Assembly (NCBI RefSeq): GCF_016805305.1
Contig: NZ_JAERQN010000003.1
Coordinates: 248,001-312,000 of the forward strand
Reading direction: 5' to 3'
DNA from: Falsiroseomonas ponticola
GTDB taxonomy: Bacteria > Pseudomonadota > Alphaproteobacteria > Acetobacterales > Acetobacteraceae
DNA length: 64,000 bases
Shown piece by piece: positions 1 to 64,000 of this stretch; the stretch's first letter is position 1, and each line of letters starts with the position of its first letter. The notes below the pieces were generated by a model. That model did not search any database, was not told the DNA's origin, and saw nothing but the letters and a program-made list of their open reading frames with translations. Both the position numbers and the translations under genes were made by a program.

Positions 1-2
1 TG

Positions 3-155
3 GATGCCGCGCTGGCCGGGCTGGACCAGGGGGAGGCGGTGACGCTGCCCGCCCTGCCGGACCTCGCGCAGTGGCAGGCCTTCCAGGCCGCGCGCGCCGC
101 GATGGGCCCGAACCTGTCGCTGAACCACGCGGCGGCGCGGTACCGGGCGGGCTGA
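3..155 (+). CDS. SDR-family oxidoreductase, C-terminal fragment
   Basis: Only the last 50 codons lie in the window; the 5' part is upstream of base 1. The frame ends at TGA 153-155. The tail reads through LDQGEAVTLPALPDLAQWQ and then ARAAMGPNLS, which resembles the C-terminal extension of a group of short-chain dehydrogenases of the DltE/SadH type. The Rossmann and catalytic motifs are not visible, so this rests on family resemblance of a short tail. A strong hairpin follows directly, which fits the end of a transcription unit. Confidence 0.5.
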   Translation, partial: DAALAGLDQGEAVTLPALPDLAQWQAFQAARAAMGPNLSLNHAAARYRAG

Positions 156-161
156 TACGAA

Positions 162-185
162 GAAGGGGGCCTTTCGGCCCCCTTC
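162..185. terminator. Bidirectional hairpin terminator
   Basis: Perfect 10-bp stem GAAGGGGGCC / GGCCCCCTTC with a TTTC loop. It lies between the end of the plus-strand SDR gene and the end of the minus-strand Tim44 gene (stop at 192), so it can serve both. The arms end in A/T-richer bases but there is no long T-run. Confidence 0.7.
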
Positions 186-191
186 GCTTGG

Positions 192-1169
192 TCAGCCCGT
201 CTGCTGGATGGCCGAGAGGCGCCAGGCCTCGCCCGGGAAGCGGACGAAGGTCCAGAGCTCCGTCGCCGTGCTCCGGTTCGTCGGATGGCCTTCCACCACC
301 GTGCCATCCGCCGCGCGGGTGACGTCGATGAGGGAGAAGCGCATCGCGACCGTCGCGTAGTGGCGGCCTTCCTCTTCCCAGGCCTCGCTCAGGTCGCCGG
401 CTTCCAGGCGCACGTCGCTGGTCGTGTTGGTCCAGCCGCGGGCGCGGAGGTCCGACAGGTCCTGCGCGAAGTAGTTGGTCATCTCCGGCGTGGAGAGCCG
501 GCGCAGCGCCTCCAGGTCCTGGCGGGACCAGGCGGCGTTCACGTCCAGCAGCGCCTGGCCGAACACCTCGAAATCCTGGGGCGCGACCTGGATCGGGCGG
601 CTGGCCACGGCGGCGGCGCCGCCGGCCATGGCGCCCATGCCCATGCCCGGGTTCATCGGGCGGCGGTCATCGCCGCCCATGTCCCGCGCCAGGCCCTGCG
701 GCCCCGCGGCCACGGCCGGGCGGCGGGCGCCGCGCACCAGGCGCATCACCAGGAAGACCAGGCCCGCGATCAGCGCCACCTGCAGCAGCAGGCCGATGAA
801 GCTGGCGAAGCCCGCCATGCCGCCGAACAGGCCGGAGCCCGAGAGCAGCCCGAACAGGCCGGCGCCGAGCAGGCCGCCCATCAGCCCCGCCATCAGCGGG
901 TTGCGGCTGAAGAAGCTGCCCTGCGCGGCCGGCGCGGCGGGACGCGCGGCGCTGGCGGCCGGGTTCGCCGCCGGGGCGGGCGCCTGCTGCGTGCGCTGCA
1001 TCTGCTGCGCGCCGCCGGGCGCGGTCTGGGTGCTGGGCGGCGCCTGGTAGGTGCGGCTGCCGCGGCTGCCCGAGGACGAACTGCCGCCAGGCCGCGCCTC
1101 GGCCAGGGCCGGGCCGAGGGCAAGGGCCACCACGGCAAGGGCGGTCATGACACGTGCGGTGCGTCGCAT
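192..1169 (-). CDS. Tim44-like domain membrane protein
   Basis: A 325-residue protein starting at the ATG at 1169, where a signal-like N-terminus (MRRTARVMTALAVVALALG) begins; the open frame extends further upstream but that part looks non-coding. After the signal comes a low-complexity Ser/Gly/Pro/Ala/Gln linker (about residues 25-85), then two closely spaced hydrophobic, glycine-rich segments (about 90-150), and a C-terminal Tim44/MbA-type domain (about 195-325). The family is anchored in the inner membrane with a soluble domain related to mitochondrial Tim44. The precise role in bacteria is unclear. It is convergent with the fragment before it and divergent from the next gene. Confidence 0.85.
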   Translation of the reverse strand: MRRTARVMTALAVVALALGPALAEARPGGSSSSGSRGSRTYQAPPSTQTAPGGAQQMQRTQQAPAPAANPAASAARPAAPAAQGSFFSRNPLMAGLMGGLLGAGLFGLLSGSGLFGGMAGFASFIGLLLQVALIAGLVFLVMRLVRGARRPAVAAGPQGLARDMGGDDRRPMNPGMGMGAMAGGAAAVASRPIQVAPQDFEVFGQALLDVNAAWSRQDLEALRRLSTPEMTNYFAQDLSDLRARGWTNTTSDVRLEAGDLSEAWEEEGRHYATVAMRFSLIDVTRAADGTVVEGHPTNRSTATELWTFVRFPGEAWRLSAIQQTG

Positions 1170-1303
1170 GGGGGGTGCGTATCCTCCGGGATTGGGTTTC
1201 CGATCGGTAATATAGGAAGGGTCCTGCCGAATTGCGAATGCCCCTTTTCTCGGGAGTTGTCGCGCGCCACCCTGTCGGCCTCGTAAGGACAGGGAAAGCA
1301 CTG

Positions 1304-2920
1304 ATGGCGCGTCGGACATGGATGCTGGGGGTGGCGGCCGCGGCGCTGCTGGCAGGGCAGGCGGTGGCCCAGACCGCGGCGCAGCCCGCCCAGGGGACGA
1401 CGCAGGGCCGGGTCTTCCGCATGGCCACCAGCGTCGATGCCGCGACGCTCGACCCCCACGCCACCAACGCGCTCTTCACCTTCCTCGTCGTCCACCAGGT
1501 CTATGAGGGCCTGACCCATCGCGGCGACGACCTGAAGGTGCAGCCGGGGCTCGCCACGCGCTGGGAACAGGTGGAGCCGACGCGCTGGCGCTTCCACCTG
1601 CGCGATGGCGTGCGCTTCGCGGGCGGGGAGGCCTTCGATTCGGACGACGTCGTCTTCAGCATCCAGCGCGCGCTGGCCCCCACCTCCAACTACGGCATCT
1701 TCGTCGATACGGTGGCGGAGGCCGTGGCGGTGGATCGCCTGACGGTGGACCTGATCACCCGCGTCCCCGACCCCGTCATCCCCGACAAGATGACGCGCGT
1801 GATGATGATGGATCGCGGCTGGTCGGAAACCCACCGCGCCACCCAGCCGCAGAACTTCGCGCGGCAGGAGGAGATGTTCACCGTCCGCAACGCCAACGGC
1901 ACCGGCCCCTTCGTGATCCGGTCGCGGGAAGCCGAGCAGCGCACCGTCATGGTCCGCAACCCCAATTGGTGGGGCACCGCCGCCGGCGTGGCGCCGCGCG
2001 GCAACGTCACGGAATACCACCACATCACCCTCACCTCCGACGCCACCCGCATGGCGGCGCTGCTGTCCGGCGAGGTGGACATGGTCCATGTCGTCCCGGT
2101 GCAGGACGTGGCGCGCATCCAGCGCGACCCGCGGCTGCGCATCCTGGAGGGGCAGGAGAACCGCACCGTCTGGCTCGGCATGCGCCAGGATGTGGAGGAG
2201 CTGGCCGGCAGCGACGTGCGCGGGCGCAACCCCTTCAAGGACCTCCGCGTCCGCCAGGCCGTGGCGCATGCGCTGGATCTCGATGCGCTCCGCCGCACCA
2301 CGCTGCGCGGCCAGGGCGTGCCCACGGGCAGCATGTGGACGCAGTTCGTCAATGGCTGGTCGCAGGAAGGCGATCGCCGCACGCCCTACGACCCCGCCCG
2401 GTCCCGCGCCCTGCTGGCGGAGGCCGGCTACCCGAACGGCTTCACCGTGCCCTTCGAATGCCCGGTCGGCACCTATGACGAGGCCTGCCAGGCCGTCGCC
2501 GGCATGCTGGCCCGCGTCGGCATCCGCGCGCAGCTGACCATCCATCCCAACGCCGTGTTCAGCCAGCGCATCCGGCGGCAGGAGCCGATGATGTTCGCCC
2601 TCTCCTGGGGCGTGCCGACCTTCGATGCCAGCTACACGCTGCGCGCCATCATGGCGTCCCGCTCCGTGGGCGGCGCCGCCACCTGGAATGGCGGCGGCTA
2701 CAGCAACCCGGCCTTCGACGCGCTGATCCCGCGCATCGATGCGGAAGGCAACCCCGATGCCCGCCGCGCCCTGATCCGGGAGGCGCATGCCATCCACAAC
2801 GCCGATCTCGGCCACATCCCGATGTACCACATGATGATCCCCTGGGCGCATCGCGCGGGCGTCGCGGTGACGCACCGCGCCGACAACCAGGTGCAGGTCA
2901 GGGAGATCCGGGTGGATTGA
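1304..2920 (+). CDS. ABC transporter substrate-binding protein, peptide/nickel type (SBP_bac_5)
   Basis: A 538-residue periplasmic receptor. The start at 1304 follows AAGGACAGGGAAAG and opens a signal peptide (MARRTWMLGVAAAALLAGQAVAQ). The mature part has the family hallmarks: the early VDAATLDPHATN segment, VHQVYEGLTHRG, the FHLRDGVRFAGGEAFDSDDVVFS motif region, and a late DLGHIPMYHM stretch. Members bind oligopeptides, nickel-chelates or glycosides and deliver them to DppBCDF-like ABC transporters. No permease or ATPase adjoins it, so it is an orphan receptor here. Its 3' end overlaps the 3' end of the minus-strand antitoxin-like gene by 23 bp. Confidence 0.9.
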   Translation: MARRTWMLGVAAAALLAGQAVAQTAAQPAQGTTQGRVFRMATSVDAATLDPHATNALFTFLVVHQVYEGLTHRGDDLKVQPGLATRWEQVEPTRWRFHLRDGVRFAGGEAFDSDDVVFSIQRALAPTSNYGIFVDTVAEAVAVDRLTVDLITRVPDPVIPDKMTRVMMMDRGWSETHRATQPQNFARQEEMFTVRNANGTGPFVIRSREAEQRTVMVRNPNWWGTAAGVAPRGNVTEYHHITLTSDATRMAALLSGEVDMVHVVPVQDVARIQRDPRLRILEGQENRTVWLGMRQDVEELAGSDVRGRNPFKDLRVRQAVAHALDLDALRRTTLRGQGVPTGSMWTQFVNGWSQEGDRRTPYDPARSRALLAEAGYPNGFTVPFECPVGTYDEACQAVAGMLARVGIRAQLTIHPNAVFSQRIRRQEPMMFALSWGVPTFDASYTLRAIMASRSVGGAATWNGGGYSNPAFDALIPRIDAEGNPDARRALIREAHAIHNADLGHIPMYHMMIPWAHRAGVAVTHRADNQVQVREIRVD

Positions 2921-3101
2921 GCGACGGCGCCTCGCGCCCCGTCTCCGGCCGCGGGGCCGGGGAGGGGTGCGGCGGCGCGAGGAGGGCCACGGCCTCCCCC
3001 CGCCGCGTGATCACCACCGTCTCCCCCTGCGCCACCAGGTCGAGCAGCAGGGCGAGGCGGGTCTCGGCCTCATAGGTCGTCACGCGCGTTTCTCGGGCCA
3101 T
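2898..3101 (-). CDS. Phd/YefM-family antitoxin-like protein (orphan)
   Basis: A 67-residue protein. The N-terminal half (ETRVTTYEAETRLALLLDLV, then QGETVVITRRGEAVALLAP) matches the Phd/YefM fold, in which a short ribbon/helix segment binds DNA and the disordered tail neutralises a toxin. The tail here is proline-rich. No PIN, Doc or RelE-type toxin gene is next to it, so it is either solitary or has lost its partner. It overlaps the preceding receptor gene tail-to-tail by 23 bp. Confidence 0.6.
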   Translation of the reverse strand: MARETRVTTYEAETRLALLLDLVAQGETVVITRRGEAVALLAPPHPSPAPRPETGREAPSLNPPGSP

Positions 3102-3179
3102 GGTGGGCGATGCCTCCGCCGCGCAGGCTAGACCATGCGGGGGAAAGGACTGTTTCGGTTCGTTTCGACGGCCTTCCCG

Positions 3180-3614
3180 TCAGGTTCCGGTACCGAACAG
3201 CAGCGCCACGCGATCCGTCAGCCCCATCCCATCCCACCGCGCGGCGCTGTCGCCGGGCAGGCGGCGCGCCACGCGGGCCTGCTGGGCCGGCGTCAGCTCC
3301 GACCAGAAGCGCGCCAGCCAGGGCTGCTGGCGCAGCAGCGCCTGGGTGCGGATGGCCGGGGCGGGGGCGGGGATGGGCTCCGGTTCCGGGAACCAGGGCG
3401 CGGGCTCGGCCTCCGGCGGCCGGATCGCCACCGGCTCGGGCTCCGGCGCGGGGGGCGGCTCCGGCGGCGGCGTGGGGGCGGGTGCGGGGGAGGGGCGGAA
3501 GCGCTGCGGTTCGAACACCCGGTCCAGCAGGTCGATCCGCCGCAACCGTTCATCGACGCCCTGCGCCGCCTCGCAGGCCGGCAGCAGGGCCAGCAACACC
3601 AGGGTCCACCGCAT
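3180..3614 (-). CDS. Proline-rich hypothetical protein, possible lipoprotein
   Basis: 144 residues. The N-terminus MRWTLVLLALLPACEAA is a signal sequence with a lipobox-like LPAC, so it may be a lipoprotein. Residues about 35-90 are a Pro/Glu/Ala repeat region (PAPEPEP-type), and the C-terminal third (LLRQQPWLARFWSELTPAQ onward) is a compact helical segment. I do not recognise a family. It follows pmbA on the same strand after about 50 bp and may be its transcriptional neighbour. Confidence 0.55.
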   Translation of the reverse strand: MRWTLVLLALLPACEAAQGVDERLRRIDLLDRVFEPQRFRPSPAPAPTPPPEPPPAPEPEPVAIRPPEAEPAPWFPEPEPIPAPAPAIRTQALLRQQPWLARFWSELTPAQQARVARRLPGDSAARWDGMGLTDRVALLFGTGT

Positions 3615-3666
3615 GCCCCCGCAACGGCCGCGCCGCGCGGGGGATGCCGCTATCGCGCGACGGTGA

Positions 3667-4998
3667 TCAGGCGCCCGCCAGCGTCAGCCCCTCGATCCGC
3701 AGCGTCGGCGCATCCGTGCCCCGCCGGAACACCAGGTCGTTCGCCGCCGTCAGATTGAGGAAGATGTCCTTCAGGTTGCCGGCGATGGTGATCTCGCTCA
3801 CCGGCTCCGCCAGCGCGCCGTCGCGGATCATGAAGCCGGCCGCGCCCCGGCTGTAGTCGCCCGTCACGCCGTTCACGCCCATGCCGATCAGGTCCGTGAC
3901 GTAGAGGCCTTCCTTGATGTCCGCCATCAGCGCCGCCGGCGTCAGGCTTCCCGCCTCCAGCCAGAGGTTGGAGGCCGCCGGCCCCGGCGGGCCGCCCGTA
4001 CCGCGGCTGGCATGGCCGGTCGATTCCAGGCCGAGCTGCCGGGCGCTGCGCCAATCCATGATGAAGGTGGTCAGCACCCCATCCTCGACGATCGCGCGCG
4101 GCGTGCCCGCCATGCCTTCCCCGTCGAAGGGGCGGGACCGCAGCCCGCGCCGCCGCAGCGGGTCGTCCTTCACCGTCAGGCCCTTCGCCAGCACCTGCGT
4201 GCCGACCCGCCCCGCCAGGAAGCTCGTCCCCCGCGCGACCGAGGCCCCGTTGATGGCCCCCAGCAGGTGCCCGAGGATGGAGGAGGACACGCGCGGGTCG
4301 AACACCACCGGCACCCGCGCCGTCTTCGCCCGCACCGGGTTCAGCCGCGCCAGCGCCCGCTCCGCCGCCCGTCGCCCGATCGCGACGGGGTCATCCAGGT
4401 CCTCCAGATGGACAACGGACGAAAAATCGTAGTCCCGCTCCATCGCCGTGCCGCTGCCCGCCAGCGCGGTGCAGGAGATGCCGTGGGAGGACCGCGCATA
4501 GGCCCCCGCGAAGCCCGCGCTGGTGGCCAGCGCCACCCGCACCCGGCCCCAGGAGGCATCGGCCCCCTCGCTGTTCGTCACGCCGGGGATGGCCAGCGCC
4601 GTCTCCTCCGCCGCCGCCGCGCGCGCGATCAGCTCCTCCGCGCTCGGCTCGCCGGGATCATCGAGGTCGAGCGGCCCCGCATCCCGCGGCGGGTCGAAGC
4701 GGTCGGCCAGGCCGCCGAAGGGATCCTCCGGCACCACCTTCGCCATCGCCACCGCCCGTTCCGCCAGCGCCGCGAAGCCCTTGGGGTCCGCGACGGTGGT
4801 GGAGACGATGGCCTGGCGCTTGCCCACGAAGACCCGGAGGCCGAGGTCGAAGCCCTCCGACCGTTCCAGCTGCTCGATCTTGCCGAGGCGGCGCGACACG
4901 CTGAGCGAGGCGTTCTGTACGTGCAGCGCATCCGCGCTGTCCGCGCCGGCGCGCTTCGCCGCGGCAACCAGATCGGCCAGGACCTCCAGGTTGTTCAT
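3667..4998 (-). CDS. pmbA: TldD/PmbA family protein (TldE)
   Basis: 443 residues, full length for the family. TldE pairs with TldD to form a cytosolic metallopeptidase that processes modified peptides and degrades CcdA-type antitoxins; the zinc HEXXH is in TldD, and none is seen here, as expected. Recognisable blocks include the YARSSHGISCTALAG region, VVFDPRVSSSILGHLLGAINGASVARG and the C-terminal DYSRGAAGFMIRDG / IAGNLKDIFLNL. Its ATG overlaps the stop of the upstream M16 gene as ATGA, which suggests translational coupling. No tldD lies in this window. Confidence 0.95.
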   Translation of the reverse strand: MNNLEVLADLVAAAKRAGADSADALHVQNASLSVSRRLGKIEQLERSEGFDLGLRVFVGKRQAIVSTTVADPKGFAALAERAVAMAKVVPEDPFGGLADRFDPPRDAGPLDLDDPGEPSAEELIARAAAAEETALAIPGVTNSEGADASWGRVRVALATSAGFAGAYARSSHGISCTALAGSGTAMERDYDFSSVVHLEDLDDPVAIGRRAAERALARLNPVRAKTARVPVVFDPRVSSSILGHLLGAINGASVARGTSFLAGRVGTQVLAKGLTVKDDPLRRRGLRSRPFDGEGMAGTPRAIVEDGVLTTFIMDWRSARQLGLESTGHASRGTGGPPGPAASNLWLEAGSLTPAALMADIKEGLYVTDLIGMGVNGVTGDYSRGAAGFMIRDGALAEPVSEITIAGNLKDIFLNLTAANDLVFRRGTDAPTLRIEGLTLAGA

Positions 4999-6272
4999 GC
5001 CGCCAGCCGCCCCATGATGTCCGACAGCCCCGGCACCTTGCTGGCCGGGCCGAGCGCCGTCAGCGTCGGCGCCGCGCGGAACATGCGCGCCGCCGCTTCC
5101 TGCACCTGCGCCACCGTCACCCCCGCGATCCGCGCCTTCGTCTCCTCCACCGGGATGATGCGGCCATGCACCTGCAGCTGCCGCGCCAGCTGTTCGCAGC
5201 GGCTGCCCGTGCTCTCCAGCGACATCAGCAGGCTCGCGCGAAGCTGCGCCTTGGCGCGGTTCAGCTCATCCTCCGTCACGTCGGTCTGCACCTTGAGCAG
5301 CTCCGCCAAGGTCACGGGCACCAGCTCCTCCGCCTGGTCCTCACCCGTGCCCGCATAGACCGCGAACAGCCCATGGTCCTGGAAGGGGGAGGCGAAGGAA
5401 TAGATGGAATAGACGAGGCCCCGCTTCTCCCGGATCTCCTGGAACAGCCGGGACGACATGCCGCCGCCCAGCAGCGTGGAGAGCAGCTGCGTCGCCGTGT
5501 GCAGCTTGTCGGTCGCGGAGACGCTCGGGAACCCCAGCACCAGATGCACCTGGTCGAGGTCGCGCTCCTCCCGGAACTCGCCGCCGGTGTAGCGGGAGGG
5601 CTCCATCGCGGCTTCCGCGGCCGTCGGCAGGTCGGCGAAGTGCATCTGCACCAGGTCGAGCAGCGCCTCATGCTCCAGCGCGCCGGCGGCGGCCACCACC
5701 ATGCGGCTCGGCCCGTAGTGCCGGCGCATATAGCCGGTCAGCGCCTCGCGCGTCATGGCGGAGACCGTCTCCTCCGTCCCCAGCACCGGCCGCCCCATCG
5801 CCTGCGCGGCATAGGCGGTGTACTGGAAATGGTCGAAGACGATGTCGTCCGGCGTGTCGTTCGCCTGGCCGATCTCCTGCAGGATCACGCCGCGCTCGCG
5901 CTCCAGCTCCTCCGGCACGAAGCTGGAATGGCTGAGGATGTCGCCCAGGATGTCGGCGGCCAGGCCCACATCCTCCTTCAGCACCTTGGCGTAGTAGGCG
6001 GTGTTCTCGCGGGAGGTGTAGGCGTTCAGGTGCCCGCCGACATTCTCGATCTCCCGCGCGATGGCCGCGGCATCCCGGCGCTCCGTGCCCTTGAAGGCCA
6101 TGTGCTCCAGGAAGTGGGAGACGCCGTTCTCCGGCGCCGCCTCATGCCGCGTGCCGGCATTGACATAGGCGCCGATGGAGACGGTCTCCACCCGCGGCAT
6201 GCGCTCCGACACCACGGTCAGGCCGTTCGGCAGCCGGGTCAGGCGGATGGCGTCGTTGGTCGCGTCAGACAT
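4995..6272 (-). CDS. M16 family zinc metallopeptidase (processing-peptidase-like)
   Basis: 425 residues with the inverted zinc motif HFLEH at 53-57, followed by the expected downstream RENTAYYAKVLKEDV helix. This is the one-domain-pair M16B type related to mitochondrial processing peptidase beta and bacterial PqqL/YmxG. The second half carries the R/Y glycine-rich region (GGGMSSRLFQEIREKRGLVYS) typical of MPP. It sits 50 bp downstream of thrC. The thrC-M16 pairing is common in alphaproteobacteria and supports the identification. It overlaps pmbA by 4 bp. Confidence 0.95.
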   Translation of the reverse strand: MSDATNDAIRLTRLPNGLTVVSERMPRVETVSIGAYVNAGTRHEAAPENGVSHFLEHMAFKGTERRDAAAIAREIENVGGHLNAYTSRENTAYYAKVLKEDVGLAADILGDILSHSSFVPEELERERGVILQEIGQANDTPDDIVFDHFQYTAYAAQAMGRPVLGTEETVSAMTREALTGYMRRHYGPSRMVVAAAGALEHEALLDLVQMHFADLPTAAEAAMEPSRYTGGEFREERDLDQVHLVLGFPSVSATDKLHTATQLLSTLLGGGMSSRLFQEIREKRGLVYSIYSFASPFQDHGLFAVYAGTGEDQAEELVPVTLAELLKVQTDVTEDELNRAKAQLRASLLMSLESTGSRCEQLARQLQVHGRIIPVEETKARIAGVTVAQVQEAAARMFRAAPTLTALGPASKVPGLSDIMGRLAA

Positions 6273-6322
6273 GGGTGTCGTTGTCCTTGCGCCCGGTGCT
6301 GGGCGATGCGTCGTGGAACGGC

Positions 6323-7726
6323 TCAGGCGGTGTTCCGGCGCGCATGGGCGCGCACGAAGGCCTCCACCTGGGCGAGGTCATTGGGCAGGCGCGTGAAACG
6401 CTCCGGCCGGTCATGGAGGTCCGCAAGCCGCGGCGGCAGCGGCGCCTCCACCCCCGTCGCCTGGCGCACCGCATCCGGGAATTTCGCGGGATGCGCGGTG
6501 GCGGCGACGATCACCGGGATGGCGGGGTCGCTGGGCGGCACATGCATCGCGGCGGCGATGCCGATCGCGGTATGCGGGTCCGCGAGATACCCCTGGCCGT
6601 GCAGCCGGGTGATTTCCTCGAGCGTCCCCGGATCATCCAGCGCGAAGCCGCGGAACACCTGGCAGGCGCTGCGCCACGCCGCATCGGGCACGGGCATCCG
6701 CCCCTCCGCCCGGAAGCGCCGCATCGTCTCCGCCGTCGCCTTCGCATCCCGCCCCAGCAGCTCGAACAGCAGCCGCTCGAAATTGGAGCTGACCTGGATG
6801 TCCATGGAAGGCGAGTGGGAGGGCTCCACCGCCCGCGCCGACATGTCGTTGCCCGTGATCCAGCGCACCAGGATGTCGTTGCGGTTGGACCCCACGATGA
6901 GCTGCGCGATCGGCAGCCCCATCCGCCGCGCCGCCCAGGCCGCCAGCACATTGCCGAAATTGCCCGTCGGCACCGCGAAGGCCACTTCCCGGTCCGGCGC
7001 CCCCAGCGCCAGCGCCGAGGCGACGTAATAGGGGATCTGCAGCGCGATCCGCGCCCAGTTGATGGAATTCACGGCGGACAGCCGCATCTCGCCGCGGAAA
7101 TCCGCATCGGCGAACATCGCCTTCACCAAATCCTGGCAATCGTCGAAGGACCCGTCCAGCGCGATATTGGCGACGTTGTCCGCCATCACCGTCGTCATCT
7201 GCCGGCGCTGCACCGCGCTGGTCCGACCCTCGGGATGCAGGATGACGATGTCGATCGCGCTGCGATCCCGGCAGGCCTCGATCGCCGCCGAACCCGTATC
7301 GCCGCTCGTCGCGCCGACGATCGTCACCCGCTCCCCGCGCCGGGTCAGCACATGGTCGAACAGCGGGCCCAGCGCCTGCATCGCCATGTCCTTGAAGGCG
7401 AGCGTCGGGCCGTGGAACAGCTCCAGCGCGAAGGTCCGATGGTCGATCTGCACCAGCGGCGCCACGGCCGGCGTGGAGAAGGAGGCATAGGCCCTCTCCA
7501 GCATCGGGCGCAGCGTGGCCTCGCTCGGCTGCCCGCCGGTGAACAGCGACAGGATGCGCGCCGCCAGCTGCGGATAAGGCAGGCCGCGCAGCGCACGCCA
7601 CTCGGCGCTGGTCAGCACCGGCCAGGTCTCGGGAACGAACAGGCCCCCATCCTCGGCCAGCCCGGCCAGGAGAACGCCTTCGAAGTCGCGGGGCGGAGCC
7701 TCGCCGCGGGTGGAGATGTAGCGCAT
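6323..7726 (-). CDS. thrC: Threonine synthase
   Basis: 467 residues, the length of the proteobacterial (class II) enzyme, which converts O-phospho-L-homoserine to threonine with PLP. The PLP lysine is K112 in HGPTLAFKDMAMQALG. The phosphate-binding loop is GATSGDTGSAAIEA and the N-terminal RYISTRGEAPPRDFEGVLLAGLAEDGGL is diagnostic. It is first in a minus-strand run with M16 and pmbA. Upstream of its start lies the 66-bp dispersed repeat. Confidence 0.97.
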   Translation of the reverse strand: MRYISTRGEAPPRDFEGVLLAGLAEDGGLFVPETWPVLTSAEWRALRGLPYPQLAARILSLFTGGQPSEATLRPMLERAYASFSTPAVAPLVQIDHRTFALELFHGPTLAFKDMAMQALGPLFDHVLTRRGERVTIVGATSGDTGSAAIEACRDRSAIDIVILHPEGRTSAVQRRQMTTVMADNVANIALDGSFDDCQDLVKAMFADADFRGEMRLSAVNSINWARIALQIPYYVASALALGAPDREVAFAVPTGNFGNVLAAWAARRMGLPIAQLIVGSNRNDILVRWITGNDMSARAVEPSHSPSMDIQVSSNFERLLFELLGRDAKATAETMRRFRAEGRMPVPDAAWRSACQVFRGFALDDPGTLEEITRLHGQGYLADPHTAIGIAAAMHVPPSDPAIPVIVAATAHPAKFPDAVRQATGVEAPLPPRLADLHDRPERFTRLPNDLAQVEAFVRAHARRNTA

Positions 7727-7781
7727 GACGGCGGAACCTAGTGCGCCGGGGGCGGCAGGGCGAGGGGAGGGGCGGGGAAAA

Positions 7782-7847
7782 CGGGGAGGGCGCTGCCCTC
7801 CCCGAACCCCACCCGCCAGGCCCGAGACGGGCCTGGACCGTCATCAG
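7782..7847. repeat. 66-bp dispersed intergenic repeat, copy A
   Basis: Two hairpins in tandem: GGGGAGGGC/GCCCTCCCC and AGGCCC-GAGAC-GGGCCT, joined by GAACCCCACCCGCC. The same 66 bp recurs at 57329-57394 with very few changes, two of which compensate each other in the second stem. It lies between the divergent thrC and Bug genes. Confidence 0.8.
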
Positions 7848-7918
7848 GTTGAAAACCCAGCAAAACCAGGCGGCACGCCCATTGCACCAGCCATGGCGAA
7901 ACCGCGGGAAAACACCCG

Positions 7919-8872
7919 ATGCGCGCGCTGCTTGCCCTGTTGCTGGTCATTCCGGGCCTGGCCCATGCCCAATCCGGGCCCGCCATCCGCATGATCGTCC
8001 CCTTCGCCCCCGGCGGCGCCAGCGACGTCACGGCAAGGATCGTGGCGCCACCCCTCTCGGCCGCCCTTGGACGGACCATCGTCGTGGAGAACCGCCCCGG
8101 CGCCGGCGGCATGCTGGGGGCGGAGGCGATGGCGAGGGCCGCGCCCGACGGCAACACCATCGGCATCTCCAACACCTCCCCCCACGGGATCGTGCCACTC
8201 GCCGCCGCCAACCCGCCCTATGACAGCGACCGGGATTTCACCCACATGGCCATGGTGGCGGAGACACCGACCGTCCTGCTGGTGCCGGCCGCCAGCCCCT
8301 ACCGGACGCTCGCCGATTTCCTGGCCGCCGCGAAATCCCGCGCCCAGGGCCTGAGCTTCGCCTCCACCGGCGTCGGCTCGCTCCAGCACCTGCAGGGGGA
8401 GATGCTGGGCAGCCTGACCGGGGCGCGGCTGGTCCATGTCCCCTACCGCGGCACCGGCCCCGCTTTGCAGGACCTGATCGGCGGCACGGTGGACAGCCTG
8501 CTGACGCCACTCGCCGGCACCACCGGCGCCATCACCGGCGGCCAGGCAAGGGCGCTGGCCGTCTCCTCCACGGACGCCTTCGCCCCTCTGCCGGGCGTGC
8601 CGACCTACGCCTCCCTCGGCTTCCCGGCCCTCTCCGCCACCAGCTGGACCGGCGTCTCCGGCCCCCGCGGCATGGACCCGGCCTTCGTCGCGCGGGTGAA
8701 CGCCGCGGTGGCGCGCATCGTGACGGAGGCCGACACCGTGCAGCGCCTGGAAGCCGCCGGCCTCTACCCGCCGGCGCGGGCGCTCTCGGCAGCGGAATTC
8801 CAGGCGGTGGTGGCGGATTTCGCGCGGGTCTGGGCGCCCGTGGTCAAGGCGGCGGGGGTGCAGCAGAATTGA
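7919..8872 (+). CDS. Bug/TctC-family tripartite tricarboxylate receptor
   Basis: 317 residues: a signal peptide (MRALLALLLVIPGLAHAQ) and then the Bug core with IRMIVPFAPGGASDVTARIV, the ENRPGAGGMLGAEAMARAAPDG block and the late LEAAGL segment. Bug proteins are periplasmic Venus-flytrap receptors for small carboxylates, normally feeding a TctAB carrier. No tctA/tctB is nearby, which is usual for the expanded Bug sets of Roseomonas and Burkholderiales. The ligand cannot be read from sequence. It is followed 19 bp later by an ester-cyclase-like gene, likely co-transcribed. Confidence 0.93.
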   Translation: MRALLALLLVIPGLAHAQSGPAIRMIVPFAPGGASDVTARIVAPPLSAALGRTIVVENRPGAGGMLGAEAMARAAPDGNTIGISNTSPHGIVPLAAANPPYDSDRDFTHMAMVAETPTVLLVPAASPYRTLADFLAAAKSRAQGLSFASTGVGSLQHLQGEMLGSLTGARLVHVPYRGTGPALQDLIGGTVDSLLTPLAGTTGAITGGQARALAVSSTDAFAPLPGVPTYASLGFPALSATSWTGVSGPRGMDPAFVARVNAAVARIVTEADTVQRLEAAGLYPPARALSAAEFQAVVADFARVWAPVVKAAGVQQN

Positions 8873-8891
8873 GCGGAGGAGCCCCGCCGCG

Positions 8892-9314
8892 ATGCCGACC
8901 CCGCCCACACGCCTCGTCGAGCGTTTCTACCATGAGGTCTGGAACCAGGCCGACGAGGCCGTGGCGCGGGAGATCCTGAGCCCCGGTTTCCGCTTCCGCG
9001 CCTCGCTGGGGCCGGAGAAGACGGGGCCGGACGGCTTCATCGACTACATGCGCCTGATCCACGCCGCGCTCGGCGGCTATACCTGCACGATCGAGGAGAT
9101 CGTCGCGGAGGATCGCCGCGCCGCCGCGCGCATGCGCTTCGCCGGCACCCATCGCGGCCCCTTCTTCGGCGTGGCCCCCACCTTCCGCCCCATCGCCTGG
9201 TCCGGCGCCGCCTTCTTCGCCACGGATGGGGAGCGGATCACCAGCCTGTGGGTGCTGGGCGATGTCGATTCGGTGCGCCAGCAACTGGGCGCCGCGGCCG
9301 CATCCCCGCCCTGA
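8892..9314 (+). CDS. SnoaL-like / ester cyclase family protein
   Basis: 140 residues with the NTF2-like cone fold signature of SnoaL-type polyketide cyclases: an N-terminal helix VERFYHEVWNQADEAVAREILSP, the FRFRASLGPEKTGPDGFIDYMR block, and the later GTHRGPFFGVAPTFRPIAWSG strand pair. Such proteins bind small hydrophobic or lactone-like molecules, and many are not true cyclases. It lies directly behind a Bug receptor with good RBS-like GGAGGAGCC before the ATG. Function beyond the fold is not assignable. Confidence 0.8.
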   Translation: MPTPPTRLVERFYHEVWNQADEAVAREILSPGFRFRASLGPEKTGPDGFIDYMRLIHAALGGYTCTIEEIVAEDRRAAARMRFAGTHRGPFFGVAPTFRPIAWSGAAFFATDGERITSLWVLGDVDSVRQQLGAAAASPP

Positions 9315-9483
9315 TTTCCCTGGATTCGGCGCGATGTTTTTCGTATGTTCTCGGGATCACCGGCCCGAACCGCGTCCGTTTCCGGCCGCCCCCGAGGCCC
9401 GGCTCGCGATCCCTGGCAAGTGCGGAGGCCGGAAGGGGAGGGGCGGCGCCCGCCGCTCGTCCCGCCCACCACCCCCGAAATTC

Positions 9484-9543
9484 GGTGCTAAAAGCACCTA
9501 ATCGGCATAATCGGCATAAAGAGGTTAGTGGCTAAAAAGCCAC
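9484..9543. repeat. AT-rich island with two hairpins and a tandem 9-bp repeat
   Basis: In the 232-bp convergent gap 9315-9546, this segment holds two perfect 6-bp stems: GGTGCT-AAA-AGCACC (9484-9498) and GTGGCT-AAAA-AGCCAC (9528-9543). Between them is a direct repeat AATCGGCAT x2 (9500-9517). It is unusually AT-rich for this window. It may act as a two-way terminator for the ester-cyclase gene and the metallo-hydrolase gene. Nothing else is seen in the gap. Confidence 0.55.
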
Positions 9544-9546
9544 ACT

Positions 9547-10587
9547 TCACGCCGTCCAGGCCACCATCGTCGCCCGCGCGCATTCATGCATCACGGTCAG
9601 CGCCCGCTGCGTCGTCGCCACGCCATTGACGAACAGGTTCTCGCCCCCGCCCCGCATCCGCTCCAGCTTGATGATGGCCTGGTCGAAATGGCTGTGGTTG
9701 GACAGGAACACGTCGATGTTCCGCTGGCCCGCCACCTCCCGCGCCCGGGCGGTGCCGTCGATGTAGCTCTGCAGCCGGGGGATGCGGTCCGGCTGCCGGC
9801 CGAAATTGAAGGAGGTCCCGCCCCACAGCATCGCCCGGTGCGTGGCCGCGCCCTGCTTCAGGTCGAAGATCAGGCTGATCGTGCCCCGGGTGTGGCCGGG
9901 GGTGGAGAGGATATCGATCACCGTGTCCCCCAGCCTCACCTGGCTGCCATCCTGCACGGAAATGTCGCGCCGCGGCGGGCGGCCGAGTTCCGGCCGGTCG
10001 AACTCCAGCTGGCCGGATTCCATCATCTGCCAGTCCGTCTCGCTCATCACCACGCGGGCGCCGTAGCGCCGGCTGAAATGGCCGCAGCCGCCGTAATGGT
10101 CGGCATGCCCATGCGTCACGATCACCAGCTTCACCTGGGCGGGGTCGAGCCCCATCCGCCGCAGCCCGCCATCGATGTCCCGCTCCGCCATGGGGTCGTT
10201 GTCCATGCCGTCGATCAGGATGATGCCGTCGCTGGTCAGCAGCGCCCAGGCGCTGACCCAGTGGTTGCCGAGGAAGACCAGGTTGTCGAAGGCCCTGGCC
10301 GGCGGCGGCGTCGGCAGGGCGCGCTGCTCGTTGGGCGTGGGCAGGCGCAGCCCTGGGGTGGGCGCCGCTTCCTCGCCCAGCCGCAGCAGGTGCTGCAGGT
10401 CGCTCCCCGCCGCCGCCCGCGCCGCCGCCAGGTGTTGCTGCACGCCGGGGGACTGGGCCACGGCCTCGCTGATCGGCAGGCCGGAGGCGACGCAGCAGGC
10501 GCAGCCCATGGCCAGAAGCTGCCGGCGGCTCGGCGCCACGGCCTCGGCCCGCAGCCCGGTGGCGGGGCGCTTCCTGAAGATCGACAT
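9547..10587 (-). CDS. Exported metallo-beta-lactamase-fold hydrolase, subclass-B3-like
   Basis: 346 residues from the ATG at 10587, which has the clear RBS GGAGGAAACCCC. The N-terminus carries a twin-arginine signal (SRRQLLAMG then a Cys/Ala-rich hydrophobic stretch ending AVAQ). The zinc motif is [10 protein letters not shown], with [10 protein letters not shown] as the third His site and LSNHSHFD near the C-terminus, arranged as in B3 enzymes and their non-lactamase relatives. The typical B3 C-terminal helix with VMHECARA is present. It is therefore periplasmic. Whether it cleaves beta-lactams or another ester or lactone is unknown. It is divergent from the flavoprotein gene. Confidence 0.85.
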
Positions 10588-10736
10588 GGGGTTTCCTCCG
10601 TCCCTGCCGCCATGCTGCGCCCGCCCGCCGCCTCCTGCCAACGGGGAATCCGCGAGGCCTCGTGACGGGGCCGGACCTTCCCAAGCACCGCCCTTCTGCC
10701 CTACCCATCGGCCAAGGCGACGATCCGGGAACGACG

Positions 10737-11837
10737 ATGGAAGAGGTCGAGTGCGTGGTGGTGGGCGCGGGCGTGGTCGGCATCGCCGTCGCGCGCGCCC
10801 TGGCCCTGGCGGGGCGGGAAGTCCTGGTGCTGGACGCGGCGGAGGGCATCGGCACCGAGACCTCGTCCCGCAACAGCGAGGTCATCCACGCCGGCATCTA
10901 CTACAAGGCCGGCAGCCTGATGGCGAAGACCTGTGTCGCCGGCAAGAAGAAGCTCTACGCCTATTGCGCCGAACGCGGCGTGCCGCACCGCAATTGCGGC
11001 AAGCTGATCGTCGCCACGAATGCGGCGGAGGCCGAGCAGCTGGAGGGTATCCGGAGCCGCGCCGCCGTGAATGGCGTGGACGACCTCCGCCTCATCACGG
11101 GGGCGGAGGCGCGGGCGATCGAGCCGATGCTGACCTGCACGGCGGCGCTCGTCTCCCACACCACCGGCATCGTGGACAGCCACGCCTTCATGCTGGCGAT
11201 GCAGGGCGATGTGGAGCATGCCGGCGGGATGTTCGTCTTCCACGCCCCGGTGGAGGGCGTGACCGTGACCAATTCAGGCTTCGCGCTCCAGGTGGGGGGC
11301 GCGGAGCCGATGCAGCTGCACACGCGGATGCTGGTGAATGCCGCGGGGCTGCATGCGCCGGCGCTCGGCCGGAAGATCGCGGGGCTGCCCTCGGCGCATG
11401 TGCCCACGGCCTATTACGCCAAGGGCAACTACTTCACGCTCGCGATGAAGTCGCCCTTCTCCCGCCTGATCTATCCCGTGCCGGTGCCGGGCGGGTTGGG
11501 CACGCATCTGACGATCGACCTCGGCGGCCAGGCGCGCTTCGGGCCGGATGTCGAATGGATCGACCGCATCGAATACAGCGTCGATCCGCGCCGCGGCGAC
11601 AGCTTCTACGAATCCATCCGCCGCTGGTGGCCGGAATTGCCGGATGGCGTGCTGGCGCCGGGCTATTGCGGCATCCGCCCCAAGACGGTGCCGAAGGGCG
11701 CGCCGGGCCAGGATTTCGTCGTGCAGGGCCCGGCCGTCCACGGCGTCCCTGGCCTGGTCAACATGTTCGGCATCGAGAGCCCCGGCCTCACCGCCTCGAT
11801 GGCGCTGGCGGACGAGGTGCTGCTGGCCTTCGGCTGA
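10737..11837 (+). CDS. FAD-dependent oxidoreductase, L-2-hydroxyglutarate oxidase-like
   Basis: 366 residues starting at ATG 10737, immediately before the Rossmann fold [18 protein letters not shown]. The [24 protein letters not shown] segment is typical of the LhgO/L2HGDH branch of the DAO superfamily, and so is the [10 protein letters not shown] region near the C-terminus. Such enzymes oxidise L-2-hydroxyglutarate or related 2-hydroxyacids and pass electrons to quinone. The substrate is inferred only. A stem-loop follows the stop. Confidence 0.82.
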
Positions 11838-11845
11838 CTCGACAA

Positions 11846-11870
11846 GCCCTCTCCCCGGCGGGGAGAGGGC
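11846..11870. terminator. Hairpin terminator between convergent genes
   Basis: Perfect 11-bp stem GCCCTCTCCCC / GGGGAGAGGGC with a GGC loop. It is 8 bp after the flavoprotein stop and 8 bp before the stop of the minus-strand UPF0173 gene. A second small dyad (CCCTGTG/CACAGGG) overlaps the latter's stop codon. Confidence 0.7.
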
Positions 11871-11878
11871 GCCCTGTG

Positions 11879-12589
11879 TCACAGGGTGAAGGGCACGCCG
11901 ATCTCCGGCACCAGCACTTTCGCCTTCGCGCCGTCCATGGCGCTGACGAAGGCATCCGGCGTCGCCGCCAGCAGCCCGAAGGTGCCGAAGTGGCAGGGGA
12001 TCGCCGTCGTCACGCTCGGCAGGAAGCGCTTCACCGCCAGCGCGCCGCGCTTGCCATCCATGGTGAAGCGGTCGCCGACCGGCACGAAGGCGACGCTGGG
12101 CTGATGCAGCTCGTCGATCAGCGCCATGTCGGAGAACACCTCCGTGTCGCCCATGTGGTAGATCGTGGGCTCCCCCGTGATCTTCGGCGTCACCACCAGC
12201 CCGCCCGGCAGGCCGAGGTCCTGCGTGATGCCGTTCTCGTCCATGACGGCGGAGGAGTGGAAGGCGATGGTCATGGTCGTCGTGAACTCGCCCTGGTCGG
12301 TCGTGCCGCCGGTGTTCATCGGGTCCATGGCCTTCAGGCCCTTGCGGGCCAGGTGCATGCAGATCTCGAAATTGGCGACGACCTTGGCGCCGGTGCGCTC
12401 ATGGATCGCCAGCGCATCGCCGACATGGTCGCTGTGGCCATGCGTGATCAGCACATGCGTGGCGCCGGCGGAGGCCGCGACGGGATCGCCCTTGAAGACC
12501 GGGTTGCCGGTCAGGAAGGGGTCGATCATCACGACGGACGTGCCGAACTCCAGCCGATAGGCCGAATGCCCGAACCAGGTGACCTTCAT
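11879..12589 (-). CDS. Metal-dependent hydrolase, UPF0173 (metallo-beta-lactamase fold)
   Basis: 236 residues from ATG 12589. It starts MKVTWFGHSAYRLE, a hallmark of the UPF0173/YtkL group, and carries ITHGHSDHVGDA as the metal motif plus IYHMGDTEVFSDM and a late PCHFGTF. The family is cytosolic, with a two-metal site. Some members act on N-acyl-phosphoethanolamine-like or other phosphoesters, but no general substrate is known. It is about 60 bp downstream of the thioesterase gene on the same strand. Confidence 0.93.
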   Translation of the reverse strand: MKVTWFGHSAYRLEFGTSVVMIDPFLTGNPVFKGDPVAASAGATHVLITHGHSDHVGDALAIHERTGAKVVANFEICMHLARKGLKAMDPMNTGGTTDQGEFTTTMTIAFHSSAVMDENGITQDLGLPGGLVVTPKITGEPTIYHMGDTEVFSDMALIDELHQPSVAFVPVGDRFTMDGKRGALAVKRFLPSVTTAIPCHFGTFGLLAATPDAFVSAMDGAKAKVLVPEIGVPFTL

Positions 12590-12651
12590 CAGATGCTCTC
12601 CCGCTAGGTGGCGCCCTTCTAGCAAGGGATCGCGCGCGGCGCAGCCCGGGG

Positions 12652-13065
12652 TCAGCCCCTGGGCGACAGCACCTTCCATATCCCGTTGGCGGAGAGCACG
12701 GGCTTGCCGTTCTGCGTCAGCATCCCCCGGATGAAGACGATGCTGCGCGTCTGCCGCGTGATGTCGCCCTTCACCGTGACGAACTGGTTCACGTCCCCCG
12801 GCGCCAGGTAGTGCAGGTCCAGCTGGATGGTCGCGATCGGCACGCGGCCCACCGCCTCCCGCACCGTGCGGCCCAGCGAATGGTCCATGTAGGTGGCCAG
12901 GATCCCGCCATGGATCACGCCGCGCCCGTTGTTCAGCGCGGGGCCCGGCTGGAAGCCGCAGGAGAAGCCCGTCGCATCCGCGCGCATCCACATGGGGCGG
13001 AGGAATTCGGGCAGGCCCCAGGCATCGGTCTGTTCCCAGCCTTCGGTCGCGGGGTCGAAGCTCAT
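12652..13065 (-). CDS. PaaI-like hotdog-fold thioesterase
   Basis: 137 residues. The core block GRGVIHGGILATYMDHSLGRTV is the PaaI/YbgC-type hotdog active-site helix (the HGG turn with a nearby Asp). The second half LDLHYLAPGDVNQFVTVKGDI and RSIVFIRGMLTQNGKPVLSANGIWKV is the usual beta-sheet. It probably hydrolyses acyl-CoA thioesters in the cytosol. It sits between a TetR regulator and a UPF0173 hydrolase on the same strand. Confidence 0.88.
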   Translation of the reverse strand: MSFDPATEGWEQTDAWGLPEFLRPMWMRADATGFSCGFQPGPALNNGRGVIHGGILATYMDHSLGRTVREAVGRVPIATIQLDLHYLAPGDVNQFVTVKGDITRQTRSIVFIRGMLTQNGKPVLSANGIWKVLSPRG

Positions 13066-13127
13066 GCCGGCGGGGTCTCGTCCAGTGTCGCGCGCACCAT
13101 GTCCCGGCGGTGGCGGGAAGGCCAGCC

Positions 13128-13832
13128 TCAGCGCCGCCCGGCGCGGCCGGCCCCGGGGCGGGGCGCGCGCGTCGCGGGCTGGCGCGTCACCTTCGCGGCG
13201 CCGCGCTTGGCGGGCTGCGCCTGCGCCATGGCCAGCACCAGCGCCGCCATCTCCTCCGCCAGCTCCGCCACCGAAAGCCGGCCGGCCGGGCGGTACCAGA
13301 CATAGGCCCAGCCCACCATGCCGCCGATGGCGAGTGCCGCCAGCCGCGGATCGGCGATCCTGAACTCGCCGCTCGCGACGCCTTCCGCCAGCAGCCCCGC
13401 CAGCTGGCGGTCGAAGTCGCGCCGCATCTGGCTGATGCGCTCATAGTCGCGCGGCAGCAGGTTCTTCTCCTCCCGCGTGAAGATGGCGATGTATTTCTGG
13501 CTCTCCAGCACGGCGGTGACGAAGCGCCGGCCGAGCGCCGCCAGCTTCTCCGTCGGGCTCGCGCCCACCAGGCCGAGCGCGCCCTGCATGGCGTGCAGCG
13601 CCGCCGCCACGCCGCGCGCGCAGATCTCCGCCAGCAATTCGCTCTTCGCGTTGAAATGCGCGTAGATGAAGGGCTTGGTGACGCCCAGCCGCTCCGCCAC
13701 CGCGTCCAGCGTCGTGTTCTCGTAGCCGCGTTCGTAGAAAAGCTCGACGGCGGCGGAGATGATGCGCTCGCGCTTCAGCGCGGCGACCTCATCCCTGATG
13801 CCCATGGCGGGCGCGGGGCTTGATGGCGACAT
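13128..13832 (-). CDS. TetR family transcriptional regulator
   Basis: About 234 residues. The start is uncertain between ATG 13832 and the internal ATG at 13805, and neither has a strong RBS. The DNA-binding HTH is clear: RERIISAAVELFYERGYENTT then LDAVAERLGVTKPFIYAHF. The C-terminal ligand domain is helical and ends in a basic tail rich in Arg/Pro (residues about 205-234), probably disordered. A 17-bp dyad (13877-13893) lies 45 bp upstream, in the divergent gap facing a Bug receptor gene. That fits self-control and control of the Bug gene. Confidence 0.9.
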   Translation of the reverse strand: MSPSSPAPAMGIRDEVAALKRERIISAAVELFYERGYENTTLDAVAERLGVTKPFIYAHFNAKSELLAEICARGVAAALHAMQGALGLVGASPTEKLAALGRRFVTAVLESQKYIAIFTREEKNLLPRDYERISQMRRDFDRQLAGLLAEGVASGEFRIADPRLAALAIGGMVGWAYVWYRPAGRLSVAELAEEMAALVLAMAQAQPAKRGAAKVTRQPATRAPRPGAGRAGRR

Positions 13833-13876
13833 GAGGGGGAGGGGCAGCCTTCGTGCAGTCGAGTCTCGCCCCTCAT

Positions 13877-13893
13877 CTGTATAGCCCATACAG
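13877..13893. promoter_or_regulatory. Candidate TetR operator
   Basis: Perfect dyad CTGTAT-AGCCC-ATACAG in the divergent region between the TetR gene (start 13832) and the Bug receptor gene (start 13992). Size, symmetry and position are what is expected of a TetR-family operator. Binding is inferred. Confidence 0.5.
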
Positions 13894-13991
13894 GTTGAAG
13901 GCCAGCGCGAAGCCCGGCGCTGCCACGCTTTCATTGCCAGCGGGGCCTTGTTCCGCGCAGCATGACGCGGTCTTCCTGTTCACCGCGGGAC

Positions 13992-14963
13992 ATGCCGATG
14001 CCACGCCTCACGCGCCGCCTGGTCCTGCCCGCCGCCCTGCTGGCGCCCGCCGTGCTCGCGCAGCCGGCCTTCCCCAACCGGCCCGTGCGCCTCGTCTCCG
14101 GCTTCGCGCCGGGGGGCGCCACGGACATCCTGGCGCGCAGCATGGCGGACCGGCTGGGGGCGCTGTGGCGGCAATCCGTGGTGGTGGAGAACCGGCCGGG
14201 CGCGGGCGGGAACATCGCCGCCGACTACGTCGCCCGCGCCGCGCCGGACGGGCATGTGCTGCTGCTCGGCACCTCCGCCCAGGTGCAGTCCGCGGGGCTG
14301 TTCGCGCGCCTGCCCTACCACCCGCTGCGGGACTTCACGCCGCTGCTGCTGATGGCGGGCTATCCGGTCGCCCTCGTGGTGCATCCCGCCCTGCCCGTGC
14401 ACGACCTGGCGGCGTTCGTCGCCCTGGCCCGCGCCCGGCCGGGGCAGGTGACGCTGGCTTCCTCCGGCATCGGCAACACGCCGCATTTGGCCGCGCTGCT
14501 GCTGGCGCAGATGGCGGGGGTGGAGTTCACGGTGGTGCAATACACCGGCGCCGCGCTCGGCCAGGCCGCCGTGCTGAACGGGGAGGTGAACGGCGCCTTC
14601 CAGTCCATGGTGCTGGCCAGGCCCGCGGTGGAGGCCGGGCGCGAAAGGGCGCTGGGCACCACCGGGGCGCGGCGCTGGCCGGAGATGCCTGACGTGCCGA
14701 CCATCGCCGAGCAGGGCTATCCGGGCTTCGAGGCCGGCAGCTGGTTCGGCATCCAGGGCCCGCCCGGCATGGCGCCGGGCCTCGTGGAACGGCTGCACGC
14801 GGACCTTGCCGCCGCTTTCGCCGATGCCGGGCTGCGCGCCCGCCTGGCCGCCGCCGGCTTCGGGCTGCGGGAAGCCGGGCCGGCCGCCTTCGCCGCCGTG
14901 ATGGAGGAGGAGTTCACGCGCTGGGCGCGCGTGCTGCGGGAAGCCGGCATCCGGCCGGAATAG
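13992..14963 (+). CDS. Bug/TctC-family tripartite tricarboxylate receptor
   Basis: About 323 residues. ATG 13992 or 13998 opens a short signal peptide (LTRRLVLPAALLAPAVLAQ). The core has VRLVSGFAPGGATDILARSM, VVVENRPGAGGNIAADYVARAAPDG and the central SSGIGNTPHLAALLLAQMAGV loop. It is a periplasmic carboxylate receptor without adjacent TctAB. It is divergent from the TetR gene and probably under its control through the 13877-13893 dyad. Confidence 0.92.
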   Translation: MPMPRLTRRLVLPAALLAPAVLAQPAFPNRPVRLVSGFAPGGATDILARSMADRLGALWRQSVVVENRPGAGGNIAADYVARAAPDGHVLLLGTSAQVQSAGLFARLPYHPLRDFTPLLLMAGYPVALVVHPALPVHDLAAFVALARARPGQVTLASSGIGNTPHLAALLLAQMAGVEFTVVQYTGAALGQAAVLNGEVNGAFQSMVLARPAVEAGRERALGTTGARRWPEMPDVPTIAEQGYPGFEAGSWFGIQGPPGMAPGLVERLHADLAAAFADAGLRARLAAAGFGLREAGPAAFAAVMEEEFTRWARVLREAGIRPE

Positions 14964-14981
14964 GGCCGCCCCGGGTCGCGC

Positions 14982-15527
14982 TCAGGCGCGGGCGGACAGC
15001 ACCGCCAGGAAGCGCCGGTTCCAGGGCATCTGCCGCAGCAGCTGCATCACGCTCACCTGCCCGGTGATGCCGCCGAAGACCAGGAAGGCGCCGACCAGCA
15101 CCACCATCAGGTGGAACCAGGGGGAGACCAGGAGGCCCAGCGCCTCGCCGGCCATCAGCAGCACGCCGACCGCGATCTGCCCCTGGCGCGCCAGGTCCAT
15201 CGGCCGGCCCCGCTCCTCCACCACCGGCAGCCCGGCGGCGTGCCAGCCATCGATGCCCCCCTCGATCAGGCAGACCTGGCAGCCCGGCACGCGCGCCAGC
15301 AGCCGCGCGGCATTGGCTTCCGTGCGGGCGCCGGTGCGGCAATGGAACATCACCGTGGCGCCCGGCGTCACCGCCAGCACCACCTGTTCCAGCCGCGAGA
15401 GCGGCAGGTTGCGGGCGCCCGGGATGCGCACCAGCGCATGCTCATCCGCCTCCCGCACATCGACGAGGACGGCGCCCTCGTCACGCATCAGGCGGGCAGC
15501 TTCGACGGGAAGGATACTCCGCGGCAT
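14982..15527 (-). CDS. Rhodanese-domain inner-membrane protein (YgaP-like)
   Basis: 181 residues from ATG 15527 (an in-frame ATG at 15548 is possible). An N-terminal rhodanese domain (about 1-105) carries the active-site loop FHCRTGARTEANA with catalytic Cys. It is followed by two hydrophobic segments (about 120-165; GVLLMAGEALGLLVSPWFH and VVLVGAFLVFGGITG), as in E. coli YgaP with its DUF2892 tail. Such proteins transfer sulfane sulfur at the inner membrane. A 7-bp-arm dyad lies about 25 bp upstream of the start. Confidence 0.88.
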   Translation of the reverse strand: MPRSILPVEAARLMRDEGAVLVDVREADEHALVRIPGARNLPLSRLEQVVLAVTPGATVMFHCRTGARTEANAARLLARVPGCQVCLIEGGIDGWHAAGLPVVEERGRPMDLARQGQIAVGVLLMAGEALGLLVSPWFHLMVVLVGAFLVFGGITGQVSVMQLLRQMPWNRRFLAVLSARA

Positions 15528-15551
15528 GAACGGCCTGTCCCTGGTCATCGC

Positions 15552-15574
15552 TAGGGAGAAGATTCTGCTCCCTA
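15552..15574. promoter_or_regulatory. Dyad upstream of the rhodanese gene
   Basis: TAGGGAG and CTCCCTA arms separated by 9 bp, just upstream of the rhodanese start at 15527. It could be a repressor site; many YgaP-like genes are controlled by ArsR/BigR-type repressors, but no such regulator is adjacent. The remainder of the gap to 15722 shows nothing recognisable. Confidence 0.3.
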
Positions 15575-15725
15575 TCTGTCTCATCACTGGCGGCAGGTCC
15601 AGCGGAAACGCAAAATTGTATGCACCGTGCCGGCTGATGACGATGGTCAGTCATCAGGAACCGTGATGGCGTCTCGCATCTCGCGACCCGTCACGATAAT
15701 GATGCGGGGCCCGCGGCCCGATGCC

Positions 15726-16532
15726 TCAGCCGCAACGCACCGACATGCCGCCATCCACGATGAGCTCCGTGCCGGTGATGAAGCGCGCCTCCTCCGAGGC
15801 CAGGAACAGCACCGCATTCGCGGTGTCCCGCCCATCGCCCGCGAAGCCCATCGGGATGCGCGCGATGCGGGACCTGATCAGCGCCTCCACATCGCCGCCG
15901 GCGCGCTGGCCCGCGAGCCGCGTCTCCACCATCGGCGTGTGCATCTGCCCCGGCACCACGGTGTTCACGCGGATGCCCTTGGTGGCGTACTGGATGGCGA
16001 CGACCTTCGAGAGCTGGATGACGCCGGCCTTGGAAGCGGCGTAGGCCACCTGCGCCGCGCCGGTCCAGCGGATGCCGCTGGTGGAGGCCAGGTTCACGAT
16101 GGCGCCGCCGCCCTGGTCCACCATCACGGGCAGCACATGCTTGCAGCCCAGGAACACGCTTTTCAGGTTGTGGTCGATCTGCGCGTCCCACACCTCCTCC
16201 GCCATCTCCACCGGCCCGCCCGCCGCCGATCCGCCGACATTGTTGACCAGCACGTCGATCCGCTTGTGGTCGGCGACGATGCCGCGGACGATGGCGGCGA
16301 CGCTGTCGCTTTCCGTCACATTGCCGGTCAGGGGAATGAAGCGGCCGCCGGCCTCCGCCGCCCTGGCCGCCGTCTCCTCCATCGCCGCCGCGTTGCGGTC
16401 CACGCCGATGACGGTCGCGCCTTCCCGCGCGAAGCCCACCGCGATGGCCCGCCCATTGCCCCAGCCGGGGCCGACCGATCCCGCGCCGGTCACCAGCACG
16501 ACCTTGCCCTCGAAACGCTTCGTCATCGTCAA
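15726..16532 (-). CDS. SDR-family NAD(P)-dependent dehydrogenase
   Basis: 268 residues, classical SDR. It has the cofactor motif VTGAGSVGPGWGNGRA, NNVGG, the catalytic Ser in NLASTSGI, the intact YAASK catalytic motif, and a C-terminal ITGTELIVDGGMSVRCG. It is 4 bp downstream of a Bug receptor gene on the same strand, so the two are co-transcribed. In the context of a lactonase-type amidohydrolase and an enolase-superfamily dehydratase it may oxidise a sugar or hydroxyacid to a lactone. The substrate is inferred from context only. Confidence 0.92.
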   Translation of the reverse strand: MTMTKRFEGKVVLVTGAGSVGPGWGNGRAIAVGFAREGATVIGVDRNAAAMEETAARAAEAGGRFIPLTGNVTESDSVAAIVRGIVADHKRIDVLVNNVGGSAAGGPVEMAEEVWDAQIDHNLKSVFLGCKHVLPVMVDQGGGAIVNLASTSGIRWTGAAQVAYAASKAGVIQLSKVVAIQYATKGIRVNTVVPGQMHTPMVETRLAGQRAGGDVEALIRSRIARIPMGFAGDGRDTANAVLFLASEEARFITGTELIVDGGMSVRCG

Positions 16533-16536
16533 ATCC

Positions 16537-17514
16537 TCAATCCAGTACGATGTTCGCGGCCTGCGCCACGCGCCGCCAGCGGGCGATCTCCGCGCGCTGG
16601 AAGGCGCCGTATTCGGCTGGGCTGTTGCCGACCACGGTGTAGCCGCCCGCTTCCAGCGTGGCCGCGTTGGACGGTTCCCTCAGCACGGCCGCGATCTCCG
16701 CGCTGATCGTCTCCAGCAGGGCCGCTGGAATGCCCGCCGGCCCCATCACCGCCTGCCAGGAGGAGACGTTGAAGTCCGGCAGCCCGGCTTCCGCCGCGGT
16801 CGGCACTTCCGGCAGCAGCGGGCTCCGCTCGGCGGCGGTGACCAGCAGCGCGCGCAGCCGGCCTTCGCGCACCGGCCCGATGATGCTGCCGAGCCCCTGG
16901 AAGCTGACCTGCACCGTCCCCGCCAGCTGGTCCATCACCGCGGTCGCGCCACCGCGGGAGGGGACGTGCGTCGCCTCCGTCCCCGTCATCTGCGTGAACA
17001 ATTCCATCGTCAGGTGGGGCGAGGAGCCGATGCCGCTGGTGGCGTGGAAGACCTGGCCCGGCCGCGCGCGCATCCAGGCGACGAGTTCCGGCAGGTTGCG
17101 CACCGGCGCGACGGCGGGGTTCACCACCAGCACGTTCGGCGTCGTCACCGCCAGCGTGACCGGCGCGAAATCCACCAGCGGATCATAGCCGGGGTTGCGG
17201 TACAGCACGGCGTTCAGCGCGAAGGCGCCGATCGATCCCACCATCAGCGTATGGCCATCCGGCGCCGCGCGCATCAGCAGCCGTGCCGCGAGCTGGCCAT
17301 TGGCGCCGGGCCGGTTCTCCACCACCACGGGCTGGCCGCGCTTCTCCGACAGCCGCGTGTTGATGGCCCGCGCGGCGATGTCGGAAGCGCCGCCCGGCGC
17401 GAAGGGCACCAGCAGCGTCACGGGCCTGGCCGGCCAGGCGCCCTGCGCCAGCGCCGGCGGCGCCATCAGCGCCGCGACCAGCCCCATGCCCTGGCGCCGG
17501 GTGATCCCTGCCAT
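16537..17514 (-). CDS. Bug/TctC-family tripartite tricarboxylate receptor
   Basis: 325 residues from ATG 17514, with RBS GGAGGAAG close upstream; the frame stays open far upstream but only as an artefact of high GC. A signal peptide (MAGITRRQGMGLVAALMAPPALA) is followed by LLVPFAPGGASDIAARAIN and VVVENRPGANGQLAARLLMRAAPDG. It is the first gene of a two-gene unit with the SDR and is divergent from the amidohydrolase. Presumably it captures the substrate of that catabolic set. Confidence 0.93.
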   Translation of the reverse strand: MAGITRRQGMGLVAALMAPPALAQGAWPARPVTLLVPFAPGGASDIAARAINTRLSEKRGQPVVVENRPGANGQLAARLLMRAAPDGHTLMVGSIGAFALNAVLYRNPGYDPLVDFAPVTLAVTTPNVLVVNPAVAPVRNLPELVAWMRARPGQVFHATSGIGSSPHLTMELFTQMTGTEATHVPSRGGATAVMDQLAGTVQVSFQGLGSIIGPVREGRLRALLVTAAERSPLLPEVPTAAEAGLPDFNVSSWQAVMGPAGIPAALLETISAEIAAVLREPSNAATLEAGGYTVVGNSPAEYGAFQRAEIARWRRVAQAANIVLD

Positions 17515-17628
17515 GCCGCTTCCTCCTGTTCTTGCCATCAGCGTTAGGCCGCTTCGCCGCGCCCGGCAACCGCTTGCCAGCCGCGCCCCGCGCTCTACCC
17601 TGCCGCGCAACAAGCCCGAGGAAGCGCC

Positions 17629-18669
17629 ATGGCCCGGTCCACCCAGCACTACATCCCCGTGCGCGAGGACTGGCTCGCGCTGGGGCGGGAGGAGGCGCTG
17701 GACCCCGGCCAGCCCATCGTCGATCCGCACCACCACCTCTGGGACCGGCCCGGCTGGCGCTACCTGCTGGACGACATCCTGGCCGACCTCCGCACGGGCC
17801 ATGATGTGCGCGCCACCGTCATGGTGCAGGCCCGCGCGATGCATCGCGCCGAGGGGCCGGAGGCGATGAAGCCCGTGGGCGAGACGGAATTCGCCAACGG
17901 CGTCGCCGCCATGTGCGCCAGCGGCATCCATGGCGATGTGCGCGTCTGCGCCGGCATCGTGGGCTATGCGGACCTCACGCTGGGCGATGCCGTGCGCCCG
18001 GTGCTGGAGGCGCATCTCGCCGCCGGCGGCGGCCGCTTCCGCGGCATCCGCCACATCGCGACCTGGGACCCCGACCCCGCGCTGCTCAACCCCGCCTATA
18101 CGCCGGCGGAGGACATGATGGGGAGCGCACCGTTCCGCGCGGGTTTCGCGCAGCTGGCGGCCCTCGGCCTCAGCTTCGACGCCTGGATCTACTTCCATCA
18201 GGTCCCGCGCCTCGCGGCGCTGGCGCGCGCCTTCCCGCAGGTGCCGATCGTGCTGGATCATTGCGGCGGCATCCTCGGCATCGGGCGGTATGAAGGCCGG
18301 CGCGATGCGGTGCATGCGGAATGGCTCGGCTTCATGCGCGACCTCGCCACCTGCCCGAATGTGATGGTCAAGCTCGGCGGCCTCGGCATGCGCCTGCCGG
18401 GCTTCGGCTTCGAGGATGGCCCGAGGCCACCGGACAGCGCGACGCTGGCCGCGGCCTGGAAGCCCTGGATGGAGCCGGTGATCGAGCTGTTCGGCACCGG
18501 CCGCTGCATGTTCGAGAGCAACTTCCCCGTGGACAAGGGCAGCTACGGCTATGGCGAGGGCTGGAACGCCTTCAAGCGCTTGGCCGCCCAGGCCAGCGCC
18601 GATGAGAAGGCCGACCTGTTCTGGCGCAGCGCCACGAATTTCTACCGCTTGCCTACCACGCCGGGATGA
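17629..18669 (+). CDS. Amidohydrolase, COG3618 type (lactonase-like)
   Basis: 346 residues, TIM-barrel metal-dependent hydrolase. The HxH metal motif is in IVDPHHHLWDRPGWRYLL near the N-terminus. Later conserved blocks are IVLDHCGGILG, VMVKLGGLGMRLPGFGF and RCMFESNFPVDKGSYGYG, with the barrel-end Asp. COG3618 members include L-fuconolactonase, L-rhamnono-lactonase and other sugar-lactone hydrolases. The flanking SDR and enolase-superfamily enzyme support a lactonase role, but the substrate is unknown. Its end overlaps the convergent dehydratase gene by 17 bp. Confidence 0.9.
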   Translation: MARSTQHYIPVREDWLALGREEALDPGQPIVDPHHHLWDRPGWRYLLDDILADLRTGHDVRATVMVQARAMHRAEGPEAMKPVGETEFANGVAAMCASGIHGDVRVCAGIVGYADLTLGDAVRPVLEAHLAAGGGRFRGIRHIATWDPDPALLNPAYTPAEDMMGSAPFRAGFAQLAALGLSFDAWIYFHQVPRLAALARAFPQVPIVLDHCGGILGIGRYEGRRDAVHAEWLGFMRDLATCPNVMVKLGGLGMRLPGFGFEDGPRPPDSATLAAAWKPWMEPVIELFGTGRCMFESNFPVDKGSYGYGEGWNAFKRLAAQASADEKADLFWRSATNFYRLPTTPG

Positions 18670-19726
18670 GGCCGAGGCCAGGGCCGGCTGGCACGTCGAT
18701 GAACCCGTCGCGCACGGCCAGCGCCTCCCCATAGGGCGGCGCCTCGAGATCCGCGAAGTAGATCTCGATCGGCTCAGCATCGGGCAGCGCCGCCAGCAGA
18801 TGCAGCGTGGCCAGCAGCCCCGGGCCGAAATAGGGGGAATGCGGCACCACCGCGATGCCCGCCTGCCGCGCCATCGCCGCCACCTCGCGCAGCGCGGAGA
18901 CGCCGCCATGCTTCGTCACGCTGGGCTGCGCCACATCGACGGCGCCGGCCTCGATCAGCCGCGCGAAATCATGCGGATTGGCCAGGTTCTCCCCCGCCGA
19001 GATGCCGACGACGCCGTCCCGCCGCAGCGTGGCCAACGCGCGAAAATCCTCGGGCGGCCAGGTCGGCTCCTCCACCCAGCGCACATTCATCCCCGCCACC
19101 GCGCGGCAGAAGTCGCGCGCCTGGTCCAGCGTCTCCCAGGCGCAGTTGATGTCGAGCATCAGCGGGATGTCGTCCGGCGCCGCCGCCCGCGCCGCGCGGA
19201 TTCCCTCCAGCGCCACCTCATGCAGCTTGATGGCGCGATAGCCGCGTCGCACCGCTTCCCGCACATTGCGTGCGACGGCATCGGGATCGTCGTAGCGCAG
19301 CAGGCTGGCATAGGCGGCGACGCGCGGGCGCGCGGCCTGGCCCAGCAGCGCGTGCAGCGGCCTGCCCGCGCGCTGCGCCGCGATATCCCACAGCGCGATG
19401 TCGATGGCGGAGATCGCGAAGCTGACGGGCCCGTTGCGGCCGAAATTGTGGAAGCGCCGTTCCAGCAGGCGCGTCAGCGCGGGGATGTCGCCGTCATCCT
19501 GGCCGAGGCAGGCGGGCGCCACCAGCCGGTCCAGCGCATCGCGCGTGGTCTCCACCAGGGTGAAGCCGAAACCCTCCCCGAACCCCACCAGCCCGTCCGC
19601 GGTCTCGACCCGCACCAGCAGCGTGTCCATGCTGCGCAGCCGGAGGTTCCCGCCCTGGGTGGCCGGCCCGGCGCCGTAGCTGAAGGCGCTGCGGTGCACG
19701 CGGCTTTCCACGCGGGCGATGGTCAT
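18653..19726 (-). CDS. Enolase-superfamily enzyme (mandelate racemase/muconate lactonizing type)
   Basis: 357 residues. Metal ligands can be placed at D192 (LMLDINCAW), E219 (WVEEPTW) and E246 (ISAGEN). The acid/base positions are K167 in AIKLHE (K-x-H rather than the usual K-x-K), K272 in SVTKHGG and H296 in VVPHSPY. The combination fits a sugar-acid dehydratase or epimerase of the MR/MLE subgroup. It follows the LysR gene by 15 bp on the same strand. With the neighbouring SDR and lactonase it could act on the resulting acid. Substrate not assignable. Confidence 0.9.
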   Translation of the reverse strand: MTIARVESRVHRSAFSYGAGPATQGGNLRLRSMDTLLVRVETADGLVGFGEGFGFTLVETTRDALDRLVAPACLGQDDGDIPALTRLLERRFHNFGRNGPVSFAISAIDIALWDIAAQRAGRPLHALLGQAARPRVAAYASLLRYDDPDAVARNVREAVRRGYRAIKLHEVALEGIRAARAAAPDDIPLMLDINCAWETLDQARDFCRAVAGMNVRWVEEPTWPPEDFRALATLRRDGVVGISAGENLANPHDFARLIEAGAVDVAQPSVTKHGGVSALREVAAMARQAGIAVVPHSPYFGPGLLATLHLLAALPDAEPIEIYFADLEAPPYGEALAVRDGFIDVPAGPGLGLIPAW

Positions 19727-19741
19727 GGCGTTTCCCCCTGG

Positions 19742-20680
19742 TCAGGGGGACATCCTGGCATCCATCGCCGCGCGCGTCTCCCGGTCCGTCTCCGCCAGCA
19801 GGGCCTTGACCCGTTCCGCCAGCACCGCGGCGGCGACGGGCAGGGCGCGTTCCCGCCGCGCCAGCAGCGCCAGCCGCCCCGCCTTCACCTGCGGATCGAC
19901 CAGCGGCACGAAGACCAGCTCCCCGGTCGCGAGTTCCGCGCGGATTCCGATGGGGGATCGCATCGCCAGCGCCATGCCGGCGCGCACCAGCGCCGCGACG
20001 GCGCCCGGCGAGTTCGTCTCCGCCACCTCCGTCCGCTGCGCCCAGCGGCGCACCAGCCCATGCGCATCCGGCTGCGCGCCGATGCCGTGCTTCAGCATCA
20101 CCACCGGCTCCGTCGCCAGGTCGCTCAGGCGCAGCGACGCGCGCTGCGCCAGCGGATGCGCCGGGCGCATCACCGCGCCGATCGGCACCGCGGCCTCCGC
20201 CAGCACCGTGACATCCGCGTGGCGCTGCGGATGCATGGCCAGGCCGAGGTCGCACTGCCCCTCCGCCACCGCCTGCACCACATCGGGCCCCGTCATCACG
20301 TCGATCCCGAAGCTGACGCGCGGGAATTCCTGGTGGAAGGCCGCCAGCACCGGCGGCAGCACGTCCCGGATGATGCCATCCTCGCTGGCCAGGCCGACGC
20401 GGCCGCGCCGCAGGCCGCGCAGATCATCCAGTTCTGACAGCGCGCGGTCCAGCAGCATGTCGATCTCCCGCGCGTGCCGGTACAGCACCTCGCCCGCGCC
20501 GGTCAGGCGCACGCCATCGGCCATGCGCTCGAACAGCCTGCATTGCAGCTGGTCCTCCAGCTTCAGGATCTGGCGATTGATGGCGGAAGGCGCGACGCGC
20601 AGCGCCTCCGCCGCCTGGCGCATCGACCCGCAGCGCACCGTCTCCCGGAAGTAGCGGAGCGCGATGAGATGGACATGCAT
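19742..20680 (-). CDS. LysR family transcriptional regulator
   Basis: About 312 residues from ATG 20680 (an upstream alternative at 20704 exists). The HTH is near the N-terminus: ALRYFRETVRCGSMRQAAE then LRVAPSAINRQILKLEDQL, followed by the periplasmic-binding-like effector domain. The RQAAEALRVAPSAINRQI form is typical of a common LysR subgroup. It precedes the enolase-superfamily gene by 15 bp in the same direction, which is unusual for LysR (more often divergent). It probably controls that gene cluster. Confidence 0.93.
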   Translation of the reverse strand: MHVHLIALRYFRETVRCGSMRQAAEALRVAPSAINRQILKLEDQLQCRLFERMADGVRLTGAGEVLYRHAREIDMLLDRALSELDDLRGLRRGRVGLASEDGIIRDVLPPVLAAFHQEFPRVSFGIDVMTGPDVVQAVAEGQCDLGLAMHPQRHADVTVLAEAAVPIGAVMRPAHPLAQRASLRLSDLATEPVVMLKHGIGAQPDAHGLVRRWAQRTEVAETNSPGAVAALVRAGMALAMRSPIGIRAELATGELVFVPLVDPQVKAGRLALLARRERALPVAAAVLAERVKALLAETDRETRAAMDARMSP

Positions 20681-20751
20681 GAAGCTCGACACGCTCGCCC
20701 CCACGCCGGATGGGCAAGCCTATGGCATGGCGCGGGGGATGGCGATGCGCC

Positions 20752-21768
20752 TCACGCGATCGCCGGCTGGGCGGCGCGCTTCAGCAGGGGCTTCACCGCG
20801 GACTGGATCAGCGCCATGGAACGCCGCACCGCATCCGTCCTCAGCCCCGGCACCTGCACCATGACGTCGAGGCGATCCACCCCCGTCTCCGCGACATAGT
20901 CGTTCAGCAGCCCCGCCACTTCCGCCGGCGACCCGATGATGAAGTTCACGCCCAGCGCCCGCTCCTCCAGCGTGCGGGGATCGGCGGCGAGCAGCCCCTT
21001 CGTCATGGCTTCGGCGTGGTAGCCCTTGCCGCCCATCTGGCCGAGATAGAGGGACAGCGCCTCATCCGCGTCGCGCATCGCCTCCGCATGGGTTTCGGCC
21101 ACGAAGACAAGCCGCACGCCCCGCACCAGCCCGGTGCCGCCGGCGGCGCGATAGGCCTGCACGATCGCGGCCTGGATCGCCGGCAGCTCCGCCTGGCCGA
21201 CGACGAGGTTGATGCCCGCATCGGCGATATGAGCGAGCGTCGCCTGGTCCCGCGCCGCGGCCCAGATGCGCGCGGCCAGGTCCGGCGCCGGCGCCGGCGA
21301 CATGGGCGCGCCCGGCGCCGTGCCGGCCAGATGGGCCACGATCTCCGTCAGCAGGCTGCGGAACAGCGCGGCCTTCGCCGCCCGCGCGGGATCGCCCGGC
21401 TTCACATCCGGCGTCGATCCCAGGCCGACGCCGAATTCCGCCCGCCCGCCGCTCAGCAGGTCCAGCAGGCTCATCTCCTCCGCCGTCCGCTGCGGCGGGG
21501 TGGTGGAGAGGATGCGCACGCCGGTGCCGAGCGCGATGCGCGTGGTCTTCGCCGCCAGATGCGCCAGGAACATCTCGGAGGCCGGGATGCGGCCGTAGAA
21601 GCGCGCGCCGGGGCGGACATTGTGGTGTTCCCCGATCCAGACGCTGTCGAAGCCAAGCTCCTCGGCCAGCAGCGTCTCCTCGATCGCGATGGCGACGGCT
21701 TCCGCATCGCTCGTCGCATGCGCCGCCCACATCTGGTTCATGATGCCGAGCGCGTTGCTCTTCAGCAT
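20752..21768 (-). CDS. LLM-class flavin-dependent monooxygenase
   Basis: 338 residues from ATG 21768. It is a bacterial luciferase-like TIM barrel, seen in AEELGFDSVWIGEHHNVRPG, the RIALGTGVRILSTTPPQRTAEE block, and DLLSGGRAEFGVGLG. Enzymes of this class use FMNH2 and O2 to oxidise sulfonates, amines, pyrimidines and similar compounds. It is the last gene of the minus-strand ABC importer operon, starting 20 bp after the second permease, so it probably attacks the imported substrate. Confidence 0.92.
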   Translation of the reverse strand: MLKSNALGIMNQMWAAHATSDAEAVAIAIEETLLAEELGFDSVWIGEHHNVRPGARFYGRIPASEMFLAHLAAKTTRIALGTGVRILSTTPPQRTAEEMSLLDLLSGGRAEFGVGLGSTPDVKPGDPARAAKAALFRSLLTEIVAHLAGTAPGAPMSPAPAPDLAARIWAAARDQATLAHIADAGINLVVGQAELPAIQAAIVQAYRAAGGTGLVRGVRLVFVAETHAEAMRDADEALSLYLGQMGGKGYHAEAMTKGLLAADPRTLEERALGVNFIIGSPAEVAGLLNDYVAETGVDRLDVMVQVPGLRTDAVRRSMALIQSAVKPLLKRAAQPAIA

Positions 21769-21788
21769 GGCGTGTCGTCCCCTCTTCC

Positions 21789-22622
21789 TCAGGCGGTGCC
21801 GGGCCGTTCGCGGCGCCACGGCATGGCGAGCCGTTCCGCGAGGCAGACCAGGCCATAGACGCAAAGGCTGGCGGCGGTGCAGAGCAGCACGGCGCACCAC
21901 ACCTCCGTCATGCGATACTGCGAGCTGGCGAAGACGATGACGTAGCCGAGCCCGGTGGTGGAGGCGACCCATTCCGCGACGACGGAGGCCACGAAGCAGC
22001 CGCAGGCGGAAAGCCGCAGCGCGTTGAAGACGAAGGGCAGGGCGGCCGGCAGCCGCACCATCAGCAGCCGCTGCTTCCAATCGGCGGAGAGCGTGTGCAG
22101 CAGCTCCGCCACCTGGTCATCCGCGCTCGCCAGGCCGCGCATCGCGTTCACCAGCATGGGGAAGAAGACGAGGAAAGAGGCGATGAAGAGCTTCGGCTCC
22201 ACGCCATTGCCGAGCCAGAGCAGCAGCGCCGGCGCCACGGCCACGATCGGCACGGCCTGCGCCATCATCGCCAGCGGCAGGGCCGTGAGGCGCGCGAGGC
22301 GGAGATGCACGAAGACCACCGCCAGCGCGAAGCCCAGCGTGTTGCCCAGCACGAAGCCGCCGAGCGCCGCCATCGATGTCCAGCCGAGATGCGTGAACAG
22401 CCGCGGCGCGGCGGCCACGAAGGTGGCGGCCACGTCGCTCGGCGCCGGCAGGATCAGGGGCGAGACGAGGCCCGCCCGCGTCACGCCTTCCCAGACCACC
22501 AGGATCGCCAGGAACAGCAGCGCCGCCGGCCCTACCTGCCGCGCCAGGCGGGACAGCGCCTCTTGCCCCGGCAGCCGCCATGCCGGCAGCGCCGGCGCGC
22601 GGACGGAAAGATCGGACGGCAT
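21789..22622 (-). CDS. ABC transporter permease, NitT/TauT (SsuC) type
   Basis: 277 residues from ATG 22622, whose first base is shared with the stop of the previous permease (TGATG). Multiple membrane segments are seen (LLFLAILVVWEGVTRAG, MAALGGFVLGNTLGFALAVVF, others). The EAA-type coupling loop is in the segment beginning LLHTLSADWKQRLLMVRLPAALPFVFNALR. This is the second of two distinct permeases in the operon, which suggests a heterodimeric channel instead of the usual SsuC homodimer. Confidence 0.92.
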   Translation of the reverse strand: MPSDLSVRAPALPAWRLPGQEALSRLARQVGPAALLFLAILVVWEGVTRAGLVSPLILPAPSDVAATFVAAAPRLFTHLGWTSMAALGGFVLGNTLGFALAVVFVHLRLARLTALPLAMMAQAVPIVAVAPALLLWLGNGVEPKLFIASFLVFFPMLVNAMRGLASADDQVAELLHTLSADWKQRLLMVRLPAALPFVFNALRLSACGCFVASVVAEWVASTTGLGYVIVFASSQYRMTEVWCAVLLCTAASLCVYGLVCLAERLAMPWRRERPGTA

Positions 22623-23422
22623 CAGGCCATGCCCTCCCCGCGCGCGGTCCATCGGGCCAGCAGCCGCTCCGCCAGCATCACGCAGCCCAGCGTCGCGAGC
22701 GTGAGGCCGGAGGCGACGATGATGGCGGACCACATCATGGCCAGCTTGAAGTATTCGCCGGAGATGACGATGAGATAGCCGAGCCCCGCGCTCGCCCCTA
22801 CCCATTCGCCGGTGATCGCGACGATGAAGGCGATGGAGGCGCCGATCTTCAGCGCCGTGAACAGGTAGGGCAGCGCCGCCGGCAGCTCCACGATCAGCAG
22901 GCGCTGGAAGCGGCTGGCGGACAGCGAATGGAGCAGTTCGTGGTACTCGACATCCGCCGATTCCAGCCCGCGCACCATGGTGATCAGCGTCGGGAAATAG
23001 ACGGCGATGGAAACGACGGTGACGATGGGCACCAGCCCGCGATCCAGCATCAGCACCAGGATCGGCGTGATCGCCACCATCGGCATGCCCCGCGTCACCA
23101 GCGCCAGCGGCAGTACGCAGCGCTTGAAGGCGGGGAACCAGCCCATCAGCACCGCGACCACCACGCCGACGGCATTGCCGATGGCGAAGCCCAGCAGCGC
23201 CTCCGTCGCCGTCAGCCGGCCATGGCGCAGCAGCGGTTCGTTGTTCGTCAGCATCTCCGCCAGCACGGCGGAGGGCTTCGGCAGCAGGTAGGGCGCGATG
23301 ATCCCCACCTCCGTCAGCGCCGCCCAGGCCAGCAGCAGCGTCGCCAGGCCGAGCGCCGGCGGCACCACGCGTTCCAGCCCCCGCCACGCCATCGCCCCGC
23401 CGCCGGAAAGGGTGAGGGACAT
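22622..23422 (-). CDS. ABC transporter permease, NitT/TauT (SsuC) type
   Basis: 266 residues from ATG 23422, overlapping the receptor gene's stop as TGATG. Membrane segments include ALGLATLLLAWAALTEVGIIA and the EAA-type loop ELLHSLSASRFQRLLIVELP. It is the first of the two permeases and is clearly a paralogue of the next gene, not a fragment of it. Both carry complete six-segment cores. Confidence 0.92.
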   Translation of the reverse strand: MSLTLSGGGAMAWRGLERVVPPALGLATLLLAWAALTEVGIIAPYLLPKPSAVLAEMLTNNEPLLRHGRLTATEALLGFAIGNAVGVVVAVLMGWFPAFKRCVLPLALVTRGMPMVAITPILVLMLDRGLVPIVTVVSIAVYFPTLITMVRGLESADVEYHELLHSLSASRFQRLLIVELPAALPYLFTALKIGASIAFIVAITGEWVGASAGLGYLIVISGEYFKLAMMWSAIIVASGLTLATLGCVMLAERLLARWTARGEGMA

Positions 23423-24435
23423 CAGATCCTCGGCATGCCCGCGCGTTCCAGGATCTCGGTCGAGAGCATGGCATCGGTATCGATCACCGTGCTGGTCACG
23501 CCGGAGAGCTGGAGGTTCGTCGCCGTCTCCCGGTAGATGGCGGGATCCACCCACATCAGCCCGCGCTCCGCCGTCAGGGCGCTGCGCATGTGGTCGGCCT
23601 GGCCGCGCGCCAGGAACACCTGCTGGTCCAGGTCCAGGCCATCGATGAATTTCTGGTCGATGATCCACTTCGCCGCCGCGGCCGGGTCCTTGAAGTATTC
23701 CTCCCAGGCCTTGGCCTCCGCCCGCAGGTAGCGCACCAGCACGTCGCGCTTCGCGGGATCGGCGAAGACGCGTTCCTGGGTGAAGTAGGAATTGGTCTGC
23801 GCATTCATGCCGTAGGACGCCAAGGGCATCAGGTTCACCGGCACGCCCGCCATCTCGATGCTGCGGGGTTCGTTGAAGGCGAAGGTGGTGATCATGGCGT
23901 GGACGCGGCCGGAGATGATGGTCGCCACATCCGTCCGCCCGATCGGCGTCACCGTCACCTGGTCCGGCCGCAGCCCGTTCTTGCGCATGAACAGCTCGAA
24001 GAAGGTCTGGGCCGGAATCTTCACCGCGATCGGCCGGCCCGGCAGCTGGGACGGGTTGGTCAGCCCGCTATCCTTGCGCGCCGTCATGCAGACGGGGCTG
24101 CGCTGGTACTGGGCGGCGAAGATCTTGAACTTCTCGCCGCGCCCCGCGCCGGCGATGATCTGTTCCGGCCCGACGATGCCGATATCCGCCCGCCCCGCCG
24201 CCACCATCTGCACCTGGTCCACGCCGGTGCTGGCAGGCACGGCATTCACCGTCAGCCCCTCGGCCGCGAAGAAGCCGGCGCGCACGGCATAGAGCGGGCC
24301 GAACATCTCCACATTCGGCGCATAGCCCAGCGCCACGGTCAGCCGCGCGGGCGTCTGCGCGGAGGCGATGCGGAAGGATGGCAGCGCCAGCGTGGCCGAT
24401 CCCGCCAGCAGCAGGCGGCGATTGAGGTGGATCAT
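23422..24435 (-). CDS. ABC transporter substrate-binding protein, NMT1/ThiY-like
   Basis: 337 residues from ATG 24435 with RBS GAGGAGAA. A signal peptide (LLLAGSATLALPSFRIASAQ) is followed by VALGYAPNVEMFGPLYAVRAGFFAAEGL and the AAGRADIGIVGPEQI block, as in NitT/TauT-type receptors for sulfonates, taurine, pyrimidines or riboflavin precursors. It is the second gene of the operon, 13 bp after the ATPase gene. Ligand not assignable from sequence. Confidence 0.92.
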   Translation of the reverse strand: MIHLNRRLLLAGSATLALPSFRIASAQTPARLTVALGYAPNVEMFGPLYAVRAGFFAAEGLTVNAVPASTGVDQVQMVAAGRADIGIVGPEQIIAGAGRGEKFKIFAAQYQRSPVCMTARKDSGLTNPSQLPGRPIAVKIPAQTFFELFMRKNGLRPDQVTVTPIGRTDVATIISGRVHAMITTFAFNEPRSIEMAGVPVNLMPLASYGMNAQTNSYFTQERVFADPAKRDVLVRYLRAEAKAWEEYFKDPAAAAKWIIDQKFIDGLDLDQQVFLARGQADHMRSALTAERGLMWVDPAIYRETATNLQLSGVTSTVIDTDAMLSTEILERAGMPRI

Positions 24436-24448
24436 CGCTCGATTCTCC

Positions 24449-25279
24449 TCAGGCATAGGCGGGTTCGCGGGCGGGCTGGCGCGTGACGCCGGGGTCGCCA
24501 TGCAGCGCATGGCGAAGCTCCGCCTCATGCGCGGCGAAGGCTGGGTCGTCGCGCATCGCATCGGTGCGGTGATGGCCGAAGCCGATCTCCAGCTTGTGCA
24601 CGATCCGCCCCGGCCGCGGCGACATCACCGCCACGACGTCGGAGAGGATGATGGCCTCCGCGATCGAATGCGTGACGAGCAGCAGGGTGGCGGAGGTCTC
24701 CTCCAGGATGCGCAGCAGCTCGAAGTTCAGGCTGGCGCGCGTCAGCTCGTCCAGCGCGCCGAAGGGCTCGTCCATCAGCAGGAAGCGCGGCCGCAAGGTC
24801 AGCGCGCGGGCGATGGCGGCGCGCTGGCGCATGCCGCCGGAGAGTTCGTGCGGATAGGCGCGTTCGAAGCCGCGCAGGCCGACCAGCTCGATCGCCTCCT
24901 CCGCGCGCCGGCGGCGTTCCGCCTTGTCGGCCCGCGCCACTTCGAGGCCCAGCTCCACATTCTCCAGCATCCGCCGCCAGGGCAGCAGCACCGATTGCTG
25001 GGAGACGAGGGCGAAGCTGCGCGTGGCCCGCGCCTGCGCCGGCGTCATGCCGCCGAGCCAGGCGCCGCCGCCGCTGGGCTGCACGATATCGGCCAGGATG
25101 CGCAGCAGCGTCGATTTCCCGCAGCCCGAGGCGCCGATCAGCGAGGCCCAGCCGCCCTCCGGGATGGTCAGCGAACAGGCGGAGAGCGCCTGCGTCACCT
25201 CCCGCCCCCGGCGATAGGTCATGGAGAGGTCGCGGATTTCGATGCCGCCCCCTGGCGGCGCATCCGGCAGTCTCGCCAA
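24449..25279 (-). CDS. ABC transporter ATP-binding protein, NitT/TauT type
   Basis: 276 residues. Walker A is IGASGCGKSTLLRI, the signature is LSGGMRQRAAIARAL, Walker B is FLLMDEPFGALDELTR, and the H-loop is VTHSIAEA. The Q-loop sits in SQQSVLLPWRRM, as in SsuB/TauB. It is the promoter-proximal gene of a five-gene minus-strand operon (ATPase, receptor, permease, permease, LLM monooxygenase). Confidence 0.95.
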   Translation of the reverse strand: MARLPDAPPGGGIEIRDLSMTYRRGREVTQALSACSLTIPEGGWASLIGASGCGKSTLLRILADIVQPSGGGAWLGGMTPAQARATRSFALVSQQSVLLPWRRMLENVELGLEVARADKAERRRRAEEAIELVGLRGFERAYPHELSGGMRQRAAIARALTLRPRFLLMDEPFGALDELTRASLNFELLRILEETSATLLLVTHSIAEAIILSDVVAVMSPRPGRIVHKLEIGFGHHRTDAMRDDPAFAAHEAELRHALHGDPGVTRQPAREPAYA

Positions 25280-25375
25280 GCATCGCCTCCTCAGGTCCGC
25301 GCGTGGCGGGCCATCCAGTCGTTGCGGTCGGCGTGGCTGGCGTGCTGGGTGGCGGTTCGCCCGTTCCGGGCATCC

Positions 25376-25401
25376 GCCTTCCCTTTCCTCGATGGGAAGG
25401 C
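25376..25401. promoter_or_regulatory. Inverted repeat in divergent promoter region
   Basis: GCCTTCCC / GGGAAGGC arms with a 10-bp centre, in the 252-bp gap between the divergent ATPase gene (start 25279) and the enolase-superfamily gene (start 25532). It could be an operator. Nothing else in that gap is recognisable. Confidence 0.3.
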
Positions 25402-25531
25402 TTTCATGCGCCGCGTGGCGCGGTCAAGCGCCGGATGGGCGACGGGGCGTTGCGCATCCGGCAACGCGGGCCCTCGCCAGCCGGCGCCGGCGGTGCCTAG
25501 ACTGGCGCCGGTCAGGGGAGGGGAAGGCGCC

Positions 25532-26701
25532 ATGCGGATCGCGCGACTGCGCAGCTTCATGAGCCGCGACGGCGACCGCCCGCGCGTGATCGTCGCGCTG
25601 GATACCGCATGCGGCATCACCGGCTGGGGCGAATGCTACAACCACGGCCCGGACCGCGCCCTGCCGCCGCTGCTCGACTACCTCACGGACATGATCGTGG
25701 GGGAGGATCCGCGCCGCGTCGAATACCTGACCCTGAAGCTGGTGCAGCAGGCGCGCTTCCCGCCCGGCGCGCTGGGCCTGGCCGCCATCGCGGCGATCGA
25801 CCAGTGCCTGTGGGACATCGCGGCCAAGGCGCTCGGCGTGCCGGTGTACCAGATCCTCGGCGGCGCCATGCGCGACCGCGTGCGCGTGTACCAGGGCATC
25901 TACACCGCGCCCGATCCCGCGATGGCGCGCGACCGCGTGCAGGAACTCCATGCGCGCTTCGGCCTCACCGCCTTCAAGCTCAGCCCCTACCGCGTGGACA
26001 TGCACGCGCATCGATGGGGGGAGGTGGTGCGCCAGGCCGGCGCGTATTTCGGCAGGCTGCGGGAGGTGGCGCCGCCCGAATTCGACTTCGCCTTCGACGC
26101 CCACGCCAAGATCTTCGAGCCCTGGCAGGCCGTGCAGCTCGGCAACGCGCTCGCACCCTTCGATCCGCTCTTCTTCGAGGAGCCGATCAGGCCGGAGCAT
26201 TTCCCCGCCTGGGGCGAATTGAAGTCGCGGCTGGACTGCCCGCTGGCGACCGGCGAATCCCTCTACAGCCGCTACGAATTCCTCGCGCTGCTGAACGCGC
26301 GCGGCGCGGACATCATCCAGCCCGATGTCTGCGTCGTCGGCGGCGTGGGCGAGATGCGGCGCATCTGGACGCTGGCGGAGGCGCATTACGTCACCCTCGC
26401 GCCGCACAACCCGATGGGCCCGCTGGCGACGGCGGTGAACCTGCACCTCTGCCTGGCCGCGCCGAACTTCAAGATCCTCGAATACCGGCTGCCGCCGGGC
26501 ATCGACACCGTGCGCAAGGGTGGCGATGCCGGCAGCTACGTCCTCGATCCCTACCTGCCGGAGGATGGCCACCTGCTGCCCCGCCCCGACCGGCCCGGCT
26601 GGGGCGTGACGATGGATGAAGCCTACCTCTCGACGGATCGCTACCTGCGCTGGGAACGGGCGATGCCGCGCAAGCCCGACGGGTCCTGGGGCTATCCCTG
26701 A
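25532..26701 (+). CDS. Enolase-superfamily dehydratase, D-galactonate-dehydratase-like
   Basis: 389 residues from ATG 25532, after GGGGAGGGGAAGG. The catalytic pattern is D189-A-H191 (FAFDAHAKI), E216 (FFEEPIRPE), E242 (ATGESLYS) and H292 (APHNPMGP). This nearly matches the D183-x-H185 / E209 / E235 / H285 spacing of D-galactonate dehydratase (DgoD). It would remove water from an aldonic acid to give a 2-keto-3-deoxy acid. It lies directly before a dipeptide-type ABC operon, which probably imports a related substrate. Confidence 0.88.
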   Translation: MRIARLRSFMSRDGDRPRVIVALDTACGITGWGECYNHGPDRALPPLLDYLTDMIVGEDPRRVEYLTLKLVQQARFPPGALGLAAIAAIDQCLWDIAAKALGVPVYQILGGAMRDRVRVYQGIYTAPDPAMARDRVQELHARFGLTAFKLSPYRVDMHAHRWGEVVRQAGAYFGRLREVAPPEFDFAFDAHAKIFEPWQAVQLGNALAPFDPLFFEEPIRPEHFPAWGELKSRLDCPLATGESLYSRYEFLALLNARGADIIQPDVCVVGGVGEMRRIWTLAEAHYVTLAPHNPMGPLATAVNLHLCLAAPNFKILEYRLPPGIDTVRKGGDAGSYVLDPYLPEDGHLLPRPDRPGWGVTMDEAYLSTDRYLRWERAMPRKPDGSWGYP

Positions 26702-26810
26702 CGGGTTGCGAACACGAAACCTCGCCGCCATCGAACGTCCTTGCAGCGGCGTGGGCCGCATGCCAGCCTTTTCGCATCCGGGGCAACACCGGGCGGAGGA
26801 GGCTGCGGCC

Positions 26811-28745
26811 ATGAAGGACCAGGGGGTGGGGCGTCGTGCCCTGTTGCAAGGGGCGGCCGGCATGGCCGTGGCGCTGCCCGCGGGCGGGGCGCTGGCCCAG
26901 GCGGCAGCGCGGGAAGCGCCGGATGTCGCGGCGGCGGTGCAGCAGGGCCGCCTGCCGCCGCTGGAACAGCGCATCGGCAGCGCCCCCCTGGTGGTCACAC
27001 CGAATGAGGCGAATGGCCGCTACGGCGGCACGCTGCGCCGCGGGTTGCGCGGCGGGTCGGACCACAACGGCATCCTGCGCCTGATCGGCAACCAGGGCCT
27101 GACGCGCTGGAACATGGAGTTCACGGACGTCCTGCCCTGCGTCGCGCAGCGCTGGGACGTCTCCGCCGATTCGAAGGAGTTCGTGTTCCACCTGCGCCCC
27201 GGCATGCGCTGGTCGGATGGCGCACCCTTCACGGCGGACGACATCCTCTTCGCCATCAACGACTGCATCCTGAACACGGAACTCTACCGCTCGCCGCCCT
27301 CCATGTGGGTGATCGATGGCCAGCCCGTGAAGTGCGAGAAGGTCAGCGACACGGCGGTGAAGTTCACCTTCGCCGGCCCCTATGGCCTGTTCCTGCAGCA
27401 GATGGCGACGCCGCTCGGCCAGCATCCGACGCTGTTCGCGAAGCACTATTGCGGCCGCTTCCATCCCAAGTACAACGCGGACCTCGCGGCGACGCTGCGC
27501 CAGGCCAATGTCTCCGACTGGGCGCAGCTGTTCCGCCAGCGCTGCGGCGACATCGAGATTCCCTCCCGCTGGGGCAATGCGGAAAAGCCGACGCTCGATC
27601 CCTGGGTGGTGGAGGAACCCTACCAGGGCGGCGCCACGCGCGTGACGATGCGGCGCAACCCCTTCTTCTGGCAGGTGGACAACCAGGGCCGCCAGCTTCC
27701 CTACATCGATCGCCTGAACTTCCAGGTCTACCAGGACGTGGAAAGCCTGATGCTGGACGTGATCGGCGGGCGGCTCGACCTGCAGGAACGCCACATCGAC
27801 GTGCTGGCGAACAAGCCGGTGGTCGCGCAGAACATGCAGCGCGGCAACTACCGCATGTTCGACACCATCAATGCCGGCTCCACCAGCATGATGATCTACC
27901 CCAACATCACCCACAAGGATCCGAAGATCCGGGAGATGCTGGGCAACAAGGAATTCCGCCAGGCGCTCTCGCTGGGCATCAACCGGCCGGAGATCGTGGA
28001 CATCGTCTATCTCGGCCAGTCGGAGCCCTGGCAGACCGGCCCGCGGCCGACGCATCCCTGGTACCATGAGAAGCTGTCGCGCCAGTTCACCGAGCACAAC
28101 ACGCGGGAGGCCAACCGCATCCTGGACCGCATCGGCTACGCGCGGCGGGACAGCCAGCGCTTCCGCCTGCGGCCCGATGGCCAGCGCGTCTTCTTCGCGA
28201 TCGACGTCATCACCGCGCTCTATCCCGACAACAACGACGCGCTGGAACTCATCAAGCGCCACTGGGCCGAAATCGGGATCGACGTGAAGATCAACACGAT
28301 CGACCGGTCGCTCTACTACACCCGCGGCGACAACAACGACCACGACATCGCCGTCTGGCCCGGGCCGGGCGGGCTGGAGCCGATGCTGGACCCGCGCGAC
28401 TTCTTCGCCATGCACACGCAGGGCACGCGCTACGCCGTGCCCTGGGCCATGTGGTACGCCAGCGGCGGGCGGGACGGGCAGGAACCGCCGGACCACCAGA
28501 AGGAACGCATGCGGCTCTATGACCAGGCGCGCTCCACCGCGGATACGCGGCGCCAGGGTGAGCTGATGAAGCGCGTCTTCGACATCTGCGCCGACCAGTT
28601 CGAATGCATCGGCGTGAACCTGGCGCCGAACCTCTTCGGCGTGGCGCAGAACCGGCTGCGCGGCGTGCCGGCCAGCATGCCCTATAGCTGGTCCTGGCCG
28701 CATCCCGGGCCTTCGCTGCCGCAGCAGTTCTTCTTCACCTCGTAA
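26811..28745 (+). CDS. ABC transporter substrate-binding protein, peptide/oligosaccharide type (SBP_bac_5)
   Basis: 644 residues from ATG 26811 with RBS GGCGGAGGAGGC, long for the family. The N-terminus is a twin-arginine-like signal (GRRALLQGAAGMAVALPAG, then ALAQ). Core blocks are FHLRPGMRWSDGAPFTADDILF and the QALSLGINRPEIVDIVYLGQ segment. A strong hairpin follows the stop before the permease genes, a common way to make more receptor than membrane parts. The enolase-superfamily neighbour suggests an aldonate or oligosaccharide ligand, not a peptide. Confidence 0.9.
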   Translation: MKDQGVGRRALLQGAAGMAVALPAGGALAQAAAREAPDVAAAVQQGRLPPLEQRIGSAPLVVTPNEANGRYGGTLRRGLRGGSDHNGILRLIGNQGLTRWNMEFTDVLPCVAQRWDVSADSKEFVFHLRPGMRWSDGAPFTADDILFAINDCILNTELYRSPPSMWVIDGQPVKCEKVSDTAVKFTFAGPYGLFLQQMATPLGQHPTLFAKHYCGRFHPKYNADLAATLRQANVSDWAQLFRQRCGDIEIPSRWGNAEKPTLDPWVVEEPYQGGATRVTMRRNPFFWQVDNQGRQLPYIDRLNFQVYQDVESLMLDVIGGRLDLQERHIDVLANKPVVAQNMQRGNYRMFDTINAGSTSMMIYPNITHKDPKIREMLGNKEFRQALSLGINRPEIVDIVYLGQSEPWQTGPRPTHPWYHEKLSRQFTEHNTREANRILDRIGYARRDSQRFRLRPDGQRVFFAIDVITALYPDNNDALELIKRHWAEIGIDVKINTIDRSLYYTRGDNNDHDIAVWPGPGGLEPMLDPRDFFAMHTQGTRYAVPWAMWYASGGRDGQEPPDHQKERMRLYDQARSTADTRRQGELMKRVFDICADQFECIGVNLAPNLFGVAQNRLRGVPASMPYSWSWPHPGPSLPQQFFFTS

Positions 28746-28755
28746 GGGAAGGGGG

Positions 28756-28780
28756 CGGGGCCGGCGCGCAGCCGGCCCCG
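28756..28780 (+). promoter_or_regulatory. Intercistronic hairpin between receptor and permease genes
   Basis: Perfect 10-bp stem CGGGGCCGGC / GCCGGCCCCG with a GCGCA loop, 11 nt before the permease ATG at 28791. There is no T-run, so full termination is unlikely. It may stabilise receptor mRNA or attenuate permease expression. The permease shows no obvious Shine-Dalgarno sequence. Confidence 0.6.
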
Positions 28781-28790
28781 CATCATCCGC

Positions 28791-29777
28791 ATGCTGGCCT
28801 ATATCCTCCGCCGCCTGGTCTGGATGGTGCCCTCCCTGGTGGCGGTCAGCTTCCTGGCCTTCTTCCTCATCCAGCTGCCGCCGGGCGACTACGTCACCAC
28901 CTATGTCGCGACGCTCGCCGCCTCGAACGAGATCGTGGACCAGCGCACGGCGCAGGAGCTGCGCGAGCGCTTCGGGCTGGAGCAGCCCTTCATCGTGCAG
29001 TACTGGAAATGGATCACCGGCATCCTGCTGCACGGCGATTTCGGCCTGTCCTTCGAATGGCAGCAGCCCGTCTCCGGCCTGATCTGGGAACGGATGGGGC
29101 TGACCCTGCTGCTGACCTCCTCGACGCTGGCGATGACCTGGGCCATCGCGCTGCCCATCGGCGTGCTCTCCGCCGTGCGGCAGTACAGCATCCTCGACTA
29201 CCTCTTCACCTTCATCGCCTTCCTCGGCCTCGCCATCCCCGGCTTCCTGCTGGCGCTGGTGCTGATGTATGTCGCGGTCGTGCATTTCGGCCAGGATGTC
29301 GGCGGCCTGTTCAGCGAGGCCTATCAGACCGCGCCCTGGTCCTTCGACAAGTTCCTCGACCTGCTCGCGCATCTCTGGGTGCCGGTGGTGATCCTGGCGG
29401 TGAACGGCACGGCGGGGCTGGTGCGCGTGATGCGCGCCAACATGCTCGATGAGCTGCACCGCCCTTACGTCACCACCGCGCGCGCCAAGGGGCTGTCGGA
29501 GATCAGGCTGCTCATCAAGTATCCCGTGCGGCTCGCGATCAATCCGTTGATCTCCACCATCGGCTGGATGCTGCCGCAGCTGATCTCGGGGGCCACCATC
29601 GTGGCGGTGGTGATGTCGCTGCCCATCGCGGGGCCGCTGCTACTGCAGGCGCTGCTGAGCCAGGACATGTACCTGGCCGGCGCCTTCCTGCTGCTGATGT
29701 GCACGCTGACGCTGGTGGGCATGCTGCTGTCGGACATCCTGCTGGCGCTGGTCGATCCGCGCATCCGGTACGATTGA
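28791..29777 (+). CDS. ABC transporter permease, DppB type
   Basis: 328 residues. The N-terminus MLAYILRRLVWMVPSLVAVSFLAFFL is the conserved DppB opening, and the coupling loop is DELHRPYVTTARAKGLSE. Six transmembrane segments are apparent. It forms the channel with the following DppC-type protein. One base separates its stop from the next ATG, so the genes are coupled. Confidence 0.95.
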   Translation: MLAYILRRLVWMVPSLVAVSFLAFFLIQLPPGDYVTTYVATLAASNEIVDQRTAQELRERFGLEQPFIVQYWKWITGILLHGDFGLSFEWQQPVSGLIWERMGLTLLLTSSTLAMTWAIALPIGVLSAVRQYSILDYLFTFIAFLGLAIPGFLLALVLMYVAVVHFGQDVGGLFSEAYQTAPWSFDKFLDLLAHLWVPVVILAVNGTAGLVRVMRANMLDELHRPYVTTARAKGLSEIRLLIKYPVRLAINPLISTIGWMLPQLISGATIVAVVMSLPIAGPLLLQALLSQDMYLAGAFLLLMCTLTLVGMLLSDILLALVDPRIRYD

Positions 29778-29778
29778 G

Positions 29779-30917
29779 ATGAACGCCATCCAGCCCGGCG
29801 CCGCGACGCCACCCGGGGACCGCGCCATCGACCGCACCGCGGCCGCTTCCCAATGGCGGCTGATGTGGTGGAACTTCCGCCGCCACAAGCTGGCCATGGC
29901 GGGCGGCATCATCGTGCTGCTGCTCTACGTGGTCGCGCTGGTGCCGGATTTCCTGGCCACCACCGATCCCGGCAAGCAGAACGCCCGCGCCGTCTTCCAC
30001 CCCCCGCAGATGATCCGCCTGCTGGAGACGACGGAGGATGGCTGGCGCATCCGCCCGCATGTGCAGGCCATGCGCCTGACGCGGGACCGCGTGACCCTGG
30101 CGCCGACCTTCACGCCCGACCCCAGCCGCAAGATCTATCTCGGCTTCTTCGTCGAGGGCTACGAATACGAATTCCTCGGCCTCTTCACGACCAGCATCCA
30201 TCTCTTCGGGCCGGAGAACCCGCGCGACAGCGTCTTCCTCTTCGGCGCGGATCGCCTGGGGCGCGACGTCTACAGCCGCATGATGAAGGCGGCGCAGACC
30301 TCGCTCTTCATCGGCCTGATCGGCGTCTTCCTCTCCCTCGTCATCGGGCTGATCCTCGGCGGCATCTCCGGCTATTACGGCGGGCGCGTCGATTTCGTGA
30401 TCCAGCGCGTCATCGAATTCGTCCTGTCCCTGCCGACCATCCCGATCTGGCTGGCGCTGGGCGCGGCGCTGCCGCAGGGCTGGCCGCCGGAGCGCATCTA
30501 TCTCTGCATCACCATCATCCTGTCGCTGGTCGGCTGGGCGCAGCTGGCGCGCGTGGTGCGCGGGCGCTTCCTGTCGCTGCGGACGGAGGATTTCGTCACC
30601 GCCGCGCGGCTCGATGGCGCGTCGGAGAAGCGCATCATCTTCCGCCACATGCTGCCCTCCTTCGCCTCCCACATCATCGCCTCCATCACGCTGGCCATCC
30701 CGGCGATGATCCTGGCGGAGACGGCGCTCTCCTTCCTCGGCCTCGGCCTGCAGCCGCCCGTCATCTCCTGGGGCGTGCTGCTGCGGGAAGCGCAGAACAT
30801 CCGCTCCATCGCGACGGCACCGTGGCTCTTCGCGCCGGGCGGCGCGGTGGTGATCGCGGTGCTGGCGCTGAACTTCCTCGGCGATGGCCTTCGCGACGCG
30901 GCGGACCCGTACCAGAA

Positions 30918-30921
<4 letters not shown>
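29779..30921 (+). CDS. ABC transporter permease, DppC type with periplasmic insertion
   Basis: 380 residues, longer than typical DppC (about 290-300). After the first membrane segment (GGIIVLLLYVVALVPDFLATT) there is an extra periplasmic region of about 75 residues (roughly 60-145), before the usual LFGADRLGRDVYSRMM motif. The coupling loop is LRTEDFVTAARLDGASEKRI. Such long forms occur in sugar and other non-peptide importers of this class. Its stop overlaps the ATPase start as ATGA. Confidence 0.93.
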
Positions 30922-32648
<1,727 letters not shown>

Positions 32649-32654
32649 CCATCG

Positions 32655-32816
32655 GAGACCGCTTGAGAACGCCGGACGGGTCGGCTCCGCGGGTCTTTTC
32701 CGCCGCTGCGGCGTCAGCAGACTTGCCGATGCAACCAGCATCGGCGGCATCTGCTTCCTGGCAGCAACGAAAAATCCCCTGCGGACCCTCAGCCGCCGGC
32801 ATTCTCAAGCGGTCTC
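32655..32816. repeat. 162-bp imperfect palindrome (MITE-like or structured terminator)
   Basis: Ends are 21-bp inverted repeats with one mismatch: 32655-32675 begins GAGACCGCTTGAGAA and 32796-32816 ends TTCTCAAGCGGTCTC. The centre is GCCGATGC-AACCA-GCATCGGC (32725-32745). The intervening halves, 78 and 79 bp, still align to one another. It fills the gap between the convergent importer and RND operons, and its right end abuts the RND stop codon at 32817. Confidence 0.75.
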
Positions 32817-35800
32817 TCACGCCCGCGCGGTCAGCGCGGGCAGCTTCGCCCGCCTCGCGCCCGCCAGCCGCTCCAGCCCCAGATAGACGGCCGGGGTGGT
32901 GTAGAGCGTCAGCAGCTGGGAGACGATCAGCCCGCCGATGATGGTGATGCCGAGGGGCTGGCGCAGCTCCGCCCCCGGCCCGGTGGCCAGCGCCAGCGGC
33001 AGCGCGCCGAACAGCGCGGCCAGCGTCGTCATCAGGATGGGGCGGAAGCGTTCGCGGCAGGCTTCCAGGATGGCCGTCATGCCGCCCTCGCCGCCCTCCC
33101 GCTCATGCTCCAGCGCGAAATCCACCATCATGATGGCGTTCTTCTTCACGATGCCCATCAGCAGGATCACGCCGATCAGCGCGATGATGGTGAAGGGCGT
33201 GTTGGTGAACAGCAGCGCCAGCAGCGCGCCCACGCCGGCGGTCGGGATGGTGGAGATGATGGTCAGCGGGTGGATCAGGCTTTCGTAGAGCACGCCGAGC
33301 ACGATGTAGATCGCGACCAGCGCGGCCAGGATCAGCAGCGGCAGGCCGGACTGGAAGTTCTGGAAGGCACGGGCATTGCCGGCGAATTCGCCGCGGATGC
33401 TGCCGGGCATCTGGATGTCCAGCACCGCCTTCTCCACCAGCTCCGCCGCCTGGCCGAGGGTCGCGCCCTCGCCCAGGTTGAAGCTGATGGTGGCGGCGGG
33501 GAACAGGCCCTGATGGGTGATGGATCGCGGCGCCACCGTCCGCTCCAGCCGCACCAGCGAGCCGAGCGGCACCGGCCCCGCCGCGCCGGGCACGAAGATA
33601 CGTTGCAGGCCCTCGGGATTCTCGGTCAGCAGCGGGTCCACTTCCAGGATCACGCGGTACTGGTTGCGGGCGCGGTAGATGGTGGAGACCTGGCGCTGCG
33701 CGAAGGCGTTGTTCAGCGTGGCGCCCAGCGCCGCGACGGAGACGCCGAGCCGCGCCGCCGCATCGCGATCGATGACGAGGCGGGAGACGAGCCCCGTGCG
33801 CTGCTGGTCCGACGACACATCGGCCACCTGCGGGATGGTGCGCAGCTGCTGCACCAGCCGCTCGCTCCAGATGCCAAGCTCCTCCAGGTCCGGCGTCAGC
33901 AGCACATACTGGTAGGACCCGCTGGTGGACCGGCCGCCGATGTTGATGTCCTGCACCGGCCGCAGGAAGGTCTGCAGCCCCACGATGCGCGCAAGCGGCG
34001 CGCGCAGCCGCGCGATGACGCCATCGGCATTCAGCCCGCCCCGTTCCTCCTTCGGCTTCAGCGCGATCTGGATGCGGATGTTGCTGGAACTGCCGAAGAA
34101 GCCGCCGCCGCCGAGCGAGGCGGAGGCGCTTTCCACCGCCGGGTCGGCGCGCAGCACCTCCATCAGCCGCTGCTGGTACACCACCATCTGCTGGAAGGAG
34201 GTGTCGGGCTGCGCCTGGGCGGAGCCCTGCAGCAGGTTCGAATCCTGCGTCGGGATGAAGCCCTTCGGCACCACGGTGTAGAGCCAGACGGTCAGCGCGA
34301 CGAGGCCGAGGTTGAACAGCCAGGTCAGCACCCGGAAGCGCAGCACCACCACCAGGCTCTTCATGTAGCCGCGGATGATCCAGTCCAGCGCGGCCTCGAT
34401 GCCGCGGCCGATGCGCCCCTCGGGCTTCGGCTCCGCCCGCGCCAGATGCGCCGCCAGCATCGGCGTCACGGTCAGGGACACGATGGCGGAGATCGCGACG
34501 GCGATGGAGAGCGTCGCCGCGAATTCGCGGAACATGCGCCCCACGATCCCGCCCATGAACAGCAGCGGGATGAAGACCGCGATCAGCGACAGGCTCATCG
34601 ACACCACGGTGAAGCCGATCTGCCGCGCGCCTTCCAGCGCCGCCTTGATGGGCCGCATGCCGCGTTCCTGCATGCGGGCCATGTTCTCGATCATCACGAT
34701 GGCATCGTCCACGACGAAGCCCACCGAGATCGTCAGCGCCATCAGCGAGAGGTTGTTGAGCGAATAGCCCACCATCCACATGACGCCGAGCGTGCCGAGC
34801 AGCGACAGCGGCACGGCGATGCCGGCGGCGAACAGCGCCGATGGCTTGCGCAGGAAGACCGCCACCACCAGCACCACCAGCACGATGCTGATGAGCAGCG
34901 TGTGCTGCACCTCCGCGACCGAGGCGCGGATCGTCTCCGACCGGTCGCGCATGATGGTGACCTCGACGCCCGCCGGCATCCAGCGCTTCAGGTCCGGCAG
35001 CAGGGCGCGGATGCCGTCCACCACCTCCAGCACATTGGCGTCGGCCTGCTTGAAGATGGTCAGGATCACCGCCGGCTGGCCGTTGAAGGACCCGGATTGC
35101 CGGCGGTCCCGCGCCCCCTGTTCCACCCGCGCGATGGTATCGAGCCGCACCATCGCCCCATTCGCCTGGCGCACGATGATGGCGCCGAATTCCGCCGCAT
35201 CCTGCAGCCGGTCGTTCACGCTGATGGCCGCGGATTGCAGCGGACCTTCCAGCATGCCCGTCGCCTGGGTGACGTTGGCGGCCGTGATGGCGGTGCGGAT
35301 CTGGTCGAAGGAGACGCCCGCCGCCGTGGCCGCGGCCGGATCGACGGCGACGCGGATCGCGGGCTGCTCGGCGCCCGCGATATTGACCTGCGCCGTGCCA
35401 TCCACCTGCGACAGGCGCGGCACCACCACATTGTCGGCGGCGTCATAGAGCTGCCCCGGCGTCAGCGTGCTGGAGGTCAGCACCAGGATCAGCACCGGCG
35501 CGTCGCCCGGGTTCAGCTTCCGGAAGGTGGGCGTGTTGGTCAGGCCGGAGGGAAGGTCCGACATGGCCGCGTTGATCGCCGCCTGCACGTCCCGCGCCGC
35601 GCTCGCGATCGGGCGGCTCAGGTCGAACTGCACGATCACCGTCGCGCTGCCGAGGCTGGAGGTGGAGGTCAGCTCCGTCACCCCCGGTATCTCCCCCAGC
35701 CGCCGTTCCAGCGGCGCGGCGACGGAGGACGCCATGATGGCGGGATCGGCGCCGGGCTGGCTGGCGCTGACGGCGATGGTCGGGAAATCCACGCGCGGCA

Positions 35801-35909
35801 GCGGCGCGACCGGCAGGTTGAAGTAGGCGACGAGCCCCGCCAGCGCGAGCCCGATGGCCAGCAGCGTGGTGCCGATGGGCCGCGCGATGAAGGGGGCGGA
35901 GATCGACAC
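32817..35909 (-). CDS. mdtC: RND multidrug efflux pump (MdtC-like)
   Basis: 1,030 residues, full length for an inner-membrane RND pump. TM4 carries the proton-relay pair in GFVVDDAIVMIENMARM. Further pointers are the N-terminal MSISAPFIARPIGTTLLAIG and the late GIVKKNAIMMVDFAL. It is the last gene of a four-gene operon. The tandem of two distinct RND pumps after an adaptor matches MdtABC, whose pumps form a mixed trimer. The mdt name is by arrangement and family only. A 162-bp palindrome follows the stop. Confidence 0.9.
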   Translation of the reverse strand: MSISAPFIARPIGTTLLAIGLALAGLVAYFNLPVAPLPRVDFPTIAVSASQPGADPAIMASSVAAPLERRLGEIPGVTELTSTSSLGSATVIVQFDLSRPIASAARDVQAAINAAMSDLPSGLTNTPTFRKLNPGDAPVLILVLTSSTLTPGQLYDAADNVVVPRLSQVDGTAQVNIAGAEQPAIRVAVDPAAATAAGVSFDQIRTAITAANVTQATGMLEGPLQSAAISVNDRLQDAAEFGAIIVRQANGAMVRLDTIARVEQGARDRRQSGSFNGQPAVILTIFKQADANVLEVVDGIRALLPDLKRWMPAGVEVTIMRDRSETIRASVAEVQHTLLISIVLVVLVVAVFLRKPSALFAAGIAVPLSLLGTLGVMWMVGYSLNNLSLMALTISVGFVVDDAIVMIENMARMQERGMRPIKAALEGARQIGFTVVSMSLSLIAVFIPLLFMGGIVGRMFREFAATLSIAVAISAIVSLTVTPMLAAHLARAEPKPEGRIGRGIEAALDWIIRGYMKSLVVVLRFRVLTWLFNLGLVALTVWLYTVVPKGFIPTQDSNLLQGSAQAQPDTSFQQMVVYQQRLMEVLRADPAVESASASLGGGGFFGSSSNIRIQIALKPKEERGGLNADGVIARLRAPLARIVGLQTFLRPVQDINIGGRSTSGSYQYVLLTPDLEELGIWSERLVQQLRTIPQVADVSSDQQRTGLVSRLVIDRDAAARLGVSVAALGATLNNAFAQRQVSTIYRARNQYRVILEVDPLLTENPEGLQRIFVPGAAGPVPLGSLVRLERTVAPRSITHQGLFPAATISFNLGEGATLGQAAELVEKAVLDIQMPGSIRGEFAGNARAFQNFQSGLPLLILAALVAIYIVLGVLYESLIHPLTIISTIPTAGVGALLALLFTNTPFTIIALIGVILLMGIVKKNAIMMVDFALEHEREGGEGGMTAILEACRERFRPILMTTLAALFGALPLALATGPGAELRQPLGITIIGGLIVSQLLTLYTTPAVYLGLERLAGARRAKLPALTARA

Positions 35910-35912
35910 GCC

Positions 35913-38900
35913 CTACTCCGCCGCCGCCGGCGCCGCGCCGCGGAAGCGCCGCCCCACCCAGCCGCGCAAATCCTCCAGCGCCAGGTAGATGACCGGCGTG
36001 GTGTAGAGCGTGATGACCTGGCTCAGCAGCAGCCCGCCGATGACGGAAACGCCGAGCGGCAGCCGCAGCTCCGACCCCGCGCCATGGCCCAGCACCAGCG
36101 GCACCGCGCCCAGCAGCGCCGCCATCGTCGTCATCATGATGGGGCGGAAGCGCAGCAGGCAGGCTTCCCGGATCGCGTCGCGCGGGGACATGCCGTGGTC
36201 GCGCTGCGCCTCCAGCGCGAAGTCGATCATCATGATCGCGTTCTTCTTCACGATGCCCATCAGCAGCACGATGCCGATCAGCCCGAGCACCGAGAGGTCG
36301 AGCCCCACCATCATCAGCGCGACCAGCGCGCCGATGCCGGCGGAGGGCAGGGTGGAGAGGATGGTGATGGGGTGGACGACGCTTTCGTAGAGCACGCCGA
36401 GCACGATGTAGATGACGATGACGGCGGCCAGGATCAGCCAGCCCTGGCCGGCCAGGGACCGGTCGAATTCCGCCGCGTCGCCGCCGAAGCTTCCCCGCAT
36501 GGTGTCCGGCATGCCGAGCCTGGCCTGCATGGCGCGGATGGCCGTGACCGCCTGGCCGAGCGAGGCATCGGGCGCCAGGTTGAAGCTGAAGGTCACGGCC
36601 GGGAACTGGTCCTGCCGCGTGATGGTCAGCGGCCCGCTGCCGCGCGTGATGGTCGCGATCTCCGCCAGCGGCACCTGCGCCGCGATGCCGTTCGTCACCG
36701 TGCCCGGCACGCGCAGCAGGCCGATGGCGGCGGGGTCGTTCATCTGGCGCGGATCGGCTTCCAGCACCACGCGGTACTGGTTCGCCTGGCCGTAGATGGT
36801 GGAGATCTGCCGCTGGCCCAGCGCGTCATACAGCGCGTCGTCCACCGCCTGCATCGTGACGCCGAGCCGCGCGGCGCGGGCGCGGTCCACCTGCACCTGG
36901 ATGCGCAAGCCGTCCTCCCGCTGGTCGGACGCCACGTCCCGCAGCTCCGGGAGGTCCCGCAGCCCCGCCAGCAGCCGCGGCGCCCAGGCGCGCAGCTCAT
37001 CGGCCGCGGTGTCGGTCAGCGTGTACTGGTACTGCGTGCTGGAAGGCCGCGTGCCGATCTGGATGTCCTGCACGGGCTGGAGGTAGGCGACCACGCCCGG
37101 GATGCGCGCGATCTCCGGCGCCAGCCGGTCGATCACGGCGGAGACGTCGTCGCTGCGCTCCGTGCGCGGCCGCAGCACCGCCACCACGCGCCCCGTATTC
37201 TGCGCGGCATTCACCGTGCCGGCGCCGGCGACGGAGGCGACGGACACCACCTCCGCATCCCGCGCCACCACCTCCGCCACCTGGCGCTGCAGCTCCGCCA
37301 TGCGGGCGAAGGAGACGTCCTGCGGCGCCTCCGTCGTGATGGCGATGATCCCGGTATCCTGCAGCGGCAGGAAGCCCTTCGGCATCACGACATAGAGCCA
37401 GATCGTCCCGCCCAGCGTCGCCACCGCGATGGCCAGCATCAGCCCTTCCCGCGCCAGCGCCCAGTCCAGCGTGCGGGCATAGAGGCGCCGCAGCCATTCG
37501 AAGCCGGCCTCGAAGGCGCGGTTGACGATGCCGGGCTTCTCCTCCGCCTGCGGGCGCAGCAGCAGGCCGCACATCATCGGCGTCAAGGTCAGCGACACGA
37601 TCATGGAGACGACGACCGAGATCGTCAGCACGATGGCGAATTCGCGGAACAGCCGCCCGACCACGCCTTCCATGAACAGCAGCGGGATGAAGACGGCGAC
37701 GAGGGAGACGGTGAGGGAGACGATGGTGAAGCCGATCTGCTTCGCCCCCTCGAAGGCCGCGTCCAGCGGCTTCTTCCCCTCCTCGATCAGGCGGACGATG
37801 TTCTCGATCATCACGATCGCGTCGTCCACCACGAAGCCCGTCGCGATGGTCAGCGCCATCAGGGAGAGGTTGTCGAGCGAATAGCCGCACAGCGCCATCA
37901 CGCCGAAGGTGCCGATGATGGACAGCGGCAGCGCCACCCCCGGCACCACGGTCGCCCGCGCGCTGCGCAGGAACAGGAAGATCACCGCCACCACCAGCAC
38001 GACGGAGAGCACCAGGGTGAACTGCACCTCCTCCACCGAGGCGCGGATCGTCTCCGTCCGGTCGGAGACGACGGAAAGCTGCACGCCGGCCGGCAGCGCC
38101 CGTTCCAGGTTGGCCAGCTGCGCCCGCACCAGCTCCACCGTGCGGACGATGTTGGCGCCGGGCTGGCGCTGCACGTCGATCAGCACCGCGGGCCGGCCAT
38201 TGTACCAGGCGGCGGTCAGCGTGTTCTCCAGGTCCTCCACCGCCGCGCCCACGTCGCGCAGCCGCACCGGCGCCTCGTCCCGCCAGGCGACGATCAGGTC
38301 GTTGAAGGCGGCGGGGGAGGAGATCTGGTCATTCGCCATGATGGCGGAAGCCTGCTGCGGCCCGTCGATGGAGCCCTTCGGCCCCGCGACATTGGCCGCC
38401 GCGACGGCGGTGCGCACGGTGGACAGGCCGATGCCATAGGCCGCGAGCCGCTGCGGATCGACCTGCAGCCGCACCGCCGGGCGCATGTTGCCCTGCACCG
38501 CCACGCGCCCCACGCCCGTCACCTGCGACAGGCGCTGCGCCAGCAGCGTGTCCACCACATCGGACAGCCGCGCGGTCGGCAGCGTGTCCGATGTCAGCGC
38601 CAGGGTCATGATGGGCGGGTCCGCCGGGTTCACCTTCTGGTAGGTGGGCGGATAGGGCAGGTTGGAGGGCAGGGTGCCCCGCGCCGCGTTGATGGCGGAC
38701 TGCACATCCTGCGCCGCATCGTCGATGTCACGCCCCAGGTTGAACTGCAGCGTGATGCGGGAGACGGAGGGCCCGCTGACGGAGACCATCTCCGACAGCC
38801 CCGCGATCTGCGCCAATTGCCGCTCCAGCGATGCCGTGACCAGCACCGCGACCGTGTCGGGGGAGGCGCCGGGCAGCTGCGTCGTCACCTGGATGGTCGG

Positions 38901-39026
38901 GAAATCCACCTCCGGCAGGGAGGAGACCGGCAGGCGCAGATAGCCATAGAGGCCCGCCAGCAGCACCGCGACCGCCAGCAGGAAGGTCGCGATGGGCCGC
39001 GCGATGAAGGGGGCGGAGATGTTCAT
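35913..39026 (-). CDS. mdtB: RND multidrug efflux pump (MdtB-like)
   Basis: 1,037 residues. TM4 has GFVVDDAIVMIENIVRL, with paired Asp for proton translocation, and MNISAPFIARPIATFLLAVA opens the protein. It ends 3 bp before the second pump gene, so the two are co-translated. Both are of the HAE1/MdtBC branch rather than the CzcA heavy-metal branch. The substrates are probably hydrophobic or bile-salt-like compounds, inferred from family. Confidence 0.9.
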   Translation of the reverse strand: MNISAPFIARPIATFLLAVAVLLAGLYGYLRLPVSSLPEVDFPTIQVTTQLPGASPDTVAVLVTASLERQLAQIAGLSEMVSVSGPSVSRITLQFNLGRDIDDAAQDVQSAINAARGTLPSNLPYPPTYQKVNPADPPIMTLALTSDTLPTARLSDVVDTLLAQRLSQVTGVGRVAVQGNMRPAVRLQVDPQRLAAYGIGLSTVRTAVAAANVAGPKGSIDGPQQASAIMANDQISSPAAFNDLIVAWRDEAPVRLRDVGAAVEDLENTLTAAWYNGRPAVLIDVQRQPGANIVRTVELVRAQLANLERALPAGVQLSVVSDRTETIRASVEEVQFTLVLSVVLVVAVIFLFLRSARATVVPGVALPLSIIGTFGVMALCGYSLDNLSLMALTIATGFVVDDAIVMIENIVRLIEEGKKPLDAAFEGAKQIGFTIVSLTVSLVAVFIPLLFMEGVVGRLFREFAIVLTISVVVSMIVSLTLTPMMCGLLLRPQAEEKPGIVNRAFEAGFEWLRRLYARTLDWALAREGLMLAIAVATLGGTIWLYVVMPKGFLPLQDTGIIAITTEAPQDVSFARMAELQRQVAEVVARDAEVVSVASVAGAGTVNAAQNTGRVVAVLRPRTERSDDVSAVIDRLAPEIARIPGVVAYLQPVQDIQIGTRPSSTQYQYTLTDTAADELRAWAPRLLAGLRDLPELRDVASDQREDGLRIQVQVDRARAARLGVTMQAVDDALYDALGQRQISTIYGQANQYRVVLEADPRQMNDPAAIGLLRVPGTVTNGIAAQVPLAEIATITRGSGPLTITRQDQFPAVTFSFNLAPDASLGQAVTAIRAMQARLGMPDTMRGSFGGDAAEFDRSLAGQGWLILAAVIVIYIVLGVLYESVVHPITILSTLPSAGIGALVALMMVGLDLSVLGLIGIVLLMGIVKKNAIMMIDFALEAQRDHGMSPRDAIREACLLRFRPIMMTTMAALLGAVPLVLGHGAGSELRLPLGVSVIGGLLLSQVITLYTTPVIYLALEDLRGWVGRRFRGAAPAAAE

Positions 39027-39032
39027 GCCCGG

Positions 39033-40418
39033 TCAGGGCCGCGCCGGCGCGGGCGCCTCGGCCGGCGGGGTGGCGGGCGCCGCCGGGGCCGCCGCCGGTG
39101 CCGCCGCCGGGGCCTGTTGCGGCCGCCGCCGCGCCTGCGGCACGGAAGGCGGCGGCCGCACGGGTTCGGCCACCTGCACCAGGCTGCCATTCACCAGGCG
39201 CAGCGCGCCCGATGTCACCGCGCGTTCCCCGGGCCGCATGCCCGCCAGCACCACCGCCTGCGTGCCGGCGATGGTGCCGATCGTGATGTTGCGCTGCTCC
39301 ACCGTGCTGTCGTCCCGCACCACGAAGGCGTAGGGCCCCTGCGGCCCGCGCTGCACGGCCACCAGCGGCAGCACCGTCACGCCGCGCAGCACCGCCACCT
39401 GGATGCGCGTATTGACGAAGGCGCCCGGCCACAGGCGCTGGTCCTCGTTCGGGAAGGTCGCCTTGACGCGGATCGTCCCGGTGGCGCTGTCCACCTGGTT
39501 GTCGATGGTGACCACCTGGCCGATCGGGTTGGGCGGCTGGGGGGAGCCATCCAGCCGCGGCGGCGCATTCTCCGCCAGGCGCGCCTCCACCGGCACCGGC
39601 CCCGCGGCCAGCGCCTGCATCACCTGCGGCAGCGTCTGCTGCGGCAGGGTGAAGTTCACCGTGATGGGGCGCAGCTGCGTCACCACCACGATCCCCGTGG
39701 TGCTGCTGGAGGAGACGAGGTTGCCGATATCCACCTGCCGCAGCCCGACGCGGCCCTCGATGGGCGAGCGGATCGTCGCGTAGTCCAGCTGCGTGCGCGC
39801 GGCCTCGATGGTGGCCTGGTCGAACAGCACCTGCGCTTCCAGCTGCGCCACCTGGGCGCGCTGGGTATCGACCGTCTGCTGGGAGGTGCCGTTGCTGCGC
39901 AGCAGCTGCTGGTAGCGCGTCAGGTCCAGCCGCGCATTGGCCAGCTGCGCCTCCCGCTGCGCCTTGGTGGCCAGCGCCTGGTCCAGCGTCGCCTGGAAGC
40001 TGCGCGGATCGATGCGCACCAGCACGTCGCCCGCCTTCACCTCCTGCCCCTCGCGGAACGCGATCTCCGTGATGCGGCCGGAGACCTGCGGCACCACGGT
40101 GATGGTGTTGGAGGCCTGCACGGTGCCCAGCGCATCCAGCAGGATGGGCAGGTCCTCCACGCTGGCGGCGGCGGCGGTGACGGGGATGGCGGGCGCGGCG
40201 CCGCCGGCGCGGCGCAGGCCGGGCTGGCCGGGCGGCGGCGGCGCCTGCACCGCGGGCGCGAAGGGCGGCAGCCCGGCCTGCCAGGCATGGAAGGCGCCGC
40301 CACCCGCGATGGCGGCCAGCCCGGCCAGCAGCCAGGGCCAGCGCCGCCGGCGCGCCCGGACCGGCGTGGCCAGCTTCGTCTCCGCCGGGGCGGGCGGGGT
40401 CTTCGGGACTTCGTTCAT
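39033..40418 (-). CDS. mdtA: RND efflux periplasmic adaptor (MdtA-like)
   Basis: 461 residues from ATG 40418, which overlaps the outer-membrane factor stop as ATGA. An N-terminal anchor (RRRRWPWLLAGLAAIAGGGAF) is followed by a lipoyl half-motif (VVPQVSGRITEIAFREGQEV). A coiled-coil hairpin (about 145-215; KAQREAQLANARLDLTRYQQ region) comes next, and then the second lipoyl half IRSPIEGRVGLRQV and beta-barrel. The C-terminus is a Pro/Ala-rich tail of about 40 residues. It bridges the pumps to the outer-membrane factor. Confidence 0.93.
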   Translation of the reverse strand: MNEVPKTPPAPAETKLATPVRARRRRWPWLLAGLAAIAGGGAFHAWQAGLPPFAPAVQAPPPPGQPGLRRAGGAAPAIPVTAAAASVEDLPILLDALGTVQASNTITVVPQVSGRITEIAFREGQEVKAGDVLVRIDPRSFQATLDQALATKAQREAQLANARLDLTRYQQLLRSNGTSQQTVDTQRAQVAQLEAQVLFDQATIEAARTQLDYATIRSPIEGRVGLRQVDIGNLVSSSSTTGIVVVTQLRPITVNFTLPQQTLPQVMQALAAGPVPVEARLAENAPPRLDGSPQPPNPIGQVVTIDNQVDSATGTIRVKATFPNEDQRLWPGAFVNTRIQVAVLRGVTVLPLVAVQRGPQGPYAFVVRDDSTVEQRNITIGTIAGTQAVVLAGMRPGERAVTSGALRLVNGSLVQVAEPVRPPPSVPQARRRPQQAPAAAPAAAPAAPATPPAEAPAPARP

Positions 40419-41896
40419 CGGCTCAGGCTGCCTCCGGCGGCAGGGCCGCCCCACCCAGATGGCGCGGCGGCCGCATCCTCAACAGCCCATCCGCCGCCAA
40501 GGGCGGTGAACAGGGCGCTGGCGGCCTGCAACCGGCTGGTCTGCGCCTGGGCCAGCGCGGTGCGGGCGGAGAAGAGGCTGGTCTGCACGTTCAGCACCGT
40601 CAGCAGATCGACCGTGCCGGCGCGCAGCTGCGCCTCCGCGATGTCATAGGCGCGCTGCGCGGCCTCGACCCGCACGCGTTGCAATTCGACAAGCTCCGTC
40701 GTCCAGCGCAACGCGGAAAGGCTCGCTTCCGTATCCTCCAGCGCCGCCAGGATCGCCTGCTGGTAGCTGGCCAGCAGCTCCTCCCGTCGCGCGCGGAACT
40801 GGTCCACCTGGGCGCGCAGCGCGCCGCCATCGAAAATCGGCGCCGTCACGCCCGCCGCCAGGCTGTAGAGGGTGGAGCCCGGCCGCAGCAGCAGGTCCAG
40901 CGCGGTGGCGCTGACGCCGCCGCGCCCGGTCAGCGCGATGGTCGGGAACAGCGCCGCCCGCGCGGCCGCGACATTGGCGTTGGCGGTCGCCAGGTTCGCC
41001 TCCGCCAGCTGCACATCCGGCCGCCGGGCCAGCACCTCGGAGGGCAGGCCCACCGGCACTTCCGGCACGCGGATGGCGCCGATCCGCAGCGACTGCACCA
41101 CCATCTCCCCGGGGATGGTCCCGGTCAGGGTGCCGAGCGCCAGCGCGTTCTGCTCGGCCGATTGCTGCAGGGGCGGGATGGCGGCGCGCTGCTGCGCCAC
41201 CACCGTCTCCTGCTGCGCGACATCGAGGCCCGTGGCCGTCCCGGCCGCGATGCGGCTGCGCAGGATGCCGAGGTTGCGGGTCGCGACCTCCAGGTTGCCG
41301 CGCTGGATCTCCAGCTGTTCCCGCGCGCCGATCACGCTGAACAGCGCATTCGCCACCGCGGCCTGGGTGGACAGCGCCGTGACGCCGACGGCGTAGCGCG
41401 CCGCCTGCGCGCTGGACCGCGCGGCTTCCACCGCCGCCTGGTTGCGGCCCCAGAAATCGACCTCGTAGCTGGCGGACAGCGTGGCGCCGAAGCTGTTGGC
41501 CCCCCGCCCGGCGCTGCCCGGGTTCCGGTTGCCGGACCGCGACCGCCCGGCGGAGAGGTCCCCATCCACCGAGGGCAGCAGCGCGGCGCCGCTGATGCGC
41601 AGCTGCGCATCCGCCTGCCGCACCCGCGCATTCGCCGCCGCCAGATCGAGGTTGCCCGCCATGGCGGCGCGCATCAGCGCATCCAGCGGCGGCGCGCCGA
41701 AGGCCTGCCACCAGGCCGCGTCCGGCCACTGCATCGGCACCTCCGCCGCCCCCGGCGCGGGCGGCGCGGCCCGGCTGAACAGGGATGGCAGGCGGAGGCC
41801 GGAGGCGGCGGGCTCGATCCGCGGCGCGCAGCCCGCGGCAAGGGCCAGGGAAGCCAGGGCGACGCGGCGGCGCATGGGCGGGGGGGCAAGGGTCAT
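40415..41896 (-). CDS. Efflux outer-membrane lipoprotein (OprM/NodT family)
   Basis: About 493 residues from ATG 41896 (a second ATG at 41875 is possible). A signal ends in the lipobox-like LAAGC, so the protein is probably acylated. The body has two OEP repeats: the MRAAMAGNLDLAAANARVRQADAQLR helix region and the later VRVEAAQRAYDIAEAQLRAGT with LLTVLNVQ. It is the first gene of the efflux operon and completes the tripartite system. It is divergent from a Bug gene across about 210 bp. Confidence 0.93.
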   Translation of the reverse strand: MTLAPPPMRRRVALASLALAAGCAPRIEPAASGLRLPSLFSRAAPPAPGAAEVPMQWPDAAWWQAFGAPPLDALMRAAMAGNLDLAAANARVRQADAQLRISGAALLPSVDGDLSAGRSRSGNRNPGSAGRGANSFGATLSASYEVDFWGRNQAAVEAARSSAQAARYAVGVTALSTQAAVANALFSVIGAREQLEIQRGNLEVATRNLGILRSRIAAGTATGLDVAQQETVVAQQRAAIPPLQQSAEQNALALGTLTGTIPGEMVVQSLRIGAIRVPEVPVGLPSEVLARRPDVQLAEANLATANANVAAARAALFPTIALTGRGGVSATALDLLLRPGSTLYSLAAGVTAPIFDGGALRAQVDQFRARREELLASYQQAILAALEDTEASLSALRWTTELVELQRVRVEAAQRAYDIAEAQLRAGTVDLLTVLNVQTSLFSARTALAQAQTSRLQAASALFTALGGGWAVEDAAAAPSGWGGPAAGGSLSR

Positions 41897-42110
41897 CGCG
41901 GCGCAGGATACGCGTCTTTGCGCCCGGGGGGCATGCGGCGCTTCGGCGGGGGGGATCGGCATCCCCTTCGGTGTCGCCCACCGCCCGGCCCGGCGCCAGC
42001 ATCCTTCGGCAACGAAGCGTTGCAGCCGGGGCGCCGCAAAACGGTTGACACCCTCAACAAGTTCGCCCGACCATCGACGCAATGGGCCAACGAGCCCGGA
42101 GGAAACGTGC

Positions 42111-43109
42111 ATGAGCATTCCCCGTCGCGGCGCGATCACGCGCCGCCTTGCCCTGCTGGGTGCCGGCGCCGCGCTGGCCTCGCCGCTTGCCAGCCCGGCG
42201 CTGGCGCAGGCCGGATTCCCGAACCGCGCCATCCGCCTGATCATCCCCTGGACGCCCGGCGGCACGACGGATGTCGTGTTCCGGGTGCTGGCCACCGCGG
42301 CGACGCGCGAACTCGGCCAGAACGTGGTGATCGAGAACCGCAGCGGCGCCGGCGGCGTGCTGGCGGCGCAGTTCCTGGCCTCCGGTCAGGCGCGGCCGGA
42401 TGGCTACACGCTGGCGCAGTCGCACATGGGCACGATCCGCCAGCCCTTCATGCGGCGCAGCCTGTCCTATGACCCGGTGAACGACATCACCTACATCATC
42501 CGCCTGTCCGGCTACATGCTGGGCATGGTCGTGAACTCCAGGAGCCCCTGGACGGACTGGGCCAGCTTCGTGGCGCATGCCCGCGCCAACCCGGACCGGC
42601 TGACGCATGGCAGCGTCGGCGTGGGCTCCGATGGCCATGTCGTCTCCCACGTCGTCTTCGAACGCGCCGGCATCAAGCTGCAGCACGTGCCCTTCCGCGG
42701 CATCTCGGAAGCGCTGCTGGCGCTGCATGCCGGGCAGATCGACTGCGTCGGCGATGGCTCCGGCTGGGCGCCCGGCGTGGAGGCCGGCGATTTCCGCCTG
42801 CTGAATGTCTGGACGGAGGAACGCAGCCCCCGCTTCCCGCAGGCGCCGACGCTGAAGGAGCTCGGCATGGACATGGCCTTCACCGCGCCCTTCGGCATCT
42901 CCGGCCCGAAGAACATGGACCCCGGCGTCGTCCGCGTGCTGCACGACGCCTTCCACAAGGCGCTGCTCGACCCCGCGCATCGGGAGATCATGCGCCGCTA
43001 CGACCTGCCGCTGAGCTACATGAACACCGCCGACTACACCGCCTTCATCCGGGAGGAGGCGCTGCGCGAGCGCGAACTGGTCAACCGCCTCGGCCTGATC
43101 GCGGAATAG
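42111..43109 (+). CDS. Bug/TctC-family tripartite tricarboxylate receptor
   Basis: 332 residues from ATG 42111 with RBS GGAGGAAAC. A twin-arginine-like signal (ITRRLALLGAGAALASPLAS) is followed by IRLIIPWTPGGTTDVVFRVL and VIENRSGAGGVLAAQFLASG. The WTPGG variant replaces the more usual FAPGG, so the ligand pocket may differ from the other Bugs here. No transporter partner adjoins it. It ends against the convergent GMC gene. Confidence 0.92.
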   Translation: MSIPRRGAITRRLALLGAGAALASPLASPALAQAGFPNRAIRLIIPWTPGGTTDVVFRVLATAATRELGQNVVIENRSGAGGVLAAQFLASGQARPDGYTLAQSHMGTIRQPFMRRSLSYDPVNDITYIIRLSGYMLGMVVNSRSPWTDWASFVAHARANPDRLTHGSVGVGSDGHVVSHVVFERAGIKLQHVPFRGISEALLALHAGQIDCVGDGSGWAPGVEAGDFRLLNVWTEERSPRFPQAPTLKELGMDMAFTAPFGISGPKNMDPGVVRVLHDAFHKALLDPAHREIMRRYDLPLSYMNTADYTAFIREEALRERELVNRLGLIAE

Positions 43110-43118
43110 GGAAGGGAC

Positions 43119-43136
43119 GGGGGGCTCAGGCCCCCC
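43119..43136. terminator. Bidirectional hairpin with the GMC stop codon in its loop
   Basis: 7-bp G/C stem GGGGGGC / GCCCCCC with loop TCAG. TCA (43126-43128) is the complement of the GMC gene's TGA stop. It lies 10 bp after the Bug stop and can serve both convergent genes. Confidence 0.6.
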
Positions 43137-44715
43137 TTCCCAGCAGGAAATCGGCGCAGCGCTCGCCGATCATCACCGCGGCGGCATTGGTGTTGCCGCT
43201 GACCAGCGTCGGCATGACGGAAGCATCGGCGACGCGCAGCCGCGGCACGCCATGCACCCGCAGCTGCGGGTCCACCACCGCCATCGCATCGCGCCCCATG
43301 CGGCAGGTGCCGACGGGGTGGAAGACCGTCTTGGCCACCGTCCGCGCATGGTCCGCCAGCACCTCGTCCGGCACGTCATCGGCCGGGGAGGGCAGGATCT
43401 CCCGCTCGATCACCCGGGCCAGGGACGGCGCGCGCAGGATGCGGCGGGAGAGTTTCACGCCGCGCACCAGCGTCGCGATATCCTCCTCCGTCCCCAGCGC
43501 ATTGGCGCGCAGCACCACGGGGTCCTCCACCCGCGGGCTGCGCAGCCGGACGCTGCCGCGGGCGGTGGGGCGCAGGATGCAGGGGTTGATGGTGATGCCG
43601 TGCCCCGGCGGCGCCGCGCGGTGCACATCCCCCACCAGCGCCGGCGTCAGGTGGATCTGCACATCGGGCCGCCCGCACCCGCTGGTATCCACGAAGGCCC
43701 CGGCCTCCACGATGTTGGAGGAGAGCAGGCCCGACCGCGTCAGGACATATTCCAGCCCGTGCCGCAGCGCGCGCCAGCCGCGGTCATGCCCCAGCAGGCT
43801 CGCCGCCTCCCGCGTCTGGCCATAGACGGGGGCGGAGATGTGGTCCTGGTAGTTCTCCCCCACGCCGGGCAGGTCCCGCCGCAGCGCGATGCCATGCGCC
43901 GCCAGATGCGCCGCCGGCCCGATGCCGGACAGCTGCAGCACCTTGGGCGACCCGATCCCGCCGGCGCAGAGGATCACCTCCTCCCGCGCCGTCGCCTGGT
44001 GCGTGGCGCCATCGGGGCCGCGCCAGCGCACGCCGGTGGCGGCGCCGTTCTCCATCAGGATGGCCTCGATCATCGCCTCCGTGCGGATCGCCAGGTTCGG
44101 CCGCCCGCGCACGCTGGCGAGGTAGGTGGCCGCCGTGCTGCCGCGCCGCCCCTCCATCGTCGTCGTCTGGAAGAAGCCGGCGCCGTCCTGCCGCGCGCCG
44201 TTGAAGTCGTCCGTGTAGGGCACGCCCGCTTCCTGCGCCGCGCGGATGAAGGCGTAGCTGAGGGGGTGGCGGTAGCGCGTGTCGGAGACGCGGAGCATCC
44301 CCTCCGTCCCGTGCCAGGGGCCGGCCAGGCGCTGGTTCGCCTCCGCGCGGATGAAGAAGGGCAGCACATCCTCCCACCCCCAGCCCTCCGCGCCCTGTTC
44401 GGCCCAATGGTCGTAATCCGCGTGCTGGCCGCGGATGTAGATCATGGCATTCACCGAGGATCCGCCGCCCAGCGTGCGGCCCTGCGGCACATGCATCGGC
44501 CGCCCCTTCAGCCCCGGCTCCGCCTCCGACCGGTACATCCAGGTGCGGGGGGACCCGATGACGCGGACGAAGGTGCCGGGGATGTGGATGAAGGGGTGGT
44601 TGTCCGGCTTGCCGGCCTCCAGCAGCAGCACGCCCTTGCCGGCCGCCACCAGCCGCTGGGTAATGACGCAGCCGGCGGAGCCACCGCCGATGACGATGTA
44701 GTCGGTGCCCTGCAC
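43126..44715 (-). CDS. GMC family FAD oxidoreductase (choline-dehydrogenase-like)
   Basis: 529 residues. FAD motif YIVIGGGSAGCVITQRL is at the N-terminus. GMC signatures are GRTLGGGSSVNAMIYIRG and GGIGSPKVLQLSGIGPA. The catalytic C-terminus has VFHPVGTCRMG and VSGNTNAAAVMIGE. The family oxidises alcohols (choline, long-chain alcohols, polyethylene glycol and others). Substrate not assignable. It is convergent with a Bug receptor. Confidence 0.93.
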   Translation of the reverse strand: MQGTDYIVIGGGSAGCVITQRLVAAGKGVLLLEAGKPDNHPFIHIPGTFVRVIGSPRTWMYRSEAEPGLKGRPMHVPQGRTLGGGSSVNAMIYIRGQHADYDHWAEQGAEGWGWEDVLPFFIRAEANQRLAGPWHGTEGMLRVSDTRYRHPLSYAFIRAAQEAGVPYTDDFNGARQDGAGFFQTTTMEGRRGSTAATYLASVRGRPNLAIRTEAMIEAILMENGAATGVRWRGPDGATHQATAREEVILCAGGIGSPKVLQLSGIGPAAHLAAHGIALRRDLPGVGENYQDHISAPVYGQTREAASLLGHDRGWRALRHGLEYVLTRSGLLSSNIVEAGAFVDTSGCGRPDVQIHLTPALVGDVHRAAPPGHGITINPCILRPTARGSVRLRSPRVEDPVVLRANALGTEEDIATLVRGVKLSRRILRAPSLARVIEREILPSPADDVPDEVLADHARTVAKTVFHPVGTCRMGRDAMAVVDPQLRVHGVPRLRVADASVMPTLVSGNTNAAAVMIGERCADFLLGRGA

Positions 44716-44804
44716 GGCCCGGTTCCCCCCTGGCGGCCGCGGCCCGGCGGCGGCCTTGCGGGAAGGCTAGCCGTGACCGTTGACAGCGACAACCAATCCG
44801 CCGC

Positions 44805-45884
44805 TCAGCCCCGCTCGCCCGGCACCTCCGTCGCCTGGCCCAGCGTCTCCCGCACATAGAGCTTCTTGACCATGACGAAGGCCACCACGGTCAGCGGCGC
44901 GGCCAGCACGGCGCCCGCCAGGCCGAAGATCGCGCCGAAGGCCACCACGGAAAGCAGCAGCAGCGCCGGCGGGATGTTCACCATCCGCTGCGTCACCAGC
45001 GGCGCGATCACCGCCCCTTCCAGCTGCTGGATCGCGACGAAGAGCAGCAGGGTCCAGAGGAAGGTGTCGCCGCCGATCGTCAGCGCCAGCAGCAGCGCCG
45101 GCACCGCGCCGAGGATGGAGCCGATCACGGGCACGAATTCGCAGAGCCCGGCGAAGATCGCGATGGCGAGCGGCGCCGGCAGGCCGAGCGCCCAGGCGCC
45201 GAGCCCCGCCAGCATGCCGACGATGGCCATGGAGAGCAGCGTGGCCAGCAGCCATTGCCGCAGGCTCTTGCCGCTGGCCGCCATGGCTTCATCCGCCCGC
45301 CGCTGCTGGCTGCGCGGCAGCAGCATCACCAGGCCGCGCCGGTAGCGCCCCGGATCGGCGGCCAGGAAGACGCCGCCCACCATGGCCAGCACCACCGCGG
45401 CCGCCGCATCCACCACCGTCGCGCCGAAGCCCGCGACGCGCCCCAGCGCGCTGCCGACCGCGCCGGGATCGACGGATGCGCCGCCGGGCTGGCCTTCCGC
45501 GCCGCCGCCGCCCGGCAGCTGGATGCCGAGCCGCCGCTGCGCCTGCTCCACCGCCTCCGGCAGGATCTCCCCCAGCCGGGAGACCTGCGCCTGCACCTGG
45601 CTGCCCATCAGCGCGCCGCCCAGCGCCAGCACGGCCAGGACCAGCCCCGCCGCCGCCGCCAGCGCCCAGCGCCGGCCGAGCCAGCGCTGGAAGGGCGCGG
45701 CGGCGGCGAGGAGCCCGACCGCCACCACCACCGCCGCGAAGGCCAGCAGCACCGCTTCCCGCGCCATCCAGAGGGCGAGCAGCAGCACGAGGATCGCGGC
45801 CACGATCAGCGTGCGGCGCAGGAAGGCGATGTCGGACCGCCATCCGCCGCCGGGCGGGGGGGAAGGGGGGGCGCTGTCGGGCAT
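44805..45884 (-). CDS. AI-2E family transporter
   Basis: 359 residues with about eight membrane segments: a pair near the N-terminus (LIVAAILVLLLALWMAREAVLLAF), a long soluble loop with a Gly-rich stretch (about 115-150), and the conserved C-terminal block LAIFAGLCEFVPVIGSILGAVPALL followed by VTQRMVNIPPALLLLSVVAFG. The family (UPF0118) is a set of poorly defined permeases and ion antiporters; the autoinducer name is historical. Confidence 0.93.
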   Translation of the reverse strand: MPDSAPPSPPPGGGWRSDIAFLRRTLIVAAILVLLLALWMAREAVLLAFAAVVVAVGLLAAAAPFQRWLGRRWALAAAAGLVLAVLALGGALMGSQVQAQVSRLGEILPEAVEQAQRRLGIQLPGGGGAEGQPGGASVDPGAVGSALGRVAGFGATVVDAAAAVVLAMVGGVFLAADPGRYRRGLVMLLPRSQQRRADEAMAASGKSLRQWLLATLLSMAIVGMLAGLGAWALGLPAPLAIAIFAGLCEFVPVIGSILGAVPALLLALTIGGDTFLWTLLLFVAIQQLEGAVIAPLVTQRMVNIPPALLLLSVVAFGAIFGLAGAVLAAPLTVVAFVMVKKLYVRETLGQATEVPGERG

Positions 45885-45970
45885 CGGGGGGCCTTTCCGG
45901 GGTCGTGCAGCGGCACAACGCGGGAAAGGCGCCCTGGTCGTTCCGGAATCCGCCGGTGGGGGCCGGCCCC

Positions 45971-46282
45971 TCAGCCGGTGTCGCCGCGCAGCGCCGCCTC
46001 CGCGGCGCCGGCCTCGCGCAGCGCCGCGATGGCGGTGCCGACCGCCGCCTCCTCCACCTCGGCCAGCACGCGGATGGCCCCGGCGCGCTGGCCCTCCACC
46101 GGCGCGCCCTGGCGCGCATCCTCGGCATCGGCGCCGGAGACGCGGGTGCCCGCGCTGTTCTCGCCCCCCTCGGCGAAGGCCTGGATGCGGCGGCGGTCCA
46201 TCCCGTGTTCCTGCACCAGCCGCTCGACCGCGATCTCCGCCTCCCGGCGGGTCTCGAACAGCCCTGTCACCACCTGCGCCAT
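45971..46282 (-). CDS. Small conserved protein, general-stress (YflT)-like N-terminus
   Basis: 103 residues from ATG 46282. It starts MAQVVTGLFETRREAEIAVE, which resembles the ferredoxin-like N-terminal segment of YflT/GspM-type stress proteins, and ends with a second similar strand-helix (IRVLAEVEEAAVGTAIAALREAG). The middle (about 45-70) is polar and probably a linker. No function can be named. It stands alone between the AI-2E and aconitase genes. Confidence 0.6.
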   Translation of the reverse strand: MAQVVTGLFETRREAEIAVERLVQEHGMDRRRIQAFAEGGENSAGTRVSGADAEDARQGAPVEGQRAGAIRVLAEVEEAAVGTAIAALREAGAAEAALRGDTG

Positions 46283-46353
46283 GCCTGGCTTCCCCTCATG
46301 CTCAAGGGGGCACAACGCCGGCGGACGGCATGGCGTTGCCGCGGCCGGGCGGG

Positions 46354-49026
46354 TCAGGCGACCGGCGCCGGCTGCTCCACCAGCCGGCGCAGCGCATAGG
46401 GCAGGATGCCACCGGCGCGCAGCCACAGCGCCTCCTGCTGCGTATCGGCGCGGCAGACCAGGCTGACCGCCTCCACCCGTCCATCCCCGCGATGGATGCG
46501 CGCGCCGATCCGCCGCCCCGGCGCGAAACCCTCCAGCGGGTCGTCGATGTCGAAGGTCTCGCTCCCGTCCAGCGCCAGCGTCAGCCGCGTGACGCCCGGC
46601 GGGAATTGCAGCGGCACCACGCCCATGCCGACCAGGTTGGAGCGGTGGATGCGCTCGAAATCCTCCGCGATCACGGCGCGCACGCCGAGCAGCCGCGTGC
46701 CCTTCGCCGCCCAGTCGCGCGACGATCCGTTGCCATAGGCGGTGCCGGCCACCACCACCAGCGGCACGCCCTCGGCCCGGTAGCGCTCCGCCGCCTCGAA
46801 CACCGTCGTCACCTCGCCGCCCGGCATGTGGCGGGTGAAGCCGCCCTCGCGCCCCGGCGCCATGGCGTTGCGCAGGCGGGTATTGGCGAAGGTGCCGCGG
46901 ATCATCACCTCATGGTTCGCGCGGCGGTCGATATAGGTGCCGAAGTCGCGCGGGGAGAGGCCGCGCGCCGCCAGGTATTCCCCCGCCGGCGTCCCGGCCG
47001 GGATGGTCCCGCCCGGGGAGATGTGGTCCGTCGTCACCGCATCGCCCAGGATCAGCAGCGGCCGCGCGCCCCGGATCGCGCCCGCGGGCGTGCCGAGGCC
47101 GGGCTCCAGGAAGGGCGGCGGCAGGATGGAAAGGCTGTCCGCCCGCCAGTCGAGCCGCGCGCCCTCGGCCACCGGCAGCGCCGCCCATTCCGGCCCGCCA
47201 TCGGCCATGCCGCCATAGACCGCGTGGAACAGCCCTTCATCCAGGTTACGCGCCATGGTCGCGTGGATCTCCGCATCGCCCGGCCAGAGTTCCGCCAGCA
47301 TCACCGGCCGGCCCTGCTCATCCAGCCCGAGCGGTTCCCGCGCCAGGTCATGCAGCACCGTCCCCGCGATGGCATAGGCCACGACCAGCGGCGGGGAGGC
47401 GAGGTAGGTGCCGCCGACCTGCGCGTTCAGCCGCCCCTCGAAGTTCCGGTTGGTGGAGATGACGCCAAGCGCCACCAGCCCGTCCCGCGCGATCGCGGCC
47501 GAGGTTTCCGGCAGCAGCGGGCCGGCGCCGCTGCCGCAGGTCATGCAGCCATAGCCGATGACGTGGAAGCCCGTGGCCGCGAGCGGCGCCAGCAGCCCCG
47601 CCTTCTCCAGCATCGCCGTGACCACGCGCGATCCCGGCGACATCGATGCCTTCACCCAGGGCCGCGCCGCCAGCCCCCGCGCCGCCGCGTTGCGCGCCAG
47701 CAGCCCCGCCGCGATGACCTGGTGCGGGTTGGCGGTATTGGTGCAGGACGCGATGGCGGCGATGGCGATGTCGCCATGCCGCAGCGCCCGGTCGCCCCGC
47801 CCGGGCGGCGGCGCCACCGCGGCCGTGCCCGCGAAGGCGCGGTGGAAGCTGGCCGGCACGGCGGAAAGCGGCACGCGGTCCTCCGGCCGGCTCGGCCCGG
47901 CGAGGGAGGGCTCCACCGCGCCCAGGTCGAAATCCACGCTGCGGGCGTAATGCGGCGCCGCCGCCCCCGGCTCCCGCCACAGCCCCTGGGCGCGGGCATA
48001 GGCTTCCACCCGCGCCACCTGCGCCGGCGCGCGGCCGGTGCCGGCGAGGTAGCGGATCGCCTCCGCTTCCAGCGGGAAGAAGCCCATGGTGGCCCCGTAT
48101 TCCGCCGCCATGTTCGCCAGCGTCGCGCGGTCCGGCAGCGTCAGGGCGTCGATCCCCGGGCCGTGGAACTCCACCACCGCGCCCACCACCCCCGCGCGCC
48201 GCAGCGCCTGCGTCAGCGTCAGCACGACATCCGTCACCAGCACGCCCGGCCCCGGGCGCCCCAGCAGCCGGCAGCCCACCACCGCCGGCACGGGCAGGGA
48301 GACGGGCTGGCCCAGCAGCGCCGTCATCGCCTCGATCCCGCCCACGCCCCAGCCGAAGATGCCGAGCGCGTTGATCATCGGCGTGTGGCTGTCCGTCCCC
48401 ACCAGCGAATCCGGGAAGAGGATCCGCCTTCCGTCGCGCATCCCCGTCACCACCCCGGTCGCCAGGTGTTCGAGGTTGACGTGATGCACGATGCCGTTGC
48501 CCGGCGGCACCACGCGGAGATTCGCGACTTGCGCCATGGCCCAGCGCACCACCGCGTAGCGTTCCCGGTTGCGCGCCATCTCCTGCCGCAGATTGGCGGC
48601 GAAGGCATCGGCGGATCCGGTGAATTCCGCCGTCACCGAATGGTCCAGCACCAGCTCCACCGGGATGCCGGGATTGGCGAGGCGCGGGTCGAGCCCCCGC
48701 GCCGCCAGCGCATCGCGCAGCATCGCCAGGTCGATCAGCAGCGGCACGCCGGAACTGTCGGGCATCAGCACGCGGGCGGGGTGGAAGGCCACTTCCTCCA
48801 GCGCCGGGTTCGGCGCCGGCCAGCGGGCCAGCGCCTCCACCTGCGCAGGCGGGATCACCAGCCCGTCCTCGTTCCGCAGGATGTTCTCCAGCAGCACCCG
48901 CAGCGCGAAGGGATGGCGGGAGAGATCGACGCCAAGCGCCTCGCCAAGCGCGGGCAGGCTCGCATAGTCGAAGCCTTCCCCGCCGACCGTGAGGGTCCGC
49001 CAGGCGCCGAAGCTGTCGCGTGCCAT
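46354..49026 (-). CDS. acnA: Aconitate hydratase paralogue (AcnA family)
   Basis: 890 residues, full length for AcnA. Iron-sulfur cysteines are C428 (IASCTNTANP), C494 and C497 (GYGCMTCGSGAGPL). Substrate-loop blocks are LVGTDSHTPMINALGIFGWGVGG and the C-terminal GNGSSRDWAAKGTRLLGV. Two normally strict motifs differ: CMTCIGNSGPL is CMTCGSGAGPL here, and the usual SLAPGS is SMSPGS. It therefore looks like a specialised paralogue rather than the housekeeping enzyme. It is third in a unit with a Bug receptor and an alpha/beta hydrolase. Confidence 0.88.
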   Translation of the reverse strand: MARDSFGAWRTLTVGGEGFDYASLPALGEALGVDLSRHPFALRVLLENILRNEDGLVIPPAQVEALARWPAPNPALEEVAFHPARVLMPDSSGVPLLIDLAMLRDALAARGLDPRLANPGIPVELVLDHSVTAEFTGSADAFAANLRQEMARNRERYAVVRWAMAQVANLRVVPPGNGIVHHVNLEHLATGVVTGMRDGRRILFPDSLVGTDSHTPMINALGIFGWGVGGIEAMTALLGQPVSLPVPAVVGCRLLGRPGPGVLVTDVVLTLTQALRRAGVVGAVVEFHGPGIDALTLPDRATLANMAAEYGATMGFFPLEAEAIRYLAGTGRAPAQVARVEAYARAQGLWREPGAAAPHYARSVDFDLGAVEPSLAGPSRPEDRVPLSAVPASFHRAFAGTAAVAPPPGRGDRALRHGDIAIAAIASCTNTANPHQVIAAGLLARNAAARGLAARPWVKASMSPGSRVVTAMLEKAGLLAPLAATGFHVIGYGCMTCGSGAGPLLPETSAAIARDGLVALGVISTNRNFEGRLNAQVGGTYLASPPLVVAYAIAGTVLHDLAREPLGLDEQGRPVMLAELWPGDAEIHATMARNLDEGLFHAVYGGMADGGPEWAALPVAEGARLDWRADSLSILPPPFLEPGLGTPAGAIRGARPLLILGDAVTTDHISPGGTIPAGTPAGEYLAARGLSPRDFGTYIDRRANHEVMIRGTFANTRLRNAMAPGREGGFTRHMPGGEVTTVFEAAERYRAEGVPLVVVAGTAYGNGSSRDWAAKGTRLLGVRAVIAEDFERIHRSNLVGMGVVPLQFPPGVTRLTLALDGSETFDIDDPLEGFAPGRRIGARIHRGDGRVEAVSLVCRADTQQEALWLRAGGILPYALRRLVEQPAPVA

Positions 49027-49047
49027 CGGATCAGTCCTCCGCGCCGG

Positions 49048-49869
49048 TCATGCCGTGCCCCACGCCGCCGCATGGGCGCGGTACCAGGCGAGCAGCGGCG
49101 CCGCGCCCGCCTCCGCCCAGGGGCCCGCCATCAGGCAATGCGGCGCCTCCGGCAGCAGCGCATGCCCGCCGCCGAGGAAGCGCGCGATGGCCTCGTCCTG
49201 CCCGGCCGGGTGGCGTTCCGCATCGTCCCGCCCGGCCTCCACCACGAGCGACGGGATGGCGGCGAAGCGCGCCGGGTCGATCGCGATGCGCAGCGCGTAG
49301 CGGTCGTTCAGCACCCGCGGCGATTCCGGCGACAGCGCCGCGAGGTAGTCCGCCACGCCCGCCGGCCGCGCGCCGCCGAACCAGCGGGCCACGGCCACCT
49401 CCTCCCGCGGCGGGGGGACCATGGCGCCCTCCGCCACCAGCGGCACCGCCGCCGCGCCGGGCAGGTTGCCGGGCGGGGAGGGGGCGATGAGGAGCAGCCC
49501 CGCCACGTCCCGGATCAGCGCCGCCGCCCGCATCGCCACCAGCGCGCCCAGGCTGTGGCCCAGCAGCACCACGCGGCCCCCCAGCGCCGCGGCGGCCTCC
49601 GCCGCATCCGCCGCGTATTCCTCCACCCCGGCGGCGGGATCGGCCCCATCCTCCAGCGTGCCCTTGCCGCGCAGCTCCAGCGCCGCGGCCGGGATGCCGG
49701 CGGCGCTCAGGATGGACAGCCAGGGCGCGAAGCACCAGGCGCCGTGATAGCCGCCGGGGATGCAGAGGATGGGCACGCCCGCCCCCGGCCCCGCGAAGAC
49801 CGCGCCGCGGGACAGCGCGATGCGGCGCGTGCCCGGCGGAACCCGGCCGGGCGGCGGCGCCAGGTTCAC
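49048..49869 (-). CDS. Alpha/beta hydrolase
   Basis: 273 residues from the GTG at 49869, which overlaps the stop of the Bug gene as GTGA; an ATG at 49908 is possible but lies inside the Bug gene. The nucleophile elbow is LLGHSLGALVAM (Ser in GHSLG). The oxyanion region is PILCIPGGYHGAWCFAPW and the late DEAIARFLGGGHALLPEAPH carries the catalytic His. It is probably cytosolic and acts on an ester, lactone or thioester. It lies between the Bug and aconitase genes, 21 bp before the latter. Confidence 0.87.
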   Translation of the reverse strand: MNLAPPPGRVPPGTRRIALSRGAVFAGPGAGVPILCIPGGYHGAWCFAPWLSILSAAGIPAAALELRGKGTLEDGADPAAGVEEYAADAAEAAAALGGRVVLLGHSLGALVAMRAAALIRDVAGLLLIAPSPPGNLPGAAAVPLVAEGAMVPPPREEVAVARWFGGARPAGVADYLAALSPESPRVLNDRYALRIAIDPARFAAIPSLVVEAGRDDAERHPAGQDEAIARFLGGGHALLPEAPHCLMAGPWAEAGAAPLLAWYRAHAAAWGTA

Positions 49870-50843
49870 TCCGGCTGGATCCCGGCGATCCGCACCCAGT
49901 CCCGCCACCGCTCCCGGTCCGCCACCAGGAAGCGGTCCATCTCCGCCGCGGGCAGGAAGCCCGGGGTCAGGCCCTGGCGCACCAGCGCGGCGGAAACCGC
50001 CGGGTCCGCCACCGCGTCGCGCAGCAGCGTGCCCATCCGGTCCAGGATCGGGCGCGGCGTGCCGGCCGGCGCCGTCAGGCCGAACCAGCCCTCCACCACG
50101 AAGCCCGGGATGCTCTCCGCCACCGTCGGCAGGTCCGGGTTCTGCACGGTGCGGCGCGCGGCGGAGACGGCGATGGGCACCACGCGGCCGGATTGCAGCG
50201 CCGGCGCCGCCGACAGCGCATCGAGGAAGGCGAACTGGATCTGCCCGCTGATCAGGTCCGGCACGATCTGCGTGATGTTGCGGTAGGACGCGCCCGTCAC
50301 GTCGATCTCCGCCCGCGCCTTCAGCAGCGCCGCCGGCACCTGGGAGGAGGAGGAGTAGTAGCCGTAGAAGACCCGCCCCGGATTGGCCTTCGCATGCGCC
50401 ACCAGCGCGGGGATGGAATTCACCGGCCCCTCCGCCGGCACCACGGCGATGGTGGGGTAGGTGCCCAGCAGCCCGACATGCGCGTAGTCCCGCACCGGGT
50501 CATAGGGCAGGCGGCGGAACAGGAATTCGTTCGCCGCATGGGTGGAGTTGGTGGAGATCAGGAAGGTGTAGCCATCCGGCGCCGCCTGCTTCGCGGCTTC
50601 CGTGCCGATCACGCCGCCGGCGCCGGCGCGGTTGTCCACCACCACGGGCTGGCGCAGATGCGGCTCCAGGAACCGGCCCAGCGTGCGGCCGATGAAATCC
50701 GCGGCACCCCCGGCGGCGGAGGGGATGATGAGCCGCACGGGCCGGTTCGGCCATTCCGCCTGCGCCCGCGCCGCGCGGGGCAGCAGCGGCGTGGCGGCCA
50801 GGGCGCCCAGCATGGCACGGCGCCTCATCCCCTTGGGCGTCAT
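49866..50843 (-). CDS. Bug/TctC-family tripartite tricarboxylate receptor
   Basis: 325 residues from ATG 50843. A signal peptide (MRRRAMLGALAATPLLPRAARAQ) is followed by VRLIIPSAAGGAADFIGRTL and VVVDNRAGAGGVIGTEAAKQAAPDG. It is the first gene of a three-gene operon (Bug, hydrolase, aconitase paralogue). The context points to a tricarboxylate or its ester as the ligand, but that is inference. Confidence 0.93.
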   Translation of the reverse strand: MTPKGMRRRAMLGALAATPLLPRAARAQAEWPNRPVRLIIPSAAGGAADFIGRTLGRFLEPHLRQPVVVDNRAGAGGVIGTEAAKQAAPDGYTFLISTNSTHAANEFLFRRLPYDPVRDYAHVGLLGTYPTIAVVPAEGPVNSIPALVAHAKANPGRVFYGYYSSSSQVPAALLKARAEIDVTGASYRNITQIVPDLISGQIQFAFLDALSAAPALQSGRVVPIAVSAARRTVQNPDLPTVAESIPGFVVEGWFGLTAPAGTPRPILDRMGTLLRDAVADPAVSAALVRQGLTPGFLPAAEMDRFLVADRERWRDWVRIAGIQPE

Positions 50844-51103
50844 CGATATCCTCCCGATTCCCGATCCGCGCCCCGGTCCGGGGCGGCGCTGGGGGGAGCA
50901 TTCCCGAAGTGGCGGCGGATTGCACGGGGGGTCCTGCCCGCTTCCCGGCCCGCCCCGGGCCCGCGCGCCAGAAAAAAGGCCGGGCCGCGATGCTGCCATC
51001 GCGACCCGGCCCTGCATGCCAGGCCCCCCGCGGGCCCCTGCCGCCGCGCGTCACGCGGCCGGCGGCAGGCGCCCCGTGGGGCTGGTCCGAGGGGAGGAGC
51101 CCC

Positions 51104-52543
51104 TCAGACCGAGTAGTACATCTCGAACTCGACGGGGTGCGGCGTGTGCTCGAACTTGTACACGTCGCCCCACTTCAGCTCGATGTAGGACTCGATCTGG
51201 TCCTTGGTGAACACGTCGCCGGCCAGCAGGAACTCGTGGTCGGCGGCGAGCGCACCCAGCGCCTCGCGCAGCGAACCGCACACCGTCGGGATGCCCTTCA
51301 GCTCCTCCGGCGGCAGGTCGTACAGGTCCTTGTCCATCGCCTCGCCCGGATGGATCTTGTTCTTGATGCCATCGAGGCCGGCCATCAGCATGGCGGCGAA
51401 GGCCAGGTACGGGTTCGCACCCGGATCCGGGAAGCGGACCTCGACGCGCTTCGCCTTCGGGCTCGTCGCGTAGGGGATGCGGCAGGAGGCGGAGCGGTTG
51501 CGGGCCGAATAGGCCAGCAGCACGGGGGCCTCGAAGCCCGGGATCAGGCGCTTGTAGGAGTTGGTCAGCGGGTTCGTGAAGGCGTTCAGCGCCTTCGCGT
51601 GCTTGATGATGCCGCCGATGTAGTACAGCGCCGTCTCGGACAGGTCGGCATAGCCGTTGCCCGCGAACACCGGCTTGCCGGCCTTCCAGATGGACTGGTG
51701 GACGTGCATGCCGCTGCCGTTGTCGCCGTAGATCGGCTTCGGCATGAAGGTCGCGGTCTTGCCGTAGCTGTGCGCCACGTTGTGCACGCAGTACTTGTAG
51801 ATCTGCATGAAGTCGGCCTGCTGGACCAGCGGCCCGAACTTCGTGCCCAGCTCATGCTGGGACTGCGCGACCTCGTGGTGGTGCTTCTCGATCGGCAGGC
51901 CCATCTCGCCCATCGTGGAGAGCATCTCGGCGCGCAGGTCGGTCTCGCTGTCCACCGGCGGAACCGGGAAGTAGCCACCCTTGACGACCGGGCGATGGCC
52001 CATGTTGCCTTCCGGGTAGTCCTTCATGTTCGCGCCGGGGCCCTCGATGGACTCCAGCATGTAGTGGCCGAAATTGCCGCCCGTGCCGAACTTCACGCTG
52101 TCGAACACGAAGAACTCGGCTTCCGGGCCGAAGAAGGCGGTGTCGCCGATCCCCGTGGACTTCAGGTAGGCCTCGGCCCGCTTCGCGGTGGAGCGCGGGT
52201 CGCGGGAATACATCTGGCCCGTGGACGGCTCCACGATGTCGCAGAACAGGATCATCTGCGGCTTGGCCGCGAAGGGATCCATGACGGCGGTGGAGGCGTC
52301 CGGCATCAGGATCATGTCGGACTCGTTGATCGCCTTCCAGCCGGCGATGGAGGAGCCATCGAACATGATGCCGTCCGTGAACACGTCCTCATCGATCGTG
52401 GAGACGTGCTGCGCGGTGTGCTGCCACTTGCCGCGGGGATCCGTGAAGCGGAAGTCCACGTATTCGACGCTGTGCTCCTTGATCATCTCCATGACCTTGG
52501 AGACGGCGGCATTCGTGCCCCCGGCTGCCGGCTTCTTCGCCAT
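51104..52543 (-). CDS. glnA: Glutamine synthetase, type I
   Basis: 479 residues from ATG 52543 (a TTG codon at 52570 is an alternative). It joins ammonia to glutamate with ATP. Blocks include [22 protein letters not shown], and the active-site [12 protein letters not shown]. The adenylylation site is Y408 in [12 protein letters not shown], so activity is probably controlled by GlnE. It follows glnB by about 225 bp in the same direction, and that gap shows no clear separate promoter. Confidence 0.98.
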
Positions 52544-52768
52544 CGTGTGCGGTCCTGTTTCCGTGCTCAACCCCGGTCCCTGTGCCGCGCGGCGTTACCG
52601 GTCCCCGCCGCGCGCCCGGATGCTGCCGTCGCTCCCGGTGGGAGCAGTCCGGCGACCCGGCCAGCCTTCCCCGGCATCGCTGCCGGTCCGGCCCGTCTCC
52701 TCCCGCCCCGCATCCTGCGGGCCGGGCGAAATCCCCCCGGTCCGCCTGCGGCGGGCCGGATCAAAGCG

Positions 52769-53215
<447 letters not shown>

Positions 53216-53242
53216 TCAGCAGGCGCCCCTGCTTCGCGTCGT

Positions 53243-53261
53243 TTTGCATGGCCCGTGCCAA
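53243..53261 (-). promoter_or_regulatory. Sigma54 (RpoN) promoter of glnB-glnA
   Basis: On the minus strand TTGGCACGGGCCATGCAAA gives -24 GG and -12 GC with exactly 10 bp between them, near the consensus TTGGCACG-N4-TTGCW (one mismatch). It is about 135 bp upstream of the glnB start. The position fits nitrogen-limitation control of glnB-glnA by NtrC. Confidence 0.8.
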
Positions 53262-53319
53262 GCCGGCAACGCCACACGCCGCGGATTCTCGGGGGGGTAG
53301 GAGAAAAACCGCCCCTGTG

Positions 53320-53336
53320 TTGTGCAATCAGCACAA
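53320..53336. promoter_or_regulatory. Perfect 17-bp dyad upstream of the sigma54 promoter
   Basis: TTGTGC-AATCA-GCACAA, about 60 bp upstream of the sigma54 site and thus in enhancer position. The arms are in the order GTGC...GCAC, the reverse of the classical NtrC GCAC...GTGC box, so the binder is uncertain. This gap (53108-53455) also contains the leader of the divergent aminotransferase gene; nothing more is seen in it. Confidence 0.5.
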
Positions 53337-53455
53337 AAAACGGGCTTTCGCGCGTCGCGACATTGCGCCCCCGGCCCACCCCTCCCATCATCCCTCGCCG
53401 AACCCCCAACCCGTGCTATGCGGACCCCACCCCGCGATCCCCCCGAGGCCCCGAC

Positions 53456-54649
53456 GTGAAGCCCCAGAACGACCTGCTCTCCGCCACCGGCACCACCATC
53501 TTCACGGTGATGTCCGCCCTGGCCAACGAACACGGCGCCATCAACCTCGGCCAGGGCTTCCCGGACTATGACGGGCCCGCGGATGTCATCCACGCCGCCG
53601 CCGCGGCCCTCCTCGACGGCCGCAACCAGTACCCGCCCATGACCGGCGCGCCCGAGCTCCGCCAGGCCGTCGCCGCCGCCAACAAGCGCTTCTACGGGAT
53701 CGAGGTGGACCCCAACGCCGAGGTCGTCGTCACCTCCGGCGCGACGGAGGCCATCACCGCCTGCCTCATGGCCGTGCTCAACCCCGGCGATGAATGCGTG
53801 CTGATCGAGCCGCTCTACGACACCTACCTGCCGGTGGTGAAGCTGCTGGGCGCGATCCCCCGACTGGTGCGCCTGACGCCGCCCAAGTGGGAACTGCCCC
53901 GCGCCGAACTCGCCGCCGCCTTCGGCCCGAAGACCAAGGCCATCCTGCTCAACACGCCGATGAACCCGACGTCGAAGGTGTTCACCGCGGCCGAGCTCGC
54001 CTTCATCGCGGACCTGGTCCAGAAGCACGATTGCTACGCGGTGTGCGACGAGGTCTATGAACACCTGACCTTCGATGGCTGGAAGCACATCCCGCTGATG
54101 ACGCTGCCGGGCATGCGGGAACGCTGCATGCGCGTCGGCTCCGCCGGCAAGACCTTCAGCCTGACGGGCTGGAAGATCGGCTACGTCACCTGCGACCGCT
54201 CGCTCGCCCCCAATGTCGCGAAGGCGCACCAGAACCTGACCTTCACGACGCCGCCCAATCTGCAGCGTGGCGTGGCCGTCGGCCTGGCCAAGGACGATGC
54301 ATATTTCGAGGGCCTCTCGAGCAGCCTCCAGGCCAAGCGGGACCGGCTGGCGACGGGCCTGGCGCGGCTCGGCTTCGGCGTGCTGCCGACCCAGGGCAGC
54401 TACTTCATCACCACGGACTTCCGGCCGCTGGGCTTCAACGGCGACGACGTCGCCTTCTGCCGGGCCCTGACGGTGGAGGCGAAGGTCACGGCCATCCCCG
54501 TCACGGCCTTCTACGCCAGCGCGGATGCCCCCAACCACTACGCCCGCTTCGCCTTCTGCAAGGGCGATGCGGTGCTGGATGCGGCGCTGGCGCGGATGGA
54601 AGGCTGGATCGCCTCCCGCGCCGGCGGACTGCGCGCCGCGGCGGGCTGA
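53456..54649 (+). CDS. PLP-dependent aminotransferase, class I/II (methionine/kynurenine-aminotransferase-like)
   Basis: 397 residues from GTG 53456; no good ATG start exists in this frame. The fold-type I motif is NTPMNPTSKV, and the PLP lysine is in SAGKTFSLTGWKIGY. The N-terminal FTVMSALANEHGAINLGQGFPDYD is typical of the YbdL/CCBL group, which transaminates methionine or aromatic amino acids. It is divergent from glnB. Its last codons and stop lie in the first unit of a 26-bp tandem repeat. Confidence 0.92.
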   Translation: MKPQNDLLSATGTTIFTVMSALANEHGAINLGQGFPDYDGPADVIHAAAAALLDGRNQYPPMTGAPELRQAVAAANKRFYGIEVDPNAEVVVTSGATEAITACLMAVLNPGDECVLIEPLYDTYLPVVKLLGAIPRLVRLTPPKWELPRAELAAAFGPKTKAILLNTPMNPTSKVFTAAELAFIADLVQKHDCYAVCDEVYEHLTFDGWKHIPLMTLPGMRERCMRVGSAGKTFSLTGWKIGYVTCDRSLAPNVAKAHQNLTFTTPPNLQRGVAVGLAKDDAYFEGLSSSLQAKRDRLATGLARLGFGVLPTQGSYFITTDFRPLGFNGDDVAFCRALTVEAKVTAIPVTAFYASADAPNHYARFAFCKGDAVLDAALARMEGWIASRAGGLRAAAG

Positions 54650-54753
54650 CCACCCTGCGGGTGGCAGCGGGCTGACCACCGCGCGGGTGGCAGCGGGCTG
54701 ACCACCCCGCGGGTGGCAGCGGGCTGACCACCCTGCGCGCGGCAGCGGGCTGA
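54641..54753. repeat. 26-bp tandem hairpin repeat carrying a stop codon
   Basis: Four tandem 26-bp copies (54641-54666, 54667-54692, 54693-54718, 54719-54744), plus the first 9 bases of a fifth. Each unit starts GCGGGCTGACCACC and holds a small hairpin of the type CCACC-CTGC-GGGTGG (degraded in unit 4). The stop codon of the aminotransferase lies inside unit 1, so the array copies the gene's end. Confidence 0.85.
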
Positions 54754-54772
54754 GGGGCCCCGGGCCCCCCTG

Positions 54773-54801
54773 TTGACGCAAAGGCCCCCTCGGCCTTATC
54801 T
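54773..54801 (+). promoter_or_regulatory. Promoter of tRNA-His
   Basis: TTGACG (54773-54778), 17 bp, TTATCT (54796-54801); the tRNA starts 36 bp downstream. The spacer holds a small hairpin AAGGCC/GGCCTT. Confidence 0.6.
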
Positions 54802-54836
54802 CCCGCCGCCCGGGCACCACCCCGGGCAAGGCGTGT

Positions 54837-54913
54837 GGCGGTCGTAGCTCAGCTGGTAGAGCGCCAGGTTGTGGTCTTGGATGTCGCGGGTTCGAGCCCC
54901 GTCGATCGCCCCA
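54837..54913 (+). tRNA. tRNA-His (anticodon GTG)
   Basis: Full cloverleaf. The D-arm begins TAGCTC; the anticodon stem is CCAGG/CTTGG with loop TTGTGGT, giving anticodon GTG at 54871-54873; the T-arm is around GGTTCGAGCC. A G at 54837 sits before the first acceptor base and faces C73, the extra G-1 identity base of tRNA-His. CCA is encoded (54911-54913). Confidence 0.95.
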
Positions 54914-54974
54914 CTCGCCCTCTCCCCCCTCGGGGGGTAGCCTCCCCCCGAACCACTCAGGGGGAACACCGGAC

Positions 54975-55760
54975 ATGCAGATCAGGCTCGATGGGCGCGT
55001 CGCGCTCATCACCGGCGGCTCGAAGGGCCTCGGCCTCGCCATCGCCACCCATTTCGTCGAATCGGGCGCCTCCGTCGCGCTGGTCGCGCGCGGAGAGGAA
55101 GCCCTGGCAACCGCCAGGGCCGGCATACTCGCAAAATTCCAGGGCGCGCGCGTCGCCGCCATCGCCGCCGATGTCGGCACGGCGGAAGGCTGCGCCCGCG
55201 CCGCCGCCACGGCCGCGGCCGAACTCGGCCCCATCGACATCCTGGTGAACAATGCCGGCACCAGCCAGCGCGGCGCCTTCATGAGTGTGGACGACGCGCT
55301 CTGGCAGGCGGATCTCGACCTCAAGCTCTTCGCCGCCATCCGCCTCACGCGCGCGGTCTGGCCGGGCATGCAGGAACGCCGCTGGGGCCGCATCATCAAC
55401 GTGCTGAACACCGGCGCCAAGGCGCCGCCGGCGCAGGGTGCGCCCACCACCGTCTCCCGCGCCGCGGGCATGGCGCTGACCAAGGTGCTTGCGGGGGAAG
55501 GCGCGCCCCACAACATCCTGGTCAATGGCATGCTGGTCGGCATCATCGAGAGCGATCAATGGGTCCGCCGCCACGCGGCCGACCCGCGCGGCATTTCCTG
55601 GGAAGACTGGAAGGCCGAGCAGGGCCGCGGCGTGCCGCTGGGCCGCATCGGCAAGGCCGAGGAATTCGCCGCGCTGGCCACCTTCCTGGCCAGCGAGAAT
55701 GCCGGCTACATCACCGGCACCGCGATCAACGTCGATGGCGGGCGCAGCCCCGTCGTCTGA
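54975..55760 (+). CDS. SDR-family protein with degenerate catalytic motif
   Basis: 261 residues. The cofactor motif TGGSKGLGLA, NNAGTSQRG and the C-terminal ITGTAINVDGG are classical SDR. The catalytic part is not: where YxxxK should be, the sequence reads PTTVSRAAGMALTK, giving Thr for Tyr and Arg for Lys, and the Ser position reads NVLNTGAK. The protein may bind NAD(P) without the usual chemistry, or use other residues. It lies 60 bp after tRNA-His. Confidence 0.88.
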   Translation: MQIRLDGRVALITGGSKGLGLAIATHFVESGASVALVARGEEALATARAGILAKFQGARVAAIAADVGTAEGCARAAATAAAELGPIDILVNNAGTSQRGAFMSVDDALWQADLDLKLFAAIRLTRAVWPGMQERRWGRIINVLNTGAKAPPAQGAPTTVSRAAGMALTKVLAGEGAPHNILVNGMLVGIIESDQWVRRHAADPRGISWEDWKAEQGRGVPLGRIGKAEEFAALATFLASENAGYITGTAINVDGGRSPVV

Positions 55761-55778
55761 ACCAGGCGCCCGCCCGGG

Positions 55779-56459
55779 ATGGTGATCCTCGTCATCCTGG
55801 GCGGCATCCTGCTGCTGGCGCTGATCTTCGGCCCGCAACTCTGGATCCGCCACGTCCTGTCCCGCGCCCAGGCGGACCGCCCGGACCTGCCCGGCACCGG
55901 CGCCGACCTCGCCCGCCACCTGCTGGACGAGGCCGGGCTGCGATCCGTCCGGGTCGAGGAAACGCCCGATGGCGACCACTATGACCCCGATGCGCGCGTG
56001 GTGCGCCTGACGCCCCCGCATTTCGGCGGCCGCTCCATCGCCGCCGTCGCCGTCGCGACGCATGAGGTCGCGCACGCCGTGCAGCATGCGCGGGAGGAGC
56101 CCGGATTCCGCCGCCGCCAGGCCCTCGTCGCCGCCATCGCGCCGGTCTTCCGCCTGGCGCAGATCGTCATGGCGACGATCCCGCTGCTGCTGATCCTCTT
56201 CCACTCCCCGGCCTTCATCGCGCTGCAGCTCGGCGCCATCATGGCGCTGCTGTCGCTGCGCGTCGCGATCCACGCCGTGACCCTGCCGGTCGAACTCGAC
56301 GCCAGCTTCAACAAGGCGCTGCCGGTGCTGGAAGCCGGCGGCTACCTGGCACCGGCCGACATGCCCGAAGCCCGCCGCGTGCTGAAGGCCGCCGCCTTCA
56401 CCTACGTCGCCGCGGCCCTCGTCACGCTGCTCGACGTGCTGCGCTGGTTCCGGCGCTGA
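55779..56459 (+). CDS. Zinc metallopeptidase, YugP-like (membrane)
   Basis: 226 residues with HEVAH at 95-99 (HEXXH). An N-terminal membrane segment (MVILVILGGILLLALIFG) and a central hydrophobic pair (about 120-160) fit the YugP/Zn_peptidase_2 family, inner-membrane proteases of little-known role. A C-terminal hydrophobic stretch follows (AAFTYVAAALVTLLDVLRWF). It is in one direction with the SDR and aspartate dehydrogenase genes. Confidence 0.9.
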   Translation: MVILVILGGILLLALIFGPQLWIRHVLSRAQADRPDLPGTGADLARHLLDEAGLRSVRVEETPDGDHYDPDARVVRLTPPHFGGRSIAAVAVATHEVAHAVQHAREEPGFRRRQALVAAIAPVFRLAQIVMATIPLLLILFHSPAFIALQLGAIMALLSLRVAIHAVTLPVELDASFNKALPVLEAGGYLAPADMPEARRVLKAAAFTYVAAALVTLLDVLRWFRR

Positions 56460-56503
56460 GCCTGCCGTGCTAGCGGGCGCCAATACCTGCAGGAGGACCC
56501 GCC

Positions 56504-57316
56504 ATGGCTCGTGAACTCACCGTCGGAATCGCCGGCCTCGGCGCCATCGGCCTGCACCTGGCGCGCGCGCTGGATGCGGGCGTGGAAGGCCTGACGCTCC
56601 ACGCCGTCTCCGCGCGGGACCACGCCAAGGCGCGCGCCAACCTGGCCGGCTTCAGGACCCAGCCGCCCATCGTCGCCCTGAAGGACCTGGCCGGCGCCGA
56701 CATCGTCGTCGAAGCCGCCCCCGCCGCGGTGTTCGAGGAAGTCGCCACCGCCGCCATCGAGGCCGGGCGCATCTTCGTTCCCAGCAGCGTCGGCGCCCTG
56801 CTGCCGCGCATGCACCTGGTGGACCGCGCCCGCGAAACCGGCGCCCGCATCATCGTCCCCACCGGCGCGCTGCTCGGCCTCGATGCCGTGCGCGCCGCGG
56901 CGGAAGGGGAGGTCGCCTCCGTCACCATCGAGACGCGCAAGCCCCCCCGCGGCCTGGTCGGCGCGCCCTACCTCGAACAGCACAAGATCGACGTGATGGC
57001 CGTGAAGGACGAGAAGCAGCTCGTCTTCAAGGGCAACGCCTTCGACGCCGCCCAGGGCTTCCCGGCCAACGTCAACGTCGCCGCCGCGCTGGCCCTCGCC
57101 GGCATCGGGCCGCAGCGCACGACGATCGAGATCTGGGCCGACCCGCACGTCACCCGCAACACCCACACCATCCGCGTCGAGGCCGCCGCCGCGCGCCTGA
57201 CCATGACGATCGAGAACGTGCCGAGCGAGGAGAACCCGCGCACGGGCAAGATCACGCCACTCTCGATCCTGGCCTGCCTGCGCGGCCTGACGAGCACGCT
57301 GAAGGTCGGCAGCTGA
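56504..57316 (+). CDS. nadX: Aspartate dehydrogenase (NadX-like)
   Basis: 270 residues from ATG 56504 with RBS AGGAGGA. The Rossmann motif is VGIAGLGAIGLHLARAL, and the DUF108 block is VPTGALLGLDAVRAAAEG. Later NVNVAAALALAGIG and IWADPHVTRNTHTIRVE are typical. NadX oxidises aspartate to iminoaspartate for NAD synthesis, but such proteins may serve other amino acids. The substrate is assigned by family only. Confidence 0.88.
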   Translation: MARELTVGIAGLGAIGLHLARALDAGVEGLTLHAVSARDHAKARANLAGFRTQPPIVALKDLAGADIVVEAAPAAVFEEVATAAIEAGRIFVPSSVGALLPRMHLVDRARETGARIIVPTGALLGLDAVRAAAEGEVASVTIETRKPPRGLVGAPYLEQHKIDVMAVKDEKQLVFKGNAFDAAQGFPANVNVAAALALAGIGPQRTTIEIWADPHVTRNTHTIRVEAAAARLTMTIENVPSEENPRTGKITPLSILACLRGLTSTLKVGS

Positions 57317-57328
57317 GGGGCGGTTCCT

Positions 57329-57394
57329 CGGGGAGGGCGCCGCCCTCCCCGAACCCCACCCGCCAGGGCCGAGACGGCCCTGGACCGTCGTCAG
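57329..57394. repeat. 66-bp dispersed intergenic repeat, copy B
   Basis: Same two-hairpin unit as at 7782-7847. The second stem is AGGGCC-GAGAC-GGCCCT here versus AGGCCC-GAGAC-GGGCCT there: both arms changed together, so the pairing is kept. It starts 12 bp after the nadX stop. Confidence 0.85.
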
Positions 57395-57397
57395 TAT

Positions 57398-57445
57398 AGT
57401 CGCGACGCATGAGGGGGGCCTCGGCCCCCCTCATGCGTCGCGACT
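57398..57445. repeat. 48-bp perfect palindrome with 2-bp centre
   Basis: Arms of 23 bp (57398-57420 and 57423-57445), beginning AGTCGCGACGCATGAGG and reading identically on the other strand, with TC in the middle. It lies between copy B and the inverted, diverged copy C of the dispersed repeat. Confidence 0.9.
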
Positions 57446-57449
57446 GCAT

Positions 57450-57522
57450 TTGCTGGCGGGGCCCGGGGACCGCCACGGTCCCCGGCGGGGTGGGTCCGGG
57501 AGGGGCAGCGCCCCTCCCGGGA
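57450..57522. repeat. Diverged inverted copy (C) of the dispersed repeat
   Basis: On the minus strand this has the same layout as copies A and B: a first hairpin CCGGGAGGGGC / GCCCCTCCCGG (57496-57520), a linker close to GGACCCACCCCGCC, and a second hairpin GGGGACCG-CCA-CGGTCCCC (57465-57483). It is the mirror partner of copy B across the palindrome and abuts the end of the M20 gene. Confidence 0.6.
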
Positions 57523-57532
57523 CAGCGCAACC

Positions 57533-58708
57533 TCAGCCGCGCGGCATCACCTGTTCGGCCAGCGTCGCGAACCAGCTCGCCCCGATCGGCAGGATGTCGT
57601 CGTTGAAGTCGTAGAGCGGGTGGTGGACCATCGCGTCGCCTTCGCCCTTGCCGCCGCCGAGGAACAGGTAGGCGCCCGGCTTCTCGTTCAGCATGAAGCT
57701 GAAATCCTCGCCGCCCATGGTGGGCTGGGGCAGGGGGCGCGCGCGGCTTTCACCGACGACGGTGGCGGCGGCCTTGGCGGCGATGACGGTGCTTTCGGGT
57801 TCGTTCACCGTGGCGGGGTAGGCGCGGGTGAAGCTCACTTCGGCCTTGGCGCCGAAGGCGGCGGAGACGCCGGTGACGATCTCCTTGAACTTGCTCTCGA
57901 GCAGGTCGCCCACTTCCGGCAGGAACCAGCGCGCCGTGCCGCGCAGCTTCACGCTTTCCGGGATGACGTTGAAGGTGTGCCCGCCTTCGATATGCGCGAT
58001 GGTGATGACGCCGGATTCCAGCGGGTTCACGTTGCGCGCCACCACGGATTGCAGCGCGGTGACGACGTGCGACGCGATCAGGATAGGGTCGATGCCGTTA
58101 TGCGGCATCGCGCCATGGGCGCCGCGGCCGGTGATGGTCGCTTCCAGGTTGGCGACCGCGGCCATGACGGGCCCCGGCGCGTGCAGGAAGACGCCTTCCG
58201 GCGCGCCCGGCCAGTTGTGCATGCCGAAGACGCGGTCCATGGGGAAGCGGTCGAACAGCCCTTCCTTCACCATCACCTCGCCGCCCGCCAGGTTCTCCTC
58301 CGCCGGCTGGAAGATCAGGTAGACGGTGCCGTCGAAGTTGCGGGTTTCCGCCAGGTACTTCGCCGCACCCAGCAGCATGGTGGTGTGCCCGTCATGCCCG
58401 CAGGCATGCATCAGGCCGGGCTTCTGGGATGCCCAGGGCTTGCCGGTCTGCTCCTCGATCGGCAGCGCGTCCATGTCCGCGCGGAAGCCGATGGCGCGGC
58501 CCGAATTGCCGTTGCCCCGGATCACGCCGACCACGCCGGTCTTGGCGATGCCGGTGATGACCTCATCCACGCCGAACTCCCGCAGCTTGGCCGCGACGAT
58601 GCCGGCGGTGCGGACTTCCTCGAACCCCAGCTCGGGATTCTGGTGAAAATCCCGGCGCCATTCGGTCATCTCGGGGTGGAATTCGGCGATCCGGTTGACG
58701 ATCGGCAT
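57533..58708 (-). CDS. M20 family amidohydrolase (hippurate hydrolase/aminoacylase-like)
   Basis: 391 residues. Metal-binding blocks are HACGHDGHTTMLLGAAKYL and VFGMHNWPGAPEG, with FQPAEENLAGG and GGEDFSFML. This is the M20D group (carboxypeptidase Ss1/hippuricase/IAA-amino-acid hydrolase), which removes acyl groups from amino acids. It is convergent with nadX across the repeat-rich gap. Confidence 0.95.
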   Translation of the reverse strand: MPIVNRIAEFHPEMTEWRRDFHQNPELGFEEVRTAGIVAAKLREFGVDEVITGIAKTGVVGVIRGNGNSGRAIGFRADMDALPIEEQTGKPWASQKPGLMHACGHDGHTTMLLGAAKYLAETRNFDGTVYLIFQPAEENLAGGEVMVKEGLFDRFPMDRVFGMHNWPGAPEGVFLHAPGPVMAAVANLEATITGRGAHGAMPHNGIDPILIASHVVTALQSVVARNVNPLESGVITIAHIEGGHTFNVIPESVKLRGTARWFLPEVGDLLESKFKEIVTGVSAAFGAKAEVSFTRAYPATVNEPESTVIAAKAAATVVGESRARPLPQPTMGGEDFSFMLNEKPGAYLFLGGGKGEGDAMVHHPLYDFNDDILPIGASWFATLAEQVMPRG

Positions 58709-58775
58709 GGGGAAGGGCCCTTCGGGAAGCTGCCTTCTTGATGGCCCCGCCCCCCAACCCGGTCAACCTCGCCCG

Positions 58776-59618
58776 CTACCGGCGGAAGGTCAGCGCCAGC
58801 CCCTCCGCCAGCGGCCGCCCGACCACGCCGAGGCGCTCCCGCATCTCCGTCACCGGAAACGCCTTGTCCTCCACCAGCCGCCGCACCTCCTCGGCGCCGA
58901 TCCGCGGCACGCGCGGCAGCCAGCGCGTCAGCGGCGCCACCGCCTCCAGCAGCGCCACCGGCACATCCACCACCCGCGGCGGCTTCAGCCCCGCGGCCTG
59001 CGCGACCGCCAGCAGAAAATCGCGATAGGGCAGGGGCTCCGGCCCCGCCACCACCATCACCTCCGCATGCCGCCACTCGATGTCGATCGCCGCCAGGATG
59101 CAGCGGGACAGGTCCTCCTGGTGGATCGGCTGCACCAGCGCGCGCCCGCCGCCGGGCAGCGGCGCCACCGGCAGGCGCTTCAGCAGCGCGGCCAGGCGCT
59201 GGACATTATCCTCCCCCGTCGCGCCGTAGATCATGGTGGGGTGCAGCATCACGCCCGCGCGGCCGGAAGCGATGAAGGCTGCCTCGCCCGCGCGCACGCC
59301 ATCCCCATGCGCGTCCCGCCATTGCGAGAATCGCCGCGTGGAGCCGAGGAAGACGAAGCGTGCCCCCTCCGGCGCCGCTGCCAGCACGGCGGGGGCGAAG
59401 CGCGCATGGGCGGTATTCACCACCACCGTCGCCCCCGCCAGCGCCGCGCGCAGCGCCCGCGCATCCTCGAGGTCCGCGAAGACGCCCTCGGCGGAAATCC
59501 CCGTCGCGATCCAATGCGCGGCGTTGCGCACCACGGGGATGAAGGGGCGCCCGGCGGCCTTCAGCGCGCGGCACAGCGCCGCCCCGCTGCGGCCGGAGGC
59601 ACCGATGACGGCGATCAA
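58776..59618 (-). CDS. NAD(P)-binding protein, NmrA/complex-I NDUFA9-like
   Basis: 280 residues. The N-terminal MIAVIGASGRSGAALCRALKAAGRP is an atypical-SDR nucleotide-binding fold. The usual YxxxK is not obvious; the IYGATGEDNVQRLAALLKRL segment is typical of NDUFA9-like proteins that act as binding or regulatory proteins. Its start overlaps the upstream dehydratase stop by 4 bp. Confidence 0.85.
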   Translation of the reverse strand: MIAVIGASGRSGAALCRALKAAGRPFIPVVRNAAHWIATGISAEGVFADLEDARALRAALAGATVVVNTAHARFAPAVLAAAPEGARFVFLGSTRRFSQWRDAHGDGVRAGEAAFIASGRAGVMLHPTMIYGATGEDNVQRLAALLKRLPVAPLPGGGRALVQPIHQEDLSRCILAAIDIEWRHAEVMVVAGPEPLPYRDFLLAVAQAAGLKPPRVVDVPVALLEAVAPLTRWLPRVPRIGAEEVRRLVEDKAFPVTEMRERLGVVGRPLAEGLALTFRR

Positions 59619-61324
59619 GGCGCGGCCTGCAGGAACCTCAGATCGGCCCCCTCCGGCGCCTGCGTCACCTGCTCATGCACCAGCCGGTCCCAGCCCCGCT
59701 TCGGCGCGGGGGCGGGCTGCCAGGCGGCGCGGCGCGCGGCCAGCGTCGCCTCCTCCACCAGCAGGTCGAGCTTCCGCTCCTTCACCGAAAGCCGGATGCG
59801 GTCGCCCGTCTCCACCAGCGCCAGCGGCCCGCCCACCGCGGCTTCCGGGGCGATATGCAGCACGATGGTGCCGAAGGCGGTGCCGGACATGCGGCAATCG
59901 CTCATCCGCACCATGTCCTTCACGCCCTGGCGCGCCAGCTTCTTCGGAATCGGTAGGTAGCCCGCTTCCGGCATCCCGGCGGGGGAGCGCGGTCCCGCGC
60001 CCTTCAGCACCAGGATGTCCTGCGGCGTCACGTCGAGCGCCGGGTCGTCGATCCGCGCCGAGAGGTCCGCGAGCCCGTCGAACACCAGGCAGCGCGCCTC
60101 CGTCTCGAACAGGGAAGGGGTGGCGGCGGAGCGCTTGAGGATGGCGCCATCCGGCGCCAGGGACCCGAACAGCGCCACCAGCCCGCCCACCGGGCTCACG
60201 GGCTTGTCGCGTTCCCGGATGATCCGCCGGTCCACGAAATGCGTCCCATCCCCGATGCGATCCGCCAGCGAGACCCCGTCCAGGTCCTTCGCCGTCAGGT
60301 CCAGCAGGTCCCGCAGCTCCCACAGCAGCGCCTTCATGCCGCCAGCTGAATGAAAGTCCTCCATGTAGCCATCGCCGGTGGGCTTGAGGTCCACCAGCAC
60401 CGGCGTCGTCTCGCTCAGCTGGTCGAGCCGCTTCAGGTCGAGGCTCAGCCCCGCCCGCCCCGCGATCGCCGCCAGGTGGACGATGGCATTGGTGGAGCCC
60501 CCCAGCGCCAGCAGCACCCGCACCGCATTGTCCAGATTGCCCTGCGTCATCAGCGACAGCGGCGGGACGGGGTTGCGGATCAGCCGCACCGCCTGCGCCC
60601 CCGCCTCCTCCGCGATGCGCAGCCGGTCGGCATGCACGGCGGGGGCGGAGGCGGCATCCAGCGGCATGAAGCCCAGCGTCGCCGCCAGGCAGGCCATGGT
60701 GCTGGCCGTGCCCATCACGCCGCAGGTGCCGGCCGTGGTGGCCAGCTTGCCCTCCAGCGTGTTGATCTTCTCATCCGTCACCTCGCCCGCGCGGTAGCGG
60801 GCCCAGTAGCGGCGGCAATCCGTGCAGGCGGAAAGGCGCTCGCCCTCGAAGGCCTGGGCCAGCATCGGGCCCACCACCAGCATGACGGAAGGCGTGCCCG
60901 CGCTGATCGCGGCCATCAGCTGCGCCGGCACCGTCTTGTCGCAGCCCCCCACCAGCACCGCGGCGTCCATGGGCTGGTTGGCCAGCATCGCCTCCGTGTC
61001 CAACGCCATCAGGTTCCGGTAGTGCATGGAACAGGGGCTGAGCGAGGGCTCGCAGAGGCTGACGGTCGGGAAGGACAGCGGCAGCCCGCCGGCCGCCAGC
61101 ACGCCGCGCTTCACCGCCTCGATCAGCTCCGGGATGGTGCGGTGGCAGTTGTTGTAGTCGCTGGCCGTATCCGCGATGCCGACCACCGGCTTGTCCAGCA
61201 TCGCCTGGGAATAGCCCATGGACTTGGCGAAGGACCGCCGGAGATAGAGGGCGAAGGCCGGATCGCCGTAGTTGGAGGCGTTGCGCCCCAGCCCATGCGC
61301 CTTCTTCTCGCTCATTCGCGTCAT
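59615..61324 (-). CDS. IlvD/Edd family dehydratase
   Basis: 569 residues (a start at 61315 is also possible). Iron-sulfur cysteines are in VGGCDKTVPAQLMAAISAGTP and TAGTCGVMGTASTMACLAA. The family covers dihydroxyacid dehydratase and sugar-acid dehydratases. The divergent N-terminal region CTDCRRYWARYRAGEVTDEK argues for an aldonate dehydratase rather than IlvD. It is coupled by 4 bp overlap to the following NAD-binding gene. Confidence 0.9.
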   Translation of the reverse strand: MTRMSEKKAHGLGRNASNYGDPAFALYLRRSFAKSMGYSQAMLDKPVVGIADTASDYNNCHRTIPELIEAVKRGVLAAGGLPLSFPTVSLCEPSLSPCSMHYRNLMALDTEAMLANQPMDAAVLVGGCDKTVPAQLMAAISAGTPSVMLVVGPMLAQAFEGERLSACTDCRRYWARYRAGEVTDEKINTLEGKLATTAGTCGVMGTASTMACLAATLGFMPLDAASAPAVHADRLRIAEEAGAQAVRLIRNPVPPLSLMTQGNLDNAVRVLLALGGSTNAIVHLAAIAGRAGLSLDLKRLDQLSETTPVLVDLKPTGDGYMEDFHSAGGMKALLWELRDLLDLTAKDLDGVSLADRIGDGTHFVDRRIIRERDKPVSPVGGLVALFGSLAPDGAILKRSAATPSLFETEARCLVFDGLADLSARIDDPALDVTPQDILVLKGAGPRSPAGMPEAGYLPIPKKLARQGVKDMVRMSDCRMSGTAFGTIVLHIAPEAAVGGPLALVETGDRIRLSVKERKLDLLVEEATLAARRAAWQPAPAPKRGWDRLVHEQVTQAPEGADLRFLQAAP

Positions 61325-61348
61325 CCCCCGCGCCGCGCGGCCGCCGCC

Positions 61349-61741
61349 CTATCCCGGGCGGTGGCAGGCGCAGCAGATCTTGTTGCCGTCGGGGTCGCGC
61401 AGATACGCCCCGTAGTAGTCGGCATGATAATGCGGCCGCAGCCCGGGGCTACCCTCGTCCCGCCCGCCCGCCGCCAGGCCCGCGGCATGGAAGGCATCGA
61501 CCGCCGCCCGGTCCGGGGCCTCGAAGGCCATGGTCACGCCATTGCCCACCGTCGCGGGCCGGCCGTCGATCGGCCGCATCAGCCAGAATTGCGGCGTCCC
61601 CTCCGCCGCCCGGGCATAGCCCGCCATGCCATGTTCCATGCTGGTCTCGTGCCGAAGGATGCCGAGCGGCGCCAGCAGCCGGTCGTAGAAGGCGATGGCG
61701 CCGGGCAGGTCGTTGGTGCCGAGGGTGACGTGGCTGAGCAT
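61349..61741 (-). CDS. VOC family (glyoxalase/bleomycin-resistance-like) protein
   Basis: 130 residues from ATG 61741. It starts MLSHVTLGTNDLPGAIAFYD, a typical VOC beta-alpha unit, and ends YGAYLRDPDGNKICCACHRPG, the common C-terminal metal-site strand. Members include glyoxalases, dioxygenases and small-molecule binders. Substrate unknown. It lies near the dehydratase gene and faces rplM across a dyad. Confidence 0.9.
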   Translation of the reverse strand: MLSHVTLGTNDLPGAIAFYDRLLAPLGILRHETSMEHGMAGYARAAEGTPQFWLMRPIDGRPATVGNGVTMAFEAPDRAAVDAFHAAGLAAGGRDEGSPGLRPHYHADYYGAYLRDPDGNKICCACHRPG

Positions 61742-61806
61742 GGGGGTGTCCCTTCCTGATGCCGCCCATCCCTGCCACGGCCGCGCTTGACCGGTGTTGC
61801 GGAGTA

Positions 61807-61828
61807 TGGCGGTATCCCGGTACCGCCA
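61807..61828. promoter_or_regulatory. Dyad between VOC gene and rplM
   Basis: Perfect 8-bp arms TGGCGGTA / TACCGCCA with 6 bp between. It lies in the divergent gap, 22 bp upstream of the rplM -35 box, and so is a candidate regulator site for one or both genes. Confidence 0.4.
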
Positions 61829-61849
61829 CGCGCAAACCGGCCTGGAGCC

Positions 61850-61878
61850 TTGACTTTCCGCCCTCCGGCCGCGATAAG
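61850..61878 (+). promoter_or_regulatory. Promoter of rplM-rpsI
   Basis: TTGACT (61850-61855), 17 bp, GATAAG (61873-61878), about 35 bp before the rplM ATG. The spacing and -35 box are good and the -10 box is moderate. Confidence 0.6.
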
Positions 61879-61913
61879 CCGCCGCCAGTTCACACCGGAC
61901 AACCGACACATCC

Positions 61914-62405
61914 ATGCTCACTCGCCAGACAACCTCGATCAAGCCCGCGGAGGTCTCCAAGGGCTGGGTCCTGATCGATGCGGAGGGCCTCGTGCTCGGC
62001 CGCCTCGCGGCCCTCATCGCCAACCGCCTGCGCGGCAAGCACAAGGCGCAGTTCACCCCGCATGTCGATTGCGGTGACCACGTCGTCGTCATCAACGCCA
62101 AGAAGGTGAAGGTCACCGGCCAGAAGGCCGCGCAGTCCGTCTTCTACTGGCACACCGGCTACGCCGGCGGCATCAAGGGCCGCACCATCGCCGAACGCCT
62201 GGCCAGCCCGCACCCCGAGCGGGTGATCGAGAAGGCGGTGGAGCGCATGATCACGCGCGGCCCGCTCGGCCGCCGCCAGATGCGCAACCTGCACGTCTAT
62301 GCGGGGCCGGAGCATCCGCATGCCGGCAACACCCCGGCGACGCTCGACGTCGCCGCCCTGAACCGCAAGAACACCGTCGCCGCCCCGGCGAAGAAGGTTG
62401 CCTGA
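61914..62405 (+). CDS. rplM: Ribosomal protein L13
   Basis: 163 residues. Typical motifs include [46 protein letters not shown], and [12 protein letters not shown]. The C-terminal [13 protein letters not shown] is usual for alphaproteobacteria. It is followed after one base by rpsI. This is the standard L13-S9 operon. Confidence 0.99.
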
Positions 62406-62406
62406 G

Positions 62407-62910
62407 ATGAGTGATTCTCCCCGCACCGGCGGTTCGCTGGCCGAGCTCAAGGACCTGGTGAATGCGGCCGGCGGCCCCGCCGCGCAGCCCGTCGCCGCCC
62501 CGGCGGAGCCGAAGCGCGACGCGCTCGGCCGTTCCTACGCCACCGGCCGCCGCAAGAACGCCATCGCGCGGGTCTGGGTGAAGCCCGGCAAGGGCCAGAT
62601 CCAGATCAACGGCAAGCCGTCCTCCAAGTACTTCGCGCGCCCCGTGCTGCGCATGCTGATCAGCCAGCCCTTCCTGGTGGCCGACCGGTACCAGCAGTTC
62701 GACGTCTTCGCGACGGTGACCGGCGGCGGCCTCTCCGGCCAGGCCGGCGCGCTGCGCCACGGCATCTCCCGCGCGCTCACCTACTACGAGCCGGGCCTGC
62801 GCGGCATCCTGAAGAAGGCGGGCTTCCTGACGCGCGACTCGCGCGTGGTCGAGCGCAAGAAGTACGGCAAGGCCAAGGCCCGACGTTCCTTCCAGTTCTC
62901 CAAGCGCTGA
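62407..62910 (+). CDS. rpsI: Ribosomal protein S9
   Basis: 167 residues from ATG 62407. An extended N-terminus (Pro/Ala-rich, about 1-45) precedes the core [20 protein letters not shown], and the basic tail [17 protein letters not shown] ends it. Both features are normal in alphaproteobacteria. It is second in the operon, followed by a strong terminator. Confidence 0.99.
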
Positions 62911-62959
62911 CGCCCCCGGACCGGGCGTCACGCCCGGCCCGCATGGCTGGCTATCAAGG

Positions 62960-62997
62960 AGGGGCAGGTCCGCAAGGACCTGCCCCTCTTGCTTTTT
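62960..62997 (+). terminator. Rho-independent terminator of rplM-rpsI
   Basis: Perfect 12-bp stem AGGGGCAGGTCC / GGACCTGCCCCT with loop GCAA, then CTTGCTTTTT. A further small hairpin CCGGGCG/CGCCCGG (62921-62937) precedes it. Confidence 0.9.
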
Positions 62998-63043
62998 CCA
63001 CCCACTTCCATCCCCATCCGCTTGCGGCGAGAGGATCAGCACC

Positions 63044-64000
63044 ATGGCCAAGGGACCCATCCCCAGCGTCTTCATCGATGGCGAGGCCGGCACCACCGGC
63101 CTGCAGATCCGTGAGCGCCTGGAACGCTTCCCCGGCATCGCGCTGCGCAGCATCGCCGACGCCGACCGGAAGAACCCGGAGGCCAAGCGCGCCCTGATGG
63201 CGGAAGTGGACCTCGTCGTCCTCTGCCTGCCCGATGCCGCGGCGAAGGAAAGCGCCGCCATGGCGGCCGGCCTCGGCGCCCAGGCGCCGAAGCTGATCGA
63301 TGCCTCCACCGCGCATCGCGTCGATCCCGACTGGGCCTATGGCTTCGCCGAACTGCCCGGCCAGGCCGCCGCCATCGCCAAGGCCAGCCGCGTCTCCAAC
63401 CCCGGCTGCTACCCCACGGGCGGCATCGCGCTGCTGCGCCCGCTGGTCGATGCCGGCATCCTGCCGAAGGACTACCCCGTCACCGTCAACGCCGTCTCCG
63501 GCTATACCGGCGGCGGCAAGGCGATGATCGCGGAGTTCGAGCCCGCCCGCAGCGCGGATCCCTTCTTCCTCTACGGGCTGGGGCTGGAACACAAGCATGT
63601 CGCGGAACTGCAGCGCTACAGCGGCCTCACGCGGCGCCCGCTCTTCGTCCCCTCGGTCGGCGACTATGCGCAGGGCATGCTGGTCAGCGTGCCGCTGCAC
63701 CTCGACCTGCTGAACGGCGCGCCGAAGCCCGGCGACCTGGAGGCCTGCCTGCGCGCCGCCTATGCGGGCTCCGGCTGGGTGCGGGTGGAAGCGGCCGATG
63801 GCAAGGCGCGGCTGGCGCCGGAAGCGTTGAACGGCACCAACTGGCTCGAACTCCGCGTCTTCGGGAACGAGGCGCGCGGCCAGGCCGTGCTCGTCGCCCG
63901 GCTCGACAACCTCGGCAAGGGGGCGTCCGGCGCCGCGGTGCAGAACATCGGCCTCATGCTCGGCGTCGATGTCGCGCCCGCCCTGCCGCTGGCCCAGGCC
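63044..64000 (+). CDS. argC: N-acetyl-gamma-glutamyl-phosphate reductase, type 2 (3' end cut by window)
   Basis: 319 codons from ATG 63044 with no stop before the window ends, so a few residues are missing. It is an NADPH-dependent reductase in arginine synthesis. The catalytic Cys is C122 in [10 protein letters not shown]. The N-terminal [18 protein letters not shown] and later [14 protein letters not shown] are those of the short type-2 AGPR. It lies behind rpsI after the terminator, so it is probably separate. Confidence 0.97.

Follow-up and report, generated by a model that had tools for sequence, protein, structure and literature searches.

A 162-bp palindrome on the stop codon of an RND transporter gene in Falsiroseomonas is very probably a MITE of IS5-family insertion sequences

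What kind of sequence is the 162-bp imperfect palindrome that lies between two transporter genes of Falsiroseomonas ponticola, at 32655..32816 of the window (the whole 64,000-nucleotide stretch of DNA that was analysed)? An earlier note, made from the letters alone, had proposed either a MITE or a very long terminator hairpin. Direct reading and a repeat finder confirmed the exact edges of the palindrome, which in the orientation of the window (+ strand) coincide with the edges of other copies; the repeat finder returned a single inverted pair with the same outer edges, whose arms of 39 nt are 77% complementary and have 84 nt between them. As the note had described, 21-bp terminal inverted repeats bound the element, the left one (GAGACCGCTTGAGAACGCCGG, read directly on the + strand at 32655..32675) differing by one mismatch from the reverse complement of the right one (- strand, 32796..32816), and a perfect 8-bp stem, GCCGATGC/GCATCGGC, occupies its centre at 32725-32732 and 32738-32745 around the loop AACCA. 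The interval 32725..32745 is also the most uniform stretch of the whole family, as judged from 56 copies found by similarity, with motif-found copies excluded. The first 15 bp of the left repeat, GAGACCGCTTGAGAA, are one base off the termini of intact members of the IS5 family such as L081, which is described below. At 162 bp, with terminal inverted repeats, the element is short and contains no gene, and there is no room in it for a transposase of about 274 amino acids.

Genes were called with a codon-usage caller trained on seven window genes, which returned 55 genes covering 92% of the window. On the left, a peptide ABC transporter ATPase gene with two ABC domains (30951..32648, + strand) ends 6 bp before the element. 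On the right, the element adjoins the stop codon of an RND (AcrB/AcrD/AcrF) transporter gene (32817..35909, - strand), as had been noticed earlier; the codon reads TCA at 32817-32819. This gene belongs to a stretch of the - strand, 32817-40418, that contains two adjacent RND transporter genes and a neighbouring HlyD-type adaptor gene.

The region 32640-32830 is predicted to fold as RNA far more stably than shuffled sequence on both strands (z = -7.2 for the + strand and z = -10.1 for the - strand, with 0/200 dinucleotide-preserving shuffles as strong in each case). A consensus scan of 32400-33100 detected 0 terminator-like sites (mean of 0.1 in shuffles) and 0 promoter-like sites, and the GC-rich hairpin followed by a run of T that marks an intrinsic terminator is absent from the element. 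No Rfam family reaches its gathering score, and a known RNA family was discarded as a candidate because the sole match at E <= 1, isrG, scored 13.1 bits, far below the gathering score of 100. Of the two possibilities in the earlier note, the terminator is not supported, on these grounds and because a strand bias in wobble pairing ignores the direction of the neighbouring gene (see below), whereas the MITE is supported by the copies, TNA duplications, empty sites and insertion-sequence ends described below. An effect of the element on transcript ends is possible.

The note had made its reading depend on other copies, or on conserved structure in relatives; copies were found, and pairing is conserved among them. 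The palindrome occurs at 14 places in its own 6.7-Mb genome, a fifteenth row being the self-match of the palindrome on the opposite strand, and at least 27 matches were found in the genome G004, so that the many dispersed copies characteristic of a MITE are present. Among the matches listed, 15 of the 30 relative genomes searched contain the palindrome: its own, 13 of the 14 remaining genomes from the genus, and a single one from another genus. Across the bacterial family, at least 62/397 genomes and at least 24/102 genera match at E <= 0.001, own included, counts that are lower bounds since the best two candidates per genome were scored; many of the weaker matches in this search are short. 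The species genome collection contains the exact 24-base centre in 83 stretches, with titles that include Falsiroseomonas, Plastoroseomonas, Belnapia, Paracraurococcus and Roseococcus, and also in metagenome bins, some labelled just Alphaproteobacteria or bacterium. A collection of 72,556 plasmid records yielded no match to the palindrome and viral contigs yielded 0 exact matches to the 24-base centre, which led us to reject plasmid or phage cargo. Our search of open-licence papers found no description of this MITE family, and 0 such papers contained the end and centre sequences as text.

From the matches in the own genome and the genus, 60 regions were picked by hand, with long matches favoured. 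Copy identity in the own genome has a median of 0.875, a value in which some comparisons set one place against itself. In G011 the copies at eight different places reach a median identity of 0.93 and a maximum of 0.988, which suggests that movement there was fairly recent. Two of the 14 places in the own genome, L034 (1-224, at the start of contig C7) and L038 (402-594, near the end of contig C23), look like the parts of one copy into which a different insertion sequence has jumped: each apparent half breaks into a similar foreign end like GAGCGTGATC, and both outer flanks are TGA.

Target duplications, which the earlier note had suggested looking for, are present as a 3-bp duplication of the form TNA. 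The test used 96 of 143 unique copies, matched end to end and with ends taken from the profile without adjustment; the other 47 either matched short of both ends or lay too close to a contig end. The outer three bases are equal in 40/96 copies, compared with a mean of 12.9 and a maximum of 23 in 2000 random pairings and with 0 to 11 copies at other offsets. The length of the duplication is fixed at 3 bp, with no copy equal at 4 bp or more, and in 56/96 copies the three-base flanks are now unequal. TNA forms the left flank in 57/96 copies and the right flank in 68/96 (0-5 at other offsets), and just outside it stand a C on the left (68 copies) and a G on the right (58 copies), which makes CTNAG the preferred context. 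At the window site, the left copy of the duplication (32652..32654) now reads TCG, and the right copy (32817..32819) is TCA, the reverse complement of the TGA with which the RND gene stops. In G012 the left copy is still TCA and the element follows directly after it, in a copy that gives way to other DNA close to its right end and at a site split across two contigs. The sister genomes G013 and G004 have an empty site with a single TCA, and at a second site, L004, the element is missing from G012 and G004. We propose that the window copy landed on the RND stop codon in a common ancestor of this genome and G012, the site being empty in G013 and G004.

Full-length partners with the same ends were found in other genera among these relatives of the acetic acid bacteria. 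The insertion sequence L074 (892 bp) is bounded at both ends by GTGACCGTTTGAGAA and L081 (898 bp) by GAGACCGTTTGAGAA; both are flanked by TTA/TTA, have an open transposase frame and match MITE ends over 15/15 bp on both sides, and copies of the MITE family show both of these end types. In three further loci (L073, L075 and L080) one end is identical, the other is within one base and the TNA flanks are equal; at L078 both ends match exactly, the two flanks differ from each other and a stop interrupts the transposase frame. In the genus itself, the transposase of L062 in G004 lies between two such ends, one of them one base off, and the locus is flanked by TCA and TAA; L053 in G003 shows a single end of this kind. 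NCBIfam NF033580, with 240 bits (cut-off 110), and Pfam PF13340 and PF01609, both above cut-off, identify the L062 protein as an IS5-family DDE transposase. DUF4096 transposases were collected from relatives, and relatives of the L062 protein were then sought across the family genomes, where at least 174/397 contain them, the best six candidates per genome being scored. The own genome, G011 and G012, each with many copies of the MITE, have no transposase match at E <= 1e-30 among the best six candidates per genome. Of 22 near-exact ends in the own genome, 16 form eight inverted pairs spanning 161-185 bp and six are single; none of these pairs is long enough for a transposase. A DDE_Tnp_1 match (L070) and two DUF4096 matches (L049 and L060) in the own genome were rejected as partners, being without such ends. 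A transposase with matching ends, which the earlier note had suggested looking for, was found in L074 and L081 of other genera and is lacking among the best six candidates of the own genome. At E <= 0.001 the interior of the MITE matches nothing in the insertion-sequence loci, and the likeness is confined to the outermost bases.

The IS1031 group of the IS5 family is known for a TNA target and for ends beginning GAG. With a single ORF of 274-278 amino acids and 3-bp duplications, L074 and L081 match the outline of the group in PMC2516522, where one ORF and a target of three nucleotides are named as shared by its members. The copies, the 3-bp TNA duplication, the empty orthologous sites and the insertion sequences with identical ends together argue that the element is a non-autonomous MITE of the IS1031-type insertion sequences in the IS5 family, a reading to which we give a probability of roughly 0.93, with the group assigned from the single ORF and the three target nucleotides. 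In this scheme the transposase of a full-length relative would act on the ends of the element, which would insert at TNA, preferably in a CTNAG context, with duplication of three bases. From the sequences, an IS5-family transposase of this kind probably moved the element.

The position of the window copy on a stop codon is common in the family. Among 95 copies (one more was dropped for short flanks), 52, including that of the window, have the stop codon of a neighbouring gene as the triplet directly next to the element, and 15 further gene ends fall within the element in 11 other copies. For 19 of these 52, the duplication has lost its TNA form on the far side and still reads as a stop on the gene side. 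As background, stop codons account for 267/1586 of the non-coding TNA sites in these flanks. Copies flanked by TNA are at stops in 50/78 cases, compared with a target-weighted expectation of 0.289 for which the weights were learned from copies away from stops; after merging five orthologous pairs the count is 46/74 (p = 2.9e-9). Within strict CTNAG, 21/29 copies are at stops, compared with 45/107 in the background (p = 0.0009). Since the excess persists after target weighting and within CTNAG, it is due partly to target preference and partly not. A search for the same seat in 22 insertion sequences, genes being callable beside few of them, did not reveal it. TNA words are all stop codons on one strand, TAA and TGA directly and TTA and TCA when reversed, and landing there therefore duplicates the codon and the gene stays whole. 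An insertion on a stop codon would leave a stop in place, and copies seated on stops would be kept because the gene remains whole. We infer that the excess arose because insertions that do no harm survive, and not through targeting. That the transposase actively seeks out gene ends is in our judgement improbable: such targeting would account for the excess that survives both corrections, but called genes contain 0/95 copies, a sign that selection has filtered insertions, and stops and intergenic TNA sites may differ in harm, so that survival alone can give the excess.

The two arms of the palindrome change in a coordinated manner. Covariation was assessed over 62 pairs in 56 copies, with 37 of the 93 aligned copies left out on account of their origin in an exact-motif scan, and 230 cells are changed yet paired, compared with a mean of 56 and a maximum of 74 after shuffling. 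On a tree built from the same columns as the counts, which makes the numbers of changes rough, there are 90 pair-to-pair double changes, 45 of them transversions; 13 double changes end unpaired and three in wobble, and among single changes 96 break a pair and 128 give wobble on one strand. Double changes on the same branch lie near each other in 17 cases, compared with a shuffled mean of 11.1, a value reached by 32/2000 shuffles, and this clustering hints at template switching, a known process that homogenises palindrome arms (PMC8794818). Template switching between the arms would keep the palindrome and fits the pattern without invoking RNA. A strand bias is also apparent: in 92/93 aligned copies the - strand gives the better fold of the two, and G-U pairs are in excess on the - strand in 37 columns and on the + strand in 14 (p = 0.0018). 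This modest wobble bias is real yet independent of the strand of the neighbouring gene (Fisher p = 0.45), and the idea of an RNA read from one strand was dropped because the bias does not follow reading direction.

These data bear on the alternative that the hairpin is kept by host use, as a bidirectional transcript end or an mRNA-protecting 3' hairpin, above all between convergent genes, a view that allows for a MITE origin. Such use would agree with the conservation of pairing through double changes and with the strand bias, and also with the arrangement of the neighbours, which are convergent for 31/92 copies and divergent for 11/92, compared with 43/290 and 49/290 gene pairs in the same flanks. 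We nevertheless regard it as rather unlikely, since the wobble bias is unrelated to the direction of the adjacent gene, the gene donating the stop is on the + strand in 24 copies and on the - strand in 28, the transversions that make up half of the pair-to-pair changes have no possible G-U intermediate, and the element has no terminator-like site. Similar size, a full-length palindrome and an extragenic position, as described for such repeats in PMC2229807, would also suit a REP- or ERIC-type extragenic palindrome spread in another way, for instance by a RAYT (Y1) transposase; the 3-bp TNA duplication and the ends in common with IS5-family DDE transposons speak against this origin, to which we give very little credence.

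Within the MITE family, some copies share the core and differ in their ends. G003 contains six pairs of GAGCCTGACCC-type ends, 161-162 bp apart and coinciding with core matches, and no such pairs were found in the other four genomes searched. When three copies with GAGCCTGACCC ends were compared with the main G003 copies, the ends were 0.58 and the core 0.79 identical (medians of 27 comparisons, some of which set one place against itself). Further end types occur in other genera (L172 and L174-L178), and the five genomes searched contain no transposon-sized inverted pair with GAGCCTGACCC ends. Judged by sequence, the pattern would fit ends that follow the local transposase. A bolder and distinctly doubtful idea is that the core hairpin is a durable gene-3'-end module, passed among IS5-type transposases by joint change of both ends and retained on stops because it suits or serves the transcript end.

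Copies also vary in size. Exact element ends in inverted orientation lie only 56-59 bp apart at G003:C58:2939-2997 and G002:C103:35323-35378, and these pairs are perhaps still smaller deletion derivatives. Longer copies of 185-213 bp, against the usual 161-162, were seen at L157, L158, L109, L134, L139, L145, L168 and L020; in L157 and L158 about 24 bp are added in the left arm and contain a small hairpin of their own.

The family provides a concrete case in which the target word of a transposon, TNA, coincides with stop codons on either strand. This overlap offers a simple and testable reason for small palindromes to be found at gene 3' ends in GC-rich bacteria, with no function assumed, and about a hundred diverged copies provide material on how long palindromes keep their arms matched. 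The repeat also marks the ends of several draft contigs in the genus, among the matches listed.

Among known systems, the element resembles the IS1031 group of the IS5 family in its ends, identical over 15/15 bp to those of L074 and L081, and in its 3-bp TNA duplication, and differs in having no transposase gene and an inner part unrelated to the insertion-sequence loci; an IS1031-group element of 893 bp, near the 892-898 bp of L074 and L081, is among those tabulated in PMC3196728. Like RUP of pneumococcus (107 bp), as portrayed in PMC2229807, it is a small repeat without a gene whose ends match those of the presumed mobilising insertion sequence, although RUP is associated with IS630-Spn1 and TA targets and the MITE described here with the IS5 family and TNA. 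ERIC (127 bp) and Correia/NEMIS are likewise dispersed long palindromes in gene-poor gaps by the description in PMC2229807, where the RNA hairpins of NEMIS are proposed to affect neighbouring mRNA; these repeats differ in bacterial host, sequence and target. QMITE2 of Coxiella burnetii comes close in size (150-190 bp), in its stable stem and in its location mainly in 3' untranslated regions, and one copy alters the stop of a gene (PMC5896051). By that account, QMITE2 has duplications of 7-11 nt that are variable in sequence and not TNA, and the passages on QMITE1 and QMITE2 describe no general seat on stop codons. The present element is thus a MITE of a kind already known, and its seat on stop codons and the exchange of its ends go beyond the routine and merit specialist attention.
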